DNA of 64,000 bases from Gemmatimonadales bacterium. Lineage in GTDB: Bacteria; Gemmatimonadota; Gemmatimonadetes; Gemmatimonadales; GWC2-71-9. How positions within the stretch are numbered: position 1 is the first letter of the stretch; each line of letters starts with the position of its first letter. Of this stretch, positions 1-64,000 are shown in pieces. Under the pieces are notes generated by a model that saw only the letters and a program-made list of their open reading frames with translations, was not told the DNA's origin and did no database searches. The stretch lies in contig JAHBVU010000016.1 of assembly GCA_019637315.1 (NCBI GenBank), forward strand, positions 1-64,000, in the 5' to 3' direction. The position numbers and the translations under genes were made by a program.

Positions 1-1259
1 GCCGGCGACCCTGACACAGCGGCGTCATGTCGGTGAATGATCTGCGCACCAACCCGATTCCCCGACCCTACGTTCTGGCTGAACCTCGCCAATGCGAAGT
101 GCGAGGGACCGCTCCGGTCCGTTCCAGCCTGACGCATCAGGAGCCCGCCGGCGCCGCGACGGCCAGAGCGGTGCACCAGCCGGATCCCCCCATCGATCGG
201 GATCGGAAGCCCTGCCTCGTCCAAGCCGATGCGGCGCGAGTAGAACGGCCGAAGATTGCCGCTCTCTCGCCCCGTCTCGAACAGGCCGGCACCTTCGAGA
301 AAGAACTGGCGGCGTTCGGGAAACAGCGTCGAGAATCGACTGAGATTTACGACCTGCCGGTCGACATCGGCCTCGGCAAAGTCCGTGTTAACCGTAAGAT
401 CGACCACCGTGTTCGGTGTGACCGCCCATTTGAGGTCGCCACCAAGCTCGGGGTCGGTGGCGTCGACCGCACCACTCGGCAGCTGGGTACGACGGTAACG
501 ACCTGTGGCGTATGGCTGCAGCCGAATGTTGCGAGAAGGTGGCGGCGGTTCGAGCCCCTCGAGCCGGCCGGCATACTCCATTCGCATGTTCGTTGCTGCC
601 CGCGGCCAGGGAGACCACCCGGACTGTTCGTTGATCCGACGGGCGATCCGAACAAAGTTGACCCCCCAGGCATTCGCCTGCGGTCGGTAGCGCAGCGTCG
701 ACCAGGGAATCGCGAACTCCGCCGTCCAGCCGGAATCGCTCACCTCGGTTCTGACGCGCCACGACGCCGACCAGTCGCGGTCAAACAAGTTGTCGTCGAA
801 GGCGAGCAAATCGCGCTGCACCCCGTGCGGGTTGGTCTGAAACCCAACCGCGTTACGCCGATCGAGAAACGGGTCGAGCGTGATTCCGAACAGGTCGTTC
901 GAGAAGAAGTCGAAATCGCGATCGAGGCTGACGACCCGCACCCCCGCACGACCCATCGAATCGCGCGCAGTCGCGCCGACATAGAGGTATCGGTCGTCAA
1001 ACAGAATCCGCACCTCAGTATCGAGGCTGGCCGGCGCACCGTGCGCCGGGTCGACCTGACGAAAGCCCGACACCGGGCTGGCAAGGTGCCAGGCCGCATC
1101 GTCCAAGCGACCATCGACCCGAATCGGAGTAGTCGCCCGCTCCGCACGAATGGTCATGGCTGCAGCCGAATCCGCACTCTGCGCCGCCGCAGCCCGACTG
1201 CCCGTCACCAGCAACCCGACAGCCAGCACCCCCACCCCGCACCGCGACCGCACGATCAT
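1..1259 (-). CDS. DUF5916 / CBM9-like outer-membrane protein, C-terminus beyond left edge
   Basis: The reading frame opens at an ATG (1259-1257) and stays open to the window edge, giving about 419 residues. A signal peptide (MIVRSRCGVGVLAVGLLVTG, then AAAAQS) is followed by a CBM9-like beta-sandwich region (PIRVDGRLDDAAW, TEVRILFDDRYLYVGA, DLFGITLDPFLDRRNA). After that comes the DUF5916 segment that normally runs into an outer-membrane beta-barrel (NTDFAEADVD, LFPERRQFFLEGAGLF). The start codon overlaps the stop of the preceding permease as ATGA, so it is the last visible gene of the ABC operon. Family membership is clear to me from the motif series. The function of DUF5916 proteins is not established; an outer-membrane partner of the exporter is inference from coupling. 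The missing C-terminus prevents checking the barrel. Confidence 0.85.
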   Translation of the reverse strand, partial: MIVRSRCGVGVLAVGLLVTGSRAAAAQSADSAAAMTIRAERATTPIRVDGRLDDAAWHLASPVSGFRQVDPAHGAPASLDTEVRILFDDRYLYVGATARDSMGRAGVRVVSLDRDFDFFSNDLFGITLDPFLDRRNAVGFQTNPHGVQRDLLAFDDNLFDRDWSASWRVRTEVSDSGWTAEFAIPWSTLRYRPQANAWGVNFVRIARRINEQSGWSPWPRAATNMRMEYAGRLEGLEPPPPSRNIRLQPYATGRYRRTQLPSGAVDATDPELGGDLKWAVTPNTVVDLTVNTDFAEADVDRQVVNLSRFSTLFPERRQFFLEGAGLFETGRESGNLRPFYSRRIGLDEAGLPIPIDGGIRLVHRSGRRGAGGLLMRQAGTDRSGPSHFALARFSQNVGSGNRVGAQIIHRHDAAVSGSP

Positions 1260-2698
1260 CCCGCGACCTGATATCGCCTGAGTCGCGGCGCGGCATACAG
1301 CGCGAGCAGCACCGTCGGCAGAAGCAGGACGAGGAGCGCGACCCCCACTCGACCGAGAACGGCACTGTGGGATTCCTCCGTGTACGCAAAGCGCGGAATC
1401 GCCGGATAGATCGATGCATCCAGCCACTCACGCCGGAAGGCCCGCGGAATGAAGAACTCCTGCCACGTCTCGTGGTAGCTCGCCACCTGATCCCGCCAGT
1501 GCCGATACCGGGCCGGGCCGGTGCCGGCCAGGTCGGCAAGGGCAAAGGACGCCACCAGGGCCGGACTCGCAAGCTGGTACCGAGCGGCAAGCGCATGCTG
1601 CCGCCCGAGTTGCTCGTCGAATCGATCGGCCAGGGGCGCCAGCTGTCGGTCGACCTCCTCCTGAACAGCATAGGTGCGCGACATGAAATCGGCCGTCGTC
1701 ACCGTTCCCGTCGGAGCGAGGTCTGGGTGGTCCCCGTATACCTGCGCCAAGAGCTGCGCGCCCCGGGCACTCGCGTCGTTCGACGCGGTCCGCATCGCAC
1801 CGATCAGTTCGACCCGCGATGGCATCGGGTGCAGGGTGTTGACGAGGGTGCCTGCAACGGCGGGAACGACGACAACGAGCAGAAGCCAGACGCCGGCGAG
1901 AATGGTGGCGTTGGCCGCCGACGATCGCGGCACGGCATTAACGACGACGGACACCGCGAACCAGAACGCACCATACGCCGCGAGCACGAGAAACCAGAGC
2001 CCGAGTTTCGCGGGCGCCATGCCGGCCAGCGCACCAGTGAGTAGCAGGCCGAGCAGCGTCACGAGCATCGCCAGGCCGAGAATGAAGCCACCCCGGACCA
2101 CCACCTTGGCGCCAAGGTGCGAGGCCAGCGACACCGGCTGCGCCGCGATCATTCCAAGCGTTCCGCTCTCCCGCTCAGCGGCAAGGAGATTGAAGCCGAG
2201 CGCCAGGATGAATAGCGGAAAGAGATAGACGACGACGAAGGCGAGGTCGAAGCGTCCTTCGAGCAGGTTGGAAGGATTTTCGAGCTCCTGAGCGGCCGCC
2301 AGCGTCAACTTGCTCCGCATTGTGACGCGGAGGTACTGCGGCAGCAGGTCGGTCTGGCCGACCGCGAGCGGAGCCAGCGCCTGCGGGCGCAGGGTCGCAA
2401 ACTGAGCGCCATCGATATTGCCGACACTCGCGGGACTGCGGGGGTCGCGGCCAAAGGCAGCCGGCGGTGGCGCGTCGGCCGGAATCGAGTCGAGCGCACC
2501 AGCAAGCTGGGTCAGGCGGCGGTGGCTGTCCGTCTCCACGGAATCGAGCACCGTCCCCTGCGATCGAACCCAGCCCACCCCATTGCCCACCGCGTACAGG
2601 ATCAGCAGCCCAAAGATGATCGATACCAGCCAGACGGTCCGATCCGCCGTGAGCGATCGCCATTCATGGCGAACCATTCGCCCGAAGACGCCCTTCAT
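1256..2698 (-). CDS. ABC transporter permease, DUF3526/ABC-2 type (second of pair)
   Basis: 480 residues from the ATG at 2698, which overlaps the stop of the upstream permease as ATGA; a longer in-frame start at 2752 would lie deep in that gene and is less likely. The N-terminus (MKGVFGRMVRHEWRSLTADR) is cytosolic and is followed by a first membrane span. A large extracytoplasmic segment comes next, then a cluster of hydrophobic helices (FDLAFVVVYLFPLFILALGFN, ESGTLGMIAAQPVSL). This is the ABC-2 permease plan in which the loop beginning with ERESGT contacts the ATPase. A second extracytoplasmic region and a last TM helix near the C-terminus complete it. It very likely forms a heterodimer with the neighbouring permease and uses the ATPase at 4104-4808. 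Substrate unknown. Confidence 0.88.
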   Translation of the reverse strand: MKGVFGRMVRHEWRSLTADRTVWLVSIIFGLLILYAVGNGVGWVRSQGTVLDSVETDSHRRLTQLAGALDSIPADAPPPAAFGRDPRSPASVGNIDGAQFATLRPQALAPLAVGQTDLLPQYLRVTMRSKLTLAAAQELENPSNLLEGRFDLAFVVVYLFPLFILALGFNLLAAERESGTLGMIAAQPVSLASHLGAKVVVRGGFILGLAMLVTLLGLLLTGALAGMAPAKLGLWFLVLAAYGAFWFAVSVVVNAVPRSSAANATILAGVWLLLVVVVPAVAGTLVNTLHPMPSRVELIGAMRTASNDASARGAQLLAQVYGDHPDLAPTGTVTTADFMSRTYAVQEEVDRQLAPLADRFDEQLGRQHALAARYQLASPALVASFALADLAGTGPARYRHWRDQVASYHETWQEFFIPRAFRREWLDASIYPAIPRFAYTEESHSAVLGRVGVALLVLLLPTVLLALYAAPRLRRYQVAG

Positions 2699-4101
2699 AC
2701 CCGGACCCTCCGCGCGCCGACCAACGCGAGGCCGATTCCAAACACCAGCCACCCCCCGAGCGCCGCGAGGTCACGACCATGGTGCGCCAGCACGAAGCCG
2801 ATCTGAGGAGTCTGATAGTCGAAGGGCTCGACCGATGCCCAGAGCGCGTGGTCACCGGTATACTGGAACCCGGCCGCTTTGCCGTGCTCAGCGAGATCCT
2901 CGTTCATCACCCGAACGAGGTGGCGGCGGTACTGCTCAGCCGCCGCGGCAAACTCTCGATGGTGGTAGAAGTCGGTGCCGGCGAATCCCTGCGATAAGGC
3001 ACGCACCGCCACAAAGGGAAAGGCAAACCCGAAGGTGCTCCGCGCCCGATCCTGTCGGGTGTAGGTTGCCCACAGGCGGCCGTAGTTGCGATCGAAGACC
3101 GCGTCACTCCAGCGCTCGCTGGCATCGAGACTCATTCCAGCGAAGTTGACCGGAAGGTCCGCAATGCTGTCGACCCGATAGCGCGCCAACACCTCCCGCT
3201 GATACGCTTCCTGATACTCGGCATAGGTCCGGCCGGTCGAATCGGCGCGCTGCTCGGCAGCCAGCCTACGCTGGAACTCGAGCGCCGTCGGCGTCGGATG
3301 AAGCCGCCGTACGAGGTCCGTCGCTGCCCTCGGTGCCAGCAGGCTGTTGACCATCCAGAGACCGAGCAGCGTGATCAGCGCTGCCCGAGTTGTCGGCGCC
3401 CACGCCGACACCGCGAACGACAGGGTAATCCAGACGACGAAGTACCCGAGATACACGCCCGCCAGCAGGAGAAATCGGGTCCCGCTCCCCGCGCCATCCG
3501 TTCCGATCAGCAGGGCCGCGACGCCGATCAGCGTTGCCGGAACGAGCAACAGCATCAGCGCGGCACCCAAGCCGAGCATCTTGCCGATCGCCAGGTCGCG
3601 ACTCCGAGCGCCGACGCTCAAGAGCTGTCGTAAGGTCCCCTGCTCCCGCTCGCCGGCAATCGTGCCAGCCGCGAGCACCACGATCAGGAGCGGAACGAGT
3701 ACCTGCAACACGCCGGCCGCCGTCAGAGCCCCGAATCGCGAGAGAGCGGTTCCGTCGGCAGCCGGGCGGTGGGTGAAGTCGTTCTGAATGTGCGCCTCCA
3801 GGTACGCCAGCACACCCGCATACGGATCGATGCCGTCATCGACGAAGGCAAGCGGCGTCTTCGGCTTGAAAGCATAGACTCCGTAGTGTGCAGCCGAGTG
3901 TGGGTTTTTGGCCGGCTGATTGACCCAGTGCGACCGCGTCAGATCTGCCGCTGCTTTCCGCTCGGCCTGGGCAGACGATGCCGCCCGCCAGCCCACCGCC
4001 AGCGCAGCCAACAGGAGAATGAGCACAGTCGCTGCCGCCACACGGAAACGACCATCGCGAGCCATCTCACGGATCTCTTTCCTGACGATTGCTCCGATCA
4101 T
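2695..4101 (-). CDS. ABC transporter permease, DUF3526/ABC-2 type (first of pair)
   Basis: 468 residues, starting MIGAIVRKEIREMARDGRFR with a first TM helix at about residues 20-40. It has the same architecture as the next gene: one N-terminal span, a long extracytoplasmic domain, then a TM block containing IAGEREQGTLRQLLSVGARS, the conserved ABC-2 coupling segment. Two further periplasmic/TM segments end at GIGLALVGARRVRV. It lies 2 bases downstream of the ATPase stop and overlaps the following permease by ATGA, so the stoichiometry is probably controlled by translational coupling. The two permeases are diverged paralogues. Known DUF3526 permeases are annotated as exporters, but no substrate can be read from the sequence. 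Confidence 0.88.
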   Translation of the reverse strand: MIGAIVRKEIREMARDGRFRVAAATVLILLLAALAVGWRAASSAQAERKAAADLTRSHWVNQPAKNPHSAAHYGVYAFKPKTPLAFVDDGIDPYAGVLAYLEAHIQNDFTHRPAADGTALSRFGALTAAGVLQVLVPLLIVVLAAGTIAGEREQGTLRQLLSVGARSRDLAIGKMLGLGAALMLLLVPATLIGVAALLIGTDGAGSGTRFLLLAGVYLGYFVVWITLSFAVSAWAPTTRAALITLLGLWMVNSLLAPRAATDLVRRLHPTPTALEFQRRLAAEQRADSTGRTYAEYQEAYQREVLARYRVDSIADLPVNFAGMSLDASERWSDAVFDRNYGRLWATYTRQDRARSTFGFAFPFVAVRALSQGFAGTDFYHHREFAAAAEQYRRHLVRVMNEDLAEHGKAAGFQYTGDHALWASVEPFDYQTPQIGFVLAHHGRDLAALGGWLVFGIGLALVGARRVRV

Positions 4102-4103
4102 GG

Positions 4104-4808
4104 CTAGTCCCTCATGTGCTGGAGGTAGAGTTGCTCGAGGTCGGCGTGCCCGATCTCATTCGCAGCCACGGTGCTGACGAGCCGACCCTGTTTCATGATG
4201 CCCAGCCGATGACCCGACTCTTTCGCGCGGAAGAGATCGTGCGTTGCCATCAGGACCGCGACCCCCTGCCCGCTCAACAGGCCAAGCAGGGCCGAGAACT
4301 CGTTCGAGGCCTTGGGATCGAGCCCGCTGGTTGGCTCGTCGAGCAGCAGGGCCTTGGCCTTCTTGGCAATCGCGATGGCAATGCCGACCTTCTGCCGCAT
4401 GCCCTTCGAGTACCCCCCGACCCGCCGCCGGGCCGCGTCCTCGTCCAGCCCCACGTGCTGGAGGAAGTTGAGAAGTTCCGTCTCCGTGTATCCGGATTGT
4501 CCGCCAAGCACCGAGAAGTACTCGAGATTCTCGAGGCCGCTCAGGTGCCGATACAGGGTGACCTGCTCCGGGATGTAGGCCAGCATTCGTTTCGTCTCGA
4601 GGGGTCGTTCCGAGGCGACGACACCATCGATCCGCGCAACTCCGCCCGAAGGTTCGACGAAGTTGAGAAACAGATTGATGGTCGTCGTCTTACCGGCGCC
4701 GTTGGCACCTAGGAGGCAGAAGATCTCACCAGGGCGAACCGTCAGGTTCAACGGGTGGAGTGCCACGGTGCCGTTGTACGACTTCGTGAGATTGATCGCT
4801 TCGAGCAT
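4104..4808 (-). CDS. ABC transporter ATP-binding protein
   Basis: 234 residues from the ATG at 4808, chosen because a GGGGGGA ribosome-binding site sits about eight bases upstream and the protein then begins MLEAINLTKSYNGTVALH, the usual N-terminus. Walker A is GANGAGKTT, the signature loop is YSKGMRQK and Walker B is LLLDEPTSGLD, followed by the switch histidine in MATHD. The signature reads SKGMRQ, not the canonical LSGGQ; this variant is usual in ABC-2 type exporters. It provides the ATPase for the two permeases immediately downstream and is cytosolic at the inner membrane face. Length and motifs are complete, so the exporter should be functional. Confidence 0.95.
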   Translation of the reverse strand: MLEAINLTKSYNGTVALHPLNLTVRPGEIFCLLGANGAGKTTTINLFLNFVEPSGGVARIDGVVASERPLETKRMLAYIPEQVTLYRHLSGLENLEYFSVLGGQSGYTETELLNFLQHVGLDEDAARRRVGGYSKGMRQKVGIAIAIAKKAKALLLDEPTSGLDPKASNEFSALLGLLSGQGVAVLMATHDLFRAKESGHRLGIMKQGRLVSTVAANEIGHADLEQLYLQHMRD

Positions 4809-4913
4809 GCGGTTGTTCCCCCCGGGTAGACCGGTGGATAGCGGAGGACACGCCACGATGCGAACAACGGGGCGCTGCGGCAGCTGGCCGCAATCTGCTG
4901 ATGTGAAGAGGTG

Positions 4914-5207
4914 CTACAGAGTGGCGGGAGGACCGCGGGCAGGTGCAGCGAGCACACGGTACGAACGGCTGGACGTCGAACCCGTCAGCCCAACCTCAAA
5001 CCGCTGGACCATGCCCTCAGTGAAGGCGTAGGAAGATCCTGGTAGTGCAACGCCCAGCGCATGACCAGCGACGCACACCGCACAGTGGTGGCCGGTCGAC
5101 AGATCGTGAGCACGGTGCACAGATCCCGCAGTGGCCGACCAGCCGAACGCAACCAACAGGACGAGCCGAATCGCTAACGCGATTCGACGCAGCCTGGAGA
5201 GTCGCAT
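4914..5207 (-). CDS. Small exported protein with HHCAVC motif, first gene of the ABC cassette
   Basis: 97 residues if started at the ATG at 5207 (MRLSRLRRIALAIRL). The N-terminus is a basic stretch followed by a hydrophobic core (LVLLVAFGWSATAG), a likely signal peptide or single anchor. The exported part holds HDLSTGHHCAVCVAGH, a cluster of histidines around a CxxC that resembles the small DUF2946-like, metal-associated proteins. An alternative ATG at 5231 directly abuts a hairpin, and the longest frame would start inside the promoter, so I prefer 5207; no strong ribosome-binding site decides it. It lies 105 bases upstream of the ATPase on the same strand. A metal-related role is only suggested by the His/Cys cluster. 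Confidence 0.55.
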   Translation of the reverse strand: MRLSRLRRIALAIRLVLLVAFGWSATAGSVHRAHDLSTGHHCAVCVAGHALGVALPGSSYAFTEGMVQRFEVGLTGSTSSRSYRVLAAPARGPPATL

Positions 5208-5231
5208 CCGACGGTGGTACGCTGGAACCAT

Positions 5232-5247
5232 GAAGCAAGCCTGCTTC
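5232..5247. promoter_or_regulatory. Short inverted repeat in the 5' leader of the ABC cassette
   Basis: GAAGCA and TGCTTC form perfect 6-base arms around a 4-base loop. It lies between the predicted transcription start (about 5258) and the first gene. It could be an operator or an RNA hairpin; its position just in front of the ATG at 5231 argues against use of that start. Confidence 0.4.
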
Positions 5248-5265
5248 GAGAATGATATTGCGTTA

Positions 5266-5294
5266 TTGATACTGAAAAGAAAGGCCCGTGTCAA
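5266..5294 (-). promoter_or_regulatory. Sigma70-like promoter for the small protein/ABC/DUF5916 cassette
   Basis: Read on the minus strand, a perfect -35 box TTGACA (5294-5289) is separated by exactly 17 bases from TATCAA (5271-5266), predicting transcription start near 5258. The surrounding 5250-5282 stretch is strikingly A/T-rich for this genome and contains an imperfect dyad (TATCAAT...AATATCA) overlapping the -10. That layout suggests a repressor site. A Fur box was considered but matches only about 10 of 19 consensus bases. Confidence 0.65.
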
Positions 5295-5341
5295 TAGTGC
5301 GGGCGCGCAACCGCAGGTGGTGCCCTGTGGAGAGACGGGGA

Positions 5342-7333
5342 CTACCGAAGAGAAGTCACCGAATCCCGGGAGACCGGCTCGAGCACCATTTGTCCAGAGT
5401 CTGGATGTCGCCGGAGGAGATACACCCCACCGGTGCCGCCCGATCGGACCGCCGCAGCACTCCGCTCCTGCAGATCGCGCACGAAGGTGAGGTCAGGTCG
5501 ACGCGAGAGCAGCGCCGGCGGAAAGACGGCAAACCCCGCACGATCCTCGTTGAACCGCGCGATACACCGCGCCCCGTACTGCGCCCCGGGCAAGGCCCGC
5601 TCGGTCGTGTCCGGCGAAAGCGGCGACGCGATCAGACGCGCGGAGTCCGCCTGCAGCGGCGCCAGGCGCGCCAGCGCCACTGCTGGAGCGACCTGCGCCG
5701 CGTCGAGGTCCCGGATGACCCCGTCGAGTACGCAGGTATCGATGTTGCGATACAGCCGCTCCGCATCCGGACGGGATACGCCAAGCGCCCAGAGCCGAGC
5801 CAGAGTCTGCGCGCCCCAGCTCTCCCGAACGAGAATCGTGGCGTTGCTGACTCCGGCCGCCGCCGCCAGCGCATCCGGATTCCAGCGCATCGACTGCATC
5901 GCATGGCTGTGCTGCGTTGCCCGCACCGGTACCCCGGTCAGCCCGGCTAGAATCACCGCCAGGCCGAGACCGAACCCAACCCCTCGCACGGCGCGCCCCT
6001 GGCCGACCCACCCCTCGATCAGGCCAGGCAGCCGGGCGGTCCAGAGCGCCGCCACAGGGGCGAGGGTGGCCATGAAGCGCGGGCCGAGATAGAAACCGTC
6101 GAACCAGTAGGCAAAGTAGAGCACGAGAACCCCGCTCACTGCCGCGAGCAGATACCGGTCTGGCGACGCGAGCCGAGGCGCCAGCGCCAGCGCAACGAGC
6201 GCCGGCAACAGCGAGGGAATCGGAAACTCGAAGAGGTAGACGTTGAGTCGGTAGAGATAGACCGACAGCAGCTCGAACCCGCGCAGCACCGTATGGTCAG
6301 GACCCCACGGCGCCGGATGAAAGCCCAGCCCGACGTTCGGACCCCACATGAGCGCATACGCCGACCGAAACGGCGATCCGGTGGTCTCGAGCTGCACCCA
6401 GCCGGCCACGAGCAGCGGCACGAGCCCCGCCACAATGGCAACCCCGATACTGCGTACCAGGCGTCGGTCGGACCGCGCTTTGATCAGAAGCCAGATGCCG
6501 GCAGGTGCGCCCCAAGCCAGCGCATCAGCAGGACGCACGATCGCGGCAAAACCGAACGCAGCCCCTGCCAGCAAGCCCGGCATGACCCTGCCCGGCGCCG
6601 CCAGCATTCCAAAGAGACCGACCGCGCCGAACAGCACCGCCATCAGCACTGTCGTATGGTTCATGTGGGAGCCGGCGAGAAACGCCGGCATCGGCGCAAA
6701 GGCAAAGAGGAGGAGTGCGCCGGCGCGAACCGATGGCCGGGACTCGACCTGTCGCAGGAGCAGGCCCCAGGCCGTCACCGCCATACCACCCGCAATCGGT
6801 ACCGCCAGCCAGGGCGCCCGCACCAGCTCACCAAGCACGAGCCAGAGCGGTCCGCCCGGCGGAAAGTGCCCGAACCGACGGCCCTCGTGCTCGACGAGAT
6901 GCATGATGCTCGTCAGCGCGGCATCATCGGGCACCGGTAACCAGGTGCGCCCAGCGATGTACATGCGCGCCTGGTACGCCTGCACGACCTCATCGATATG
7001 GAGCGGCAGGCCATCGAACACGACGCGGGCGATCACCACATAAACGACCGTTGCCACAGCACCAACGCCCAGCAGGACCGGGGCCGAGACCGGATCGAGC
7101 TGCCGAAGGGCACGGCCCAGGGCCCCAGGGTTCCAGAGCCAGGGCAGGCGCTCCGACAGCATTGCGAGAACGATCCCACCGCCAACAACGATGGCCCCTC
7201 CGGACAGCCAACCGCCCGCAGTGTCGGCGTACCCGGCATTGGCCGGACCGCCCGACACGAGGTCGGCAATCGGGAGCAGGCTGGCCACCCCGATCAGCAC
7301 GACGACGACGCGCCGGATCGAGGCGGCAGACAT
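5342..7333 (-). CDS. Polytopic membrane glycosyltransferase, GT39/ArnT-like
   Basis: 663 residues from the ATG at 7333, whose A is shared with the stop of the preceding GT2 gene (TGATG); a GTG at 7336 is possible. About ten to twelve hydrophobic helices are visible. The first extracytoplasmic loop carries LPLHIDEVVQAYQARMY, the acidic motif that in GT-C enzymes (PMT/ArnT family) binds metal and the lipid-linked sugar donor. It is followed by HFPPGGPLW, another typical loop feature. A soluble C-terminal domain of about 180 residues follows the last helix. It probably transfers a sugar from a polyprenyl carrier on the periplasmic side, supplied by the upstream GT2 enzyme. The acceptor is unknown. 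Family call is by fold and motif only. Confidence 0.75.
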   Translation of the reverse strand: MSAASIRRVVVVLIGVASLLPIADLVSGGPANAGYADTAGGWLSGGAIVVGGGIVLAMLSERLPWLWNPGALGRALRQLDPVSAPVLLGVGAVATVVYVVIARVVFDGLPLHIDEVVQAYQARMYIAGRTWLPVPDDAALTSIMHLVEHEGRRFGHFPPGGPLWLVLGELVRAPWLAVPIAGGMAVTAWGLLLRQVESRPSVRAGALLLFAFAPMPAFLAGSHMNHTTVLMAVLFGAVGLFGMLAAPGRVMPGLLAGAAFGFAAIVRPADALAWGAPAGIWLLIKARSDRRLVRSIGVAIVAGLVPLLVAGWVQLETTGSPFRSAYALMWGPNVGLGFHPAPWGPDHTVLRGFELLSVYLYRLNVYLFEFPIPSLLPALVALALAPRLASPDRYLLAAVSGVLVLYFAYWFDGFYLGPRFMATLAPVAALWTARLPGLIEGWVGQGRAVRGVGFGLGLAVILAGLTGVPVRATQHSHAMQSMRWNPDALAAAAGVSNATILVRESWGAQTLARLWALGVSRPDAERLYRNIDTCVLDGVIRDLDAAQVAPAVALARLAPLQADSARLIASPLSPDTTERALPGAQYGARCIARFNEDRAGFAVFPPALLSRRPDLTFVRDLQERSAAAVRSGGTGGVYLLRRHPDSGQMVLEPVSRDSVTSLR

Positions 7334-8058
7334 CACGGCGTGTCCGCCGGCCGTTTTCTGGGAGGAAAGAGATTGAAGCGAACGATATGAAAGAAGGCGG
7401 CAACCCCGTCTTTCCAGCCGATCTTCTTGCCTTCTTCATAGGTGCGGCCGGAGTACGAGATCTGAATCTCCCAGATCCGCGCCTTGGCCTGTGCCAACCG
7501 CGCCGTGAGCTCCGGCTCGAACCCGAAGCGATCGGTCGTCAGGATCAACGACTTCATGATCGGCGCCCGCACCATCTTATAGCAGGTCTCCATGTCCGTA
7601 AGATTGAGATTCGTGAACATGTTGGAGACCAACGTGAGCAACTGGTTGCCGATCGAGTGCCAGAAGTACAAGACGCGCCGCTCGCCGCCCAGGAAGCGGG
7701 ACCCGAACACCGCATCCGCCTTTCCCTCCAGGATCGGGCTCAACAGTCGACCAAACTCGGCCGGGTCGTACTCGAGGTCGGCATCCTGGATCACAATGAC
7801 GTCGCCCGTCGCATGCTTGATGCCGGTGCGAATCGCGTAGCCCTTGCCACGGTTGACCGGCTGGTGCACCAGCACGTCGACCAACCCCTGCGCTTTGAGC
7901 TCATCGAGGATTTCGCTGCTGCCGTCGGTGGAGCGATCGTTGACGGCAATGATCTCCATCGGCAGGGGAATGGCGTGGAGTCGATCGATGATGATACGCA
8001 GCGTGGCCTTCTCGTTGTAGACCGGAACGATCACGCTGAGCTTCGGCAGTTCGTTCAT
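7333..8058 (-). CDS. GT2 family glycosyltransferase, polyprenyl-phosphate sugar transferase type
   Basis: 241 residues from the ATG at 8058, which overlaps the stop of the methyltransferase gene as ATGA; upstream in-frame codons would fall inside that gene. The GT-A fold is plain: [14 protein letters not shown] at the N-terminus, [13 protein letters not shown], the metal-binding DADLEYDP motif, [11 protein letters not shown] and a C-terminal basic stretch. There is no membrane helix, which matches the soluble dolichol/polyprenyl-phosphate mannose or glucose synthase subgroup. That subgroup makes polyprenyl-P-sugar, the donor used by GT-C enzymes such as the one encoded directly downstream. 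The coupling of the two genes supports that pathway; the sugar is not predictable. Confidence 0.88.
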
Positions 8059-8780
8059 GCCGGACTCCCGATTGCAATCAATGACTGACCGAACGGAAGC
8101 GGCAGGTACCGCTCCAGCCGGAGCAACGGTACCAGCCGGTCGAAGCGCTCCAGCTGACCGAGCGGAATCCGACTCACCTTGCGGATCCGACCGTTGAACC
8201 ACCAGCCCGCCACCCCGACCCGATTCCACCACGCCATGTGGTCCACGCGAAAACCGGCCCGTCGAAAGACCTCGGCCAAACCTCGCTTGCCGTAGCGGCG
8301 GAAGTGCCCCAGCTCGCGATCCATCTCGCCGTATATGGCTTGGAGCGCAGGCACCAGGATGACGATCCGACCCCCGGGCACCAGCATGCCGCGCATAGTC
8401 TGGAGTGCGCCGATGTCGTCTTCGATGTGCTCGACGACGTTGAGCGCCACGATCGTGTCGAGTCGATCATCGCGAAAGCGTGCTGCCGCGTCGGGATCAG
8501 GCAGCATCAGCGAGTCGACCCGCACCTCCGGTCGGTCCGCAAACCTGGACGCCAACTGCTCGCGATACCACGGGTCCATGTCGGTCAGCACCAGGCGATC
8601 GACGCCGCGCTTGAGCATCTGCTCCGACATGTTCCCGATCCCCGAACCAACCTCGAGCACGCTCCGACCCAGGTACGGCGCAATCGCGTCGTACATCCAG
8701 GTGTTGTAGTTCGGAGCCGCCGCCATGATCTCGAGCGTCTCCGCACCGGCCTGGTCGCCGGGTGCAAGCCGCTCAGGCAC
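8055..8780 (-). CDS. Class I SAM-dependent methyltransferase
   Basis: 241 residues from a GTG at 8780 preceded by GAGGAG about ten bases upstream; this start lies within the last codons of the response regulator gene (8-base overlap). An ATG at 8798 is the alternative and would add six residues. The SAM-binding motif I is [13 protein letters not shown], the acidic residue after strand 2 is in VLTDMDPWY, and motif IV/V is [12 protein letters not shown] with [13 protein letters not shown] after it. This is the Methyltransf_11/23 fold. It sits between a two-component system and two glycosyltransferases, which suggests a methylated glycan or lipid intermediate as substrate. That substrate is inference; no specific acceptor domain is visible. 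Confidence 0.85.
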
Positions 8781-10155
8781 TGGCGCTCTGCTCCTCATAG
8801 CGCGATAGCTTGCGATAGAGCGTCGACGGGTCGATCCCCAATACCTCAGCAGCGCGAGTCTTGTTGCCGCCCTCGGACTGCAGCACCCACATGATATAGG
8901 CGCGCTCCACGATCTCGAGCGACGGATTGGGCGAGGAACGCTCCGCAATCAGCGGCTCACGGCGCCGGCGGGTGATCCGCTCGGGCAGAGCCGTCGGATC
9001 GATCACATCTCCCTTGGACAACACCACGGCATGTTCGAGTGCGTTCTGCAACTCCCGAACGTTGCCAGGCCAGTCGTAGACCATCACGGCATCCAGCGCT
9101 TCAGAGGACAAGGCTCTCGGGTTGTCGCTCCGCTCGACGCTCAAATCCTGGAGGAAGGCGTCGATCAGCAGGATCAGATCGTCACGCCGCTCCCGCAAGG
9201 CGGGCAAGTCGAGCGCAATCACGTTGAGGCGATAGAACAGGTCCGATCGAAAGTGACCGCGCCGGACCTCTTCCTCGAGATCCCGATTGGTGGCGGCCAC
9301 AATCCGGACGTCGACCGGGATTGCCTCGGTGGCGCCGACAGGAATGACCTCCCGCTCCTGCAGCACGCGCAGCAACTTGATCTGGAGTGAGGGCGGCATT
9401 TCGCCGACTTCGTCCATGAAGAACGTTCCACCCCTCGCCGCGGCAAAGAGGCCCTGCTTGTCACGCACCGCGCCGGTAAATGAGCCCTTCACATGGCCGA
9501 ACAGTTCGCTCTCGAGCAGGTTCTCCGGCAAGGCGCCGCAGTTGATCGAGAGGAATGGCCCATCGGCACGAGTCGACAGGTTGTGGATGTAGCGGGCCAG
9601 CACCTCTTTACCCGTGCCGCTCTCACCCTGGATCAGCACCGTCGAATCCGTTGGCGCCACCACCTCGGCCAAACGCAGCACGTCGAGAAACCGGCGCGAC
9701 TTGCCGATCGGGCGCGACACCGACGGGCGGTCGTTGCCGCGACGCCGGATGTCCTGACGGAGCAGGCGGTTCTCGACACGCACCTGGCGGAACTCACACG
9801 CGCGTCGCAAGATGGCCAACAGCTCGTCGTTGGAAAACGGCTTCTGGATATAGTAGAACGCCCCGGCATTGACTGCCGCGACTGCCGTCTGCAGCGATGC
9901 CTGCGCGGTCATCAGGATGACCGGTGTCATGGCATCCTGATCCTTGGCGGCCTGCAGGATGTCGAGCCCGCTGACCTGAGGCATCCGGACGTCCGTCAGG
10001 ACGATGTCATGATTGCCGGCCCGGATCTGCTCCAGGCCAGCCTTACCGCCCTGCGCCGTGGTAATCTCGAATCCCTCTTTGCGAAGCAGAATCCGAAGAG
10101 TGTCCAGGATTCCGGATTCGTCGTCCACAATCAGGATCGAGGGTTGCTGACTCAT
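8773..10155 (-). CDS. Sigma54-dependent response regulator, NtrC/PilR-like
   Basis: 460 residues in three domains. The receiver domain (about 5-120) has the acidic pair in VDDES, the phospho-acceptor Asp55 in VLTDVRMP and Lys105 in QKPF. The AAA+ domain (about 150-380) has Walker A GESGTGKE (177-184), the sigma54-contact loop GSFTGA (224-229) and Walker B FMDEVGEM. The C-terminal Fis-type helix-turn-helix is in NKTRAAEVLGIDPSTLYRKL. It therefore activates sigma54 promoters after phosphorylation, presumably by the kinase encoded just upstream (ATGA overlap). The PilR label rests on the PilS-like kinase and the pil genes at 30-34 kb; the genes it controls cannot be read here. Confidence 0.9.
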   Translation of the reverse strand: MSQQPSILIVDDESGILDTLRILLRKEGFEITTAQGGKAGLEQIRAGNHDIVLTDVRMPQVSGLDILQAAKDQDAMTPVILMTAQASLQTAVAAVNAGAFYYIQKPFSNDELLAILRRACEFRQVRVENRLLRQDIRRRGNDRPSVSRPIGKSRRFLDVLRLAEVVAPTDSTVLIQGESGTGKEVLARYIHNLSTRADGPFLSINCGALPENLLESELFGHVKGSFTGAVRDKQGLFAAARGGTFFMDEVGEMPPSLQIKLLRVLQEREVIPVGATEAIPVDVRIVAATNRDLEEEVRRGHFRSDLFYRLNVIALDLPALRERRDDLILLIDAFLQDLSVERSDNPRALSSEALDAVMVYDWPGNVRELQNALEHAVVLSKGDVIDPTALPERITRRRREPLIAERSSPNPSLEIVERAYIMWVLQSEGGNKTRAAEVLGIDPSTLYRKLSRYEEQSASA

Positions 10156-11891
10156 GCCGCGTCCTCCATCGTCATCTTCGCGTGCAGCAAAATGGTAAAT
10201 GTGGTGCCCTGTCCAGACTCCGAGTCGACCAGCACGAGACCACGATGCGATTCGACGGCGCGCTGAACGATTGCTAGGCCGAGTCCGCTGCCGCCCGGAC
10301 GCCCCGAGGCAAAGGGCTCGAACAGGCGATCCCGAATTTCCGGATCGATCCCGGGCCCGTTGTCCGACACCCGAAGTCGTACCGCCTGCTCGAACTCCGA
10401 CCCGCTGGGCAATTCCCCCGAGGGCGGTACATCGATCGTCACCTCGACCCGACCGGGCCCGTGCAATGCCTGGACGGCATTTAGCATCAGGTTCCAGACG
10501 ATCCGATGCACCAGGTCTTCGTCCGCTTGCACCAGCACCGGTCCGCCAGTGACGATCAGCTCGACGCCGGAACCGAAGTCGGGATGCTCCCGAACCAACC
10601 GCGCCGCATCCGTCGTAACCGCAAGTAAGTTGACCATTCGAAAATGGCTGGCCCGCACCCGGGAAAAGTCCAGAAACTCGCCCAGCAACCGACTCAGGCG
10701 ATCGCTCTCCCGCAACACCAGATCACCGAGGATCCGCTCGTCCGGGTCGGCGCTCCCGGACCGAACCAGCTGCTCGACAGCGCTCCGGATCGATGCCAGC
10801 GGATTCCGAATCTCGTGCGCCAGCGATGCCGACAACGCGGCCACCGCCTCCAACCGCTCGGCCCGCAGGTGGAGCTCACGGAGGTGCTGCGCATCCGAGA
10901 TGTCCGTAAAAATCGCCGTCACCGACGGAACTGTCTCGGACTCACGCCGGAACGTGGTGGTGCTCAGCCCGATCGGAAACGCCCGGCCACTCGGCCGCCG
11001 AACCTGGCCCTCCGCACGCGGCACCCGCCGCCCGGTCTCGATCCCTGCCGTCACCGCCTGGTGAAGCTCGGGGGCACGCTCTTCCAACGTCTCCAGTATC
11101 GGCCGGCCCAGCCAATCTTCTGAGAGATCGAGAATCGCCTCCGCCGTCGGGTTAATGAAGGCCAGTTCGCCCCGCCCGTTCACGGTCAGCACCCCGGACC
11201 GGATGTTCCGGAGAATCTCGTCGGCCTGAAACCGAACCTGCTCCAGCTCACTCTCGAGCTGGGTCTGCTCTTCGGCCACTCGGCGGAGCCGCTGGCCGAG
11301 GAACGTGACGAAGACGAAGACGAGGGTGAAAACCAGGACCTGGCCCCAGAGCCCGGGGGCGGTGGCGCGCTCCGGATAGGCCCAGCTCGCGTTGGCCAGG
11401 AACAGGACCGACCCGAACACCGCCATCACGATCCCGGACCTGAGCGGCATCATCAGGCCGTACATCGCGATCACCAGCACATAAAGGGCTGCCCAGCCGC
11501 TCTGCTCCGCACCGGCAAAGTGAACCAGCGCCGTAACCAGGAGCAGATCCATCGCGGCCTGCGTCTGCAGGAACCCGAGCCCGGGCCGGCCTCGCCTAAC
11601 GAAAACCACATACGCGGCATAGCCGGTTACCGCCAACGCCAGCAGCACCGTAATGACGGCAAGGAACGCAACGTATCGCGCGGCATCCCCGTCGACCGAC
11701 TCGGGCGCTCGCGAAAAGGCGAGTGCCGCCTGAACCAGCGTCAGCACCGCCAGCACGGTCCGCCCAACCAGCAGCCAGCGCACCAGAACCGGAAAGCCGG
11801 GCAGGCTCACGCGAGCGTCGACCAGAACCTCGTCGGACCGGTCAGACGCGCGTGTCTGGAAGACTGGCTCCGAAGGTCCCCGTTGGGTCAT
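10152..11891 (-). CDS. PAS-domain sensor histidine kinase, PilS-like
   Basis: 579 residues from the ATG at 11891 (a TTG at 11915 could add eight). An N-terminal block of about six TM helices spans residues 30-200. A short coiled coil follows (EEQTQLESELEQVRFQADEIL), then a PAS domain (GVLTVNGRGELAFINPTAEAI). The HisKA H-box SLAHEIRNPLASIRSAVEQL carries the phospho-accepting His at about 359, and the HATPase domain has NLMLNAVQAL, DNGPGI and GGSGLGLAIV. Six helices plus PAS plus this H-box is the PilS arrangement. It shares an ATGA overlap with the response regulator gene. It lies divergently from the S4-domain gene across only about 70 bases. The signal is unknown. Confidence 0.88.
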   Translation of the reverse strand: MTQRGPSEPVFQTRASDRSDEVLVDARVSLPGFPVLVRWLLVGRTVLAVLTLVQAALAFSRAPESVDGDAARYVAFLAVITVLLALAVTGYAAYVVFVRRGRPGLGFLQTQAAMDLLLVTALVHFAGAEQSGWAALYVLVIAMYGLMMPLRSGIVMAVFGSVLFLANASWAYPERATAPGLWGQVLVFTLVFVFVTFLGQRLRRVAEEQTQLESELEQVRFQADEILRNIRSGVLTVNGRGELAFINPTAEAILDLSEDWLGRPILETLEERAPELHQAVTAGIETGRRVPRAEGQVRRPSGRAFPIGLSTTTFRRESETVPSVTAIFTDISDAQHLRELHLRAERLEAVAALSASLAHEIRNPLASIRSAVEQLVRSGSADPDERILGDLVLRESDRLSRLLGEFLDFSRVRASHFRMVNLLAVTTDAARLVREHPDFGSGVELIVTGGPVLVQADEDLVHRIVWNLMLNAVQALHGPGRVEVTIDVPPSGELPSGSEFEQAVRLRVSDNGPGIDPEIRDRLFEPFASGRPGGSGLGLAIVQRAVESHRGLVLVDSESGQGTTFTILLHAKMTMEDAA

Positions 11892-11960
11892 ATCCGCATT
11901 CGGATTCGGTGGCAACCTGCTAAGTTAATAGGAACGCCAGGGCGGGCACGAGGCAGCAAG

Positions 11961-12389
11961 GTGACAAAACGGCCGACAACGAGCGCACTAGAACCCGAAC
12001 CCCCTGCGCCAGGCGGGGTCCGGCTCGACCTCTGGCTCTGGGCCGCACGATTCTACAAGACCAGGACGCTCGCAGCCGCAGCCGTGGATGGTGGCAAGGT
12101 CGAGCTCAACGAGTCTCCGGCAAAGCGCAGCAAGCTGGTCCGCGTCGGCGATCGGATCAGTCTCCGCAACGGCCCCTATCGCCACGACCTCGAGGTCAAA
12201 GGGCTGGCCGAACGCCGCGGATCTGCCAGCGTGGCGGCCACCCTGTATCTCGAAACGCCGGAAAGCCTGGCCGCGCGCCAGACCGTTGCCGACCGGCTCC
12301 GCCTGCAGAACCCCATTTTCTACGACGGAGCCGGGCGGCCAACCAAGAAGCAGCGTCGTGCCATCGAACGATGGAAGGGGCGGGAATAG
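11961..12389 (+). CDS. hslR: S4-domain RNA-binding protein, HslR/Hsp15-like
   Basis: 142 residues from a GTG at 11961 with GAGG seven bases upstream; the much longer open frame to the left overlaps the histidine kinase and is not used. An S4 domain is clear (RLDLWLWAARFYKTRTLAAAAVDGGKVELN, then KLVRVGDRISLRNGP). It is followed by a basic C-terminal tail (RPTKKQRRAIERWKGRE) typical of Hsp15. Hsp15 binds 50S subunits carrying stalled peptidyl-tRNA in ribosome quality control. The first 17 residues are Pro/Glu-rich and not conserved in the family. Ends in a hairpin terminator shared with the convergent DsrE-like gene. Confidence 0.85.
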   Translation: MTKRPTTSALEPEPPAPGGVRLDLWLWAARFYKTRTLAAAAVDGGKVELNESPAKRSKLVRVGDRISLRNGPYRHDLEVKGLAERRGSASVAATLYLETPESLAARQTVADRLRLQNPIFYDGAGRPTKKQRRAIERWKGRE

Positions 12390-12398
12390 CTCCCGCCC
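12378..12398. terminator. Hairpin terminator between convergent genes
   Basis: GGGCGGGA and TCCCGCCC form an 8-bp stem with a 5-base loop. It overlaps the last codons of the S4-domain gene and ends 5 bases before the stop of the DsrE-like gene. No T-tract follows, so factor-independent termination is uncertain. Confidence 0.5.
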
Positions 12399-12403
12399 GA
12401 CCG

Positions 12404-13063
12404 CTAGGTCCGCGAGTACGTCAAACCGTGGCGATGAGCCACCTCGAACGCCACCACCATCGCCGGCACGACGACCACCCCGGGGAGCAGGTTCGCACGC
12501 AACTCCGCGTCGATGGCAGCGGCGTTCCCGCCGCTGCCCGCCAAGCGGCTTACCCAGACCCGCAGCGCGTTGTTGCACAAGAGGAAGGTCGCCCCGCGGC
12601 TGTGCAGGCTCGCAATGTTGGCGTCCCTGAAGTAGCCGTTCATGAAGACCGGATCACCCTCGGCGGGTCGGTTGAACCAGTTCCGGACCAGCGGTTGCTT
12701 GGTAGCCGGATCCTCGATCCCAAGCGCGGCCCCGGCGTTGTACTTGGCCCACATGGCATCGTTCCAAGCCAGCGGGACCGTCCCCCCATAGAACGTCCCG
12801 ACCACGCTGATGTCGGAGCCCGGCACCTGGTAGACCGATTTGAGGGTCTCGATGAAGTTGTGCATGTGGATCAGCGGCAAGCCCCCGCCATGGGCATTGA
12901 AGTCGAAGAGCTGCCGATGGCTGCCTTTGACACCGAGAACCCAGCGATCCGCCTCATGCACCTTCGGCTGCTGCGCGCCGACCGGGTCGGCCGCTACCGC
13001 CCCCGCAGCGAGAGTACCCAGTCCGGCCAGAAACCCTCGTCGCTTGATCCGTTCGAACAGCAT
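12404..13063 (-). CDS. Tat-exported DsrE-like protein
   Basis: 219 residues. The N-terminus has a twin-arginine signal (KRRGFLAGLGTLAAGAVA), so a folded and possibly cofactor- or sulfur-carrying protein is sent to the periplasm. The body has the alpha/beta DsrE/DsrF-like layout: VLGVKGSHRQLFDFNAHGG, then IHMHNFIETL, VVGTFYGGTVPLAW, and ATFLLCNNALR, where Cys163 matches the position of the conserved sulfur-binding cysteine of DsrE/TusD. It is the only cysteine I see outside the signal region. It lies 28 bases downstream of the TsdA-like cytochrome gene on the same strand, so a role in sulfur handling with that enzyme is likely. The exact reaction is not known. Confidence 0.7.
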   Translation of the reverse strand: MLFERIKRRGFLAGLGTLAAGAVAADPVGAQQPKVHEADRWVLGVKGSHRQLFDFNAHGGGLPLIHMHNFIETLKSVYQVPGSDISVVGTFYGGTVPLAWNDAMWAKYNAGAALGIEDPATKQPLVRNWFNRPAEGDPVFMNGYFRDANIASLHSRGATFLLCNNALRVWVSRLAGSGGNAAAIDAELRANLLPGVVVVPAMVVAFEVAHRHGLTYSRT

Positions 13064-13091
13064 CGGTTCCTCCTTCGCGCCGCGGCGCGTG

Positions 13092-13958
13092 CTAACGACC
13101 GGCCGGCGCTCTGCCGGCCTTGGTCGGATATGCTACATCCGGGGGAGGATCTCCCTTGGGCCAGTCCTCGGCCTTACGCGCAAAGTCGGGCCGAGATCGG
13201 GACACCATGTACCCCGCAATGTCGAACGCCTCCTGGTCGCTCAGCGACCCCTTGGCGTCAAAAGGCATATTAGCCCGAAGGAAGGCGGCTGCCGTGCGAA
13301 GCCGCGCCATACCCGCGCCGATCGAATAGGACTCGGCACCCCAGAGCGGCGGATAGTACGCCGGGAAGCTGTCTGGATGCGGGTTGACCATGCCCTCCCC
13401 ATTGGCCCCGTGACAGCGGGCGCACTGCTGGACATACAACAGGCGGCCGCGTACGGTATCGGGTACCAGTGGCTCCAATTGACGGAACCCCTGCCCCGGA
13501 ACCTCCCCCGGCGGAGCAACGTCGCGTGAGAGGAATGCCATATATGCGATGATATCGGTCATATCCCGACCATCCCGAGGTAGACCCTTCCCCACCAGGC
13601 TTCGCTCGAAGCAGTCGTTGATCCGGTCCTCGATCAGATTGACCTTGGCGTTCCGAGACCGGTACTGGGGGAACCTGCTGTAGATCCCGACCCAGGGCGC
13701 TGCATGGGGAAGCGTCCCGTTCTCGAGGTGGCAGCTGGTGCAGTTGAGGCGGTTCCCGACGTAGTCGGGGAGGCTGTCGCGCGTCGAGGCCAGGATGGCC
13801 CGGCCCCGCCGAATCGAGACGCCAACCGGTCCCTCGGGAATCTCGGCATCGGTGGGGACCCGGAAGGCGAGCGCCTCCGCTACCGGTGGAGCCGCTTCGG
13901 GAGGCGACCCGCACGCCGCCAGCCCCGCCAGGACGAGACAGAATGTGGTTCGGCGCAT
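13092..13958 (-). CDS. tsdA: Diheme cytochrome c lipoprotein, thiosulfate dehydrogenase (TsdA)-like
   Basis: 288 residues with a lipoprotein signal (lipobox LAAC, Cys16). There are two heme c sites, CTSCH (73-77) and CARCH (179-183). Around the first heme are the TsdA hallmarks APWVGIYSRFPQYRSR and RINDCFERSLVGKGLP; the Cys116 in this last motif is a candidate for the unusual cysteine heme ligand of TsdA. The second domain ends with ANMPFD, a probable methionine ligand. TsdA enzymes interconvert thiosulfate and tetrathionate in the periplasm. The two-heme length and motif order fit; assignment of direction and substrate is from family knowledge. Heme attachment would need the ccm genes seen at 53.7-55.9 kb. 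Confidence 0.8.
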   Translation of the reverse strand: MRRTTFCLVLAGLAACGSPPEAAPPVAEALAFRVPTDAEIPEGPVGVSIRRGRAILASTRDSLPDYVGNRLNCTSCHLENGTLPHAAPWVGIYSRFPQYRSRNAKVNLIEDRINDCFERSLVGKGLPRDGRDMTDIIAYMAFLSRDVAPPGEVPGQGFRQLEPLVPDTVRGRLLYVQQCARCHGANGEGMVNPHPDSFPAYYPPLWGAESYSIGAGMARLRTAAAFLRANMPFDAKGSLSDQEAFDIAGYMVSRSRPDFARKAEDWPKGDPPPDVAYPTKAGRAPAGR

Positions 13959-14001
13959 GCATTCAAGCTACGGACCGCTCGAGGACCGCACAACTGCGGC
14001 G

Positions 14002-14346
14002 TCAGCGAGAATGACTGTAGATCAGATCGATCAGCTCGTCGTACATCGCATCGGCTTTGGCGCCGTCGGCGCGGATCGCATGCGTGGCGCAGTGCCGGAG
14101 ATGGTTCCGCATCAGCTCGCGACCCACCGACCGGAGCGCCTCATGCACCGACGCAATCTGCGTCATGATGTCGGCGCAGTATCGCTCCTCCTCGACCATC
14201 CGGGCCAAACCGCGGACCTGCCCTTCGATCCGCCGCAGCCGCTTGAGGTTGCGCATCTTGCGTTCGGGGTCGACCGCGATGGCCTTGCGCCCGTCGCCGG
14301 GCTGCGCCGCACAGCCGCATTCGGCTGCCTCGATTGGTTCCGTCAT
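14002..14346 (-). CDS. csoR: CsoR-family copper-sensing repressor
   Basis: 114 residues. After a Cys-containing N-terminal extension (ECGCAAQPGD) comes the all-helical CsoR fold beginning RLRRIEGQVRGLARMVEEERYC. The Cu(I) ligand set is Cys57, His82 and Cys86, with the 25/4 spacing of characterised CsoR proteins (RYCADI ... NHLRHC). This distinguishes it from RcnR/FrmR relatives. The start codon overlaps the copA stop as ATGA, so it is translated from the copA transcript and probably autoregulates that operon through the site at 16715-16733. The N-terminal CxC is an addition that could also bind metal. Confidence 0.9.
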   Translation of the reverse strand: MTEPIEAAECGCAAQPGDGRKAIAVDPERKMRNLKRLRRIEGQVRGLARMVEEERYCADIMTQIASVHEALRSVGRELMRNHLRHCATHAIRADGAKADAMYDELIDLIYSHSR

Positions 14347-16700
14347 GCCACCGCTCCTTCAGGTACCCTCCGGCTGCGCGGCCACCAGCCCCGCAGCCGG
14401 AGGGAATTGGACACCACGCTCACCGACGACAATGCCATCGCGGCACTCGCAATGATCGGACTGAGCTGCAGCCCGAATACCGGGTAGAGGACTCCGGCCG
14501 CAATCGGAATACCGACCACATTGTAGATGAACGCCCAGAACAGGTTCTCACGCATCGTCCGCACCGTCCGCCGCGACAACGCCACCGCATCCGCAACGGC
14601 GTCGAGGTCGGCGCGCATCAGAGTCATGTCGCCGGCCTCGATGGCAATGTCGGTTCCCGACCCCATCACGAGCCCGACATCGGCCTGGACCAGCGCGGGC
14701 GCATCGTTGATGCCGTCGCCCACCATGGCCACCACCCGACCCGCCCGCTGACGCCGCGAGACCTCCTCGATCTTCTGATCCGGCAAACGATCGGCCATCA
14801 CGTCGTCGATCCCAACCTGAGCGGCTACCGCACGCGCCGTTCGCTCCGCATCGCCCGTCAGCATCACGACCTCGAGGCCCATGCCCCGAAGCCGCTCAAC
14901 CGCAGCGCGTGAGCTCTCGCGCGGTCGATCGGCGACGGCAATCAGCCCCACCAACTGCCCGTCGACGGCGACATAGCTCACCGTGGCGCCCTGCCCGGCC
15001 AGGAGGGCCGCATCCTCACCGAGCGGGGCGACCCGCAAGCCGTAGTCGTCCATCAGCTTCGCATTCCCCACCGCCACGGCGCGACCATCGACCAGCCCCA
15101 CCGCGCCCTTCCCGGCAATCGCCTCGAACTGCTCCGCACCTGCGAGCACCCGACCGCCAGCCTCGGCGTGGCGAACGATCGCCTCGCCCAGCGGATGCTC
15201 GGATCCCTTCTCGAGCGCAGCCGCCATGGTCAGGACCTCATCCTCGCTCCCGGCCTCGGCCGCCACCACCGCCGCGACATCGGGACGGCCCTGCGTAATC
15301 GTCCCGGTCTTGTCGAGAATCACCGTGTCGAGCGCCTGCGCCCGTTCGAGCGCCTCGCCCCCTTTGATGAGCACCCCAAGCTCAGCACCCTTGCCGGTAG
15401 CAACCATCACGGCTGTCGGAACCGCCAGTCCCATGGCGCAGGGGCAGGCAATGATCAGCACCGAGATGGCTGCAGTCATGGCCCGCACAAATGCCGCGTC
15501 GTCGACCAGTACGAACCAGGCGACGAAGGTGACGACGGCAATTGCCACGACAACAGGTACGAAGACGGCACTGATCCGGTCGGCCAAACGCTGAATCGGG
15601 GCCCGCGTTGCCTGCGCATCCCGCATCAGCTTGACGATTCGCGCCAGCACCGTGGCCGATCCGATCGCCGTCGTTTCGAGGGTGACACTGCCCGTCCGGT
15701 TGATGGTTCCCCCGATCATCGACTCGCCCGGACCGCGCGACACCGGCAACGGTTCACCCGTGACCATCGACTCGTCGACCGCAGTCGTGCCCGATCGAAT
15801 CACACCATCGACCGGCACCCGCTCGCCGGGACGAATGACGACCCGATCGCCGACGACGACCTGATCGAGAGGAACTTCGATTTCGAGCCCATTGCGAATT
15901 ACCCGGGCCTGCTTGGGACTGAGATCGATCAGGCTGCGAATGGCGCGACCGGTTTGCCGCTTGGCGCGCGCTTCGAGCGCCTGCCCGGCCAGCAGAAAGC
16001 CGAGAATCAGGATCACGGCTTCGTAGTAGACGTCGGCCATCAGGCCGCGCGTCAGGTAGACGTCGGGGGCCACCGTCGCAACCAGACTGAGCAGAAACGC
16101 CGCCCCGGTGCCCAGCGCCACCAGGGTGTTCATGTTGGCGGTCCGGTGGCGCAGTGCCGTCCAGGCTCGGGTGTAGAAGTGACGTCCTGCCCAGGCCACT
16201 ACCGGCACGGTCATGCCCAGCAGGCTCCAGCGAAGCAGGTCGGCCGGGGCGGCATAAAGCGCCGGAAACCACGCCGCCAGCGGCCCCCCGATGACCCGGT
16301 CGGCCCACGCCATGATCGGGTCGACGGCGCCGTGGTGCCCGCCCGTCGCCATCAACGGCATCGATACCAGCATCGCAATTGCGCCAAGCGCGAGACTGAT
16401 CAGTGCCTTGGTGCGGTAGGACCGGTACTCGCGGTCCTGGGCATGGTCGAGCGCCCGTTCGGCCGCCTCTGCCGTCTCGTCGACCGCCGGCAGCGTCGCG
16501 CCATAGCCGGAAGCCTCGATGACCTCGATCAACCGGTTCGGGGAGACGGCGGCCGGGTCGAACTGCACGGTCGCGGCGTGGGTCATCAGGTTGACCGAGG
16601 CCGATTCGACCCCAGGAGTCCGGTCGAGCGACCGCTGAACCCGCCCCTGACAGGCCGCGCAGGTCATGCCTTGAACGGAAAGAGTGACAGTGTCAGACAT
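14343..16700 (-). CDS. copA: Copper-exporting P1B-type ATPase CopA
   Basis: 785 residues with a complete set of P1B-1 features. There is one N-terminal HMA domain (GMTCAACQ, Cys14 and Cys17), the membrane copper site CPC at 419-421, the phosphorylation motif DKTGT at 463-467, the TGE actuator motif (MVTGEPLPV), an HP dipeptide in GSEHPLGEAIV and GDGINDAP at the hinge. Eight TM helices fit the sequence. A His-rich loop (GGHHGAVDP) lies between the first helices. It exports Cu(I) from the cytosol at ATP expense. csoR is coupled downstream. No copZ chaperone gene is next to it. Confidence 0.95.
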   Translation of the reverse strand: MSDTVTLSVQGMTCAACQGRVQRSLDRTPGVESASVNLMTHAATVQFDPAAVSPNRLIEVIEASGYGATLPAVDETAEAAERALDHAQDREYRSYRTKALISLALGAIAMLVSMPLMATGGHHGAVDPIMAWADRVIGGPLAAWFPALYAAPADLLRWSLLGMTVPVVAWAGRHFYTRAWTALRHRTANMNTLVALGTGAAFLLSLVATVAPDVYLTRGLMADVYYEAVILILGFLLAGQALEARAKRQTGRAIRSLIDLSPKQARVIRNGLEIEVPLDQVVVGDRVVIRPGERVPVDGVIRSGTTAVDESMVTGEPLPVSRGPGESMIGGTINRTGSVTLETTAIGSATVLARIVKLMRDAQATRAPIQRLADRISAVFVPVVVAIAVVTFVAWFVLVDDAAFVRAMTAAISVLIIACPCAMGLAVPTAVMVATGKGAELGVLIKGGEALERAQALDTVILDKTGTITQGRPDVAAVVAAEAGSEDEVLTMAAALEKGSEHPLGEAIVRHAEAGGRVLAGAEQFEAIAGKGAVGLVDGRAVAVGNAKLMDDYGLRVAPLGEDAALLAGQGATVSYVAVDGQLVGLIAVADRPRESSRAAVERLRGMGLEVVMLTGDAERTARAVAAQVGIDDVMADRLPDQKIEEVSRRQRAGRVVAMVGDGINDAPALVQADVGLVMGSGTDIAIEAGDMTLMRADLDAVADAVALSRRTVRTMRENLFWAFIYNVVGIPIAAGVLYPVFGLQLSPIIASAAMALSSVSVVSNSLRLRGWWPRSRRVPEGAVA

Positions 16701-16714
16701 GATCGAACGATAGC

Positions 16715-16733
16715 ATACCCCCCTACCCTATAC
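16715..16733. promoter_or_regulatory. Candidate CsoR operator upstream of copA
   Basis: The 19-base run ATACCCCCCTACCCTATAC lies 15 to 33 bases upstream of the copA ATG. Its C-tracts flanked by TA steps (GTATAGGG...GGGGTAT on the copA strand) closely resemble published CsoR boxes. It also contains TATAGG and adjoins TATGCT on the minus strand, either of which could be the -10, so repressor binding would block transcription. Confidence 0.6.
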
Positions 16734-16751
16734 AACCCCTGGCAAAACGAA

Positions 16752-16776
16752 GGGCGGGCTCGCAAGGAACCCGCCC
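16752..16776 (-). terminator. Terminator after the small beta-barrel gene
   Basis: Read on the minus strand, GGGCGGG and CCCGCCC form a 7-bp stem around an 11-base loop, followed by the T-rich TTCGTTTTGCC. It lies 10 bases past the stop of the gene at 16786-17388 and separates it from copA. Confidence 0.65.
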
Positions 16777-16785
16777 ATAGGACGA

Positions 16786-17388
16786 CTAAAACTGAATCGA
16801 AATGCCGCCGCTCAACAGAATGTCATGACGCAACTTCTTGCCGAGCCCGAAATCCGCGCTGTACAGAAAGTCTTCCGCGTCGCCACGGAGGGCGACATTC
16901 TGCCCGACGTTGAGACGAAGGGTGGCTCCGGCCACGCCGCCCACGTAGGAGTCTTTCTCATTGGCCGCGGTGACCGACTTCCCGAACATCACGAGAGCCG
17001 GCCCGCCCCCGATGGCCAGACCGAGCAGCGAACTCTTCGGCGTCAGGTTGAGCATCAACTTGCCGCCACCTGCCCCGAAATAGGTGCCCCGGGCAAACTG
17101 CCCCCCATTGTTGAGGGTCACCCGCATCCGGGCCTGCGAGAACGCCCCAACCGCCTCAAAACCGAGGAGGCCGCCGGACCAGTAGCCCAGGCGCCCACCA
17201 AAGGCGAGCGAGCCGCGCCGTACCGCCTCCCGAGACCCTTCGCGACCGTTCACGTCCAGCGGCGCATAGAGCCCGGCAAAGCCGTTGAGTTCGACACCCT
17301 TGTTCTGCGCGGCGGCCGGCGCCGCCATGACCAGTCCGATCACGATTGCGAGACTGGCCCGCACGGATCGGTTGTTGCTCGCCCCCAT
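16786..17388 (-). CDS. Small outer-membrane beta-barrel protein of unknown role
   Basis: 200 residues. A Sec signal peptide ends at AAPAAAQ. The mature part consists of alternating hydrophobic/polar strands with glycine-rich turns (GFAGLYAPL, GGRLGYWSGGLLGFEAVGAF, GAGGGKLMLNL) and ends in phenylalanine (GGISIQF), the usual signature for barrel assembly by BAM. About eight strands would fit, similar to small OmpA/OprF-like barrels, but no family-specific motif is recognisable. It is transcribed alone, ended by the hairpin at 16752-16776. Confidence 0.7.
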   Translation of the reverse strand: MGASNNRSVRASLAIVIGLVMAAPAAAQNKGVELNGFAGLYAPLDVNGREGSREAVRRGSLAFGGRLGYWSGGLLGFEAVGAFSQARMRVTLNNGGQFARGTYFGAGGGKLMLNLTPKSSLLGLAIGGGPALVMFGKSVTAANEKDSYVGGVAGATLRLNVGQNVALRGDAEDFLYSADFGLGKKLRHDILLSGGISIQF

Positions 17389-17526
17389 GGACTCTCCCCC
17401 TCTGACTGTTTCGATGACCCGCCGTTTTCCCCGGCTGGAAGATAAGACCCGCGCTACCCGGCGCGCACTGCCAGCGTACGCCTACTTCGCAGGCAAGAAG
17501 GCGGCCAGATGCCTCAGTGGCACCCG

Positions 17527-17555
17527 TTGACAAACGGGGCGTCGGATCGTATCGT
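17527..17555 (+). promoter_or_regulatory. Sigma70-like promoter upstream of the rtcB gene group
   Basis: TTGACA (17527-17532) and TATCGT (17550-17555) are separated by exactly 17 bases. The -35 is perfect and the -10 matches four of six positions. Predicted start near 17562, about 250 bases ahead of the first gene of the group. Confidence 0.5.
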
Positions 17556-17612
17556 GTGCCTCCCCGTGAAACCAGCCCCGATGGTCGGGCGCACGGACAA
17601 CGAGGTTTGACT

Positions 17613-17628
17613 TGTGACGCAGATCACC
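17613..17628. promoter_or_regulatory. CRP/FNR-family-like binding palindrome
   Basis: TGTGA-N6-TCACC matches the CRP consensus TGTGA-N6-TCACA at nine of ten defined positions. It lies about 50 bases downstream of the predicted start, where it would repress, or it could serve a second promoter whose -35 is TTGACT at 17608. No regulator gene of this family is in the window. Confidence 0.45.
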
Positions 17629-17751
17629 ATGTCGAGAGACAGCTTCAACCCAGACGCTCGCCGGACCCGGATACCGGGCAGCTTGGCGCGTTTGGAATCC
17701 CGGTGGAGGCCTCGTCACAGTTAGCATTGCCATCGCTACGCTGTGTTCGAT

Positions 17752-17782
17752 GCCCCACCTCGCATCCCGATCGAGGTGGGGC
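17752..17782 (+). terminator. Strong hairpin in the leader upstream of the small gene at 17811
   Basis: GCCCCACCTCG and CGAGGTGGGGC form a perfect 11-bp stem with a 9-base loop, followed by GTTTCGTT. It looks like a rho-independent terminator placed just 28 bases before the next start codon, so it could end a small RNA or act as an attenuator. Confidence 0.6.
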
Positions 17783-17810
17783 GTTTCGTTATTGCGGAGG
17801 AGGAGACTCG

Positions 17811-18137
17811 ATGAGCGAGTCCAACGAGAAGATCGACCATGAGGTATCCGACTCGTCCGATCTCGACCACTTCGAGGTCGAGACCCGGGGACCGAGCTGG
17901 TTGGTGAGCACGGCCATGGCGCGGCACATCGAAACGCAGCTCGATGCCACCCCGCCGGCTGACTGGATCACCTTCGTCGATCTTTCGGGCGCCCGGATCC
18001 GAGTCCGAGCCCGGGCCATCTGGTCGATCAGCCAGAGTACGGAAGCACAACGCGCCGACAGCCACGCCCGCTGGAAGCGCTTGCGAGAGGAACAACGGGC
18101 GCGGGGCGAAGACGGCGACGACCGGCTCGATCTCTGA
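17811..18137 (+). CDS. Uncharacterised 108-residue protein upstream of rtcB
   Basis: The ATG at 17811 has an excellent AGGAGGAG ribosome-binding site eight bases upstream, which is the main support for the gene. The protein starts very acidic (MSESNEKIDHEVSDSSDLDHFEVE), continues with a compact central part (SWLVSTAMARHIETQLD, DWITFVDLSGARIRVRARAIWSISQ) and ends in a charged helix rich in Arg and Glu. No signal peptide, TM helix or known motif. I do not recognise the family. It is on the same strand as rtcB, 66 bases ahead of the small frame at 18204. Confidence 0.65.
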   Translation: MSESNEKIDHEVSDSSDLDHFEVETRGPSWLVSTAMARHIETQLDATPPADWITFVDLSGARIRVRARAIWSISQSTEAQRADSHARWKRLREEQRARGEDGDDRLDL

Positions 18138-18203
18138 TCGGATGGCAGTGCCGAACGTCGGCTGCGCACCGACGCCCGAACAGCACAGGAAGTGAGCTGC
18201 ATC

Positions 18204-18368
18204 ATGTTGAAGCCAACCATCTATCTCCCGTCCCGCCGGCTGATCCTGAGCCCGGCCCCGACGGCTGGGAACGCCGCACCGGCGCCGGTGCGGGAATCCG
18301 GCGATGGTGGACACCGGACCGCGGGGGAGCCCACCTCCCCCGCCACGGCCGCACTGACCGAGGTCTGA
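18204..18368 (+). CDS. Possible 54-residue protein directly ahead of rtcB
   Basis: An ATG preceded by AGGAAG (about 11 bases upstream) opens a 54-codon frame beginning MLKPTIYLPSRRLILSPAP and continuing with a Pro/Ala/Gly-rich tail. The stop lies only 2 bases before the rtcB ATG, so translation of the two would be coupled. The composition is low-complexity and no family is recognised. It might simply be leader sequence; the coupling and ribosome-binding site are the only support. Confidence 0.35.
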   Translation: MLKPTIYLPSRRLILSPAPTAGNAAPAPVRESGDGGHRTAGEPTSPATAALTEV

Positions 18369-18370
18369 CG

Positions 18371-19588
18371 ATGCAGATTTTTGGTGCCCACGACGAAAGG
18401 ACGCTGGCCCAGATCGCGGATGTCGCCTCCCGCGCGGAGCGGGTTGCCCTGATGGCTGACGGACACGTCGGCTATGTGATGCCGATCGGCGGTGTCGCAG
18501 CGTACCAGAACCAGGTGTCGGTGGTCGGCGTGGGGTTCGACATCGCCTGCGGCAACGCAGCAATCCGTACCGACCGCCGCCTGGAAGATCTCGATCCGGA
18601 CTCGGCCCGCCAGCCGGCAGTGCTTGCTGCGCTGGCGGACGCCATCGCGGAGACGGTGAGTTTCGGGGTCGGCCGCAAGAATCGGGCGGACGATGCGCCG
18701 GTGGACCATCCGCTCTTCGAGGACGAAGGATGGGAGGCCGTCCCCGCCCAGCATCGTGACGCCCTGCGCGAGAAGGCCAGGCGCCAGCTCGGCACCGTGG
18801 GCAGCGGCAACCACTACGTCGACGTCTTCGTCGACGAAAGCGATGCCATCTGGGTTGGGGTCCACTTCGGCAGCCGAGGCTTCGGCCATACCGTAGCGTC
18901 CGGGTTCCTGGCATTGGGACAGAACGAGGCATGGGGTGCGCGGGTCCCCGAACGCGAAGTCCTGCTCGACCTGTCGAGCCCGATCGGCCACGACTACTGG
19001 GCCCTGATGACGTTGGCAGGCCGGTACGCCTATGCCGGCCGCGAGTGGGTGGCACGCAAGGTCGTGTCCCTGCTCGGTGGGCAGGAGCTGGAGCTGGTCC
19101 ACAACCACCACAACTTTGCCTGGCGCGAGGAACATGGCGGGCGGGCGCTGGTGGTGATCCGAAAGGGCGCAACCCCGGCGTTCCCGGGTCAGGCCGGCTT
19201 CGTCGGCGGCTCGATGGGCGACAATGCCGTGATCGTTCGCGGGCGAGCCACCGACGATGAACGGGTCCAGGCGTTGCAGGCCGCCGCCCTCTTTTCGACC
19301 GTCCACGGCGCAGGGCGGGTCATGTCACGGTCTCAGGCAGCAGGCAAGCGCGACCGAAAGGGGAAAGTCCTTCGCCCCGGACTGGTCACGCCGTCGATGC
19401 TGCACGGCTGGGTGCGCGAGAAAGGGGTGGTCCTGCGAGGAGGCGGCCTGGACGAGAGCCCGCACGCCTATCGGCGCCTGCCTGAAGTGCTCGCTGCGCA
19501 AGGAGAGACGATCGACATCCGGCACGAACTCCGACCCCTGATCGTCGTGATGGCCGGCGCCGACGAGGTCGATCCCTACAAAGACTGA
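18371..19588 (+). CDS. rtcB: RNA-splicing ligase RtcB
   Basis: 405 residues, the short bacterial RtcB form. The Mn/Zn-binding and catalytic residues are all present: Asp57 and Cys60 in GFDIACGN, Asn146-His147 in GSGNHY, His165 and His173 in VHFGSRGFGH, HNHH at 244-247, and His312 in STVHGAGR, the residue that becomes guanylylated. RtcB joins RNA ends with 2',3'-cyclic phosphate or 3'-phosphate to 5'-OH ends using GTP, in tRNA repair or splicing. A GAGGT element precedes the ATG. There is no rtcA, rtcR or archease gene beside it; instead two small uncharacterised frames precede it. Confidence 0.95.
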   Translation: MQIFGAHDERTLAQIADVASRAERVALMADGHVGYVMPIGGVAAYQNQVSVVGVGFDIACGNAAIRTDRRLEDLDPDSARQPAVLAALADAIAETVSFGVGRKNRADDAPVDHPLFEDEGWEAVPAQHRDALREKARRQLGTVGSGNHYVDVFVDESDAIWVGVHFGSRGFGHTVASGFLALGQNEAWGARVPEREVLLDLSSPIGHDYWALMTLAGRYAYAGREWVARKVVSLLGGQELELVHNHHNFAWREEHGGRALVVIRKGATPAFPGQAGFVGGSMGDNAVIVRGRATDDERVQALQAAALFSTVHGAGRVMSRSQAAGKRDRKGKVLRPGLVTPSMLHGWVREKGVVLRGGGLDESPHAYRRLPEVLAAQGETIDIRHELRPLIVVMAGADEVDPYKD

Positions 19589-19620
19589 CCCGAATCCGGC
19601 CGGCCGACGAGCATACCTCG

Positions 19621-20073
19621 CTAGCCGCGCCGGATCAGCACCACGCCAACCACCAGGAGCAGCGCCCCGGCAATCCGCATCGGCGAGACCTGTGCCACCG
19701 GAAACCCGAGCCACCCGAAGTGATCGAGTGCCAGGGCCGCCAGGAGCTGCCCCGTGACGACCAGTGCCATCAACGTGGCTGCACCAAGTCTGGGCGCCAG
19801 CACGATCATCCCGAGCACATAGACGGCACCGATCACCCCGCCCATGAACATCCATGAAGGGGTTCGGCCCAGCGCGGCCAGCGTCGGGGCGCGGGCCCCC
19901 GACAGTAACGACGCCCCCGCCACGGCAAAGACGACGGCCGTACCGATGACAAAGTTGACGACCGTCGCATGCAGCGGACTGCCAAGCGCCGTCCGCAGGG
20001 AGGTATTGACCCCGGTCTGCACGGACAGGCCAATCCCGAGCAAGAGGGCCACAATGATGCCGAGGACGACCAT
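19621..20073 (-). CDS. DMT-superfamily membrane protein, YdcZ/DUF606 type
   Basis: 150 residues forming five hydrophobic helices. The first is LGIIVALLLGIGLSVQTGVN, with the QTGVNT motif typical of DUF606, followed by HATVVNFVIGTAVVF. Later helices contain GGVIGAVYVLGMIVLAPRLGAATLMALVVTGQL and DHFGWLG, both characteristic of the family. These short proteins are half-size drug/metabolite transporters that are thought to dimerise. Substrate unknown. It stands alone, convergent with rtcB. Confidence 0.88.
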   Translation of the reverse strand: MVVLGIIVALLLGIGLSVQTGVNTSLRTALGSPLHATVVNFVIGTAVVFAVAGASLLSGARAPTLAALGRTPSWMFMGGVIGAVYVLGMIVLAPRLGAATLMALVVTGQLLAALALDHFGWLGFPVAQVSPMRIAGALLLVVGVVLIRRG

Positions 20074-20180
20074 TGATGACTCGTGGCGGAGGACACCCCG
20101 AAGCTGGGAGACCAGGCCGCGAAGCGCAACAGCCGCCCCCCAACCCGCCGGGCGACCTGCGGAGTTCGCGGTGCCGCGTG

Positions 20181-20738
20181 CTAGCTGGATCCTTGCGCCT
20201 CGGCCGACCCGCCGAGGACGGGAGCCGGCTCCGCCAGAAGACCCTCGAGATCGAGCGGGCGGGAGTACATGCCTAACGCACCGTCCGGACCGCGCGGCCA
20301 GGCCTCCTGCGCCCGGTCCCAGTAGAGTTCGATACCGTTCTGATCCGGATCGCGCAGGTAGAGAGCCTCGCTGACACCGTGATCGCTGGCGCCGTCGAGC
20401 TCGATCCGCGCCGCGATGAGACGCCGCAGCGCATCGGCCAGCGCGGCACGGGTCGGGTAGCGGATTGCCACATGAAAGAGTCCGGTCGTCCCTGCTGCCG
20501 GCGGAGGGCCGCCCCGGCTTTCCCAGGTATTGAGGCCGATATGGTGGTGGTACCCGCCCGCCGAGACGAATGCGGCCTGGCTGCCATAGCGCTGCGTCAG
20601 CTCGAAGCCGAGCACCCCGATGTAGAATCCGAGTGCTCGTTCGAGATCAGCAACTTTGAGATGGACGTGCCCGATGTCGGTGCCAGGTGGAATCGGACCG
20701 AAGGCGGGGTTCGAGACAGGATCGGATGCAGGTGCCAT
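20181..20738 (-). CDS. VOC-family (glyoxalase/extradiol dioxygenase fold) protein
   Basis: 185 residues containing two paired beta-alpha-beta-beta-beta modules. The first starts GHVHLKVADLERALGFYIGVLGFELTQR and carries GGYHHHIGLNTW; the second has GLFHVAIRYPTRAALADALRRL and ends YLRDPDQNGIELYWDR. Metal ligands would be His in GHVHLKV, His in YHHHIG or GLFHVA, and Glu in GIELYW. This arrangement matches CatE-like catechol 2,3-dioxygenase homologues. The true substrate of such stand-alone members is usually unknown. The C-terminal 30 residues are a non-conserved tail. Confidence 0.85.
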   Translation of the reverse strand: MAPASDPVSNPAFGPIPPGTDIGHVHLKVADLERALGFYIGVLGFELTQRYGSQAAFVSAGGYHHHIGLNTWESRGGPPPAAGTTGLFHVAIRYPTRAALADALRRLIAARIELDGASDHGVSEALYLRDPDQNGIELYWDRAQEAWPRGPDGALGMYSRPLDLEGLLAEPAPVLGGSAEAQGSS

Positions 20739-20780
20739 CCCAAATTGTACCCGAACCCCTCAGGGCCGGAAAGACGTGCT

Positions 20781-22079
20781 TTACGCGCCGGTCTGGGCGG
20801 ACCGTTCCGCAGCGAGCTGACCCTGCCGCCGCCCGAGCCAGAGCGCCAGGCTGCCCCAGACCAGCGCCAGCGGCACCGCCACCGACGCGAGGCCGGCCAG
20901 GCCCATGCCCAGCTTGCCCAGGAAACTCTCGGTCCAGGCGCCAATCACGTCACCACCGCGATAGACGAAGGTGTCGGTAAAGGCCTTCGACTTGTACTTC
21001 TCCTCCCGGCTCACGACCGTAAACAGTGTCTCACGACCAGGACGGGCCACCGCCCGCTGCAGCGCCTTGAAGATGGCGTCGAAGATCGCGATGGCCGCAA
21101 GCGAGCCGATGATTGCCAACCCGATGAAGCCCATCGCAACGACGAACGGCAGGAGCGCGAGCGCCGTGGCTACGCCGAGACGCTTCATGAGATGACCGGC
21201 AACGACTGCCTGGAGCACCAGCGTCGTCACCTGGGTCAGGAGGTCGAGCTGGGCGAACAGCCCTGTACGGGTATCCAGGTCCGTTCCCATTGCCGCCACC
21301 ATCTGCAGGCGGGTGACGTAAATGAAGGTGCTCAGAATCGTCATCATCAGGACGAACCCGGAGATGCCGAGCAGATACTTCGAGCGGAAGACGGCACGGA
21401 CACCCTCCCACGCCTTTCCGCCGATGACCGTCTGCTCATCTACCGGGGGCGCGACGCGCTCGCCAGGTGCGGCCTCCGACTTGAGGCGGGCCACCACGCC
21501 CGCCGCCCCGATGGCAAGAATCAGGAAACCGGCCGAGACGAGCAGCAGAGCCGGCGTGCCGAGGGGCTTGGCCAGCAGGCTCGCGAGCCAGGGGCCGAAG
21601 ATGGCCCCGAGCGTGCCGCCGACCGCAATGACACCGAAGATCCGCTTGCTCTGCTCGAGCGAGAAGCGGTCGGCCATCAGCGCCCAGAACACCATCGTCG
21701 CGAACAGATTGAAGACGCTGAACCAGACGTAGAATACCTGGCCCGAACGCTCGCCGACCGCCTGCGGTGTCAGAGTGAGGAGGAGATAAAACCCGACCAG
21801 ACTGAGCGCGAAGAATCCGTAAGTGATGCCAACGAAGACGAGGCGGCGGAACCGACTGACCAGGAAGCCGAATGCCGGCGTCACGAAGAAGGTGACCACC
21901 GCGGTCCCGATGAAGAGCCAGCGGATGGCATCCATGCCGCGCTGCATGCCCAGCGCGTCCCGCGCCGGCCGCAGCAGCATCAGCGCTGTCAGAACACAGA
22001 AGAAATAGAAGGCCGCCGCCAGAATCGGCGCGACTTCCTCCCGGCGGACATTGAAAAACCGCTGCAATAATCCTGTCAT
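20781..22079 (-). CDS. MFS-like transporter, NTP/NDP exchanger (Npt) type
   Basis: 432 residues with about twelve TM helices. It begins MTGLLQRFFNVRREEVAPIL with a first helix of the FYFFCVLTALMLLRPARDALG type. This resembles the free-living bacterial relatives of ADP/ATP translocases, where the motif around LRPARDALG is conserved. Other features are FGVIAVGGTLGAIFGPWLASLLAK and REEKYKSKAFTDTFVYRGGDVIGAW, both typical of this subgroup. Free-living bacteria do not import ATP, so a nucleotide substrate should not be assumed. A GAGGCGGGGGC element precedes the ATG. Followed by the VOC gene after a 42-base gap, possibly in one transcript. Confidence 0.75.
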   Translation of the reverse strand: MTGLLQRFFNVRREEVAPILAAAFYFFCVLTALMLLRPARDALGMQRGMDAIRWLFIGTAVVTFFVTPAFGFLVSRFRRLVFVGITYGFFALSLVGFYLLLTLTPQAVGERSGQVFYVWFSVFNLFATMVFWALMADRFSLEQSKRIFGVIAVGGTLGAIFGPWLASLLAKPLGTPALLLVSAGFLILAIGAAGVVARLKSEAAPGERVAPPVDEQTVIGGKAWEGVRAVFRSKYLLGISGFVLMMTILSTFIYVTRLQMVAAMGTDLDTRTGLFAQLDLLTQVTTLVLQAVVAGHLMKRLGVATALALLPFVVAMGFIGLAIIGSLAAIAIFDAIFKALQRAVARPGRETLFTVVSREEKYKSKAFTDTFVYRGGDVIGAWTESFLGKLGMGLAGLASVAVPLALVWGSLALWLGRRQGQLAAERSAQTGA

Positions 22080-22106
22080 GCCCCCGCCTCGTAGAGAGTA
22101 CGCTGC

Positions 22107-23267
22107 TTACTTCTTCGTCGATCGTGCATGCGCGGCTGCCAGAAGCTTCTGCTCCTGCTCGGCGGTCAGGCCGGCCAAGAGCTTCGCTTGCCGAGCAGCC
22201 GGCAGCGTTTTGAACCAGTGGAGCGTGTCCCGCGCGGTGTCGGCAAAGGGCCGGAAGGTGAGCCCCGCCGCAAAAGCGCGATCCCGCTTGAAGTGTGACG
22301 CCTGTGCAAAAGGACCCTCGGTCCAGAACCAGGGAAAGAGCCCGAGCGGGTTGATGCCCTGCTGATTGACGATGGCGCCATCGACCCACGTAAGCTTGAC
22401 CGCCGAACTCGTGACGGCGCGGCAGCCATAGATCATCTCGGCCATGGTAAACGTCTCGAGCGGACCGAGCGCGTTGTAGGGTCCCGTCACCTTGTTCTCG
22501 ACCAGCCGAACACACCACTCCGAGAGATCGCGCGCGTCGATGTACAGCACCGGATCGCTCGGCGTGCCCGGCACCGGCACCTCGCCTCCGCGGTCGATCC
22601 GCACCGGGAAATAGGTAAAGCGGTCGGTCGGATCGCCAGGCCCGACGATCAGGCCGGGGCGGACCAGAGTCGCGTTGCCCGGATAGGATTCGAGCACCGC
22701 CTTCTCACAGAGAGCTTTCAGCGGCCCGTAGTGCTTCCGAGTGTCCTCACTGCCCGGCTCCGTGAGGGGCGACTGAGGGGCATCTTCGCCCACTCCGCCG
22801 GCGGGCCACTTGCCCGAGTACCACGCGTCGTAGATCCCGGCCGTGGACACGAAGAGGTACTGACCGACATTGCCCTTCAGCAACTGCGCCGAGTCGCGAA
22901 CGTGGCGCGGGACGTAGCCGGAATTGTCGATCACCGCGTCCCACGACTTGCCCTTGAGCGCGTCGAGCTTGCCATCCCGGTCGCCGATCAGTTGCTCGAC
23001 CCCGGGAAAGAGATCGGGATTGGTTCGGCCACGGTTGAAGATGGTAACTCGATGACCCCGCTCGACTGCATAACGGACCTGATAGGGGCCGATGAACCCG
23101 GTGCCGCCGAGAATCAGGATGCGCATCGGGGCTCCACTCGGGGAGGCCGACGGCAGCGGGCGAGGGGCAGAACCCGCCGCGGGCGACGCCGACCCGACCA
23201 TCGGCAACGCACCGAGCCCGACAGCCCCCAGAGCAGCGCTCTGAAGGAACTCACGACGATTGGTCAT
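22107..23267 (-). CDS. Tat-exported NAD-dependent epimerase/dehydratase-like protein
   Basis: 386 residues from the ATG at 23267, which gives a classical twin-arginine signal MTNRREFLQSAALGAVGLG. The mature enzyme has the extended-SDR Rossmann motif ILGGTGFIGPYQVRYAVERGH, VFVSTAGIYD-like strand (LFVSTAGIYDAW) and the catalytic YxxxK in HYGPLKALCEK. A typical substrate-binding half follows (VRPGLIVGPGDPTDRF, VLYIDARDLSEWCVRLVENK). Export of a cofactor-loaded oxidoreductase by Tat is sensible. The substrate is probably a sugar or glycoside, as in other secreted members, but that is family inference. Lies 27 bases upstream of the Npt-like gene on the same strand. Confidence 0.85.
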   Translation of the reverse strand: MTNRREFLQSAALGAVGLGALPMVGSASPAAGSAPRPLPSASPSGAPMRILILGGTGFIGPYQVRYAVERGHRVTIFNRGRTNPDLFPGVEQLIGDRDGKLDALKGKSWDAVIDNSGYVPRHVRDSAQLLKGNVGQYLFVSTAGIYDAWYSGKWPAGGVGEDAPQSPLTEPGSEDTRKHYGPLKALCEKAVLESYPGNATLVRPGLIVGPGDPTDRFTYFPVRIDRGGEVPVPGTPSDPVLYIDARDLSEWCVRLVENKVTGPYNALGPLETFTMAEMIYGCRAVTSSAVKLTWVDGAIVNQQGINPLGLFPWFWTEGPFAQASHFKRDRAFAAGLTFRPFADTARDTLHWFKTLPAARQAKLLAGLTAEQEQKLLAAAHARSTKK

Positions 23268-23551
23268 TAATACCCTCGCTACGACAATTGATCCGCCCCA
23301 GAGGGCGTCCGGCCGAATGCCGAGACTTCGAACCCTACGGAAAAGGCTCCGTGCGGGATACAAATTTGTCGTCGGAATTGTGGCCAAATTACCTGAGACA
23401 TGACGAACGGTGCGTTCGAACCCACGAACGGAACCGCCAGACCCCGCCAATAGTACGGGCGAGCGACCGTTATCGTTACTCCGGGTGGCGGGGAGCCATC
23501 GGGTCGACCCCGCCGGGCGGTCTTACTTGTGAAGCCGAGCGGTCGTGATGG
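23268..23551. repeat. Intergenic region with an imperfect 37-base direct repeat
   Basis: No gene is convincing here; a short plus-strand frame has no recognisable features. Bases 23461-23497 and 23537-23573 match at about 27 of 37 positions. The second copy includes the last codons of the downstream-transcribed exchanger gene, so this looks like an old duplication of that gene's end. Confidence 0.4.
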
Positions 23552-25327
23552 TTACTCTGTGTGGCCGGAGGGCGAGGCGACCACATCTCCGGCAGTGCGG
23601 AGGGCCCGAACCAGCAATTCGGCACGCTCAGGGACACAGCCCGTGCTCGTGAGGACGTGCCGTGCCATGCTGAGCGCGAGTTCCCGTTCGCCCATGACCG
23701 CGAGCCCCACACCCTGCCGCTCCAGGAACTGCTGCTCGCCCTCGCTGTGCGACCGGGCCACGATATCGATACTCGGATTGACCCGCCGCGCCAGCTCGAC
23801 GATCTGCCGAACCTGGTACGCCCCGGGTGCCGCGACAACCAGCACCTTGGCGTCTTCGAGGTGCACGTGGTCGAGCAGGCCCGGCCGGGAGGCGTCACCG
23901 TACAGGGCCGGCACGTCGCGCGCTCGGAGGTCCTCGACGACTTCGCGATTCTGCTCGACCACGACGTAGGGCGTCCCCTCGCGATCGAGCGCCTGCCCGA
24001 TGGTGCTCCCGACCCGACCGAACCCGATGATGACCGCGTGTCCGTGGAGGCGGCTTTCGGTCGCCGGGTCGGGCGACTCGAGCGCATCGCCGCGCGGCCG
24101 GTCGAAGAGGCGCGTGAGCAACGGCCGCTTCATGATGTACCGCTCGATTGCCGGTACGGCCTGGAACGCGACGGGATTGAGCGTAATCGAGAGAATCGCC
24201 CCTGCCAGGATCAGGCTGTTGCCCTCAGCGGGCAGCAAACCAAGCGACATGCCGAGCCCGGCCAGGATGAACGAGAACTCACCGATCTGCGCCAGACTGG
24301 CCGAGACGATGAGCGCCGTCCTGATGGGGTAGCGGAACAGCACGACGATGAGAAACGCGGCGACCGATTTACCGACCACGATGATCAGTACGACTTTGAG
24401 CACTGCCAGTGGGTTCCGAATCAGCACCGATGGATCGAAGAGCATGCCAACCGACACGAAGAACAGCACCGCGAACGCATCCTGCAGCGGAAGCGCCTCA
24501 GCGGCGGCCTGGTGACTCAGGTCGGACTCGGAAATCACGACACCGGCAAAGAAGGCGCCCAGGGCATAGGAGACCCCGAACAGCGCACCGGCGCCGAAGG
24601 CAATGCCGAGCGCGGCGGCCAGGACCGCCAGGGTAAACAGCTCGCGAAAGCCCGTCCGCGCCACCTGCGCAAGCAGCCACGGGATCAACCGGATGCCGAC
24701 AAAGAGCATCAACCCAATGAAGAGCGACACCTTGAGCAGTGTCGTCGTTATCGCCGTCCCGATACTGGTGGCCGCATTCGGATCGGTCGATGCGGTTCCG
24801 CCCAGCGGCACCGCCAGCGCAGGTAGCAGCACCAGCGCCAGGACCATCGCCAGGTCTTCGACGATCAACCAGCCGACTGCGATTCGTCCGTTGATCGAAT
24901 CGAGCAGCCCGCGTTCCTCGAGCGCACGCAGGAGGACGACCGTGCTGGCGACCGAAAGCGACAGACCGAACACGATGCCCTGACCCCAGGTCCAGCCCCA
25001 CCAGACGGCGACGGTCGCCCCAAGCGCGGTCGCGACCGCGATCTGTGCCACGGCCCCGGGTACGGCGATTTTGCGGACCGCCATCAGGTCCCGCATGGAG
25101 AAATGGAGGCCAACACCGAACATCAGCAGCATCACGCCAATCTCAGCGAGCTGATTGGCTAGACCAGAATCTGCCACGAATCCTGGCGTGAAGGGACCGA
25201 CGACAACGCCGGCGATGAGGTAGCCGACCAGCGGAGGAAGCTTGAACCGCGAGGCAACGAAGCCGAAGATGAATGCGAGGCCAAGACCAATGGATATTGT
25301 CGCAATCAACTCGGTATGATGCGGCAT
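23552..25327 (-). CDS. CPA2 cation/proton exchanger with C-terminal RCK_N domain, YbaL-like
   Basis: 591 residues from the ATG at 25327 (MPHHTELIATISIGLGLAF). Twelve to thirteen TM helices form the Na+/H+ exchanger domain; VEDLAMVLALVLLPAL carries the conserved acidic residue, and PPLVGYLIAGVVVGPFTPGF is the family N-terminal motif. At about residue 430 a TrkA/RCK_N nucleotide-binding domain follows (HAVIIGFGRVGSTIGQALDREG, VVEQNREVVEDLRARDVPALYGDA). This is the YbaL/KefB plan. No glutathione-responsive KefF/KefG gene is nearby, so it may be a K+/H+ antiporter regulated by nucleotides rather than by glutathione adducts. Confidence 0.9.
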   Translation of the reverse strand: MPHHTELIATISIGLGLAFIFGFVASRFKLPPLVGYLIAGVVVGPFTPGFVADSGLANQLAEIGVMLLMFGVGLHFSMRDLMAVRKIAVPGAVAQIAVATALGATVAVWWGWTWGQGIVFGLSLSVASTVVLLRALEERGLLDSINGRIAVGWLIVEDLAMVLALVLLPALAVPLGGTASTDPNAATSIGTAITTTLLKVSLFIGLMLFVGIRLIPWLLAQVARTGFRELFTLAVLAAALGIAFGAGALFGVSYALGAFFAGVVISESDLSHQAAAEALPLQDAFAVLFFVSVGMLFDPSVLIRNPLAVLKVVLIIVVGKSVAAFLIVVLFRYPIRTALIVSASLAQIGEFSFILAGLGMSLGLLPAEGNSLILAGAILSITLNPVAFQAVPAIERYIMKRPLLTRLFDRPRGDALESPDPATESRLHGHAVIIGFGRVGSTIGQALDREGTPYVVVEQNREVVEDLRARDVPALYGDASRPGLLDHVHLEDAKVLVVAAPGAYQVRQIVELARRVNPSIDIVARSHSEGEQQFLERQGVGLAVMGERELALSMARHVLTSTGCVPERAELLVRALRTAGDVVASPSGHTE

Positions 25328-25426
25328 AGAGCTCGTCCCGATGGTGAATCCCGGCTGCTGTCGGCAGGCCGGCAATGTCCACGGTCGGGCAGCCTCGGTC
25401 AACCCTCCAATGTCGTTGCCCCGTGC

Positions 25427-28135
25427 TTATTCGCCCTTGAGCACTTCGACCGGATCGAGGCGCGCGGCGTGGCGGGCCGGCCCGTACGTTGCCAGCGCGG
25501 CAACCACGAGCATGATCAGGGGGGCCAGCACGAACGCGAGGGGATCCCGAACACCAACGCCGTACACGAGGTTCCGCAGCAGGGAAGCCGCGAACCAGCC
25601 CCCGATCAGGCCGATTCCCGCGCCGGCCAGCGCGAGCGCGAGACCTCCCCGCATGACGAGGCCCAGCACGGCGCTGGCATCCGCGCCGAGCGCAGTTCGC
25701 ACCCCGATCTCACGACGCCTGAGGCCAACCAGGTAGGCCACCACCCCGTACAGTCCGACGATCGCGAGAATGAAGGCTGTCGCGGCAACACTGATTGCCG
25801 CCACTGTCATGGCTCGACGTGGCCCCCGATCGATCGCCAGCCGCTGCGCAAAGGTCGTGACGTTCGGCTGACCGCCGCTCGCTCGCGGCAGATCAGGATC
25901 GATGGCTGCGATGGTGCGCCAGAGCGGCTCGACCAGGGCATCCGGGGCGCCGCTCGCGCGGGCAACGACGTTCGTGAATAGCCAGGGGTTCCAGGTATAT
26001 GGGAGATAGACCTCCTCCGATGGAGTCGATTCTGCCCCGAAGTGGCGAACATCCCCGACCACGCCGATCACCACACCGGTGATCGGAGTGCCGGCATCGG
26101 GGAGCCAGCGGGCGGACCGGAAAACCGTGATCCGTCTCCCCAGCGGATCCGTGCCGCCAAAGTGGCGGCGGGCCAGTGCGTCGTTGATGATCAGGCCGTC
26201 GTTCGGCCCCGCCAGGTCGGCATCGGAGTAGCCCCGCCCCCGGAGAATCGGAATACCCATCGTTGCGAAATACTCGGGCGAGATGAGGCGAAAGGCGGCC
26301 TGCGGCGGCGAGACCCCGGGTTGCTCGGCCTCACCATCGACCACCAGTCGCGTCACGATGCCAGCCCGGCCGATCGGCGCGTGGTTGATCAGCGCTGCGG
26401 CCGTCACCCCGGGGGTGCGCTGCACCTCGTCGAGGACGCGGCGGTAGAGGGCCAGCGTCGCGTCGGGGCCGGGGTACCGAGCTTGATCCGGATAGAGGGA
26501 GAGCGCAAGCAGTCGGTCGGGATTAAAGCCGATCGGGGTGTTCGCCACCTGGATCAGGCTCCGGGTGAGAACCGCGGCGCCGACGAGCAGAGTGACCGCG
26601 AGCCCAACCTGGCCAACCACGAGGGCCTGCTGAGCACGGGTCCGCCCACCCGAGCCACGACCGGACCTGACGAGCTCCGCAACGGGACCGCGGGTGGCGC
26701 GGAGTGCGGGGAGCAGGCCGCTGAGCAACGCCGCGGCCCCGGCCAGAGCAACGGCGGCGAGACCGAGCCGCGGCTCGACTCGCACCTCTTCGAGACGGGG
26801 CAGCAGGTTCGGGACAGCGCGCTGCAGTGCGCGGAGCATCGTGCCTGCCAGCAGTAGCCCCAGCGCGGAGCCGAGCAGTGCTACGACGCTGCTCTCGAGC
26901 AGACGCAACCGAATCAGGGATCCGCGACTCGCGCCAAGCGCGGCGCGCACCGCGAGCTCGCGCTCGACCGCCTGGGCCCGGACCATCGCCAGCCCGGCGA
27001 CGTTGGCACAGGCAATGAGGAGCACCAGCGCAACCCCGCTCCCAAACAACAGGACGGTCCGCACCGGGCTGGGCACACCACGGTTGCCATATGCCAGGGG
27101 ATCATAGAGGAAGTCGCGAACCGGGATCAGCGCCACCCGGGTCCAGCCCTGCTGCTCGACGGGATGCGCCTCCGCCAGCCGGCTGGCCACCACACCCAGC
27201 GCAGCCTCGGCGCCGGCCCGTGTGGCCCCTGCGGCAATCCGGCCGACCACCAGCCCGTCGGCATGGTTACCCCGGTATGCTACCGCTGCCTGGTCCGCAG
27301 CAGGGAGCGCCCGAAACGGCAGATAGATCTGCGCCCACGACGGCAACTGGAAGCCGGGCGGCATCACCCCGACGATCGTGACAGGGCCGTCGACCAGCGA
27401 CAAGGTAGCCCCTATCGCGCTCCGATCACTGCCGAAGTAGCGCCGCCAGAAGTCGTATCCCAGCACGGCGACCCGCGCGGCAGCGAGGTCGTCCTCGCGG
27501 GTCAGAACCCGACCCAGCATGGGCGGCGTGCCTAACGCCTCGAAGAACGCCGAGGTGGGAAAGGCCACCAGAATCGCCTCCGCCGCCTCGCTCCGCCGCC
27601 AGATCATCTGGGTTCCCGGAACGTAGGCGATCCGGTCAAACCCCTCGGCCTGCGCCTCCCAGTCCTGCACGGTGGGATACGAGGGCAAGCGGATTCCGCC
27701 CGCGCGATGCGATTCGAACATCACCATGACACGATCGGGGTCGGCAAACGGCAGCGGCGTCAGCAGCAGACGGTCGGCGATGGCGACCACCGCCAGGGTA
27801 GCGCCGATCCCCAATGCGAGGATCATCGAGGCAGCCATGGTATATCCCGGCGCACGCCGGAGCCCGCGGAGAACCAGCCTGAGGTCGAGCATCCAGGCCG
27901 CCCACCGTTCGCTCAAGCGACTCCGACGACGATGAGCCACCGCCTCAGCCCTGGTGCGACGGTGTGTCTCGGCCATCGACCCCAGCTGCCGGCGCGCCTC
28001 CGACTCGGCATCCTCGCGGGACATTCCGGACTGGATCAGCGCATCCACTTTATGGGCCAGGTGGCTTTCGAGCTCATCCCGGACCTCGTCGTCGACACCC
28101 GGTTCACGACCGGCAAGGCGGAAGATCCTGCGCAT
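25427..28135 (-). CDS. Orphan MacB/FtsX-type permease (ADOP family)
   Basis: 902 residues from the ATG at 28135, sharing one base with the PadR stop (TGATG). The first 80 residues are the soluble prefix of this family (DEVRDELESHLAHKVDALIQSGMSREDAE, ARRQLGSM). They are followed by a first TM helix after LRLVLRGLRRAPGYTMAAS. Two MacB-type periplasmic domains alternate with two FtsX permease blocks of three helices each (LFGSGVALVLLIACANVAGL and IVGLYGVVAYLVGLRRREIGVRTALGA). No ATPase gene accompanies it. Such duplicated permeases are abundant in Acidobacteriota and Gemmatimonadota, and their transport role is unproven. Confidence 0.92.
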   Translation of the reverse strand: MRRIFRLAGREPGVDDEVRDELESHLAHKVDALIQSGMSREDAESEARRQLGSMAETHRRTRAEAVAHRRRSRLSERWAAWMLDLRLVLRGLRRAPGYTMAASMILALGIGATLAVVAIADRLLLTPLPFADPDRVMVMFESHRAGGIRLPSYPTVQDWEAQAEGFDRIAYVPGTQMIWRRSEAAEAILVAFPTSAFFEALGTPPMLGRVLTREDDLAAARVAVLGYDFWRRYFGSDRSAIGATLSLVDGPVTIVGVMPPGFQLPSWAQIYLPFRALPAADQAAVAYRGNHADGLVVGRIAAGATRAGAEAALGVVASRLAEAHPVEQQGWTRVALIPVRDFLYDPLAYGNRGVPSPVRTVLLFGSGVALVLLIACANVAGLAMVRAQAVERELAVRAALGASRGSLIRLRLLESSVVALLGSALGLLLAGTMLRALQRAVPNLLPRLEEVRVEPRLGLAAVALAGAAALLSGLLPALRATRGPVAELVRSGRGSGGRTRAQQALVVGQVGLAVTLLVGAAVLTRSLIQVANTPIGFNPDRLLALSLYPDQARYPGPDATLALYRRVLDEVQRTPGVTAAALINHAPIGRAGIVTRLVVDGEAEQPGVSPPQAAFRLISPEYFATMGIPILRGRGYSDADLAGPNDGLIINDALARRHFGGTDPLGRRITVFRSARWLPDAGTPITGVVIGVVGDVRHFGAESTPSEEVYLPYTWNPWLFTNVVARASGAPDALVEPLWRTIAAIDPDLPRASGGQPNVTTFAQRLAIDRGPRRAMTVAAISVAATAFILAIVGLYGVVAYLVGLRRREIGVRTALGADASAVLGLVMRGGLALALAGAGIGLIGGWFAASLLRNLVYGVGVRDPLAFVLAPLIMLVVAALATYGPARHAARLDPVEVLKGE

Positions 28136-28479
28136 CAGCCCGCCGATCGCTCGACGGGGCGAAGCACCTTGGCCACGGCCTCGACATAGCGGTCCCAAGC
28201 CGCCGTGGCCGCCCGAAGCTCGCGCCGCCCCTTTGCCGTCAAGCGATAGTACTTGGCGCGCCGATTGTTCTCAGACAGGCCCCATTCCGACTCCAGTAAG
28301 CCCCGCTTCTCGAGGCGGTGCAGCGCCGGATAGAGTGCCCCCTCTTCGACCAGAAGCGCCTGATCCGTGCGTTCCTTGATCCAGGTCGTGATCGCATACC
28401 CGTGCAACGCCCGGCCCCACGACAGCGTTCGAAGGATCAGAATGTCGAGAGTGCCCTGCAGAAGATCGAGGCCTGCCAT
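28135..28479 (-). CDS. PadR-family transcriptional regulator
   Basis: 114 residues with the PadR winged helix: LLQGTLDILILRTLSWGRALHGYAI, then VEEGALYPALHRLEKRGLLES and WGLSENNRRAKYYRLTAKG. A short C-terminal helix (ATAAWDRYVEAVAKVL) is the subfamily-2 dimerisation element. It is translationally coupled to the orphan permease gene and almost certainly regulates this pair. Upstream are a good AGGGGAAG ribosome-binding site, a TTAT-N2-ATAA palindrome and a 10-base direct repeat. The ligand is unknown. Confidence 0.93.
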   Translation of the reverse strand: MAGLDLLQGTLDILILRTLSWGRALHGYAITTWIKERTDQALLVEEGALYPALHRLEKRGLLESEWGLSENNRRAKYYRLTAKGRRELRAATAAWDRYVEAVAKVLRPVERSAG

Positions 28480-28482
28480 GCT

Positions 28483-28526
28483 CTTCCCCTAATTTGCTTA
28501 TGGATAACATCGCACGCTTCCCCTAA
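28483..28526 (-). promoter_or_regulatory. PadR upstream region: direct repeat and small palindrome
   Basis: The 10-base element TTAGGGGAAG (minus strand) occurs at 28492-28483 and again at 28526-28517, 34 bases apart. The proximal copy contains the ribosome-binding site. Between them lies TTAT-CC-ATAA (28507-28498). Possible autoregulatory operator for the PadR protein. Confidence 0.4.
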
Positions 28527-28727
28527 ACCCGCAATGGGGCAGCCGATTCCGGCCAGTAATCGGATGACAACTCGCCGCACCAGCTTGCGGTTACCGGGAA
28601 CGGACCCTACCTTCGCCTTCCCGCCTTGTTACCGGATGCGCCTCCTGCAGCTCCGAATCTGGGGCTCGCAGAGCCTCCCGTTCTCGGCACGCCAGCGGAA
28701 CCGGAGCATACGCGCCTGGAGATTTCC

Positions 28728-29984
28728 GTGACAGCTCTACAAACGCGGCTTGGCCCTTCAGGTCGTCTTGGCCGAATCCTGCAATACGCTGGCAAGTTGC
28801 TGCGCGATGGCTGGCTGATCGTAGGTGGCGTTCTGGTGCTGCTGCTGGCGCTCGAGTTCACCTATCGGGCGCAGGCGGGCGTGCGGCGGGCCGTCCTGAG
28901 CAACAATCTCAGTGAGACCCTCTTTCCCGCCTCCGCCCCCGACTGGGTCGACGCCTACCTGAGGGAGGAACTCGCCACGTACGACCTCAACTGGCGCCCC
29001 TATGTGTACTTCCGCAGAGCGCCGTTCGCCGGGCGGTACATCAACATTGATTCGACTGGAAAGCGGGTAACGTTTCCTGCGGCGTCATCCGACCGACCCG
29101 TGGTGTGGCTTTTCGGCGGCTCGACGATGTTCGGGACGTTCCAGCGAGACAGCCAGACTATCGCGTCGGTCCTTGCTGCGCAGCTTCGCGATCGAGGCAA
29201 CTCGAGCCAAGTGGTCAACTGGGGCGAAACCGGGTACGTCTTCACGCAGGAAGTCATCGAGTTGCTGCTCCAGCTGCGCGACGGCGCCCGCCCCGACGTC
29301 GTGGTGTTCTACGACGGTATCAATGAGGTCGTCGCGGCAATTCAGCACCGTGCCGGCGTGCCTCAGAACGAGCAACAGCGGGCGCGCGACTTCGCGTTTG
29401 GCCGAACGGTGTTTTCCTGGAATCGAGACCTGGCGGCCGATGGCCGGGCACTCGGCGCCCTTGCTGGGGTGGCTATGACCCGGTCGCAGTTGTTCGCTCG
29501 GCTCGTGAACTTGCGCGCTGAGTCAGCGCCACTGCGAGAGCCCTCAGCTGTGACCCGTGAAGTTGTCCGAACCTACGTCGAAACCGTGCGCTTGGTTGAG
29601 GCCGCCGCCGAGCGCTACGGGTTTGAGCCGATCTATCTCTGGCAACCGACCCTTCATGCCAGCGATAAGGCCCTCAGTCCCGAGGAGAGCGAGCTGATGG
29701 ATCGAGTCGAGGCCAGCCCCTTCCATAGTCTGGTGCGACAGGTTCACGTCAACATTGCTGCGGCAATCGATTCGGCCATGACCGGGGTGGCCGACAGCCG
29801 ATTCCTCAATCTTGCCCGCGTGTTTGCCGGGAATCCCGAACCGATCTTCGTCGATATCGTCGGCCACACAGTCGAAGCTGCCAATCCGCTCATCGTGGAT
29901 CGAATAGCGCCCCTCGTCGCGGCCGCGCTGGCAACGCCGCGAGCGCGCGGACCGGCGAGGTCGGCAGGGTCGAGTCTGCCCTGA
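28728..29984 (+). CDS. Membrane-anchored SGNH/GDSL hydrolase-like protein
   Basis: 418 residues from a GTG at 28728 with TGGAG eight bases upstream; a TTG at 28626 would extend it through a non-conserved stretch. One TM helix near the N-terminus (GWLIVGGVLVLLLALEF) anchors an extracytoplasmic domain. The SGNH blocks are visible: WLFGGSTMFGT supplies the nucleophile serine region, VNWGETGYVFTQEV the glycine, FYDGINEVVA the asparagine, and VDIVGHTVEAAN near the C-terminus the Asp/His pair. Such proteins often deacetylate or acetylate cell-surface glycans; here the substrate is unknown. Stands alone, convergent with pilC. Confidence 0.75.
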   Translation: MTALQTRLGPSGRLGRILQYAGKLLRDGWLIVGGVLVLLLALEFTYRAQAGVRRAVLSNNLSETLFPASAPDWVDAYLREELATYDLNWRPYVYFRRAPFAGRYINIDSTGKRVTFPAASSDRPVVWLFGGSTMFGTFQRDSQTIASVLAAQLRDRGNSSQVVNWGETGYVFTQEVIELLLQLRDGARPDVVVFYDGINEVVAAIQHRAGVPQNEQQRARDFAFGRTVFSWNRDLAADGRALGALAGVAMTRSQLFARLVNLRAESAPLREPSAVTREVVRTYVETVRLVEAAAERYGFEPIYLWQPTLHASDKALSPEESELMDRVEASPFHSLVRQVHVNIAAAIDSAMTGVADSRFLNLARVFAGNPEPIFVDIVGHTVEAANPLIVDRIAPLVAAALATPRARGPARSAGSSLP

Positions 29985-29991
29985 AACGGAC

Positions 29992-30027
29992 GAGGCGCGG
30001 CGGCCCCAGTTCGGACCGCCGCGCCTC
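29992..30027. terminator. Bidirectional hairpin between the SGNH gene and pilC
   Basis: GAGGCGCGGCGG and CCGCCGCGCCTC form a perfect 12-bp stem with a 12-base loop in the 66-base gap between two convergent genes. It has no T-tract on either strand. Confidence 0.6.
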
Positions 30028-30050
30028 CCCCTCAGCCACAACGCTTCGGG

Positions 30051-31259
30051 TTACTGAACCGCGTTGACCATGTCGAAGATCGGCAGGTACATCGCCACCA
30101 CCATGCCGCCGACGATGACGCCGAGCACCACGATCATGATCGGCTCCATCAGCGAGAGCAGTGCGCTCACCGCCACGTCCACCTCTGCATCATAGAAGTC
30201 CGCGATCTTGGACAACATGTCGTCGAGGCCGCCGGTTTGCTCACCGACCGCGATCATCGAGATCACCATCGGCGGAAAGACATTGGACGCCTGGAGCGGC
30301 CCGGCTATCGTATCACCACCGGCAATCGAGGCCCGGGACTGCATCACGGCGTCGTGAATGACCCGGTTGCCCGCGGTCTTGGCGGTGATCTCGAGCCCAT
30401 CGAGGATCGACACACCAGAGGAAATCAGGGTGCCGAGCGTCCGGGTGAACCGGGACACTGCCGACTTGCGGAGCAAGTCACCAATGACTGGTGCTCGCAG
30501 GAGGGCACCGTCGACGGTACGGCGTCCGTTCGGCGTCAGGTAGTATTGTCGGCCGAGGAAGATGGCCGCCGCGATGCTGCCGAGGATAACCCACCACCAT
30601 TGGATCAATCCGCTCGACAGGGCGATCACGATCCGGGTCGGCAGCGGGAGTTCCATCGCGACCGTCGCGAACATCGCCTCGAACGTCGGAATTACGAAGA
30701 TCAGCAGGACCGCGATGGCAATCACGGCCACCGAGATGATCACGGCCGGGTAGACCATCGCGCCTTTGACCTTGCGGATCAGGGCGTCGTTCTTTTCGAG
30801 GAAGGTCGCCAGGCGGAGGAGGATCGTGTCGAGAATACCGCCCGCCTCGCCGGCCGCCACCATGTTGACGTAGAGATCCGGAAATGCCTTCGGATGCTTG
30901 CGGAACGCATCGGCGAGCGTGTTACCGGCTTCGACGTCGAAGACGACCTGCTTGACGATGTCCTTGAGCGCCTTGTTCTCGGTTTGCTGGGCCAGAATGG
31001 TGAGGGACTGCACCAGTGGCAGACCCGCATTGATCATGGTGGCAAACTGTCGCGTGAAGATGACGAGGTCGCGGGTGGTTACGCGGCCCGCTCCTGGCAG
31101 CTTGAACGCGTACTGTTTCGGTTGCTCTCGAACCGTGACGAGCAGCAGCCGGTTCTTCTTGAGGTACGCCATGACGTCGTCCTTGGACGGGACGTCGAGG
31201 GTACCCTTCATGATCTGTCCGCTCGTCGTGTTCTTCGCGGTATACTCGAATACGGCCAT
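30051..31259 (-). CDS. pilC: Type IV pilus inner-membrane platform protein PilC
   Basis: 402 residues with the duplicated GspF/PilC fold. The N-terminal cytosolic domain (MAVFEYTAKNTTSGQIMKGTLD) leads to the first copy (FTRQFATMINAGLPLVQSLTILAQQTENKALKDI). The second copy is FTRTLGTLISSGVSILDGLEITAKTAGN. Three TM helices are visible, the last close to the C-terminus (PIMIVVLGVIVGGMVVAMYL). PilC couples the PilB and PilT motors to pilus assembly and disassembly. It lies 18 bases after pilT and completes the pilB-pilT-pilC operon. Confidence 0.95.
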   Translation of the reverse strand: MAVFEYTAKNTTSGQIMKGTLDVPSKDDVMAYLKKNRLLLVTVREQPKQYAFKLPGAGRVTTRDLVIFTRQFATMINAGLPLVQSLTILAQQTENKALKDIVKQVVFDVEAGNTLADAFRKHPKAFPDLYVNMVAAGEAGGILDTILLRLATFLEKNDALIRKVKGAMVYPAVIISVAVIAIAVLLIFVIPTFEAMFATVAMELPLPTRIVIALSSGLIQWWWVILGSIAAAIFLGRQYYLTPNGRRTVDGALLRAPVIGDLLRKSAVSRFTRTLGTLISSGVSILDGLEITAKTAGNRVIHDAVMQSRASIAGGDTIAGPLQASNVFPPMVISMIAVGEQTGGLDDMLSKIADFYDAEVDVAVSALLSLMEPIMIVVLGVIVGGMVVAMYLPIFDMVNAVQ

Positions 31260-31277
31260 GTCTTGGTCCTCGCCTCG

Positions 31278-32468
31278 CTATCGCCGAGCCAGCACGCGGT
31301 CGCTCTTTTCCTTGGGCAGTTCGGCAATGGCCTGCTCGTCCATGGGCTTCTCGCCGATCATGCGCAGGAACTCGTTGGGCTCCTGAGCAACCCGAAGGCA
31401 TTCTTCCTTGACTACTTCTCGTGTCATGTACAGCTGGTACAGAGAATCCGTCATGGTCTGCATTCCATGCTTCTTGCCGGACTGCAGCGCCGAGTAGATC
31501 TGATGGATTTTGTCGTCGCGAATCAGGGCGCGGATCGCCGGAGTGGCGACCATGATTTCGCAGGCCATGACCCGCCCGCGGCCCCTGGCTCTCTGCAACA
31601 GGGTCTGGGTTACGACCCCCTCGAGCACAAAGGCGAGCTGGGCCCGAATCTGCGACTGCTGATTATGGGGAAAGACGTCGATGATGCGGTTGATCGACTC
31701 TGCGGCAGAATTGGTGTGCAATGTGGCCAGCACCAGATGGCCGGTTTCCGCGATCGTCAGCGCGGCGGCCACCGTTTCCAGGTCGCGCATTTCGCCTACC
31801 AGAATCACGTCCGGGTCTTCGCGAAGCGCATACTTGAGCGCCGCCGAGAACGACTTGGTATCCGTCCCAACCTCGCGCTGGTTGACGATACAGCTCTGGT
31901 GGCGATGGATGAACTCGATGGGATCTTCGACCGTAATGATGTGACCCTTACGATCCTTGTTGATCTTGTCGATCACCGCAGCAAGCGTCGTCGACTTTCC
32001 GGAACCGGTCGGGCCAGTCACCAGGATCAGCCCCCGCGGCCGCTCGGAAAGGCGAGCCATGACAGGAGGAAGACCAAGTTCGTCGAAGGTGCGGACGCTG
32101 AAAGGAATCATCCGAAGCACCATGGCCACACAGCCGCGCTGTTTGAACACGTTGCCGCGGAAGCGGGCCAGATTCTGGATCCCGAACGAGAAGTCGAGTT
32201 CGTCGTCGAGTTCGAACCGCTTCTTCTGCGACTCGGTCAGGACCGAGTACGCCAGCTGGATGGTGTCCTTTGGTGTCAGCACATGATCGACGGAACAGTC
32301 GCCAATGTCGCCGTCGATCCGCAGCTTGGGCCGCTCACCGGCCGTGATGTGCAGATCGGACGCATCCTTGTCGATCATCTCCTGGAGGAGTGACCGGAGA
32401 TTGAGCCGGTTCTGCCCTGCGGCCCCGCCCGCCGCACCATCCTGAACCCGCAGGTCGCTCTCGCTCAT
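31278..32468 (-). CDS. pilT: Twitching motility/pilus retraction ATPase PilT
   Basis: 396 residues. Walker A is GPTGSGKSTT, followed by the Asp box ITVEDPIEFIH and Walker B VILVGEMRDLETV, with a His box in GHLVLATLHTNSAAES. The PilT-specific C-terminal motif AIRALIRDDKIHQIYSALQSG, required for retraction in other species, is present. The first 35 residues are a variable, Ala/Gly-rich extension. It powers pilus disassembly. The start codon overlaps the pilB stop by ATGA, so extension and retraction motors are made from one transcript. Confidence 0.96.
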   Translation of the reverse strand: MSESDLRVQDGAAGGAAGQNRLNLRSLLQEMIDKDASDLHITAGERPKLRIDGDIGDCSVDHVLTPKDTIQLAYSVLTESQKKRFELDDELDFSFGIQNLARFRGNVFKQRGCVAMVLRMIPFSVRTFDELGLPPVMARLSERPRGLILVTGPTGSGKSTTLAAVIDKINKDRKGHIITVEDPIEFIHRHQSCIVNQREVGTDTKSFSAALKYALREDPDVILVGEMRDLETVAAALTIAETGHLVLATLHTNSAAESINRIIDVFPHNQQSQIRAQLAFVLEGVVTQTLLQRARGRGRVMACEIMVATPAIRALIRDDKIHQIYSALQSGKKHGMQTMTDSLYQLYMTREVVKEECLRVAQEPNEFLRMIGEKPMDEQAIAELPKEKSDRVLARR

Positions 32469-34201
32469 GCCGACGTCTCCTTGACCACTTCTTCCAGGGT
32501 CGTCACGCCTCGCTCGATCTTCTTGTAGCCGTCCATCCGCAAGGTCAGCATACCTTCTTTGACGGCCTGATCCCGCAGCTCCGCCACCGATGCGCCACGC
32601 AGCACCATCCGCCGCAGCTCATGACTCATGGTCATGACTTCGTACAGGCCCGCTCGGCCCTTGTAGCCCGTGCCGCCGCAGGCGTCACAACCGGTACCTT
32701 TCTGGAACGCCATGCCACGCACAGCTTCGACATTATCGTTGAGCGCCCGGAGTTCCTCTTCCTTGTACTTCGCTGGCGCCTTGCAATTGGAGCAGATCCG
32801 CCGTACCAGTCGCTGCGCCACGACCAGGTTGACGGCCGCCGCGACGTTGAAGGGCTCGATTCCCATGTCGATCATACGGGTAATCGTGCTCGGCGCATCG
32901 TTGGTATGGAGCGTCGAGAGCACCAGGTGACCTGTCAAGGCAGCCTTGATACCGATGCCGCCCGTCTCGAGATCTCGGATTTCACCGATCATGACGACGT
33001 TGGGATCCTGCCGCAGGAAGGCGCGAAGTGCGGCGGCAAAGGTCAGCCCGATTTCCGGCCGCACCTGCACCTGGTTGATCCCCATCAAATTGTACTCGAC
33101 CGGATCCTCGGCCGTCATGATGTTGGTTTCGATCGTGTTGATCCGCTGCAGCGCCGAGTAGAGCGTCGTCGTCTTGCCCGAGCCGGTCGGGCCGGTGACC
33201 AGCACCATCCCGTACGGATTGAGGATGTTACGCAGCAGGTCCGCTTCCGCCTTGGGTTCGAACCCGAAGGTGCTGAGGTCGAGCGTCAGGTTCCCCTTGT
33301 CGAGGATTCGGAGCACGATCTTCTCTCCGAAGAGACACGGCAGGGTCGAGACGCGGAAGTCGATGACCTTGGGGCCCATCTTGAGCTTGAGCCGACCGTC
33401 CTGCGGAATCCGGCGCTCGGCAATGTTCAGCTGCGAAAGAATCTTGATCCGGGAAATCAGCGCTGCGCGCAGTTTGATCGGCGGCTTCATCACTTCCTGG
33501 AGCACACCGTCAACGCGGTAGCGAACCCGCATTTCGTGTTCGAAACACTCGACATGGATGTCCGAGGCGCCGCGCTTGACCGCGTCGGTCAGGATGCCGT
33601 TGATCAGCTTGACGACCGGCGCGTCATTGATCTGGGCCTGACTGACGTTCTCGTCCTCCTGGTCCTCGACCAGTTCGAGATCATCGGTCAGCCCAAGGCC
33701 CTCCATATCCTTGAGAATTTCCTGCAGCTGGGCCTGCTGCGCACCTTCGCCGACGTCGTAATACTTGTCGATCAGTCCCCGGAGCGTGTACTCGCCGGCC
33801 AGCACGGGGAACAGATCAAATCGGGTAATGAACTTGAGATCCTGCAACAGACCGTGATCGGTCGGGTCGGCCATCGCGACCGTGAGCGTGCGACCCTCCC
33901 GCTTGAGCGGCAGCACGCAGTGCTTCCGAGCCACATCGGTCGGAATCAGTTTGAGAATCTTGGAGTCGACTTCGAACCGGGACAGATCGACGGCAGGCAC
34001 CCGGTGCTGGCGCGCCAGGATCTTGGTTACGTCGACCTCGGACAGGAGACCGAGCTTGACAAGCACATAGCCCAGGCGATGACCGGAACTCTTCTGTTCC
34101 GTCAACGCCTGGCTCAGCTGCTCGCGGGTCAGCAGGTTCTCCGAAAGGAGAATCTCACCCAAACGATCACCGACGCCGGGGGGGGCCGCCACCATTGCCA
34201 T
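32465..34201 (-). CDS. pilB: Pilus assembly ATPase PilB with MshEN domain
   Basis: 578 residues from the ATG at 34201; the frame extends to a TTG at 34249 but conserved sequence starts after the ATG. The N-terminal MshEN domain carries two tandem 24-residue motifs, RLGEILLSENLLTREQLSQA (13-36) and RLGYVLVKLGLLSEVDVTKI (42-65), the pattern known to bind cyclic di-GMP. The ATPase domain has Walker A GPTGSGKTTT, an Asp box MTAEDPVEY and Walker B NVVMIGEIRDLETG. The zinc-binding tetracysteine is CSNC ... CDAC. It powers pilus extension with PilC. First gene of the pilB-T-C set and 118 bases downstream of the ComEA-like gene. Confidence 0.96.
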   Translation of the reverse strand: MAMVAAPPGVGDRLGEILLSENLLTREQLSQALTEQKSSGHRLGYVLVKLGLLSEVDVTKILARQHRVPAVDLSRFEVDSKILKLIPTDVARKHCVLPLKREGRTLTVAMADPTDHGLLQDLKFITRFDLFPVLAGEYTLRGLIDKYYDVGEGAQQAQLQEILKDMEGLGLTDDLELVEDQEDENVSQAQINDAPVVKLINGILTDAVKRGASDIHVECFEHEMRVRYRVDGVLQEVMKPPIKLRAALISRIKILSQLNIAERRIPQDGRLKLKMGPKVIDFRVSTLPCLFGEKIVLRILDKGNLTLDLSTFGFEPKAEADLLRNILNPYGMVLVTGPTGSGKTTTLYSALQRINTIETNIMTAEDPVEYNLMGINQVQVRPEIGLTFAAALRAFLRQDPNVVMIGEIRDLETGGIGIKAALTGHLVLSTLHTNDAPSTITRMIDMGIEPFNVAAAVNLVVAQRLVRRICSNCKAPAKYKEEELRALNDNVEAVRGMAFQKGTGCDACGGTGYKGRAGLYEVMTMSHELRRMVLRGASVAELRDQAVKEGMLTLRMDGYKKIERGVTTLEEVVKETSA

Positions 34202-34319
34202 CGTGCCTTCGGAACCTCTTTCCCGCCCAGGGACCCGTTCAAACTGCAAGATCTTGCATTGACCGACCAGGGGTCAGGCAGCCTTCTACTACGAATCTGG
34301 TGCCAGTTGAGCTATCGGA

Positions 34320-35030
34320 TCACGGGATCGCAACTTGAGGCGCCATTTGAGTTACCAGCCGCCTGGTGATTCCCGGGACCTTGGCCAGGTCCGCCACCGA
34401 CGCGAATGGCCCGTGCCTTTGGCGATATGCCACTATGGCTTTTGCACGACTTGGGCCGATCCCCGGGAGGCGTTCCAGCTCCGCCTGGCTGGCCGAGTTG
34501 ACGCGGACCCGCGGCCCGGTCCGGGGCCTCTCACTACCGCCGCGCAACCCCTCAGGACCGGCGACCACGTTCGGTGGCAGCGGCACCGGCGGCGGGATCG
34601 CGACCCCCCGCAGTGCCGGGCGGCGGCCCTGGATCCGAAGAGTATCGCCGAGCGCGAGATGGGGCCCGATGGCCCGGAAGAGGGCCGGCCCGACCCCGGG
34701 AACCGCGTCGACCTCGCCAAGAGAGGCGAAACCGCCAAGACTGTCCCGAATTCTGACCATCCGGCGAGCCAGCCCTGGCCCGACCTTGGGCAGTCTCGTC
34801 AGCTCGGCGACCGTGGCTCGATTGAGATCGATCTGCTCATCCGCCCGAAGCGGGCGCCCGAGCCGCGCCGACGCGGCCCGATGCCCTGCGGGATCCCCAG
34901 GCACTACGCCCGACAGGAGTTGCAACCCGCCCGGGGCATCGGACGAGCCCAGCGCGACGGCGCGGAGCGCGTGGCCAAGCGCGGCAACTGCCAGCAATGA
35001 GGCGATTGCGAGACGTTCTTTGGGCGACAT
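34320..35030 (-). CDS. ComEA-like protein with two helix-hairpin-helix modules
   Basis: 236 residues from the ATG at 35030 (MSPKERLAIASLLAVAALGH), which gives an N-terminal hydrophobic anchor. There are two ComEA-type modules separated by a Pro-rich linker of about 50 residues. The first is IDLNRATVAELTRLPKVGPG with VDAVPGVGPALFRAIGP after it; the second is VRVNSASQAELERLPGIGPS followed by AKVPGITRRLVTQMAP. Most ComEA proteins have one module. ComEA binds incoming DNA in the periplasm during transformation. Its place immediately upstream of pilB-pilT-pilC supports a DNA-uptake role. No ComEC or ComF gene is in the window. No clear ribosome-binding site decides the start. Confidence 0.82.
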   Translation of the reverse strand: MSPKERLAIASLLAVAALGHALRAVALGSSDAPGGLQLLSGVVPGDPAGHRAASARLGRPLRADEQIDLNRATVAELTRLPKVGPGLARRMVRIRDSLGGFASLGEVDAVPGVGPALFRAIGPHLALGDTLRIQGRRPALRGVAIPPPVPLPPNVVAGPEGLRGGSERPRTGPRVRVNSASQAELERLPGIGPSRAKAIVAYRQRHGPFASVADLAKVPGITRRLVTQMAPQVAIP

Positions 35031-35242
35031 CGTGCCAAAATGCGCTTCCACCAGCCCATCAACTCACCCGTTTTACGCAATGAGTTGCCTCGTATTGCGA
35101 TTCGGGTCTGGAGGGGACCGACCTGGAGCAACCCCGACCAAATCTGACGGGTTTCGTCGCAGTTTTTCGTAACGGTCGGCAAGACCGGACGTGGGCTCAC
35201 CCCGCTTCGGTACAGCTCTTCATTTTCGCAGGGAGAACCACG

Positions 35243-37147
35243 ATGAAGCTCTTCCTCAGCCAGCTCAACCGAGCGGCTGGCCAGTTGGCATTGGTCGTTT
35301 TGGCCGCCTGCAGTTCGGGCGACGACACCGGCACCAACCCCCCGGGGCCCAACCCGGCGATTGCGCTCTCGTTGAGCGGGACAAGCGCTACCGTGACGGC
35401 GGGGAGCACTCATGAGGTAACCGCGACGCTGGCGCGCAGCGGCGGCTACTCAGGCACTGTCACGTTCAGCGTCGACGGGGTCCCCGCCGGCGTGAGCGGC
35501 ACCCTGAGCACGCCGTCGACATCCGGAACGACCACGACGGCCACCGTCACCATCGGCGTCGCGGGCACGACGTCACCCGGTACCTACAATCTGACCGTTC
35601 GTGCGATGGGCAGCGGAGTCTCCGATGCCACGGCCTCTTTTGCCCTGACCGTGCAGGCTGCCCCAGCCGGCGGGTTCACGCTCGCGGTCTCGCCGGCGGC
35701 CGTTTCGGTGACCCAGGGAAGCAGCGCAAGCACCGCAGTTGCGATCACCCGTTCCGGCGGCTTCGCAGGCTCAGTGGCGCTGACGGTCACCGGCGCACCG
35801 TCTGGTCTGACAGCTACGCTGAATCCCGCCAGCACAACGGGGTCGTCGAGTACCCTGACGCTCTCCGCGGCAGCGAGCCTCGGCGTCGGCACCCATACGC
35901 TGACGGTCCGCGGCAACGCCAGCGGTCAGGCCGAGCGCACGGCGACCGTTCAGGTCTCGATCAGCGCGGCCAGCGGAAGCAGCGACGAGGTCACGCTCGA
36001 CCTCTCCGCTTGCGGCCTGCGACCGAGCTGGCTTGCCGTGCAGGACGGCACCGGTCCCTGGACGGTGGTGACACCCGCCAGCAACGTCTATCGGTTTACC
36101 ATTGCCTCGGGGCGCGGAGCGCTGGCATTTCCGTTCGCCACCACCTTCAACGTGCACCATCTGTCTCGAGCCGAGCTGCAGCATGCCGACGGGTATTTCT
36201 GCGGAACGGCCGAACAGACCAAGGTCGTCGTCGGGACCGTTGCCGGCCTGGGTAATAACGACTTCGCCCAGATCTGGCTCGGGGGTGGCGCGGGCAATGT
36301 CTCGCACCCCAACACGTCGTTCTCGATCCTCCAGGTCCGCCCGGGCAGCCATGCACTGACCGGCTGGCGTCACAATACGCTCGCCGAGATCCTTGGCACG
36401 CCGGGCAACCCCGACCGCGGCTACGTTCGGCGCGGGCTCGACATTGCCAACAACGCTTCGGTGGGCGTGGTCGACTTCGAAGGCCCCGATTCGTTCACGC
36501 CAGCGAGCGCGACGATCAGCGTGACCGGACAGCGAACCGGATCCACCATGAATCATTCGATGGCGTATTTCACCGGCGCGGCATGCCACATTGCGGCCCT
36601 GTACACCTCGTCGGCCCCGACGACCACGAGCATGACGGCCTTCGGCTTTCCGACCAGCCTGCAGGAGGCCAGTGACTTCCACATGCTGACCGTGACGGAA
36701 CTGCGGGACGCCGGGACCGTGCCAACCGGCTATTCAGGGGGTCGGGTGATTCAGCAAGTCTTTCATCAGCTCACCAACCGGACCGTCGCGCTGCCAGCCC
36801 AGCTGTCACGGCCCACCGTGACGACCCTGACCGGACCCTATCGCCGCTTGCAGGCCGTCATCACGGTGCCCGACGAGTACCAGCGGCTCATCAGCCTCTC
36901 GTATAACCAGACGGGTAGTGCGCGTACCGTCAACCTGACGGCAACACCGGGCTGGTTCGGCAGCGACACGGCAACACTCGCGATGCCGGACCTGAGCGGC
37001 TTGCCCGGCTGGAACCCCGTCTGGGCGCCACCAGCAGAGGCCACGGGTACCTGGGCAGTTCAGGCCACCGGCAACAACCTGACGAGTTCGACCGTGTGCA
37101 TCGAAGGGGCGTACATCATCCAGGCTTCGGAACTGGGGACCTTCTGA
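35243..37147 (+). CDS. Secreted lipoprotein with Ig-like repeats
   Basis: 634 residues with a lipoprotein signal (VVLAAC, acyl-Cys after LVVLAA). Two Ig-like beta-sandwich repeats follow: TVTAGSTHEVTATLARSGGY and SVTQGSSASTAVAITRSGGF each begin a module of about 95 residues. The remaining 380 residues are unlike any domain I can name and contain several Asn/Ser/Thr-rich strands, with cysteines in YFCGTAEQ, AACHIA and TVCIEG. It is preceded by AGGGAGAACC and a 200-base non-coding region. It is probably exposed on the outer membrane surface; function unknown. Followed by a hairpin. Confidence 0.75.
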   Translation: MKLFLSQLNRAAGQLALVVLAACSSGDDTGTNPPGPNPAIALSLSGTSATVTAGSTHEVTATLARSGGYSGTVTFSVDGVPAGVSGTLSTPSTSGTTTTATVTIGVAGTTSPGTYNLTVRAMGSGVSDATASFALTVQAAPAGGFTLAVSPAAVSVTQGSSASTAVAITRSGGFAGSVALTVTGAPSGLTATLNPASTTGSSSTLTLSAAASLGVGTHTLTVRGNASGQAERTATVQVSISAASGSSDEVTLDLSACGLRPSWLAVQDGTGPWTVVTPASNVYRFTIASGRGALAFPFATTFNVHHLSRAELQHADGYFCGTAEQTKVVVGTVAGLGNNDFAQIWLGGGAGNVSHPNTSFSILQVRPGSHALTGWRHNTLAEILGTPGNPDRGYVRRGLDIANNASVGVVDFEGPDSFTPASATISVTGQRTGSTMNHSMAYFTGAACHIAALYTSSAPTTTSMTAFGFPTSLQEASDFHMLTVTELRDAGTVPTGYSGGRVIQQVFHQLTNRTVALPAQLSRPTVTTLTGPYRRLQAVITVPDEYQRLISLSYNQTGSARTVNLTATPGWFGSDTATLAMPDLSGLPGWNPVWAPPAEATGTWAVQATGNNLTSSTVCIEGAYIIQASELGTF

Positions 37148-37154
37148 GGGGCTG

Positions 37155-37185
37155 GGGTGGGAGGCGCTACAAACGGCCCCCACCC
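37155..37185. terminator. Hairpin between convergent lipoprotein genes
   Basis: GGGTGGG (37155-37161) pairs with CCCACCC (37179-37185) across a 17-base loop in the 50-base gap between two convergent genes. No T-tract, so assignment is by position and stem only. Confidence 0.45.
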
Positions 37186-37197
37186 TGCTCTACCCGC

Positions 37198-38118
37198 CTA
37201 CCGAGATGGGCGCGCCTCTCGAATCATCGCCATCATCACATTGCCGACCGCCTCGAGCGTGGCGGCACTCAGCTTGTCGACCGTGTCATCGACCGTATGC
37301 CAGTACGGGAACCCGGTGCCCGCCCCGAAGTCGGCAATCACATCGATGGCGCGGATGCCCACCTGCTGCAGCGGAATATGGTCATCCGTAATGGCCGGCC
37401 CGATCTGGTCGACGAACAGGGCGTCGTATCCCATTCGTTTTGCCATAGCCCAAACCGCGTCGACCAGCGCGGGGGCTGCGGTCACGGAATAGCCCTCTTT
37501 CCGAAAGCGTGAGTTCGCAGCGCCGACCATGTCGAGCAGGATGGCGTACTCCGGTTTCGGGCCGATCTGGTGCTTGGCATAGTAGCGCGACCCGATCAGC
37601 ACATCAGCGTCTTCGCTGAAGTCACCGTAGTCCTCACCGTCAACCATCAGCAAGTCGACTCCGACCTCCGGCGGCCGAGCGGACAGCACATCCGCCATGG
37701 CCAGGAGGACGGCGACCCCCGAGGCCCCGTCATTGGCGCCCGGAACCGGTTGCTTGGCACGGGCCCCCGTGTCCGCATCGGCCACCGGTCGGGTGTCCCA
37801 ATGGGCCAGGAAGAGTATCCGGTGTGCGGCGTCCGGCCGGAACCGTGCGACCAGGTTCCGCATCGGCAGGGAGTCTCCCTGAAGGGTCACATGGGTCCAT
37901 TCCTGCGTGATCACGGTGTCGGCGCGCATCCGCAGCAGACTGTCGAGCCACTGCCCGGTGCGGCGATGACCCTCTGACCCCGGAATACGGGGCCCCATTT
38001 CGACTTGCGCCCTGGCGTAGGCAAGCGCAGCCTGGCCGTCGATCTCGGGTACCGGCGGCTGGCTCGACTGACAGCCAACCACCCCAAGGGCGAGCACCAG
38101 CAGTGCTGAACGTACCAT
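37198..38118 (-). CDS. M28-family lipoprotein, glutaminyl cyclase/aminopeptidase-like
   Basis: 306 residues with lipobox GVVGC. The Zn-peptidase fold of the M28 family is plain: RILFLAHWDTRP, then PGANDGASGVAVLLAMADVL, LLMVDGEDYGD, and DDHIPLQQVGIRAIDVIADF. The C-terminal YWHTVDDTVDKLSA carries the last metal histidine. The combination HWDTRP, GANDGASG and DGEDYG is that of glutaminyl-peptide cyclotransferases rather than classical aminopeptidases. These form N-terminal pyroglutamate on exported proteins. The distinction cannot be proven from sequence alone. Divergent from lptF. Confidence 0.85.
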   Translation of the reverse strand: MVRSALLVLALGVVGCQSSQPPVPEIDGQAALAYARAQVEMGPRIPGSEGHRRTGQWLDSLLRMRADTVITQEWTHVTLQGDSLPMRNLVARFRPDAAHRILFLAHWDTRPVADADTGARAKQPVPGANDGASGVAVLLAMADVLSARPPEVGVDLLMVDGEDYGDFSEDADVLIGSRYYAKHQIGPKPEYAILLDMVGAANSRFRKEGYSVTAAPALVDAVWAMAKRMGYDALFVDQIGPAITDDHIPLQQVGIRAIDVIADFGAGTGFPYWHTVDDTVDKLSAATLEAVGNVMMAMIREARPSR

Positions 38119-38244
38119 CAGATCTCGCGTGCGGTGTGAGGGCAGGACGATACGGACGGTGTCCCCCGTTCGGAAGGGGCAGTGACGGAATCTCAGCCAC
38201 GAAGAGGGCCTCCAACTGCCCAGGTCGATTAGTTTTCAGAGCTT

Positions 38245-39780
38245 ATGCGCCTGCTCCGCGGTCACATCCTCCGTTCGATCATCGGCCCGTTCGTTTTTTC
38301 GCTCGGGGCCTGCACCGGCCTCCTGCTCGTCAACCAGCTTGCCAAGCAGTTCGGGAACCTGGTCGGTAAGGACCTTCCCTGGCAGGTCATCGTCGAAGTC
38401 CTGACACTGAGCATTCCGTTTATCGTCGCGCTGACGCTGCCGATGGCGGTTCTGGTGGCCGTGCTGTACGGCTACAGTCAGCTTGGCGCCGACAACGAGA
38501 TTACTGCCATGCGTGCGAGTGGCCTCAGCGTGATGCAGATGCTCAGACCGGCTCTCGTCGCTGGCATCCTGATGATGCTGATCAGCTTCGTCTTCGTCGA
38601 TCAGGTGCTGCCCCGCACCAATGCGCGGCTCGGTAACCTGCAGACGGACATCGGCCAGAAGAAGCCTGCCTTCCAGATGCGGGAGCAGGCCATCAATCAG
38701 CTGCCGCCGTACTTCGTCCGAGCCGGACGGGTGTATCCGGGCTCCGGTCGCCTGACCGACGTCGAAATCTTCGACTTGAGCCTGGCAACCGGTCGGCGGG
38801 TGGTGTACGCCGACAGCGGCGTGATGGCCTTCGACGAGCGGGGGGTCGACCTCGCCCTGACGCTCTACACCGGGAAGGTGCACGAGTACATCACAGCGGA
38901 GCCCTCCAAGATCCGGATCACCCATTTCGATCGCAACCTGATCCGGGTCAAGAACGTCCAGAACATGTTCGACCGCGACACCGCCAATTTCCATCGTGGC
39001 GACCGCGAGATGACGACCTGCGAGATGATGGACCAGGTCAGCTACGCCGACCGGCGCGCCCTGGTCTCCGACGATCAGCGGTACTCCCTTGCCGTGCATG
39101 ACCTTCGCAACCTGATGCGACTCAAGCTCCCGATCGTGGAGCCGGGGCCGGTCCCCGATGTCGTCCGGCACTGCGGGCGGTGGCGGGTCATCGAGCGCGC
39201 CATTGGGCGCGTCATTCTGCCCCAAGTGGCCACCGCGCAAGAACCAGCTCCGGTGCCCGCAACCACACCGGCAGGTCAGGACACGGCAGCGATCGACTCG
39301 ACCAGCCCGGGTGTGGTGGCCGCTCCGATTCCGGACCAGACGGCGCCGCCCTCCATCAGTACGCTTGGTGAAGTGACCTCGGCCGCCTATGACGGCCGTC
39401 AGGCGCGGGTCACCTCCGCCAAGTTCAAGGTCGAGATCCACAAGAAGTACGCCATCAGTGTTGCCTGCCTGACGTTCGTGCTGATCGGGGTGGCCCTGGC
39501 GCTGCGCTTCCCGCGGGGCGGCATGGGCCTGGTCATCGGCGGCGGGCTCTCGATCTTTGCCGTCTTTTATGTCGGGCTGGTCGGCGGCGAGGCGCTGGCC
39601 GATCGCGGTTACGTCAAGCCAGCACTCGTCATGTGGGCTCCCAATGCCGTTGTCTTGCTGGTCGGCCTGATCGGCCTCTTCCGGGTCAACCGTGAGTTCG
39701 GATCGACCCGCGGTGGAGACTTTGCAGATCTGCTCGATACGTTGACGCGGCCGTTCCGCCGCAAGCCGAAAGCGGCCTGA
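38245..39780 (+). CDS. lptF: LPS export permease LptF with a large periplasmic insertion
   Basis: 511 residues, clearly longer than the usual 350-400. The N-terminal three helices (IIGPFVFSLGACTGLLLVNQLAKQ, VLTLSIPFIVALTLPMAVLVA, ALVAGILMMLISFVFVDQVLP) and the DNEITAMRASG coupling motif are typical. The periplasmic beta-jellyroll runs to about residue 285. Residues 285-390 then form an added low-complexity segment rich in Pro, Ala and Thr (QEPAPVPATTPAGQDTAAI). After it the last three helices resume (YAISVACLTFVLIGVALALR). It transports LPS or another lipid with LptG and LptB from the inner membrane. lptG follows after two bases. Confidence 0.9.
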   Translation: MRLLRGHILRSIIGPFVFSLGACTGLLLVNQLAKQFGNLVGKDLPWQVIVEVLTLSIPFIVALTLPMAVLVAVLYGYSQLGADNEITAMRASGLSVMQMLRPALVAGILMMLISFVFVDQVLPRTNARLGNLQTDIGQKKPAFQMREQAINQLPPYFVRAGRVYPGSGRLTDVEIFDLSLATGRRVVYADSGVMAFDERGVDLALTLYTGKVHEYITAEPSKIRITHFDRNLIRVKNVQNMFDRDTANFHRGDREMTTCEMMDQVSYADRRALVSDDQRYSLAVHDLRNLMRLKLPIVEPGPVPDVVRHCGRWRVIERAIGRVILPQVATAQEPAPVPATTPAGQDTAAIDSTSPGVVAAPIPDQTAPPSISTLGEVTSAAYDGRQARVTSAKFKVEIHKKYAISVACLTFVLIGVALALRFPRGGMGLVIGGGLSIFAVFYVGLVGGEALADRGYVKPALVMWAPNAVVLLVGLIGLFRVNREFGSTRGGDFADLLDTLTRPFRRKPKAA

Positions 39781-39782
39781 CC

Positions 39783-40868
39783 GTGGTCATCATCCGACGT
39801 CTGAGCCGCTACGTCCTCGGCCAATGGCTCAAGATCTTCTTCCTGGCCGGACTCGGTCTGCCGGTCGTGTCGGTCCTGGTCTACCTGACCGAGCGCCTCA
39901 ACCGACTGCTCGACCGCGATCTGAGCGCCGCCGTGATTGCGCAGATCGGGCTGTTCGCGATTCCCGGGAACACCGCCAACATGATTCCGGCGGCAACCCT
40001 GTTCGCCACGGTGTTTACCGTCGGGCCGTTGGCGCGAAATTCAGAGATTACCGCCGCCAAGGCTGGCGGCGTCAGCTTCTATCGTCTGGTGTTTCCGATC
40101 CTGGTCGCAGCAGCGCTCGCGGGCCTGTTCTGTTTCTGGGTTACGGAAATCGCGCCGCAAACCACCGCCAGACAGCTCGAACTCGAGCGGGAGCGCACCA
40201 ACCGAAACCAGACCACGCGGTACGATTTCGTGTACCTCGCGGACAATGGCTGGACCTACTCGATCCGCTATCTCGATACCCAGAACAACGGGATGCAGAC
40301 CCTGCTGCTCGAGCACGCCGGCCGCGCAGAGAACTACCCCAACATTGCCATCACCGCCGACAGCGCCAAATGGGTCGATTCGACCGGTCGCTGGCGCCTC
40401 GAAAGCGGCATGCTCCACATCCTGGGCGACTCGAGCGCCAGGATGACGGCCCAGTTTGCCACCCTGGAGATGGCGACGCTCAACGAGCAGCCAACCTCCC
40501 TGCTGAGCGAGCCCAAGCGCCCAGAGGAGATGACCTATCAGGAGCTGGCGAGCTTCATCACCACGCTTTCGCGCTCCGGCAACGACACCAAGAAACTCGA
40601 AGTCGACCTTGCGGTGAAGCTGGCGCTGCCGGCCGCATGCCTGGTTATCGCGCTGTTCGGTGCGCCACTGGCCATGAGCAACCCACGCGCCGGGGCGGCG
40701 TGGGGCATCGCAGCCAGTCTGGGTACCACAGTGGTCTACCTGCTGCTGATCAACCTCGCCAAGGCCGTTGGGGCCACGGGTGTGATCTCACCCACGCTCT
40801 CTGCCTGGCTGCCCAACGCATTCTTTTTGACACTTGGCCTTTGGCTCTTTGCCAGGGTGCGGACCTGA
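39783..40868 (+). CDS. lptG: LPS export permease LptG
   Basis: 361 residues from a GTG at 39783, two bases after the lptF stop. Six TM helices surround a periplasmic jellyroll of normal length. The N-terminus (IIRRLSRYVLGQWLKIFFLAGLGLPVVSVLVYLTERL) and the coupling sequence GPLARNSEITAAKAGGVSFYRL match YjgP/YjgQ proteins. C-terminal helices include KLALPAACLVIALFGAPLAMSN. It should pair with LptF as the membrane part of the Lpt ABC machine. The LptB ATPase gene is not in the window. Ended by the large palindrome at 40944-40977. Confidence 0.92.
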   Translation: MVIIRRLSRYVLGQWLKIFFLAGLGLPVVSVLVYLTERLNRLLDRDLSAAVIAQIGLFAIPGNTANMIPAATLFATVFTVGPLARNSEITAAKAGGVSFYRLVFPILVAAALAGLFCFWVTEIAPQTTARQLELERERTNRNQTTRYDFVYLADNGWTYSIRYLDTQNNGMQTLLLEHAGRAENYPNIAITADSAKWVDSTGRWRLESGMLHILGDSSARMTAQFATLEMATLNEQPTSLLSEPKRPEEMTYQELASFITTLSRSGNDTKKLEVDLAVKLALPAACLVIALFGAPLAMSNPRAGAAWGIAASLGTTVVYLLLINLAKAVGATGVISPTLSAWLPNAFFLTLGLWLFARVRT

Positions 40869-40943
40869 GCTGCACCGCACTCGTGGTGCGCAGGCAGCAG
40901 TGAACCATTGGGCACCAAGCCCCACATGAACGGTCACAACGAA

Positions 40944-40977
40944 GAGCGGGGGTGGGACAGCTGTCCCACCCCCGCTC
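40944..40977. terminator. Perfect 34-base palindrome, bidirectional terminator
   Basis: Two 17-base arms (from GAGCGGGGGTGGG to CCCACCCCCGCTC) are exactly complementary with no spacer. It lies between the convergent lptG and TonB-dependent receptor genes and is followed by CGCTTT on the plus strand. The position fits a bidirectional transcription terminator. Confidence 0.7.
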
Positions 40978-40999
40978 CGCTTTGCAGTATGTCCGGATC

Positions 41000-43900
41000 T
41001 CAGAAGAGATACTTCGCGCCCACCTGAATCCGCCAGCGGGAGCTGTTGACCAGCGCACGGTTCCGCGACGGCATCGTGTTCGGAATCGTGTAGACGCCGC
41101 GGTCGTCGCTCTGGGTCGCGGTGCCGCGAGTGTCGTAACCGGCCATCGTCAGGAAGTTGCTGACCTGCTCGAACGGGGCGGTTTCGCGATTGATGCCCCA
41201 GTTCTTGTTGACCAGGTTGAGGAAGTTGAAGAAGTCGACACCAAGCAACAGCGACTGCCCGCTCAACGTCCGGATCGGCTTGGCCACCCGAACATCGAGG
41301 AACTTGATCCACGGATTACGGCAGGAATTGCGCTCCATGATCTGTCCCCGCTGCTCATCGAGGCACTTCTCGCTCGAGATGAACTCGTCGAGCCGGCTCC
41401 AGGCAGTCGGGTTGGTGAGCGAAATGTCGTTGGCATCGCGCGGCACGTAGAACAAGTCGTTGGCCGCATTGCCGTCGCCGTTGGCGTCGTTGCTGTACAC
41501 GTAGGCGTACGGAGTACCCGCCCGCGCCGTGTAAATCGCCGAGAGCTCGATGTTCAACGGAAGCGTTGCCGTGCCGCTCAAGGTGACCTTGTGCGGAACG
41601 TCATAGGAGGCCCGGCGGAGGTTTCGATCCGCCAGGGTGCCATCGAGCGCCGTGTTTCTCAGGTTCGACCCGGCAGTACTCGAGCCCAGGCTCATCAGAT
41701 CCTCGGTCCTGGCGTGCGTGTATGCTGCCGAGAAACCGTAGCCACCTGCAAAGGACTTCTGAAGCTGAACCGTCGCCATCGTCGAGCGGTCGGCGTTCCG
41801 GTTCGCATGCCGGATGACCTGTCCCAGCAGAGCGGTGGGGCGCAACCGCACCAGCGCGGTACCGGCCGGATTCGGCGCCGCATACAGCTGGCGCCCTTCG
41901 CCGTTGATCTCGCCAGCAGTGACGTTATCGTCGGTCTGGTACATCTGATTGCGGGCCCGGGTATGAATGAAATCGAGCGTGGCCACGAATCCGCTGCCCA
42001 GCTGCTTGTCGAGTCCGACCGCCAGCTTCAGGGCCTGCTGGAACTTGAAGCTTTCCTCGAAGTAGTTGACCGACGGCGTCGAAGCAGCCGCGCTGCCGCC
42101 CGTGGCGCAGCTGGTGGGCATGTTGTTGATGTCGACAGTGAATGCCGGCGGCGTCAAGCCGTTGCCAGTGGTCGGGGTCAGGTCGCACCGAAGCGTCGCC
42201 TGTTCGAGACCGGTGTTGGTGAACGCGTTCGACATCCAGACGTAGGGCGGACGACCCGAGAAGAGGCCGACGCCACCACGCAGGACGGTGTTCGCCTCGC
42301 CGCCGATATCCCAGTTGAACCCGAGCCGGGGTGAGAAGAGCACGTTGCCCGTGGGGAACCGCCCGGTGTTGACGCCGAGTGCGAGCAGATTCGGGTTGTC
42401 GTTCTGGAAGGGCTTGTCGCTGAACGGAACGTCGAACCGGACGCCGCCCGTGACCGTCAGGTCCCGGGTCGGGCGCCAGGTATCCTGGATGTATCCGCCC
42501 AGCTGGCGTACGCCGAAGTCGGCCGTAAAGCCGCCCGGACGGGTCTCGAGCGCAATCTCGTAGCGACGGGCCAATCCCATATCGAGGGAGTCGGCGCTAC
42601 CGAAGGTCCAGGTTCCGAAGCGGTTGTTGGCAAAGACGTTGCGGAAGCTGAAAATCTCGTTATGCGTGCCAATCGTGATCTGGTGGTTGCCACCGACGTC
42701 GAACGTAAGATTGGCTGTCAGCTCGAGGATGTTCTGATCCAGCTCGTTGCCGTGCGAGAAGCGCTCGCCACCGGCCGCCATGTAGTTGCCGAGGACGTCC
42801 TGCACCATGATGAGTGGCGTCTGATTGGCAATTTCGCGGGCATCGCGGACCGTCTGATACCCCGCGAGGACCTCGAGGCTGGCCCGGCCGAGCACGGTGG
42901 TGAACTTGGAGCGGATCGAGTTGGTCGTGTTGCCGATCTTGTAGCCGCTGTTCGACAACTGCCAGCCGTCACGATCGGCCAGGTTCCGGGTGCCGCGGCT
43001 GAAGGCATCGCGGCTGGCCCGAATGTAGTTGTAGGAAACCTCGAGCTGCGACGAGCCGCCAAGCTGCGCATTGATCTTGCCGAAGAAGTTCTTGTCGGGC
43101 TGATTGAGGTTTTGTGGCGCCTCGACACCACCCGGATCAAATCCATAGCGATCCCGCAGAATCTGCCGCACCTGATTCACCGCCCCCGACGTGATCCCGG
43201 TGGTCGGGTCGTCGGCAGCCGCGCCGACGAACGGCGTCGTCGAGCCCTGGAGATCGGCACTCATGAAGAAGTGAAGCCGATCGCGAATGATCGGTCCGCC
43301 AAGGGTCCCGCCGTACTGCTTGATATCGAACTGGGAAATCTCGACACCGGCGGTGTCCTTCCCTACCAGGTCCGGGCGCTGCAGATAGCCGAAGAGCGAG
43401 CCATGAAACTGGTTGGTGCCCGAACGCGTGATGCCGTTGACGAGACCGCCGGAGAAACTGCCCTGCCGAACGTCGAACGGCGCCACCAGAACCTGGTACT
43501 CCTGAATCGCTTCGAGCGAGATCGGCTTGGCGCCGGCAGACCCGCCCGGCGTGCCGCCGGAGGACAACCCGAAGATGTCGTTGTTCACGCCACCGTCGAT
43601 TTGGATGGCGTTGAACCGCCCGTTTTGCCCACCGACCGATGAACCCAGCAAAACCTGCGGACTGGTCCGGATCAGGTCCGTGAAGTTGCGACCAAGGCTC
43701 GGCATCCGACGAATGGTTTCACCCGAGACGGTCTGGGCTGCTCCGGTGCGTCCGGCGTTGATCAACGGGTTGGTCGCCGCCGTTACCGCAAGCTCTTCCA
43801 GCATGATGACTTGCTGCTGCAGCTCGAAGTTCTCGACCTGCCGCTGACCGAGACTCAGCCGGATGCCGGTCTTGGTCACCGGCTGAAATCCGATGCCACG

Positions 43901-44164
43901 CACGTCAATGGTATAGGGTCCGCCCGGGGGGACGTTCTCGAAGTTGTACCGGCCGTTGGCACCGGTCGTGGTCGAGAGCCGAGCGCCCGTACTGGTGTTG
44001 GTCAGGGCAACGTTGGCGGCCTCGACCGGCTGCCCGCCCTCCCGGGTGATCACCCCGGTCAGCGCAGCGCTGGTCAGACCCTGAGCCCAGGCAGCGCCCG
44101 TCGAAAATGTGCTAACTAAAATGGCTACAACGAGATAGCTGCTAAGCCTCCGCAACGACCGCAT
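41000..44164 (-). CDS. Oar-like TonB-dependent receptor with carboxypeptidase-regulatory-like domain
   Basis: 1054 residues. Signal peptide (ending AAWAQ), then a CarboxypepD_reg-like beta-sandwich (LTGVITREGGQPVEAANVAL, GRYNFENVPPGGPYTIDVRG). A plug domain follows (TVSGETIRRMPSLGRNFTDL, QIDGGVNNDIFGLSSGGTPG), then a long 22-strand barrel with RLGFNWDIGG and the terminal strand WRIQVGAKYLF ending in Phe. No classical TonB box is obvious before the plug. This is the Oar/SusC-related type common in Bacteroidota, Acidobacteriota and Gemmatimonadota, thought to handle peptides or other large substrates. No SusD partner is adjacent, so the substrate is open. Transcribed alone. Confidence 0.92.
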   Translation of the reverse strand: MRSLRRLSSYLVVAILVSTFSTGAAWAQGLTSAALTGVITREGGQPVEAANVALTNTSTGARLSTTTGANGRYNFENVPPGGPYTIDVRGIGFQPVTKTGIRLSLGQRQVENFELQQQVIMLEELAVTAATNPLINAGRTGAAQTVSGETIRRMPSLGRNFTDLIRTSPQVLLGSSVGGQNGRFNAIQIDGGVNNDIFGLSSGGTPGGSAGAKPISLEAIQEYQVLVAPFDVRQGSFSGGLVNGITRSGTNQFHGSLFGYLQRPDLVGKDTAGVEISQFDIKQYGGTLGGPIIRDRLHFFMSADLQGSTTPFVGAAADDPTTGITSGAVNQVRQILRDRYGFDPGGVEAPQNLNQPDKNFFGKINAQLGGSSQLEVSYNYIRASRDAFSRGTRNLADRDGWQLSNSGYKIGNTTNSIRSKFTTVLGRASLEVLAGYQTVRDAREIANQTPLIMVQDVLGNYMAAGGERFSHGNELDQNILELTANLTFDVGGNHQITIGTHNEIFSFRNVFANNRFGTWTFGSADSLDMGLARRYEIALETRPGGFTADFGVRQLGGYIQDTWRPTRDLTVTGGVRFDVPFSDKPFQNDNPNLLALGVNTGRFPTGNVLFSPRLGFNWDIGGEANTVLRGGVGLFSGRPPYVWMSNAFTNTGLEQATLRCDLTPTTGNGLTPPAFTVDINNMPTSCATGGSAAASTPSVNYFEESFKFQQALKLAVGLDKQLGSGFVATLDFIHTRARNQMYQTDDNVTAGEINGEGRQLYAAPNPAGTALVRLRPTALLGQVIRHANRNADRSTMATVQLQKSFAGGYGFSAAYTHARTEDLMSLGSSTAGSNLRNTALDGTLADRNLRRASYDVPHKVTLSGTATLPLNIELSAIYTARAGTPYAYVYSNDANGDGNAANDLFYVPRDANDISLTNPTAWSRLDEFISSEKCLDEQRGQIMERNSCRNPWIKFLDVRVAKPIRTLSGQSLLLGVDFFNFLNLVNKNWGINRETAPFEQVSNFLTMAGYDTRGTATQSDDRGVYTIPNTMPSRNRALVNSSRWRIQVGAKYLF

Positions 44165-44280
44165 CAGTTACTCCGCAGGCAAGGTATCAATGACATCGAC
44201 CTGGACGATGCCCAGGCGCGGACAAACATCGCGATCAGCATGGGTGCGGTCAAGCGAGACCAGTATCGGTTCGGCAACAA

Positions 44281-44314
44281 TGCGCCGGACCCTGCATCAG
44301 CAAGGCCCGGCGCA
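44281..44314 (-). terminator. Hairpin after the APC permease gene
   Basis: TGCGCCGG and CCGGCGCA form an 8-bp stem around an 18-base loop, 50 bases past the stop of the APC gene and upstream of the receptor gene on the same strand. It separates the two transcription units. No T-run follows. Confidence 0.45.
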
Positions 44315-44364
44315 GCGATTTCCTCGGGGACAGACGATCTGATGCGGTGCGCAATCCTCCCTGC

Positions 44365-45693
44365 TCAGGAAGCCGAGCGATTCCGGAAGCCGAAGTAGTA
44401 GACAGGCAGTCCGGCGCCGATGATCGCAAAGGTCACACCGGTGTTGAGCGGATCGGTCACGAAGGCGTTGATGACCATGCCCGTTGCCGCCAGCAGGAAA
44501 ATGATCGGCACGATCGGATAGCCGAAGGTCTTGTAGGGCCGCTCGAGATCCGGCGACCGTTTCCGAAGGATGAAGACAGAAATGATCGCCATGATGTAGA
44601 AGGGCCAGATGCCCAGCACGAAGCGGTCGGCCAACTGCTGGAAGTCGTTGAGCAAGACGTAAATGCAGCCCAGCACAGCCGCGAGCCAGATGGCGACCGA
44701 CGGCGTCTGACGCTTGGGCGACACCCGCGCGACACCCTTGAAGAAGAGGCCCCGGTCGGCCATCGCGAAGAAAACCCTCGGGTTGGTGAGCATCGAGCCG
44801 TTGAGACTGCCGAAGCAGGAAATCATCACGACAGCTGCGATGATGCCGGCCCCCGCCCCACCCAGCAGTGGAATTCGTGAGGCCGCCGTCGAGGCGATCA
44901 GTCGATCACCCGCCATCTCGGGCACGGGAACGAGATACACATACGCCGCGTTCATCAGCAAGTAGACGACGATGATCATCGTCGTCCCGATGACGAGCGC
45001 GAGCGGGATGTTGCGACCGGGATTCTTGATTTCGCCGCCGATATACGACAGATCGGCCCAGCCATCATAGGCCCACATGATCGATACCAGCGCCGACGCC
45101 ACCATCGACATGCTGAAAGCCGTCGACCCGGTACCGCTGAAATGGCTGAAACTGCCATCGCCAGCCGTGAAGGCCAGCACGATCAGCGCGACCATGGCCA
45201 CGTACTTGGCGATCATGAAGTTGCTCACCACCTTGGCCGCCGCCGTGGTGCTGAGATAGTTGATCAGCGCCACAAAGAGGATTGTCCCCGCCGCAACGTA
45301 TCGGACCTGACTCGGGGTGAACTTGAGGAAGTACCCGAGATACTCGGCAAAGATGGTCGAAATCCCCCCCAAGGCGGACGCCCGGATCACCGCCAGTTGC
45401 GACCAGCCGAACAGGAAGGCTGGCATCCGGCCGAGGCCCTCTTCGATATAGGCAAAGACGCCCCCCGACCGGGGGAACATCGCCGCCAACTCCGCCAGGG
45501 TCAGCGCGCCGAAGAGCGCCAGGACACCACCCAGGACCCACGCCAGCAGCACCGGCCCTGGTTCGCCCAGCTGAGCAGCCACGGACGCCGGAACCCGGAA
45601 GATTCCGGAACCGATGGTCGTGCCAACGATGATGGCGACGGCCGAGAACAAACCGATGGTACGGGGCAGACGATCAGAAACCGCGGTAGCCAT
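44365..45693 (-). CDS. APC-superfamily amino acid permease
   Basis: 442 residues with twelve TM helices. The first helix carries the APC signature IIVGTTIGSGIFRVPASVA, the substrate-binding GSGIF loop. FPRSGGVFAYIEEGLGRMPAFLFGWSQL follows, and helix 6 has the broken segment in SIMWAYDGWADLSYIGGEIKNPGRNIPLAL. These features match the LAT-like, PotE-related branch. The amino acid transported cannot be told. It is divergent from the ctaB gene across about 120 bases. Confidence 0.92.
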   Translation of the reverse strand: MATAVSDRLPRTIGLFSAVAIIVGTTIGSGIFRVPASVAAQLGEPGPVLLAWVLGGVLALFGALTLAELAAMFPRSGGVFAYIEEGLGRMPAFLFGWSQLAVIRASALGGISTIFAEYLGYFLKFTPSQVRYVAAGTILFVALINYLSTTAAAKVVSNFMIAKYVAMVALIVLAFTAGDGSFSHFSGTGSTAFSMSMVASALVSIMWAYDGWADLSYIGGEIKNPGRNIPLALVIGTTMIIVVYLLMNAAYVYLVPVPEMAGDRLIASTAASRIPLLGGAGAGIIAAVVMISCFGSLNGSMLTNPRVFFAMADRGLFFKGVARVSPKRQTPSVAIWLAAVLGCIYVLLNDFQQLADRFVLGIWPFYIMAIISVFILRKRSPDLERPYKTFGYPIVPIIFLLAATGMVINAFVTDPLNTGVTFAIIGAGLPVYYFGFRNRSAS

Positions 45694-45774
45694 AGGGGTC
45701 GTCGTGATTTGGGGGAATGCGCACGAGACGATGTCTCGGAGGGCCAGGTAGAGTATATTTCGAGGTTGGAACAG

Positions 45775-45816
45775 ATGACAGTCTTTGCTCCCAATCTGGA
45801 ACGACCCACGCCTTGA
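45775..45816 (+). other. 13-codon upstream reading frame overlapping the ctaB start
   Basis: An ATG with GAGG nine bases upstream opens MTVFAPNLERPTP and stops at a TGA that overlaps the TTG start codon of ctaB (TTGA). TATATT at 45754-45759 is a possible -10 element just before it. The arrangement suggests translational coupling, but the frame may be chance. Confidence 0.35.
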
Positions 45817-46763
45817 CGAGCCTTCTCCGGGACCTGGTTGCGCTGACCAAGCCGCGTATCATTTCGCTGCTCCTGGTCACGACCATTGCCCCAATGTTCA
45901 TTACCCCGATGGGCTTGCCTTCATTGGAGCTGGTCCTCTGGGTCAGTCTGGCGGGCTATCTGATGTCGGGCGGAGCCAACGCCGTGAACATGTGGTTCGA
46001 CCGGGATATCGACGTCAAAATGGTCCGAACCCGGACTCGGCCGATTCCCTCAGGCCGGATTCCGGCAGGGGCAGCCTTGTTCTTCGGCATCGCGCTGGGC
46101 GTGGTGGCATTTGCCCTGTTCTGGAACCTGGTCAATCCGTTGTCGGCCTGGCTCGCCCTCGCCGGCTTCCTGTTCTACGTCTTCATCTACACTGTCTGGC
46201 TCAAGCGAAACACGCCGCAAAACATCGTGATCGGCGGTGCCGCCGGCGCCTTCCCGCCCCTGGTGGGGTGGGCCGCCATGACCGGCTCGATCGACCTCGG
46301 CGCCATTTTCCTCTTCGCCATCGTGTTCTACTGGACCCCGCCCCACTTCTGGGCGCTGGCCCTGGTCAAGAGCAAAGACTACGCGACCGTCGGGGTGCCG
46401 ATGCTGCCCGTGGTGCGGGGAGTACACCATACCAAACGGCAGATGCTGGGTTACACCCTGCTCCTGCTTCCGCTCACGGTGCTGCCGACGCTGGCCGGCA
46501 CCCAGGGCGTTGTCTATGGCGTGATTGCGCTCGCCCTGGGCAGCCGCCTGGTCTGGTACTGCGTCAAGCTGCTGCGCGAACAAGGCGTCACCCCGACGGC
46601 TTGGTCGATGTACCGCTATTCGCTGCTGTACCTGGCCCTGCTCTTCGTCGCCATGGGCGTCGACCACCTGCTGCCGTTCGGCCACGCCGAAGGACCGGCG
46701 GTGGAACTCGAGCTGAGCCGGGCTGACGCCCCGTCCCCCCACCAGAACCACCTGGACCACTGA
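45813..46763 (+). CDS. ctaB: Protoheme IX farnesyltransferase CtaB (heme O synthase)
   Basis: 316 residues from a TTG at 45813, which gives the family N-terminus (TSLLRDLVALTKPRIISLLLVTT). The frame reaches back to an ATG at 45717, but that lies upstream of a likely -10 and adds non-conserved residues. Eight to nine TM helices are present. The UbiA-superfamily aspartate motifs are NAVNMWFDRDIDVKMVRTRTRP and the second loop YWTPPHFWALALVKSKDYATVGVPM. CtaB attaches farnesyl to protoheme for heme-copper oxidases. The cytochrome oxidase genes themselves are not in the window. Confidence 0.93.
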   Translation: MTSLLRDLVALTKPRIISLLLVTTIAPMFITPMGLPSLELVLWVSLAGYLMSGGANAVNMWFDRDIDVKMVRTRTRPIPSGRIPAGAALFFGIALGVVAFALFWNLVNPLSAWLALAGFLFYVFIYTVWLKRNTPQNIVIGGAAGAFPPLVGWAAMTGSIDLGAIFLFAIVFYWTPPHFWALALVKSKDYATVGVPMLPVVRGVHHTKRQMLGYTLLLLPLTVLPTLAGTQGVVYGVIALALGSRLVWYCVKLLREQGVTPTAWSMYRYSLLYLALLFVAMGVDHLLPFGHAEGPAVELELSRADAPSPHQNHLDH

Positions 46764-46875
46764 CGACACCGGGCGCATTCCGCCCTTAGCCTCCGTCCGT
46801 CACAGTCCGTTGCAGCATGAAACCATTTCGAGGTTTCGTGCGTCCAATGGATTTACGACCACTGGAGGGCCGCCC

Positions 46876-49011
46876 ATGTCCTGGCAGGAAATCCGGACCC
46901 GCTTGGGCGCGGGGCTTACTTGGACCCGCGCTCGGATCAACGGCAGGCTGCTCGTCGGGGTCGCATTTGCGACTCTGGTCATTGGTACCACTGTCATTGC
47001 TGTCGAGGCGGCGATTCGAGCGCGGCTCGAGGCGCCAGCGACCCGGCTTCCCTCCGGCCTGTACAGTCGACCCCACGCCTGGCGCGGTTCCGGCGGCCGC
47101 CCGAGCCCAACGTTGATTGCCCCGGCACCAGGCGCCCCGGATGAGATCCGCCTGCCAGTCGACCTCGACGTGCTTCCTCGCCATCTGGTGGACGCCGTGC
47201 TGGCAATCGAGGACCAGCGCTTCTACGACCACCACGGGCTCGACCCCCGCCGCATCGGTGGCGCGCTGGTGGCCAACCTCAAGGCCGGCGGGATCGCTCA
47301 AGGGGGCAGCACCATCACGCAGCAGCTGGCCAAGAATCTCTTTCTTTCGGCAGAGCGGACCCCGCTCCGGAAGGCCCGTGAGGCCGCCATGGCCATCGCG
47401 CTCGAACTTCGGTACGACAAGGCCACCATCCTCGAGGCCTACCTGAACGAGATCTACCTCGGTCAGGACCGCGGCCGAGCCATGCATGGGGTCGGCGCCG
47501 CCGCGCGCTACTACTTCGGCAAGGATGCTCGCAAGATCTCGCTGGCAGAGAGTGCGCTGCTGGCCGCCATGATCCACGCGCCGAACCGTCTGGCCCCGAC
47601 CCGCAATGCGGAGCTGGCCCGGCGCCGGCGCAACCTGGTCCTCGGCCTGATGGTCGAGCAGGATCGGATCGGCAGCGAGCGCGCCGCGGCGGCCCGCCGC
47701 AGCAAAGTGGCCACCCGCGCCTACCCGGCCACGCGCCTCGATGCTCGCCACTTTCGGGATCACGCGGTGCGCGGCTTGCCAGGTCGAGTCTCGTCGCGCG
47801 GTGTGGCGATCTACACCACGCTGGACGCCGAACTCCAGCGGGCCGCCGTCGGCGCCGTCAAGGACGGTCTGGCCCGGCACCGAGCCCCGGACGCCCAGGC
47901 GGCGCTGATTGCGATCGACCCGCGGAGCGGCGACATCCTCGCCATGGTCGGCGGGCGCGACTATGGAACCTCGCAGTTCAACCGCGCGGTCGATGCGCGC
48001 CGCCAGCCGGGCAGCACCTTCAAACCGATCGTGGCGCTCGCTGCGCTTCGGCGCGCCGGCGCCAGTCAGCCGGCCTTTACCCTGGCGTCGCGCATCGATG
48101 ATGAGCCGATCCGGGTCACCACCGGATCAGAATCGTGGGAGCCGGCCAACTACGACGGAAACTTCCGGGGCGCGGTCACGATGCGACAGGCGCTGGAGCA
48201 ATCGCTCAACATCCCATTTGTCCGGATCGGCCTGGCCGTCGGCCCGGAGAGGATTGCCGCGACGGCGCGCCAGCTGGGCATTACCAGCCCGCTCGTTCCG
48301 GTTCCGAGCCTGGCCCTGGGCTCCTCGGAAATCAGCCTGCTGGAACTGACCCGCGCCTACGGGGTCTTTGCCACTGGCGGACAGCTGGCCTCGAGCCGGA
48401 TCCTGCTGGGCGCCGCACGCCAGCGAGGCGAGTATCCCGACGGCGGGCCGCCGGACGTCTCGACCGTGGTTGCCCCGGCCGAAGCGTACCTGATCACTTC
48501 CGCGTTGACCGGAGCGGTCGAGCGCGGTACGTCACGAGCCCTCGGCACTCCCGAGCGACAGGGGCGCATGGCGGGCAAGACCGGCACCTCGAACGACTGG
48601 CGCGACGCCTGGTTCGTGGCCTACTCACCAACCTTGGTCGTCGGGGTCTGGATGGGGTACGACGACGGCCGCAGCCTCAAGCTCACAGGCGCGGACGCGG
48701 CCCTCCCGATCGTGGCTCGTTTCCTCGAGCGGGCCAATCCGGCCCCGGGCCGATTCCAGGTCCCTGACGGTATCGAGGTAGCGCGGATTGCCGACGGTTG
48801 GAGCTGGCACTGCACCGGCGAAGAAGTCTTTCTGGAAGGGACGGCTCCGGCGGGCCGCTGCGTCGATGAGCCGATGCCGCTCCCGGAATGGAACCCGGAC
48901 CGGGGCGAATGGCGCGACCGGGTGCGGGGACGGACCGGCCGTCTCGTTGCTCAGCTGCTGGAGCGGCTGATCGAACGGCAACTGGACAACCGGCGCGGCG
49001 CCGGTCACTGA
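46876..49011 (+). CDS. Class A penicillin-binding protein, PBP1-type
   Basis: 711 residues from the ATG at 46876, with GGAGG nine bases upstream. One N-terminal TM helix (LLVGVAFATLVIGTTVIAV) is followed by a UB2H-like linker and then the GT51 glycosyltransferase domain, with catalytic Glu112 in AIEDQRFYDHHG and GGSTITQQLAKNLFLS. The transpeptidase domain has the nucleophile Ser380 in GSTFK, SLN at 443-445 and KTGT at 568-571. It polymerises and cross-links peptidoglycan in the periplasm. The segment between the TM helix and GT51 (about 50-110) resembles PBP1b rather than PBP1a. It may share a transcript with ctaB, as no terminator is seen between them. Confidence 0.94.
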   Translation: MSWQEIRTRLGAGLTWTRARINGRLLVGVAFATLVIGTTVIAVEAAIRARLEAPATRLPSGLYSRPHAWRGSGGRPSPTLIAPAPGAPDEIRLPVDLDVLPRHLVDAVLAIEDQRFYDHHGLDPRRIGGALVANLKAGGIAQGGSTITQQLAKNLFLSAERTPLRKAREAAMAIALELRYDKATILEAYLNEIYLGQDRGRAMHGVGAAARYYFGKDARKISLAESALLAAMIHAPNRLAPTRNAELARRRRNLVLGLMVEQDRIGSERAAAARRSKVATRAYPATRLDARHFRDHAVRGLPGRVSSRGVAIYTTLDAELQRAAVGAVKDGLARHRAPDAQAALIAIDPRSGDILAMVGGRDYGTSQFNRAVDARRQPGSTFKPIVALAALRRAGASQPAFTLASRIDDEPIRVTTGSESWEPANYDGNFRGAVTMRQALEQSLNIPFVRIGLAVGPERIAATARQLGITSPLVPVPSLALGSSEISLLELTRAYGVFATGGQLASSRILLGAARQRGEYPDGGPPDVSTVVAPAEAYLITSALTGAVERGTSRALGTPERQGRMAGKTGTSNDWRDAWFVAYSPTLVVGVWMGYDDGRSLKLTGADAALPIVARFLERANPAPGRFQVPDGIEVARIADGWSWHCTGEEVFLEGTAPAGRCVDEPMPLPEWNPDRGEWRDRVRGRTGRLVAQLLERLIERQLDNRRGAGH

Positions 49012-49021
49012 CACCAACACC

Positions 49022-50404
49022 TCAGTCGGGCGAGAGCACCATCCGTCCCAGGAAGTCGACCACTTCCTGCACCCCGGTTGGCGTGAGCCATTCCCGCCAG
49101 CGCTCGACCTGGGCTTCCCGCTCGTCGCTGGACCGCGCCAGGAGAAACCCGCCCGCGGCGCCCCGATCGACGAACAGGTAGTAGCGACTGACCGGCTCGA
49201 AGTAGCGCCACACCTCGTACGCAGGTACGGCGCCGCGCTGCTGACGCCGGAGCACCTGAGTCGGCAATCCTTCGCGGAGGAAGACCCGACCGCGATCGGA
49301 CTGCCAGCCGGGCAGTCGCCGCCGAGCATCGCCGTAAAAGGCGTTGGCATAGGTGACACCGTCGTAGAACTGCGCCCGCCGCTCGTTGCCGGCCGTGCGC
49401 GGGGTCGGATCGCGCGGTCGCCAGAATGCGGCGAGAAACTCCCGCTTCTCGGCGTCGGAGCCGCGAGCCGGCCAGGCCGCCAAATCACGCGGCGGCGCGA
49501 GCGCGGCAAGCGGCGCAAACGCCTGATCCAGCAGCGGCCCGGACAGCGCGGCAAAATATGCCTCATCGGAAAGCGCCGAGGGTGCATTCCCCACCACTGC
49601 GTCGAAGAGGAAGGGCGCCTCACGCGCCGTGATTCTGCCCCCGACATCGATGTCGGTCCGCAACCGGTAGCGTCCTTCGGGCAACTCACCCAGCTCGACC
49701 TGCCCGGTAATCTGACCGATCCCGGCCGCGACGCGAATCGGTGTCGGACCGATCCGCCGGCGGTCGACGCCATCCTGATCGGTCACGACAACCGTCAGCG
49801 TGCCGTCGCGACTGGTACCCTCGTAGGTTTCCAGCAGGTACGCAATCGATGCGTCGGCCCCTCCGACCACGACCTCCGGCGCAATCGCCACGATCAGGTT
49901 GCCCCGGCGGAACTCACCCGGTTGCGGCACGGTATCGACCGATGCGACCGGCCGCACCCAGGGACTGACCAGCAGGTCCGACGCTGACGGCTGCACCGCA
50001 TATCCCTGAATCGCAACCGAGGCGGCTGCTCGAACCCCCGAAACAGAGTCGGTCACTGAGCTCTCCAGCACGAAGGTGCCGGGTCCGAGAGAAAAACGAA
50101 TCAGGTCGAGGCGCTCGGCCTCGCCGCGGGGAAAGGGTATGGCGGTTCGACGGCGCCAGCTCTGTTCGTGGAGGACGGTACCACTCGAATCCCGGATTCG
50201 CACCGAGAAGGTCAGGCTGACCTGGCCATCGGGACCGGGCTGTGGCAGCTGCGCAGGAATGCGAAGAAAGGTGGTTACCTGCGTGACGCCCGGCGACTGT
50301 CCTGGATCGGCGCGATAGAATCGGACCGGCCGGACCACCAGGCCTGTATCCGGTTGCGGCGCCCAGGCGGCCAGCACGGCAAGAAGGCCCAACCAACTAC
50401 TCAT
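49022..50404 (-). CDS. GWxTD-domain protein
   Basis: 460 residues. A short signal peptide (MSSWLGLLAVLAAWAPQ) is followed by several beta-sandwich-like regions and then the C-terminal GWxTD domain. That domain is visible as EFLAAFWRPRDPTPRTAGNE, RAQFYDGVTYANAFYG and the signature region LPGWQSDRGRVFLREGLPTQ; here the namesake motif reads GWQSD. The family is found mainly in Gemmatimonadota, Acidobacteriota and related phyla and has no experimentally assigned function. It sits next to the M24 peptidase gene with a 7-base gap and is convergent with the PBP gene. Confidence 0.9.
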   Translation of the reverse strand: MSSWLGLLAVLAAWAPQPDTGLVVRPVRFYRADPGQSPGVTQVTTFLRIPAQLPQPGPDGQVSLTFSVRIRDSSGTVLHEQSWRRRTAIPFPRGEAERLDLIRFSLGPGTFVLESSVTDSVSGVRAAASVAIQGYAVQPSASDLLVSPWVRPVASVDTVPQPGEFRRGNLIVAIAPEVVVGGADASIAYLLETYEGTSRDGTLTVVVTDQDGVDRRRIGPTPIRVAAGIGQITGQVELGELPEGRYRLRTDIDVGGRITAREAPFLFDAVVGNAPSALSDEAYFAALSGPLLDQAFAPLAALAPPRDLAAWPARGSDAEKREFLAAFWRPRDPTPRTAGNERRAQFYDGVTYANAFYGDARRRLPGWQSDRGRVFLREGLPTQVLRRQQRGAVPAYEVWRYFEPVSRYYLFVDRGAAGGFLLARSSDEREAQVERWREWLTPTGVQEVVDFLGRMVLSPD

Positions 50405-50411
50405 GAATCTC

Positions 50412-51596
50412 CTACGCGGATGACAGAATCAGCGTACGCTGCACGTCCTCGGGTGTTACGACGGCCCCGTCGGCGCCCCAGTACATGTTCACCTCGCTTC
50501 GGACGCCAAAGCGACCGGTCAGGTACACGCCCGGCTCGACCGAGAAGCCGACCCCCGGAACCAGGATCCGGTCGTCGTGCGTTTCGTAGTCGTCGCAATG
50601 CGGCCCGGAGCCGTGCAGATCGCGATCGATCGCGTGGCCGGTCCGGTGCACGAAATACCCGCCGTACCCGGCCGATTCGATGACCCCGCGCGCCGCCCGA
50701 TCGATCTCGAATCCCTTGAGGGGACGTTTCTCCCCGACGGCCTGCCACACAGCGGCGATTGCGGCATCACGCGCATCTCGCACCGTGGTCCAGACCGCGA
50801 GCACATCGTCAGGAGGAACCGGACCACTGAAACCCATCCAGGTCTGATCGGCAAAGACAGTCTCGAGCGTCCGACCGGCAAAGAGATCAATCAGGACGAC
50901 CTCGTTGGGTTCGAGGGCCCGGTCCCGACCCGCAACCGGCTCGTAGTGCGGATTGGCGGAGTTTGGTCCAAAGCCGATGATCGGCAGGTGGCCGGGATCG
51001 ACCCGCAAGCCGTGCCCCTCGAGGAGCGCAACCACCCGCGCCTGAACCGCCGACTCGGTGATTCCCGTCCCAGCCGCCGCGATCGTCTCGGCCATCACGC
51101 GTTTGGCCACCTGCGCCAGAATCTCGGCGGCAAAGCGGTGATCTTCCGTTTCTTCGGCGCTCCACCGCGCGGTGAACTGGGTTACCAGGGGGGCGCTCGA
51201 CACGACCCGCCCACCCGCCGCTTCGATCAGTTGTACCACACCGAGCGGCACCCGATCGAGGTAGGGAACCGCGTCGCGCATCGACACCTCCATCGCCACG
51301 GTTCGACCGCGCACCACCCGGTCGATGGCCGCATCGAGCTCTTCCCAGCGAGCATAGGCGATGACTTCGCCGGGGAAGCCTTCGACCGCGTGGAGTTCGA
51401 TCTTGTGCGCTATGGCAACCGGAGCGCCCTCACGGGGGAGATAGACAAAGATCCGCCGGGTCCCAGGTTTGATGCGCAGCATACGGAGCGCAATCGGATT
51501 GAGCCCCTTGAAGTCGAAGAGCAGCCACCCGTCCGCACCTGCCGTTTCGAGCCCGACCCGCAGGGCGTCCCGATCGAGGCTGGCAAGATGATGCAT
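50412..51596 (-). CDS. M24-family metallopeptidase, Xaa-Pro aminopeptidase-like
   Basis: 394 residues. The creatinase-like N-terminal domain covers about 1-150 and the pita-bread domain 155-394. The five metal ligands can be followed: Asp in VVLIDLFAG, Asp in VFADQTW, His in HRTGHAIDRDLHG, Glu in GFSVEPGVYL and Glu in RSEVNMYW. The sequence after the last ligand is short. These enzymes remove N-terminal residues preceding proline; here no signal peptide is present, so it acts in the cytosol. It is co-directional with the GWxTD gene and with the small gene upstream, suggesting a three-gene operon. Confidence 0.92.
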   Translation of the reverse strand: MHHLASLDRDALRVGLETAGADGWLLFDFKGLNPIALRMLRIKPGTRRIFVYLPREGAPVAIAHKIELHAVEGFPGEVIAYARWEELDAAIDRVVRGRTVAMEVSMRDAVPYLDRVPLGVVQLIEAAGGRVVSSAPLVTQFTARWSAEETEDHRFAAEILAQVAKRVMAETIAAAGTGITESAVQARVVALLEGHGLRVDPGHLPIIGFGPNSANPHYEPVAGRDRALEPNEVVLIDLFAGRTLETVFADQTWMGFSGPVPPDDVLAVWTTVRDARDAAIAAVWQAVGEKRPLKGFEIDRAARGVIESAGYGGYFVHRTGHAIDRDLHGSGPHCDDYETHDDRILVPGVGFSVEPGVYLTGRFGVRSEVNMYWGADGAVVTPEDVQRTLILSSA

Positions 51597-51608
51597 CGCG
51601 TCGTCCTT

Positions 51609-52241
51609 TCACCACGGTCCGTCAGTATCGGCGACCGTCCAGCGACATTCCAGCGCACCGCTTCCTTCGCACTCAGGATGGTGCAGCGCTCCCTCGAAAC
51701 CGCTGCTGAGCCGCAACAGTTCCATGGCAAGCGACCGATAGAACTCACACCCCGAGCCGGCAAACCCGGCCCGCACCGCCAGGCTGCGGTCGACGCGCAT
51801 GATCAGCGCCCCGCCGTCGGGGGCGAGCCGCACGCCGAAGACCTGCTCGAGGGTGCGGGCCGCCCGGCGCCGGCCGGCCCGCCGCTTCGACGCCCCCGGA
51901 AGCACCGCATTCAACATTCCCGGGCGAGCGACCCGAAGCCGCGCCGCATGGCGAGCCGCGCGACGGCCGGCATCGGCGTAGACCAGGTCCGCGTCGGAGC
52001 GCCGGCCGGCGAGACGAAACACCTGGACCCCCTCGGCGTCCGAAATCAGGGTACCGTGCTCGAGCGCGTCCCGGTATCGCTCGATCTGGGCAGCGACGGT
52101 AGGGCTCAGTCCCAGCCGCTTGGCAAAGGCCTCCTCGGACAGTTCAGCGGGCAGGCCGTCGTTGGGTGGCGTGTCGAGGTTCCGGATCGCTTCGAGAAGC
52201 GATAGCGGAACGATCGCGTGGACGGTCGTGGGAACACTCAC
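51609..52241 (-). CDS. Uncharacterised protein, possible V4R-like C-terminal region
   Basis: 210 residues from a GTG at 52241 (MSVPTTVHAIVPLSLLEAIR). The middle is very basic and Arg-rich (GRRAARHAARLRVARPGMLNAVLPGASKRRAGRRRAARTLE). The C-terminal part GSGCEFYRSLAMELLRLSSGFEG followed by HHPECEGSGALECRWTV recalls the V4R fold, which ends in a similar Cys pair. That resemblance is weak. It starts 55 bases from the divergent DUF92 gene and ends 12 bases before the M24 gene. I do not assign a function. Confidence 0.6.
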   Translation of the reverse strand: MSVPTTVHAIVPLSLLEAIRNLDTPPNDGLPAELSEEAFAKRLGLSPTVAAQIERYRDALEHGTLISDAEGVQVFRLAGRRSDADLVYADAGRRAARHAARLRVARPGMLNAVLPGASKRRAGRRRAARTLEQVFGVRLAPDGGALIMRVDRSLAVRAGFAGSGCEFYRSLAMELLRLSSGFEGALHHPECEGSGALECRWTVADTDGPW

Positions 52242-52295
52242 GGGACTGTAGCGTGGAGCATGCTGGCCGAAGAAAATAATCGTTTACTTTCCCCA

Positions 52296-53075
52296 ATGCC
52301 CGTCTTCATTGCCATCGGCGTGTCCGCCGCCGCGGCCCTGCTTGCCTTCCTGCTCCGGTCCCTGAGCCCGACCGGCGCCATCGCAGCCACTGCCATCGGC
52401 TCGGCGATCCTCTGGGCCACCGGCTGGCTCGGCGCCGCCGTGCTGGGGACCTATTTCGTCGCGGCATCGGTCGCCTCGCGCCTCTCGGTCCAGGCCCGAG
52501 GCGATGCGGAGGAAGCGAAGAGCGAGACCCGCAATCACCGCCAGGTACTGGCCAACGGCGGCTTTGCAGCGCTGGGAGCACTGGCCGAGCCAGCCGTGCC
52601 CGGGCTGGGCCTCTGGTTGCTGACGGTCGGTCTGGCCGCCGCGTGCGGCGATACCTGGGCCACCGCCCTGGGCAGCCTGAGCCCCCGCACACCCCGAGAT
52701 CTGCTGACACGGCAGCCCGTGGTCCGAGGCACCAGCGGCGGCGTGACCGGCCTCGGAATTTCCGCAGGGATCCTGGGTGCCGGTCTGATCGGGCTGGTGG
52801 GCACGAGCGTCACCGGACGAGGCAGCCTGATGCTCGTCGCCGCCGGAATCGGAACGACCGCCATGCTGCTTGACTCAGCGCTGGGGTCGCGCCTGCAGGT
52901 GCGTTACCACTGCGCCAGGTGCGACCAAGCGACCGAACGGTCGCCGCACGGCTGCGGCACGATGCCAACCCCGGTGCGCGGCATCCGCTGGCTCGACAAC
53001 GACGGCGTCAATGCCGCCGTCACCGCCCTTGCGGTGGCGAGCGGCGCCCTGCTCTGGCCGCTCGTCGGCGGCTGA
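52296..53075 (+). CDS. DUF92 membrane protein
   Basis: 259 residues from the ATG at 52296, chosen over the ATG at 52260 because the A/T-rich stretch 52268-52290 (AAAATAATCGTTTACTTT) looks like promoter or leader and the family begins with the hydrophobic segment MPVFIAIGVSAAAALLAFLLRSL. Six or seven TM helices are visible. Conserved DUF92 elements are SPTGAIAATAIGSAILWATGWLGA, VGLAAACGDTWATALGSLS and TSGGVTGLGISAG. A loop has paired cysteines (YHCARCDQATERSPHGCG). DUF92 proteins are related to phytyl-phosphate kinases of the VTE6 type and to polyprenol-phosphate metabolism; the bacterial role is unclear. Confidence 0.85.
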   Translation: MPVFIAIGVSAAAALLAFLLRSLSPTGAIAATAIGSAILWATGWLGAAVLGTYFVAASVASRLSVQARGDAEEAKSETRNHRQVLANGGFAALGALAEPAVPGLGLWLLTVGLAAACGDTWATALGSLSPRTPRDLLTRQPVVRGTSGGVTGLGISAGILGAGLIGLVGTSVTGRGSLMLVAAGIGTTAMLLDSALGSRLQVRYHCARCDQATERSPHGCGTMPTPVRGIRWLDNDGVNAAVTALAVASGALLWPLVGG

Positions 53076-53172
53076 CGTCGCCGGCTACCGCGGGCCTGGC
53101 ACGCGCCCTGCTCGTCAATCAACGCTTTCCCGCGCCACCGGGCCCGGGACCGTTTGCGACCGGAGGCACCCC

Positions 53173-53655
53173 ATGTCCGATGTCGATTCCGCCCACTTTC
53201 GCGCCCTCTGCGGTCGCTTTGCCACCGGCGTCGTCGTTGTCACGGCCATCGACCCGACCGGCCGGCCCATCGGAATGACCGCCAACAGTTTTGCGTCGGT
53301 GTCACTCGACCCGCCCCTGATCAGCCTCAATGTGGAGCATCGCGCCGAGTTCCACGCCACCATTGCAGTGACCGATCGGTTCACGGTCAACGTGCTGAGC
53401 CACGAGCAGGAAGCCCTGTCACGGCGATTTGCCGGAACGCCAGCTCCGGACCGGCTCGACGGGGTCGGTTACCGGACGACCGATGATGGCCGGATTGCGC
53501 TCGATGGTACGATTGCCACGATCGAATGCGAGATCTTCGACCGCTACGCCGTTGGCGATCACACCATCGTGATCGGTCGGGTGGTCGGCGGCACGGCTCG
53601 TGACGGCCGACCACTGCTGTACTTCCGAGGAGGCTACCGGGCACTAGCGGGATAG
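53173..53655 (+). CDS. Flavin reductase-like FMN-binding protein
   Basis: 160 residues from the ATG at 53173, with CGGAGG nine bases upstream. The split-barrel flavin reductase fold is clear: FRALCGRFATGVVVVTAIDPTGRPIGMTANSFASVSLDPPLISL is the N-terminal FMN-binding region, and the C-terminal part has GDHTIVIGRVVGG and RPLLYFRGGYRALAG. Enzymes of this type supply reduced flavin to oxygenases using NAD(P)H. No oxygenase gene is adjacent, so the partner is unknown. It is convergent with ccmD across 33 bases. Confidence 0.9.
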   Translation: MSDVDSAHFRALCGRFATGVVVVTAIDPTGRPIGMTANSFASVSLDPPLISLNVEHRAEFHATIAVTDRFTVNVLSHEQEALSRRFAGTPAPDRLDGVGYRTTDDGRIALDGTIATIECEIFDRYAVGDHTIVIGRVVGGTARDGRPLLYFRGGYRALAG

Positions 53656-53688
53656 GACCGAGCGGCCGACGCTGCTCGGCAAGCGAGG

Positions 53689-53811
53689 TCAGTCGTCGCT
53701 TTCGCTGCGTCGACCGCTGCGGATCAGCGCCACAGCGTACCCCAGCACGATCACGGCCGTGACAACATAGGCCGCCACCATGTAGGAGGCGTTGTCGGGA
53801 GGTCCGCTCAT
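53689..53811 (-). CDS. ccmD: Heme exporter small subunit CcmD
   Basis: 40 residues, too short for most gene callers: MSGPPDNASYMVAAYVVTAV then IVLGYAVALIRSGRRSESDD. One TM helix flanked by an N-terminal tyrosine-containing stretch (ASYMVAAYVV) and a basic cytosolic tail is the CcmD pattern. The ATG overlaps the ccmC stop as ATGA. CcmD stabilises the CcmABC complex and helps release holo-CcmE. The identification rests on position and topology. Confidence 0.85.
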   Translation of the reverse strand: MSGPPDNASYMVAAYVVTAVIVLGYAVALIRSGRRSESDD

Positions 53812-54491
53812 GATGACCTCGCAATCCGGCGTCGGCCGAGTGCATATCGCAGGGTGACCAGTCCGATATACAGGAACGTGAATACGGCGATCGAGAACAG
53901 CAGAGTGCGCAGCATCTCGGGCGGCATATCGGGTCGGCTCGGCTTGAGCAGCACCGGCTGCGGATGGATGGTCCGAAACAGGTAGACGCTCAGGTGAACG
54001 AACGGGACCATGGCAAGCGCCATGATTCCGACCACGGCGCTGTAGCGGGCCCGCTCGTCTGGATCGTCGATCGCATTGCGCAAGGCACGATAACCCACGA
54101 ACAGCAGGACCAGGAGCAGGGTCAGCGTGAGCCGCGGCTCCCACTGCCACCAGGCGCCCCAGATCGGCTTGGCCCAGAGCGGCCCGGTCGTCAGCATCAC
54201 CGCCCCAAAAACCAGACCGACCTCGGAGGTGGCCTCGGCAAAGGTGTCGAGCCGCCGATCGCGCAGGAAGAGGTAGGCCGCACTGGCCAGGCCCGCCAGC
54301 ATGAACGCGGAGAGCGTCATGTAGGCAACCGGGGCATGGAGATAGAGGATCTTATGGGCCTGCCCCTGCCATCGCTCGAGCGGGGTAAACCCGATGGCCT
54401 GCACGTAGACGAGGGCCAGCAACAGCAACCCGATGACAGTAAGGACGGTACCCCGACGGATCAGGGGATCTTGCGCAGCGGGAATCGTCAT
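53808..54491 (-). CDS. ccmC: Heme handling protein CcmC
   Basis: 227 residues from the ATG at 54491, overlapping the ccmB stop as ATGA; the frame continues upstream into ccmB but that is not used. Six TM helices are present. The tryptophan-rich heme-binding WWD-type motif is WGAWWQWEPRLT, with flanking conserved histidines in ILYLHAPVAYM and MVPFVHLSVYLFRTIHPQP. CcmC loads heme onto CcmE in cytochrome c maturation system I. Coupled to ccmB upstream and ccmD downstream. Confidence 0.95.
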   Translation of the reverse strand: MTIPAAQDPLIRRGTVLTVIGLLLLALVYVQAIGFTPLERWQGQAHKILYLHAPVAYMTLSAFMLAGLASAAYLFLRDRRLDTFAEATSEVGLVFGAVMLTTGPLWAKPIWGAWWQWEPRLTLTLLLVLLFVGYRALRNAIDDPDERARYSAVVGIMALAMVPFVHLSVYLFRTIHPQPVLLKPSRPDMPPEMLRTLLFSIAVFTFLYIGLVTLRYALGRRRIARSS

Positions 54492-55165
54492 TCGTCCATC
54501 GTTGCCGGGAAGAGCAGAAAGCCGAGAGTGATGAACACCACGTCGTAGAGCGCCAGAAACCGGAACCAGCCCGCAATTTCGCCCGGAGGACGCCCCGCGA
54601 GCAACCGCGTCGTCGCCTGAACGCCGACCAGCACCGGTGGCACCAGAAACCCGAGCAGCAGCACCGGGAGCATCAATTCGGCAAACCGCGTCCGGACCGT
54701 CATGGCAGCGAGCACGGTACCGATCGCCACGTAACCTGCGGCAGCCAGCGCCAGCGCGAGCGCAACCCAACCGAGTGCTGGCGTCAGATCGATGTTGAAG
54801 AACAAAATGAACAGCGGGAGAATGACCGCGTTGACGACCAGCACGAACGCGAGGTTGGCCAGATACTTCCCGCCGAAGATGGCGCTCCGCCCGACCGGCG
54901 CCAACAGCAACCCGTCGATCGCGCCCCGATGTCGCTCCATTGCGAACGACCGGTTGAGCGCCACCACCCCCGCAAAGGCGGAGGTGACCCACAGGACGCT
55001 CGGCGCCAGGGTGGCCAGCGTCACCTCAGCGGGGTCGCGGGCAAAGTTGAAGATGACGAGCACCAGGGCGGCGAAAGTGACGGCTGTGGCCAGCGCGGTC
55101 TTTCCGGCCAGCTCGACCTGCACGTCTTTGCCGGCAATCACCAGCATCGCACGCCAGAAGGTCAC
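54488..55165 (-). CDS. ccmB: Heme exporter permease CcmB
   Basis: 225 residues starting MTFWRAMLVIAGKDVQVELAGKTALATAV, the typical CcmB N-terminus. Six TM helices follow, with the conserved cytosolic segment RSFAMERHRGAIDGLLLAPVGRSAIFGGKY, in which the ERHRGAIDGLL part contacts the ATPase. It is the membrane partner of CcmA. ATGA overlaps join it to ccmA and ccmC. Confidence 0.94.
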   Translation of the reverse strand: MTFWRAMLVIAGKDVQVELAGKTALATAVTFAALVLVIFNFARDPAEVTLATLAPSVLWVTSAFAGVVALNRSFAMERHRGAIDGLLLAPVGRSAIFGGKYLANLAFVLVVNAVILPLFILFFNIDLTPALGWVALALALAAAGYVAIGTVLAAMTVRTRFAELMLPVLLLGFLVPPVLVGVQATTRLLAGRPPGEIAGWFRFLALYDVVFITLGFLLFPATMDE

Positions 55166-55908
55166 GCGACCAGTTCCCCGTATGCGGTGCGGAACGCTTC
55201 GAGCGGCCTGCCCCCGTCCTCCGAGAGGCGGATTTCGCCGTCGACGACAACGTGCACGTGCGTAGCAAGCTGCCAGAGATCCGGCAGGTCGTGCGAGACC
55301 AGCAGCACCGCCGTGCCGCGGCGGCGCTCCTCCGCCAGCACCTCGACCACCCGATCGATGCTGGGCGTGTCGAGCCCGGTCATCGGCTCGTCCCAGACGA
55401 CGAGCTTCGGACGGTGGACCAGAGAACGGGCCAGGGCCACCCGCTGCATGAAGCCTCGGCTCAAGCGCCGGACCGGGGTGCGCCGCTCACTGGCTGCGCC
55501 GAAGCGCTCCAGGGCCTCGCGCGCCAAGCCGGCCGGATCAGGATGACCCGTCAGACGCGCCGCGAACCGGAGGTTGTCTTCAGCAGAGAGATCGTCGTAG
55601 AGCTGGGCCTCGTGGCCGGCAAACCCGACGCCAGCCCGAACCGACGCGACCGTCCTCGGGTCGGCCCCAGCGACGGCAACCCGGCCGGTGTGGGGCCGCA
55701 GCAGCCCGACTGCCAGCCGCGCCAGGGTGGACTTTCCCGACCCGTTGGGACCGACGAGCAGGTGAATCTCGCCACCGCTCACCGCAAGCGTGACTCGGTT
55801 GACGACCATGCGCGACCCGAAGCGCCGGGATACGTCGTCGACGGTCAGGAAGGAGGGAGATGCAGTCAGGATCAGTCCCGGAATCGGAGCCAGGCAGCGG
55901 TACCGCAC
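55162..55908 (-). CDS. ccmA: Heme exporter ATPase CcmA
   Basis: 248 residues from a GTG at 55908. Walker A is GPNGSGKST, the signature loop LSRGFMQRV and Walker B LVVWDEP with MTGLDTPS after it. The order ccmA-B-C-D with ATGA overlaps confirms the identity. The start is uncertain: a TATATT (55922-55917) predicts transcription starting only about two bases before this GTG, so either the message is nearly leaderless, or the main promoter lies within or before the STAS gene 26 bases upstream. The first 18 residues are not conserved. Confidence 0.92.
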   Translation of the reverse strand: MRYRCLAPIPGLILTASPSFLTVDDVSRRFGSRMVVNRVTLAVSGGEIHLLVGPNGSGKSTLARLAVGLLRPHTGRVAVAGADPRTVASVRAGVGFAGHEAQLYDDLSAEDNLRFAARLTGHPDPAGLAREALERFGAASERRTPVRRLSRGFMQRVALARSLVHRPKLVVWDEPMTGLDTPSIDRVVEVLAEERRRGTAVLLVSHDLPDLWQLATHVHVVVDGEIRLSEDGGRPLEAFRTAYGELVA

Positions 55909-55934
55909 ACCCCGAAAATATAGGCTGGATCCCG

Positions 55935-56243
55935 CTATTTGGCTTCGATTTCGAACAGATCGTCGAGCTTGGTGAGAACGAGGAGAAAGCGGAACTCATC
56001 ACGAAGATTGCGCAGGACCACCCGCTGCTCCCGCTCAGCAGCCTTTCGCTGGACCAGCATCAGGGCGCCCAACCCCGCGGAGTCGATCCGCTTGGTCTCG
56101 GCAAAGTCGATCATCAGGGCGCCACCATTGGTCGTCATTTCACCAAGCAGCGCAATCGCCGCGTCGCGGAAAACACTGCGGACTTCGAGTCCGAAGATTT
56201 CCGGAGCTTTGATAACACGCGCGTTGGTTTCCGTCGTGGGCAT
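55935..56243 (-). CDS. STAS-domain anti-sigma factor antagonist-like protein
   Basis: 102 residues from the ATG at 56243, preceded by AAGGA. This is a single STAS domain: ARVIKAPEIFGLEVRSVFRD, LMIDFAETKRIDSAGLGALM, where the Ser of RIDSAGLG is the usual phosphorylation site, and a C-terminal helix LVLTKLDDLFEIEAK. Such proteins control sigma factors or phosphatases through partner switching. The partner kinase and phosphatase are not in the window. It sits 26 bases upstream of ccmA on the same strand and may be part of that operon. Confidence 0.88.
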   Translation of the reverse strand: MPTTETNARVIKAPEIFGLEVRSVFRDAAIALLGEMTTNGGALMIDFAETKRIDSAGLGALMLVQRKAAEREQRVVLRNLRDEFRFLLVLTKLDDLFEIEAK

Positions 56244-56616
56244 GCAGTCCTTCAATGTGTTATGGCCGAGATCACGTCTGGCCCTGCCACTGTTGTCGCC
56301 AGTCCGGTGCCATGCGACCGCCGCCAGTAACCCAACCCGAATCAACGAGTTATCTCACACCCAGTCGGCCTGATCGCATCGATGCCACACTGCAGTCCGC
56401 TCGGACTCTCTTGGATTGCAACGTGAAGGCTGTCTCGCAACTCCCTGCGGGACTGCAGCTTGGCTCGGGCGACCATGACACGCCGCTGCACTCGGCGAGC
56501 AAGAACGTGCACCTCGGAGCGCTCCGACCCGGCCAAGCCTGGCAACGGACCAGCCCCGGGTTATGTTGGAGAAGCCGGCAGACCCGCCGTTACGCTCACC
56601 TCTTCCGCGATCTCCG
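56244..56616. other. 373-base intergenic region between STAS and acs genes
   Basis: The divergent STAS and acs promoters must lie here, but I find no convincing -35/-10 pair, repeat or hairpin. An ATG at 56563 in frame with acs would add 18 non-conserved residues; neither start has a clear ribosome-binding site. Confidence 0.5.
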
Positions 56617-58572
<1,956 letters not shown>

Positions 58573-58586
58573 CTCGGAGAGTCGCC

Positions 58587-59150
58587 ATGCGTGAAGTTGC
58601 CATACTGGCCGGTGGATGCTTCTGGTGCCTGGAGGCCGTGTTCCAGGAACTGGCGGGCGTTGATCGGGTCGTATCGGGATACATCGGGGGAAAGGTCCGC
58701 AATCCGAGTTACGACCGCGTTTCGGTCGGCACCACCGGGCATGCGGAAGCAGTCGAGGTCACCTTCGACCCGGCCGTGATCAGCTATCGCGATCTGCTCG
58801 AACTCTTCTTTGCCTTCCACGATCCGACCACCCTGAATCGCCAGGGGGCCGACCGTGGCACCCAGTACCGCTCGGCAGTCTTTCCGACATCCGACGAGCA
58901 GCGCGCCACCGCGGAAGAGGTGATTGCGGACCTGACCGCGCGAGGCATATTCGGCGATCCGATCGTCACCACGGTCGAACCGACCGCGACATTCTACCCC
59001 GCCGAGGCGTATCACCAGGACTACTACCGGCGGCACCAGAGCCAGCCGTACTGCGTCTTTTCCATCGAACCCAAGGTGGCCAAGCTGCGGTCACAGTACG
59101 CCGAGCGGCTCAAGCCGAATGCATTCGGTTCCCCACAGGAATACCGGTAG
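58587..59150 (+). CDS. msrA: Peptide-methionine (S)-S-oxide reductase MsrA
   Basis: 187 residues. The catalytic motif [11 protein letters not shown] (Cys11) is followed by [39 protein letters not shown] and [22 protein letters not shown], all diagnostic. It repairs oxidised methionine (S form) in proteins. No separate signal peptide, so it acts in the cytosol. A second Cys is near the C-terminus in [10 protein letters not shown] and could be a recycling cysteine. Follows acs by 14 bases. Confidence 0.96.
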
Positions 59151-59236
59151 CGACGGCAACAACTGTACTGCCGGGCCTGCGTGCTGCGGCTCCCGCCTAT
59201 CCGCCAACCCGGGGGAGCCACGCGAGGGAACGACCG

Positions 59237-59650
59237 CTAGGGTAGGACCTCCCATGAACCGCCTGACGGAGGTTCGAGGTACTGCACCCGCGGGTTCGCG
59301 AGAATCGCGCCCACTTGGCTGCTCGAAATCGTCGCGAGTACGGCTGGGATCCTTACAAACTCATAGGTGAACGTCAGGCCCAAGGCCCGGAGGTCCGCCT
59401 TGGCCTGAGCCACGTTGGCCGGAGTCGTCAGGACCTGTCCCAACTCTGAGACACCTCGTTCCTCGCCCGGATTCTTGAAGCCGATCGCAACGCGCCCTCC
59501 TGCGCGGTCTACGGCCGCCTCGAGATCCGAGACGACCCACTCCTGCGGCCGCCCGTACTCCGCGAGCATCGCGACCTCTTGATCCTGAATGCTGTCACCG
59601 GTGGCGCAGGCCGTGATCAGGACCATTGCTGTAGCGAGAAACACTCTCAT
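59237..59650 (-). CDS. Stand-alone I9-type propeptide-like lipoprotein
   Basis: 137 residues from the ATG at 59650 with GGGAGG seven bases upstream. The lipobox is VLITAC (Cys15). The mature part (GGRVAIGFKNPGEERGVSEL, LRALGLTFTYEFVRIPAVLA, NPRVQYLEPPSGGSWE) closely follows the propeptide of the protease encoded just upstream; about 40% of positions are identical over 85 residues. It ends where the catalytic domain would begin, so no protease domain is present. Propeptides of this I9 type fold and inhibit subtilases. A lipid-anchored inhibitor or folding helper for the neighbour is likely; a remnant of a second protease is the alternative. Confidence 0.75.
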   Translation of the reverse strand: MRVFLATAMVLITACATGDSIQDQEVAMLAEYGRPQEWVVSDLEAAVDRAGGRVAIGFKNPGEERGVSELGQVLTTPANVAQAKADLRALGLTFTYEFVRIPAVLATISSSQVGAILANPRVQYLEPPSGGSWEVLP

Positions 59651-59671
59651 CTCGTCCTCCCTTGTCGCGCG

Positions 59672-61270
59672 TCAACAGATAATATCAGGCGGTGTACAGG
59701 AGCTGCTCTCGACATACAAACTGTCGCTGGTTGCGAAACTGAGCGCATCACTCACGACCACCTTGACCCAGAAATTCGACGATCCTGGCGTATGGTTCAG
59801 AGTTGACGATGTTCCGACCGACGACCCATTGATGTACCACTGATAGGAATAAGAGGCCTGCCCACCTGAAATCGAGACACCCCAGGTCTCTGTATACCCT
59901 GACCATACAAAGCTCGGACCATTGACGGCGGCCTGCATTTTGAGGGCCTTCTCGACGTTTACGAGGCCATACCCGAAAGTGTTGTCGTGACCGCTGGTGC
60001 CGAGATCCGTCGCAGTGCCGGTTAGGCGATTTCTAATTGCTGTGTTCGTCCAGCCGGGATAGCGAGCCTTAAGCAGGACCGCAGCACCAGCGACGTGCGG
60101 GGCGGCCATTGAGGTCCCCGAACAAGTGCCGGTCACACCGCCTTGCGTGCACATCGAACCAGACGGCAGGGAATTCGAAAGAACGTTAACCCCGGGAGCA
60201 GCGAGTTCGATTGTCGATCCAAGCGCGGTGAAACTAGGCCTGCTGTTTGTGCTGTCGATTGCCGTAACCGCGATCACATTCGTGAGCGAAGCCGGATAGA
60301 CAACACCCCCGCCGTGGGTGTTGCCGGCAGCTGCCACAAAAAGCATACCTGCGTTGTATCCGTCGTTGATCGCATCCGTCACGGAAGTCGACGTGTCGAC
60401 ACTAAAGCTCATGTTAACGGCAAAAATTCCATTGACACTTGCGACATCGATCGCACAAGCGACCTCATTTGCATCTGGCAAACCCGAACCGTCCAGAATA
60501 TTGGCACTCCATATTGCGGCGTCGAACGCGACGCCGACAACACCGATGCTATTGTGCACGGCCCCCACGATACCCATAACGTGTGTGCCATGCCCGCGCG
60601 AATCGAAGATCGGCGACCCTCCGGTACAACGAAAGCCCACCGGTACGACGATGTCGGAGAGAGTTGAGTCATGACCAGAGTCCAGAACGATAACCTTTAC
60701 CCCTGACCCTGTTGAAAGACCCCAGCTTGCAGTTGCGCCGATATGTGAAATACCCCAGGGCGTAACCTGTGCATGCCACTGACCGCTACTCGTCGGATCG
60801 ATATAGTCGACGATGGGATTCCGTCGGAGTTCGTAAACGGCCTCTGCCGGGATCCGTGCTGCCACAGCTGGGATCCTTTGAAACTCGTACGTGATATCTG
60901 CCCCAAGAGCCCGCAGCTGGGCGACACCAAGCGCGTGGATGCTACGTGGTGCGAGCACGTTCCCCGCGTTATCGACACCGTCGGTCTGACTGCTGTCTTT
61001 GAACCCCACGATAACCCGACCTCCGACCGACCTGACACGCTCAGCAAGCACCGTGTCACTCATGCGTTGCCACCTGGTGTCCTTGCGATCTCCAGCCTGG
61101 CGCAGCTCCCTGCCGAGAACCCCTGAAGATGCACCGGACCTCGGCACAGCGTTCTGTACGGCAAGGCTCGGTGTGATAACCTGTTCGGGCTGTTCAGCAC
61201 AACCGGCCAACACAACGACGAAGATGCCGATAGTGGAGTCGGGTAAGTAGGACCTCAGAAACCTCGCCAT
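59672..61270 (-). CDS. S8 subtilisin-like protease lipoprotein with I9-type propeptide
   Basis: 532 residues from the ATG at 61270, which has a strong TTAGGAGG ribosome-binding site. Lipobox VVVLAGC places the acylated Cys at 24. An I9-type propeptide (about 80-165, GGRVIVGFKD ... NPIVDYIDP) precedes the S8 domain with Asp197 (VIVLDSGHD), His227 (SRGHGTHV), the oxyanion Asn317 (AAAGN) and Ser387 (CSGTSMAAPHVAGA). The last 80 residues form a beta-rich Ig-like tail (SFVWSGYTETWGVSISGGQA). It should be a secreted or surface-held peptidase. G+C in two counted lines of the gene is 47-53%, clearly lower than the neighbours, which suggests transfer. Confidence 0.92.
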   Translation of the reverse strand: MARFLRSYLPDSTIGIFVVVLAGCAEQPEQVITPSLAVQNAVPRSGASSGVLGRELRQAGDRKDTRWQRMSDTVLAERVRSVGGRVIVGFKDSSQTDGVDNAGNVLAPRSIHALGVAQLRALGADITYEFQRIPAVAARIPAEAVYELRRNPIVDYIDPTSSGQWHAQVTPWGISHIGATASWGLSTGSGVKVIVLDSGHDSTLSDIVVPVGFRCTGGSPIFDSRGHGTHVMGIVGAVHNSIGVVGVAFDAAIWSANILDGSGLPDANEVACAIDVASVNGIFAVNMSFSVDTSTSVTDAINDGYNAGMLFVAAAGNTHGGGVVYPASLTNVIAVTAIDSTNSRPSFTALGSTIELAAPGVNVLSNSLPSGSMCTQGGVTGTCSGTSMAAPHVAGAAVLLKARYPGWTNTAIRNRLTGTATDLGTSGHDNTFGYGLVNVEKALKMQAAVNGPSFVWSGYTETWGVSISGGQASYSYQWYINGSSVGTSSTLNHTPGSSNFWVKVVVSDALSFATSDSLYVESSSCTPPDIIC

Positions 61271-61774
61271 CCTGCCTCCTAAGGTTAGCCATCTCCATGC
61301 GAGCTCGCGGAGGGCAGCACAGAGACGAAGAACACCTTGCATGAAACAACCATGAAGTTGAGCTAACAACTGTCAGAATCTGTATCGTAACAACGCTGGC
61401 CGCGCATGGACGAGCGGGATCTTCGCGCAGCTTGCATCTATACAGACATCACGGCGGCAGGCGTGCAGGAACATTTCCAAGTTAGGACGCGCCCCCCCAC
61501 CCGTCAAGACACAATCTGACAGCTGGAGCGTGCAGTACGCTCCAGCGGAGCATACGATTCACACCGCAAAGTCCTGCCCAGCAACAGGTTAGACCGACGC
61601 GAACGGGGATGATTCGCGCGCTGCCGGCATTCGGGCGGCAAGGAGGTGGCGCACTCAAACGTCAGCGCCTGCACGGCAGGACCAGGCCAGCTGTGCATCT
61701 GGCCCAGCCACTACGAGACGAAGCAAGCCCGTGACCTGGCGCTCGCGACAGGGCTCCATCGACTGCGGGCCAAC
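61271..61774. other. 504-base non-coding region between the protease and kup genes
   Basis: No reading frame with coding features is seen. Parts are A/T-richer than the surroundings, especially 61340-61400. It holds the hairpin at 61522-61546. The promoter for the protease gene must be here. A minus-strand TTGACG at 61507-61502 followed 17 bases on by TAACTT is possible but weak. Confidence 0.5.
61522..61546. terminator. Hairpin in the kup-protease intergenic region
   Basis: GCTGGAGCGT and ACGCTCCAGC form a perfect 10-bp stem with a 5-base loop (GCAGT). It lies downstream of kup on the minus strand. No strong T-tract follows, so termination is only probable. Confidence 0.5.
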
Positions 61775-63715
61775 TCAGATCTGGATCTGGGCGCCCATTT
61801 CCACAACCCGATTGGGTGGCAGGTTGAAGAACGCAGTAGCTGGTCGCGCGTTGTTGGCCATGACGACGAACAGGCGTTTGCGCCAGGTCGTCATCCGACC
61901 GTCGAACCAGCCGGGCTTGCTGCCGGGGGCATGCTTGGCGGGAATGATGGTTTCTCGACCCAGATAGAAACTGGTATCCCGGATGGTCAGCTTCATGTCA
62001 TGCGCAGCCAGCATCTCGACGATGGTGGGCATGTCGGGTGTTTCCATGAAGCCATAGTGGACGCGAACGACGAAGAACCCATGCTCGAGCCTGGTGATCT
62101 CGACCCGCTCGTCCGGTTCCATCTGCGGCACCAGGTGGTTCACGATCGACATCAGGATGACCCGCTCGTGAAGCACCTTGTTGTGTTTCAGGTGATGCAG
62201 CAGCACCGGAGGCGCGCCGGTCGGATCCGACGTCATGAAGACGGCGGTCCCGCTGACTCTGTGCAGCTTGGCACCAACATCTGAGATCATCAGATCGAGC
62301 GGCATCGCCCCTTCGCGCAACTTGACATTGAGCAGGGCTCGGCCGCGTCGCCAGGTGGTCATCATCGTAAAGACAGCAACGCCGATTCCGAGCGGGACCC
62401 AGCCGCCATGGGGAATCTTGGTCAGGTTGGCCGCCAGGAAGGTGCCTTCGATCAACAACAGACCAATCCCGAACGCCAGGACCTGCAACCGACTCCAGCC
62501 GAACCGGCGTCCCGCAATCGCACAGAAGAGGAAGGTGCTGGTCATCATCGTCATCGTCACGGCAACACCGTAGGTGCCCGCGAGACTGTCGGCATCGCGG
62601 AAGCCGAGCACCAGCAACACGCAGACGACCATCAAGGTCCAGTTGACGGCCGGAATGTAGATCTGGCCGACCTGCGACCGGGAGGTATGCAGAATCTGAA
62701 GCCTCGGCACGTACCCCAGCTGCATAGCCTGCTGGGTCAGCGAGAACGACCCGGAGATCAGCGCCTGCGAGGCGCTGATCGCCGCCGCGGTGGCGATCCC
62801 GGTCATCGGGTAGAGCGCCCAGGCCGGCACCAGTTCGTAGAACGGATTGACGATGGCGCTCGGGTTCGAGAGCAGCAAGGCGCCCTGGCCGAAGTAGTTG
62901 AGCACCAGGGCAGGCAACACCACGCACAGCCAGGCCACACGAATCGGGCGACGACCGAAGTGGCCCATGTCGGCGTAGAGCGCCTCGCCGCCCGTCACGA
63001 CCAGCACCACGGCCGCAAGCACCATGAACGCCACACCAGGGTCACGCAGGAAAAAGCCGACTGCGTGGTGCGGGCTCATGGCCACGAGCACACCAGGCTC
63101 GAGTATGATGCCACGAATCCCCAGGAGGGCGATGCTGAAGAACCAGACGATGGTAATGGCGCCAAAGAACGACCCGACAAAGCTGGTGCCACGCCGCTGA
63201 ACCGAGAATAAGCCGATGATGATCGCGAGGGAGATCCACAGCACGAACGGCTCGAGCTTGTCCGACGCCACGGCAAGGCCATCGACGGCGCTCAAGACCG
63301 AGATAGCCGGCGTAATGGCGCCGTCGCCATAGAGCATGGTCGCTCCAAAGAGACCAACAGCCACCAACAACCAGCGCCCGAAGCGTTCCTTCCCGTTCGG
63401 CTTGACCAGGGCGAGGAGTGCAATGACGCCGCCCTCTCCGCGGTTGTCGGCCCGCAACATGTGGACGAGATATTTGAACGAGATGAGAATGTTCAAGCTC
63501 CAGAAGATGAGCGAGAGCACTCCCAGGACGTTTTCCGGCGTGAGCGGCACCCCGTAGGGCCCGCGAAAGCACTCCTTCAGCGCGTATAGTGGACTGGTAC
63601 CGATGTCGCCAAAGACGACTCCCAGGGCAGCAAACGACAGCACGAACAGCGCTTTGCCGCGCGGCGGCTCACCGTGATGCACTGTGTGAGGCGTGGAGCC
63701 CTCAGACTGACTCAT
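61775..63715 (-). CDS. kup: Potassium uptake protein Kup
   Basis: 646 residues from the ATG at 63715 (MSQSEGSTPHTVHHGEPPRG). Twelve TM helices begin with SFAALGVVFGDIGTSPLYALKECF, the family's defining first helix. Further conserved segments are YGDGAITPAISVLSAVDGL, GEALYADMGHFGRRPIRVAW and YVPRLQILHTSRSQVGQIYIPAVNW. A C-terminal soluble domain of about 200 residues follows. Kup imports K+ with protons. It overlaps the end of the upstream VKOR gene by 14 bases. Confidence 0.95.
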   Translation of the reverse strand: MSQSEGSTPHTVHHGEPPRGKALFVLSFAALGVVFGDIGTSPLYALKECFRGPYGVPLTPENVLGVLSLIFWSLNILISFKYLVHMLRADNRGEGGVIALLALVKPNGKERFGRWLLVAVGLFGATMLYGDGAITPAISVLSAVDGLAVASDKLEPFVLWISLAIIIGLFSVQRRGTSFVGSFFGAITIVWFFSIALLGIRGIILEPGVLVAMSPHHAVGFFLRDPGVAFMVLAAVVLVVTGGEALYADMGHFGRRPIRVAWLCVVLPALVLNYFGQGALLLSNPSAIVNPFYELVPAWALYPMTGIATAAAISASQALISGSFSLTQQAMQLGYVPRLQILHTSRSQVGQIYIPAVNWTLMVVCVLLVLGFRDADSLAGTYGVAVTMTMMTSTFLFCAIAGRRFGWSRLQVLAFGIGLLLIEGTFLAANLTKIPHGGWVPLGIGVAVFTMMTTWRRGRALLNVKLREGAMPLDLMISDVGAKLHRVSGTAVFMTSDPTGAPPVLLHHLKHNKVLHERVILMSIVNHLVPQMEPDERVEITRLEHGFFVVRVHYGFMETPDMPTIVEMLAAHDMKLTIRDTSFYLGRETIIPAKHAPGSKPGWFDGRMTTWRKRLFVVMANNARPATAFFNLPPNRVVEMGAQIQI

Positions 63716-64000
63716 GCTGCCGCGATCGCCCCTCTCTCCACTCGAGCACCGCGAGAACAAACAGCAGCGCGATGATGACCGCAGACCCGACGCACCAGCG
63801 GCAGACGGCCCCGATGACGAAGAACTCGAGGTACTTGAGGTAGGCGGTAAATCCGACCGCGCCCGCAGCCAACACCACGAGGCCGGTCACCGGCCAGCTC
63901 GCCCCGGCAAACCTGGGCTGCAGCGCCAGCAGCGCGAGGCCGAGCAGCGCGAGGTACCCCAGCACCCCGATCAGCGCGACGTCGACACCGAGAAACACAC
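63702..64000 (-). CDS. Vitamin K epoxide reductase (VKOR) family protein, N-terminus beyond right edge
   Basis: The last 99 or so residues of a VKOR protein; the frame is open to the window end, so the first codons seen are internal (FLGVDVALIGVLGYLALLGLALL). The active-site CxxC is in EFFVIGAVCRWCVGSA, followed by the last TM helix VIIALLFVLAVLEW. VKOR proteins oxidise quinone-linked disulfide relays for periplasmic disulfide formation, usually with a thioredoxin-like partner. The first half, with the loop cysteines, is missing from view. Confidence 0.88.
   Translation of the reverse strand, partial: VFLGVDVALIGVLGYLALLGLALLALQPRFAGASWPVTGLVVLAAGAVGFTAYLKYLEFFVIGAVCRWCVGSAVIIALLFVLAVLEWREGRSRQHESV

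Follow-up and report, generated by a model that had tools for sequence, protein, structure and literature searches.

What would a thiosulfate dehydrogenase of the TsdA type do with an exported DsrE-like protein encoded by the next gene? The question is raised by a pair of genes in a 64,000-nucleotide stretch of DNA from a Gemmatimonadales bacterium (GenBank assembly GCA_019637315.1, contig JAHBVU010000016.1, positions 1 to 64,000), referred to here as the window. The name thiosulfate dehydrogenase is carried by two kinds of proteins, the diheme cytochrome TsdA and the heme-free TSD of Acidithiobacillus, which have been presented in a review as alternatives belonging to different bacteria. According to PMC4423706, TsdA works via a cysteine S-thiosulfonate that is resolved by a second thiosulfate. 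TSD is known from AFE_0042 of A. ferrooxidans, a heme-free, tetrathionate-forming thiosulfate dehydrogenase (PMC6335251), and its structure, mechanism and electron acceptor are described as open in reviews (PMC6335251, PMC10859504). In the A. ferrooxidans pathway figure of PMC10859504, an electron acceptor, taken here to be that of TSD, is marked with a "?".

Even though these two kinds of thiosulfate dehydrogenase are held as alternatives, in the locus described here, and in many others, a TsdA and a member or distant homolog of the TSD family look like operon partners. The parts of this picture are already known. The new element with respect to the open-access literature is the partnership together with a DsrE fold attributed to the TSD family, since we found no earlier report, in open-access full text, that pairs TsdA with a TSD-type protein or assigns the DsrE fold to TSD.

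The TsdA-type cytochrome and its neighbours

The tsdA-like reading frame is followed downstream, after 28 bases, by the second gene of the pair, both on the minus strand (Table 1).

Table 1. Genes of the locus, with positions in the window and the evidence for each assignment.
Feature	Coordinates	Strand	Length	Evidence and remarks
Tat-type exported protein with predicted DsrE fold, distant TSD homolog by profile	12404..13063	-	219 aa	NF052225, hhalign, AlphaFold2 model
TsdA-type diheme c-type cytochrome	13092..13958	-	288 aa	phmmer match to 4wq7, Pfam SoxA-TsdA_cyt-c, ligand residues
CsoR/RicR-type metal-sensing repressor	14002..14346	-		PF02583, 98.2 bits; upstream of tsdA, 43-base gap
Copper-type P-type ATPase CopA	14343..16700	-		TIGR01511, 605.5 bits (cut-off 397)

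By every sequence test made, the cytochrome is a TsdA. Its residues 29-264 match A. vinosum TsdA (4wq7) in a phmmer search with an E value of 4e-58, a similarity far above chance level, and the same search finds the fused enzyme 5lo9 (E 3e-41), whose organism, M. purpuratum, and fused state are taken from PMC9774590. The SoxA-TsdA_cyt-c family of Pfam (PF21342) is matched with 38.0 bits against a cut-off of 27. Two CxxCH motifs are found at residues 73-77 and 179-183, and the alignment assigns Cys116, within the stretch RINDCFERS (residues 112-120), as the ligand of heme 1, and Met231, directly preceded by Asn230, as the ligand of heme 2. Both motifs and both ligands are kept in 41 of 41 TsdA rows from the phylum and in 54 of 54 other TsdA rows of the alignment, whereas Asn230 is kept in 30 of the former and in all of the latter. 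The original prediction, which had seen thiosulfate dehydrogenase motifs and a candidate cysteine heme ligand in RINDCFERS, is borne out on both points.

The likeness to the known TsdAs of A. vinosum, C. jejuni and M. purpuratum thus comprises full-length homology, both heme motifs, the heme-1 cysteine and the heme-2 methionine, with an Asn-Met pair as in C. jejuni. A. vinosum TsdA has Lys at the position of Asn230; accession 4wqc, with Asn like the window protein where 4wq7 has Lys, scores slightly higher than 4wq7. Contrary to the known enzymes, the window TsdA has no adjoining TsdB gene but a gene for a DsrE-fold protein instead, and it is possibly a lipoprotein, as its N-terminus, read by eye, looks like a lipoprotein signal (LAAC at residues 13-16). 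An assignment of the reaction direction from the Asn-Met pair at heme 2 was attempted and dropped. PMC5146829 describes an Asn254-Met255 pair at heme 2 of C. jejuni TsdA, with Met used as ligand, in an enzyme biased to tetrathionate reduction, whereas PMC9237845 presents Asn as common at this position in proteobacterial thiosulfate dehydrogenases. In view of the latter, the pair in the window TsdA decides no direction.

Upstream of tsdA, the repressor gene is overlapped by copA. The repressor reaches 90.8 bits with the RicR model, below the cut-off of 175. A copper link of the gene pair through CopA and CsoR was considered and rejected: the synteny of CsoR and tsdA is limited to the genus, where it is present at loci L152, L169 and L170 and absent at L153, and the two genes are 1.7 kb apart in L152. 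CopA probably serves a separate copper function. A terminator-like site just upstream of copA (16776-16752, minus strand) is weak, with one such site found against 2.4 in shuffled sequences.

The DsrE-fold partner

The N-terminus of the partner carries a twin-arginine motif, KRRGFLAG, whose two arginines are kept in 42 and 40, respectively, of the 44 phylum homologs compared and in all 19 TSDs; the score with the Tat model TIGR01409, 13.1, falls just short of the cut-off of 16.7. The only cysteine, Cys163, lies in the sequence LLCNNAL and recurs without exception in the 63 homologs compared (24 TsdA-adjacent, 20 non-adjacent and 19 TSDs). The motif at this cysteine is mostly CNN or CNV in the phylum, with CNNA in the window partner, and CHN in 19 of 19 TSDs. 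The Tat signal and the single cysteine at a conserved position, both part of the original prediction, are therefore upheld. The Tat route is the usual one for proteins folded before export, and a carrier without a cofactor would give no reason for its use.

The designation "DsrE-like" holds for the fold but not for the sequence family. The partner matches no Pfam family up to an E value of 1, including PF02635, and PF02635 has no match in the window's genome either, whereas the same search was positive in 8 of 14 control genomes. A PDB sequence search with the window family gave no convincing match; the weak matches to deoxycytidylate hydroxymethylase (E 0.013) and to Cas5fv were regarded as fortuitous. 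The AlphaFold2 model (pLDDT 90.8 overall, mostly above 93 in the mature part), compared with known structures by VIA-align and also by Foldseek, predicts instead a DsrE fold. The VIA-align Z scores are 13.3 for ST0148, 13.2 for MTH1491, 11.2 for YchN, 9.9 for a TusBCD chain, 9.3 for a DsrEFH chain and 8.9 for SSO1126, with the first ten rows between 8.9 and 13.4 and the next row, unrelated, at 4.3. In the model, Cys163 sits at a strand end, before a helix, and the cysteine in the CSNTL motif of MTH1491 matches its position, although in a weak sequence match. Whereas it shares the fold with the DsrE/DsrF/TusD proteins (MTH1491, ST0148, YchN, TusD, DsrE, SSO1126), the partner differs from them in being exported and longer, in having inserts between the core elements, in lacking PF02635 and in being encoded beside TsdA. 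A cytosolic sulfur relay of the DsrE/TusD kind was considered and discarded in view of the export signal and the lack of a PF02635 match in the genome.

The only strong match of the partner to a named family is to NCBIfam NF052225, thiosulfate dehydrogenase (49 bits, E 4.9e-13), far below the cut-off of 300 bits. Seven of eight phylum homologs scanned with this model score between 23 and 65 bits, and one has no match. NF052225 was presumably built on AFE_0042, and the TSD of A. ferriphilus (L147), a relative of AFE_0042, scores 407.7 bits, above the cut-off. A profile-profile comparison by hhalign joined the phylum family to TSD with a probability of 99.5% (E 1.2e-22, 166 columns); its input consisted of 26 phylum homologs, from 30 loci after leaving out L010, L011, L026 and L027 as near-copies, and of seven TSDs, the six scanned with NF052225 all being above its cut-off. 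By these profile comparisons, the window partner is distantly homologous to TSD, the thiosulfate dehydrogenase without heme. The original prediction is thus partly supported, being right in outline but with periplasmic TSD, and not cytosolic DsrE or TusD, as the reference family.

The homology to TSD (AFE_0042 of A. ferrooxidans) extends over most of the mature protein, and the two proteins share a twin-arginine leader, the lack of a heme motif, a single invariant cysteine and a clustering with TsdA. In contrast, TSD has CHN where the partner has CNN, and the RRRDF stretch at the N-terminus of TSD is absent from the partner. An AlphaFold2 model of a true TSD reached a pLDDT of only 46.3, for which our guess is a rather uniform underlying alignment, and a PDB sequence search with TSD gave no convincing match; with such a model, it is only through profile homology to the window family that the DsrE fold is attributed to TSD.

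Such a homology could mean that the partner is itself a thiosulfate dehydrogenase like the TSD of Acidithiobacillus, with TsdA as its electron acceptor or, in a variant, as a second enzyme for another range of concentration or pH. A diheme cytochrome from the same operon would indeed fill the acceptor gap of TSD. However, 49 bits are set here against a cut-off of 300, the CNN of the partner against the CHN of every TSD compared, and a protein with one cysteine shows no visible redox cofactor. Besides, a review describes Acidithiobacillus genomes as lacking TsdA, so TSD works there without it, and altogether we regard this explanation as unlikely.

Co-occurrence and gene order in the phylum

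The two genes are found together or not at all in nearly every genome of the phylum. With presence called at E values up to 1e-3 for the partner (140 of 298 genomes) and up to 1e-10 for TsdA (141 of 298), 139 genomes have both genes, 156 have neither, and three have one alone, namely the partner in G257 and TsdA in G031 and G218. Each gene is present in 46 of 119 genera. The association has a phi of 0.98, with a Fisher p of 1e-82 that ignores kinship and should not be read literally. The pair, seen originally at one locus, thus recurs across genomes. Within the window's family, sampled as a complete listing of 71 genomes, 28 have both genes, 42 neither, none the partner only, and one, 66% complete, TsdA only, with a patchy presence between genera.

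Gene order is less constant than co-occurrence. Of the 28 family genomes that have the two genes, 19 have them as neighbours, always on one strand and with 14-108 bases between the match ends, and in the remaining 9 they are not adjacent. Phylum-wide, at least 39 of 150 listed TsdA places have a partner gene at a distance of up to 3 kb; among these 39 listed pairs, 38 are on the same strand and 34 have the partner downstream. Among 30 TsdA loci fetched, the partner gene was inside the 1.5-kb flanks in 13. In two relatives from the same genus, G132 and G040, the tsdA neighbourhood is the same but no partner gene lies beside tsdA, each genome having a homolog elsewhere.

In a tree of 63 rows, made of 44 phylum homologs and 19 hand-picked TSDs, the TSDs form one clade, and the TsdA-adjacent copies are found in several branches, requiring seven changes, at least four of them forced by well-supported branches; the pairing is therefore not one recent event. 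The sample also contains 20 phylum homologs (of 44) that are not TsdA-adjacent, and a genome may have up to eight matches to the partner.

Such additional copies can have their own settings. In G043, a genome with eight matches, tandem partner copies, one of them seemingly fragmented, lie upstream of tsdA (G043:C1:362438-363582). The window's genome has a paralog (G000:C12:52883-53527, locus L171) whose cysteine lies in a CDLA motif. From a reading of the nearby open reading frames, its neighbours may be a multicopper oxidase, a beta-lactamase and an acyltransferase.

TSD clusters outside the phylum

Across the 84,980 species genomes scanned, TSD was found at 266 places, the best 80 of which (loci L072-L151) were analysed with up to 6 kb of DNA on each side, 22 of these loci being shorter than 12 kb. 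The set is weighted towards Burkholderia, Paraburkholderia and Caballeronia, to which a hand count assigns 28 of the 51 loci with TsdA. TsdA was near TSD in 51 of these best 80 loci, sharing its strand in all but one of the 51 and with a median gap of 1.9 kb, whereas DoxD was present in 12, none of them with TsdA, and neither was found in 17 (Fisher p 9e-7 for the exclusion, kinship ignored). A substrate-binding protein was encoded in 63 of the best 80 loci.

TSDs above the NF052225 cut-off are plasmid-borne in Paraburkholderia, Bradyrhizobium, Methylobacterium, Bosea, Methylocella and Gluconobacter. The first four of these genera have a TsdA homolog near TSD, that of Paraburkholderia being 36% identical to the window TsdA, along with a substrate-binding protein and a cytochrome resembling TsdB, which is fused in Bosea. 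Methylorubrum thiocyanatum DSM 11490 (L121), which can be cultured, likewise has both tsd and tsdA. In the Gluconobacter cluster, DoxD takes the place of TsdA. For many lineages, this distribution contradicts the view of TsdA and TSD as alternatives, since TSD or its distant homolog shares both genomes and clusters with TsdA.

Other sulfur genes were seen in some of these clusters. SoxB-like metallophosphatases are encoded in L067, L115, L119 and L124, with TsdA also present in L067, L119 and L124; those of Bradyrhizobium (L067:6986-8431) and of L124 score 326 and about 325 bits, respectively, with TIGR04486, below the cut-off of 550. In A. ferriphilus (L147:2476-3795), a tetrathionate hydrolase gene (PDB 6l8a, E 8e-44) is directly upstream of TSD.

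That the pair travels together in so many bacteria suggests teamwork. It could also reflect a common physiology, in which lineages meeting thiosulfate keep both genes, co-regulated where they are neighbours, without any contact between the proteins. The nine family genomes with the genes apart would fit such a situation, as would homologs with other neighbours, such as the paralog near a putative multicopper oxidase in the window's own genome. However, NosZ, a patchy respiratory trait present in 102 of the 298 genomes and used here as a control, has a phi of 0.25 with TsdA, against 0.98 for the partner; the partner is downstream on the same strand in 34 of the 39 listed pairs; and the combination recurs with true TSD outside the phylum. 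We give the common-physiology explanation only a small chance.

A third possibility would make the partner a repair or maturation factor of TsdA, one that frees the heme-ligating cysteine of TsdA from a stray sulfane or thiosulfonate, for example, or aids assembly. An off-pathway S-sulfane adduct is described for SoxAX in PMC4423706, the partner offers one cysteine of a reactive type in the same compartment, and a dependence of the partner on TsdA would fit the co-occurrence. We nevertheless consider this role highly improbable, since a homolog that occurs with DoxD and without TsdA in 12 of the best 80 TSD loci cannot be TsdA-specific, and since recombinant C. jejuni TsdA is described, in PMC5146829, as active without a partner.

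A possible thiosulfate/tetrathionate module

Since TSD occurs with TsdA or with DoxD, and never with both in a fetched cluster, it is best read as a sulfur-chemistry partner for which TsdA or DoxD would provide the electron route. Drawing on the observed identities of the two proteins, the fold, the invariant cysteine, the export signals, the co-occurrence, the pairing and the sharing of TSD between TsdA and DoxD, we tentatively propose, with slightly less than even confidence, that the two genes of the window encode a periplasmic thiosulfate/tetrathionate module in which the partner exchanges thiosulfonate with TsdA. TsdA would be the electron-transferring enzyme, binding thiosulfate at the heme-1 cysteine and letting two electrons exit via heme 2. 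The sulfur side would belong to the DsrE-fold partner, whose Cys163 would become a Cys-S-thiosulfonate, either by exchange with the adduct on Cys116 of TsdA or from tetrathionate, and would then hand its thiosulfonate over to a second thiosulfate or to a further acceptor. For a protein that has a single invariant cysteine and lacks any cofactor motif, forming a Cys-S-thiosulfonate would be the natural chemistry.

We infer the sulfur exchange between the two proteins by analogy. DsrE3A of Metallosphaera cuprina, a protein of the DsrE family, forms a Cys-S-thiosulfonate with tetrathionate, according to PMC4175335, and for SoxAX, PMC4423706 presents SoxYZ as the carrier that probably resolves an adduct analogous to that of TsdA. 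On the other side, the TsdAs of A. vinosum and C. jejuni are functional in published work without a DsrE-fold partner, and these, together with the G132 and G040 loci without an adjacent partner, the phylum homologs that are not TsdA-adjacent (20 of 44) and the multiple matches per genome, count against the proposed module.

If the module exists, TSD and its homologs would be the sulfur-handling half of it, and TsdA or DoxD the electron half. The confident DsrE-fold model of the homolog would then turn the mechanism of TSD into a testable one, with one cysteine and one partner, and would offer a candidate for the electron acceptor.

A more far-reaching reading, parallel to Sox, would be a carrier-bound oxidation of thiosulfate. 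TsdA would conjugate thiosulfate onto a DsrE-fold carrier replacing SoxYZ, the SoxB-like hydrolase would cut sulfate off this carrier in Bradyrhizobium (L067), Hyphomicrobiales (L119) and Afipia (L124), and what is named a heme-free "thiosulfate dehydrogenase" in Acidithiobacillus would be such a carrier, assayed apart from its electron partner. Taken jointly, these three propositions are decidedly unlikely. The system resembles SoxAX-SoxYZ in having a cytochrome of the SoxA family with a heme-ligating cysteine beside a periplasmic one-cysteine protein. SoxY, however, has its cysteine on a C-terminal arm, whereas that of the window partner is internal, and no similarity was seen between the partner and SoxYZ. 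In Erythrobacter flavus, TsdA and SoxB together convert thiosulfate to zero-valent sulfur, as stated in PMC7608252.

Other sulfur and respiratory genes of the window's genome

A candidate SoxB in the window's genome was rejected: its match of 108 bits is far below the cut-off of 550 and, as the same search was positive in 10 of 14 control genomes, it was read as a relative among the nucleotidases. SoxY (PF13501) had no match in the window's genome, nor in the control genomes, and no YeeE-type transporter was found in the window's genome. The same genome encodes a NosZ of the TIGR04246 type (G000:C5:34805-36607; 895.7 bits against a cut-off of 625), which makes nitrous oxide a possible electron acceptor of this bacterium.
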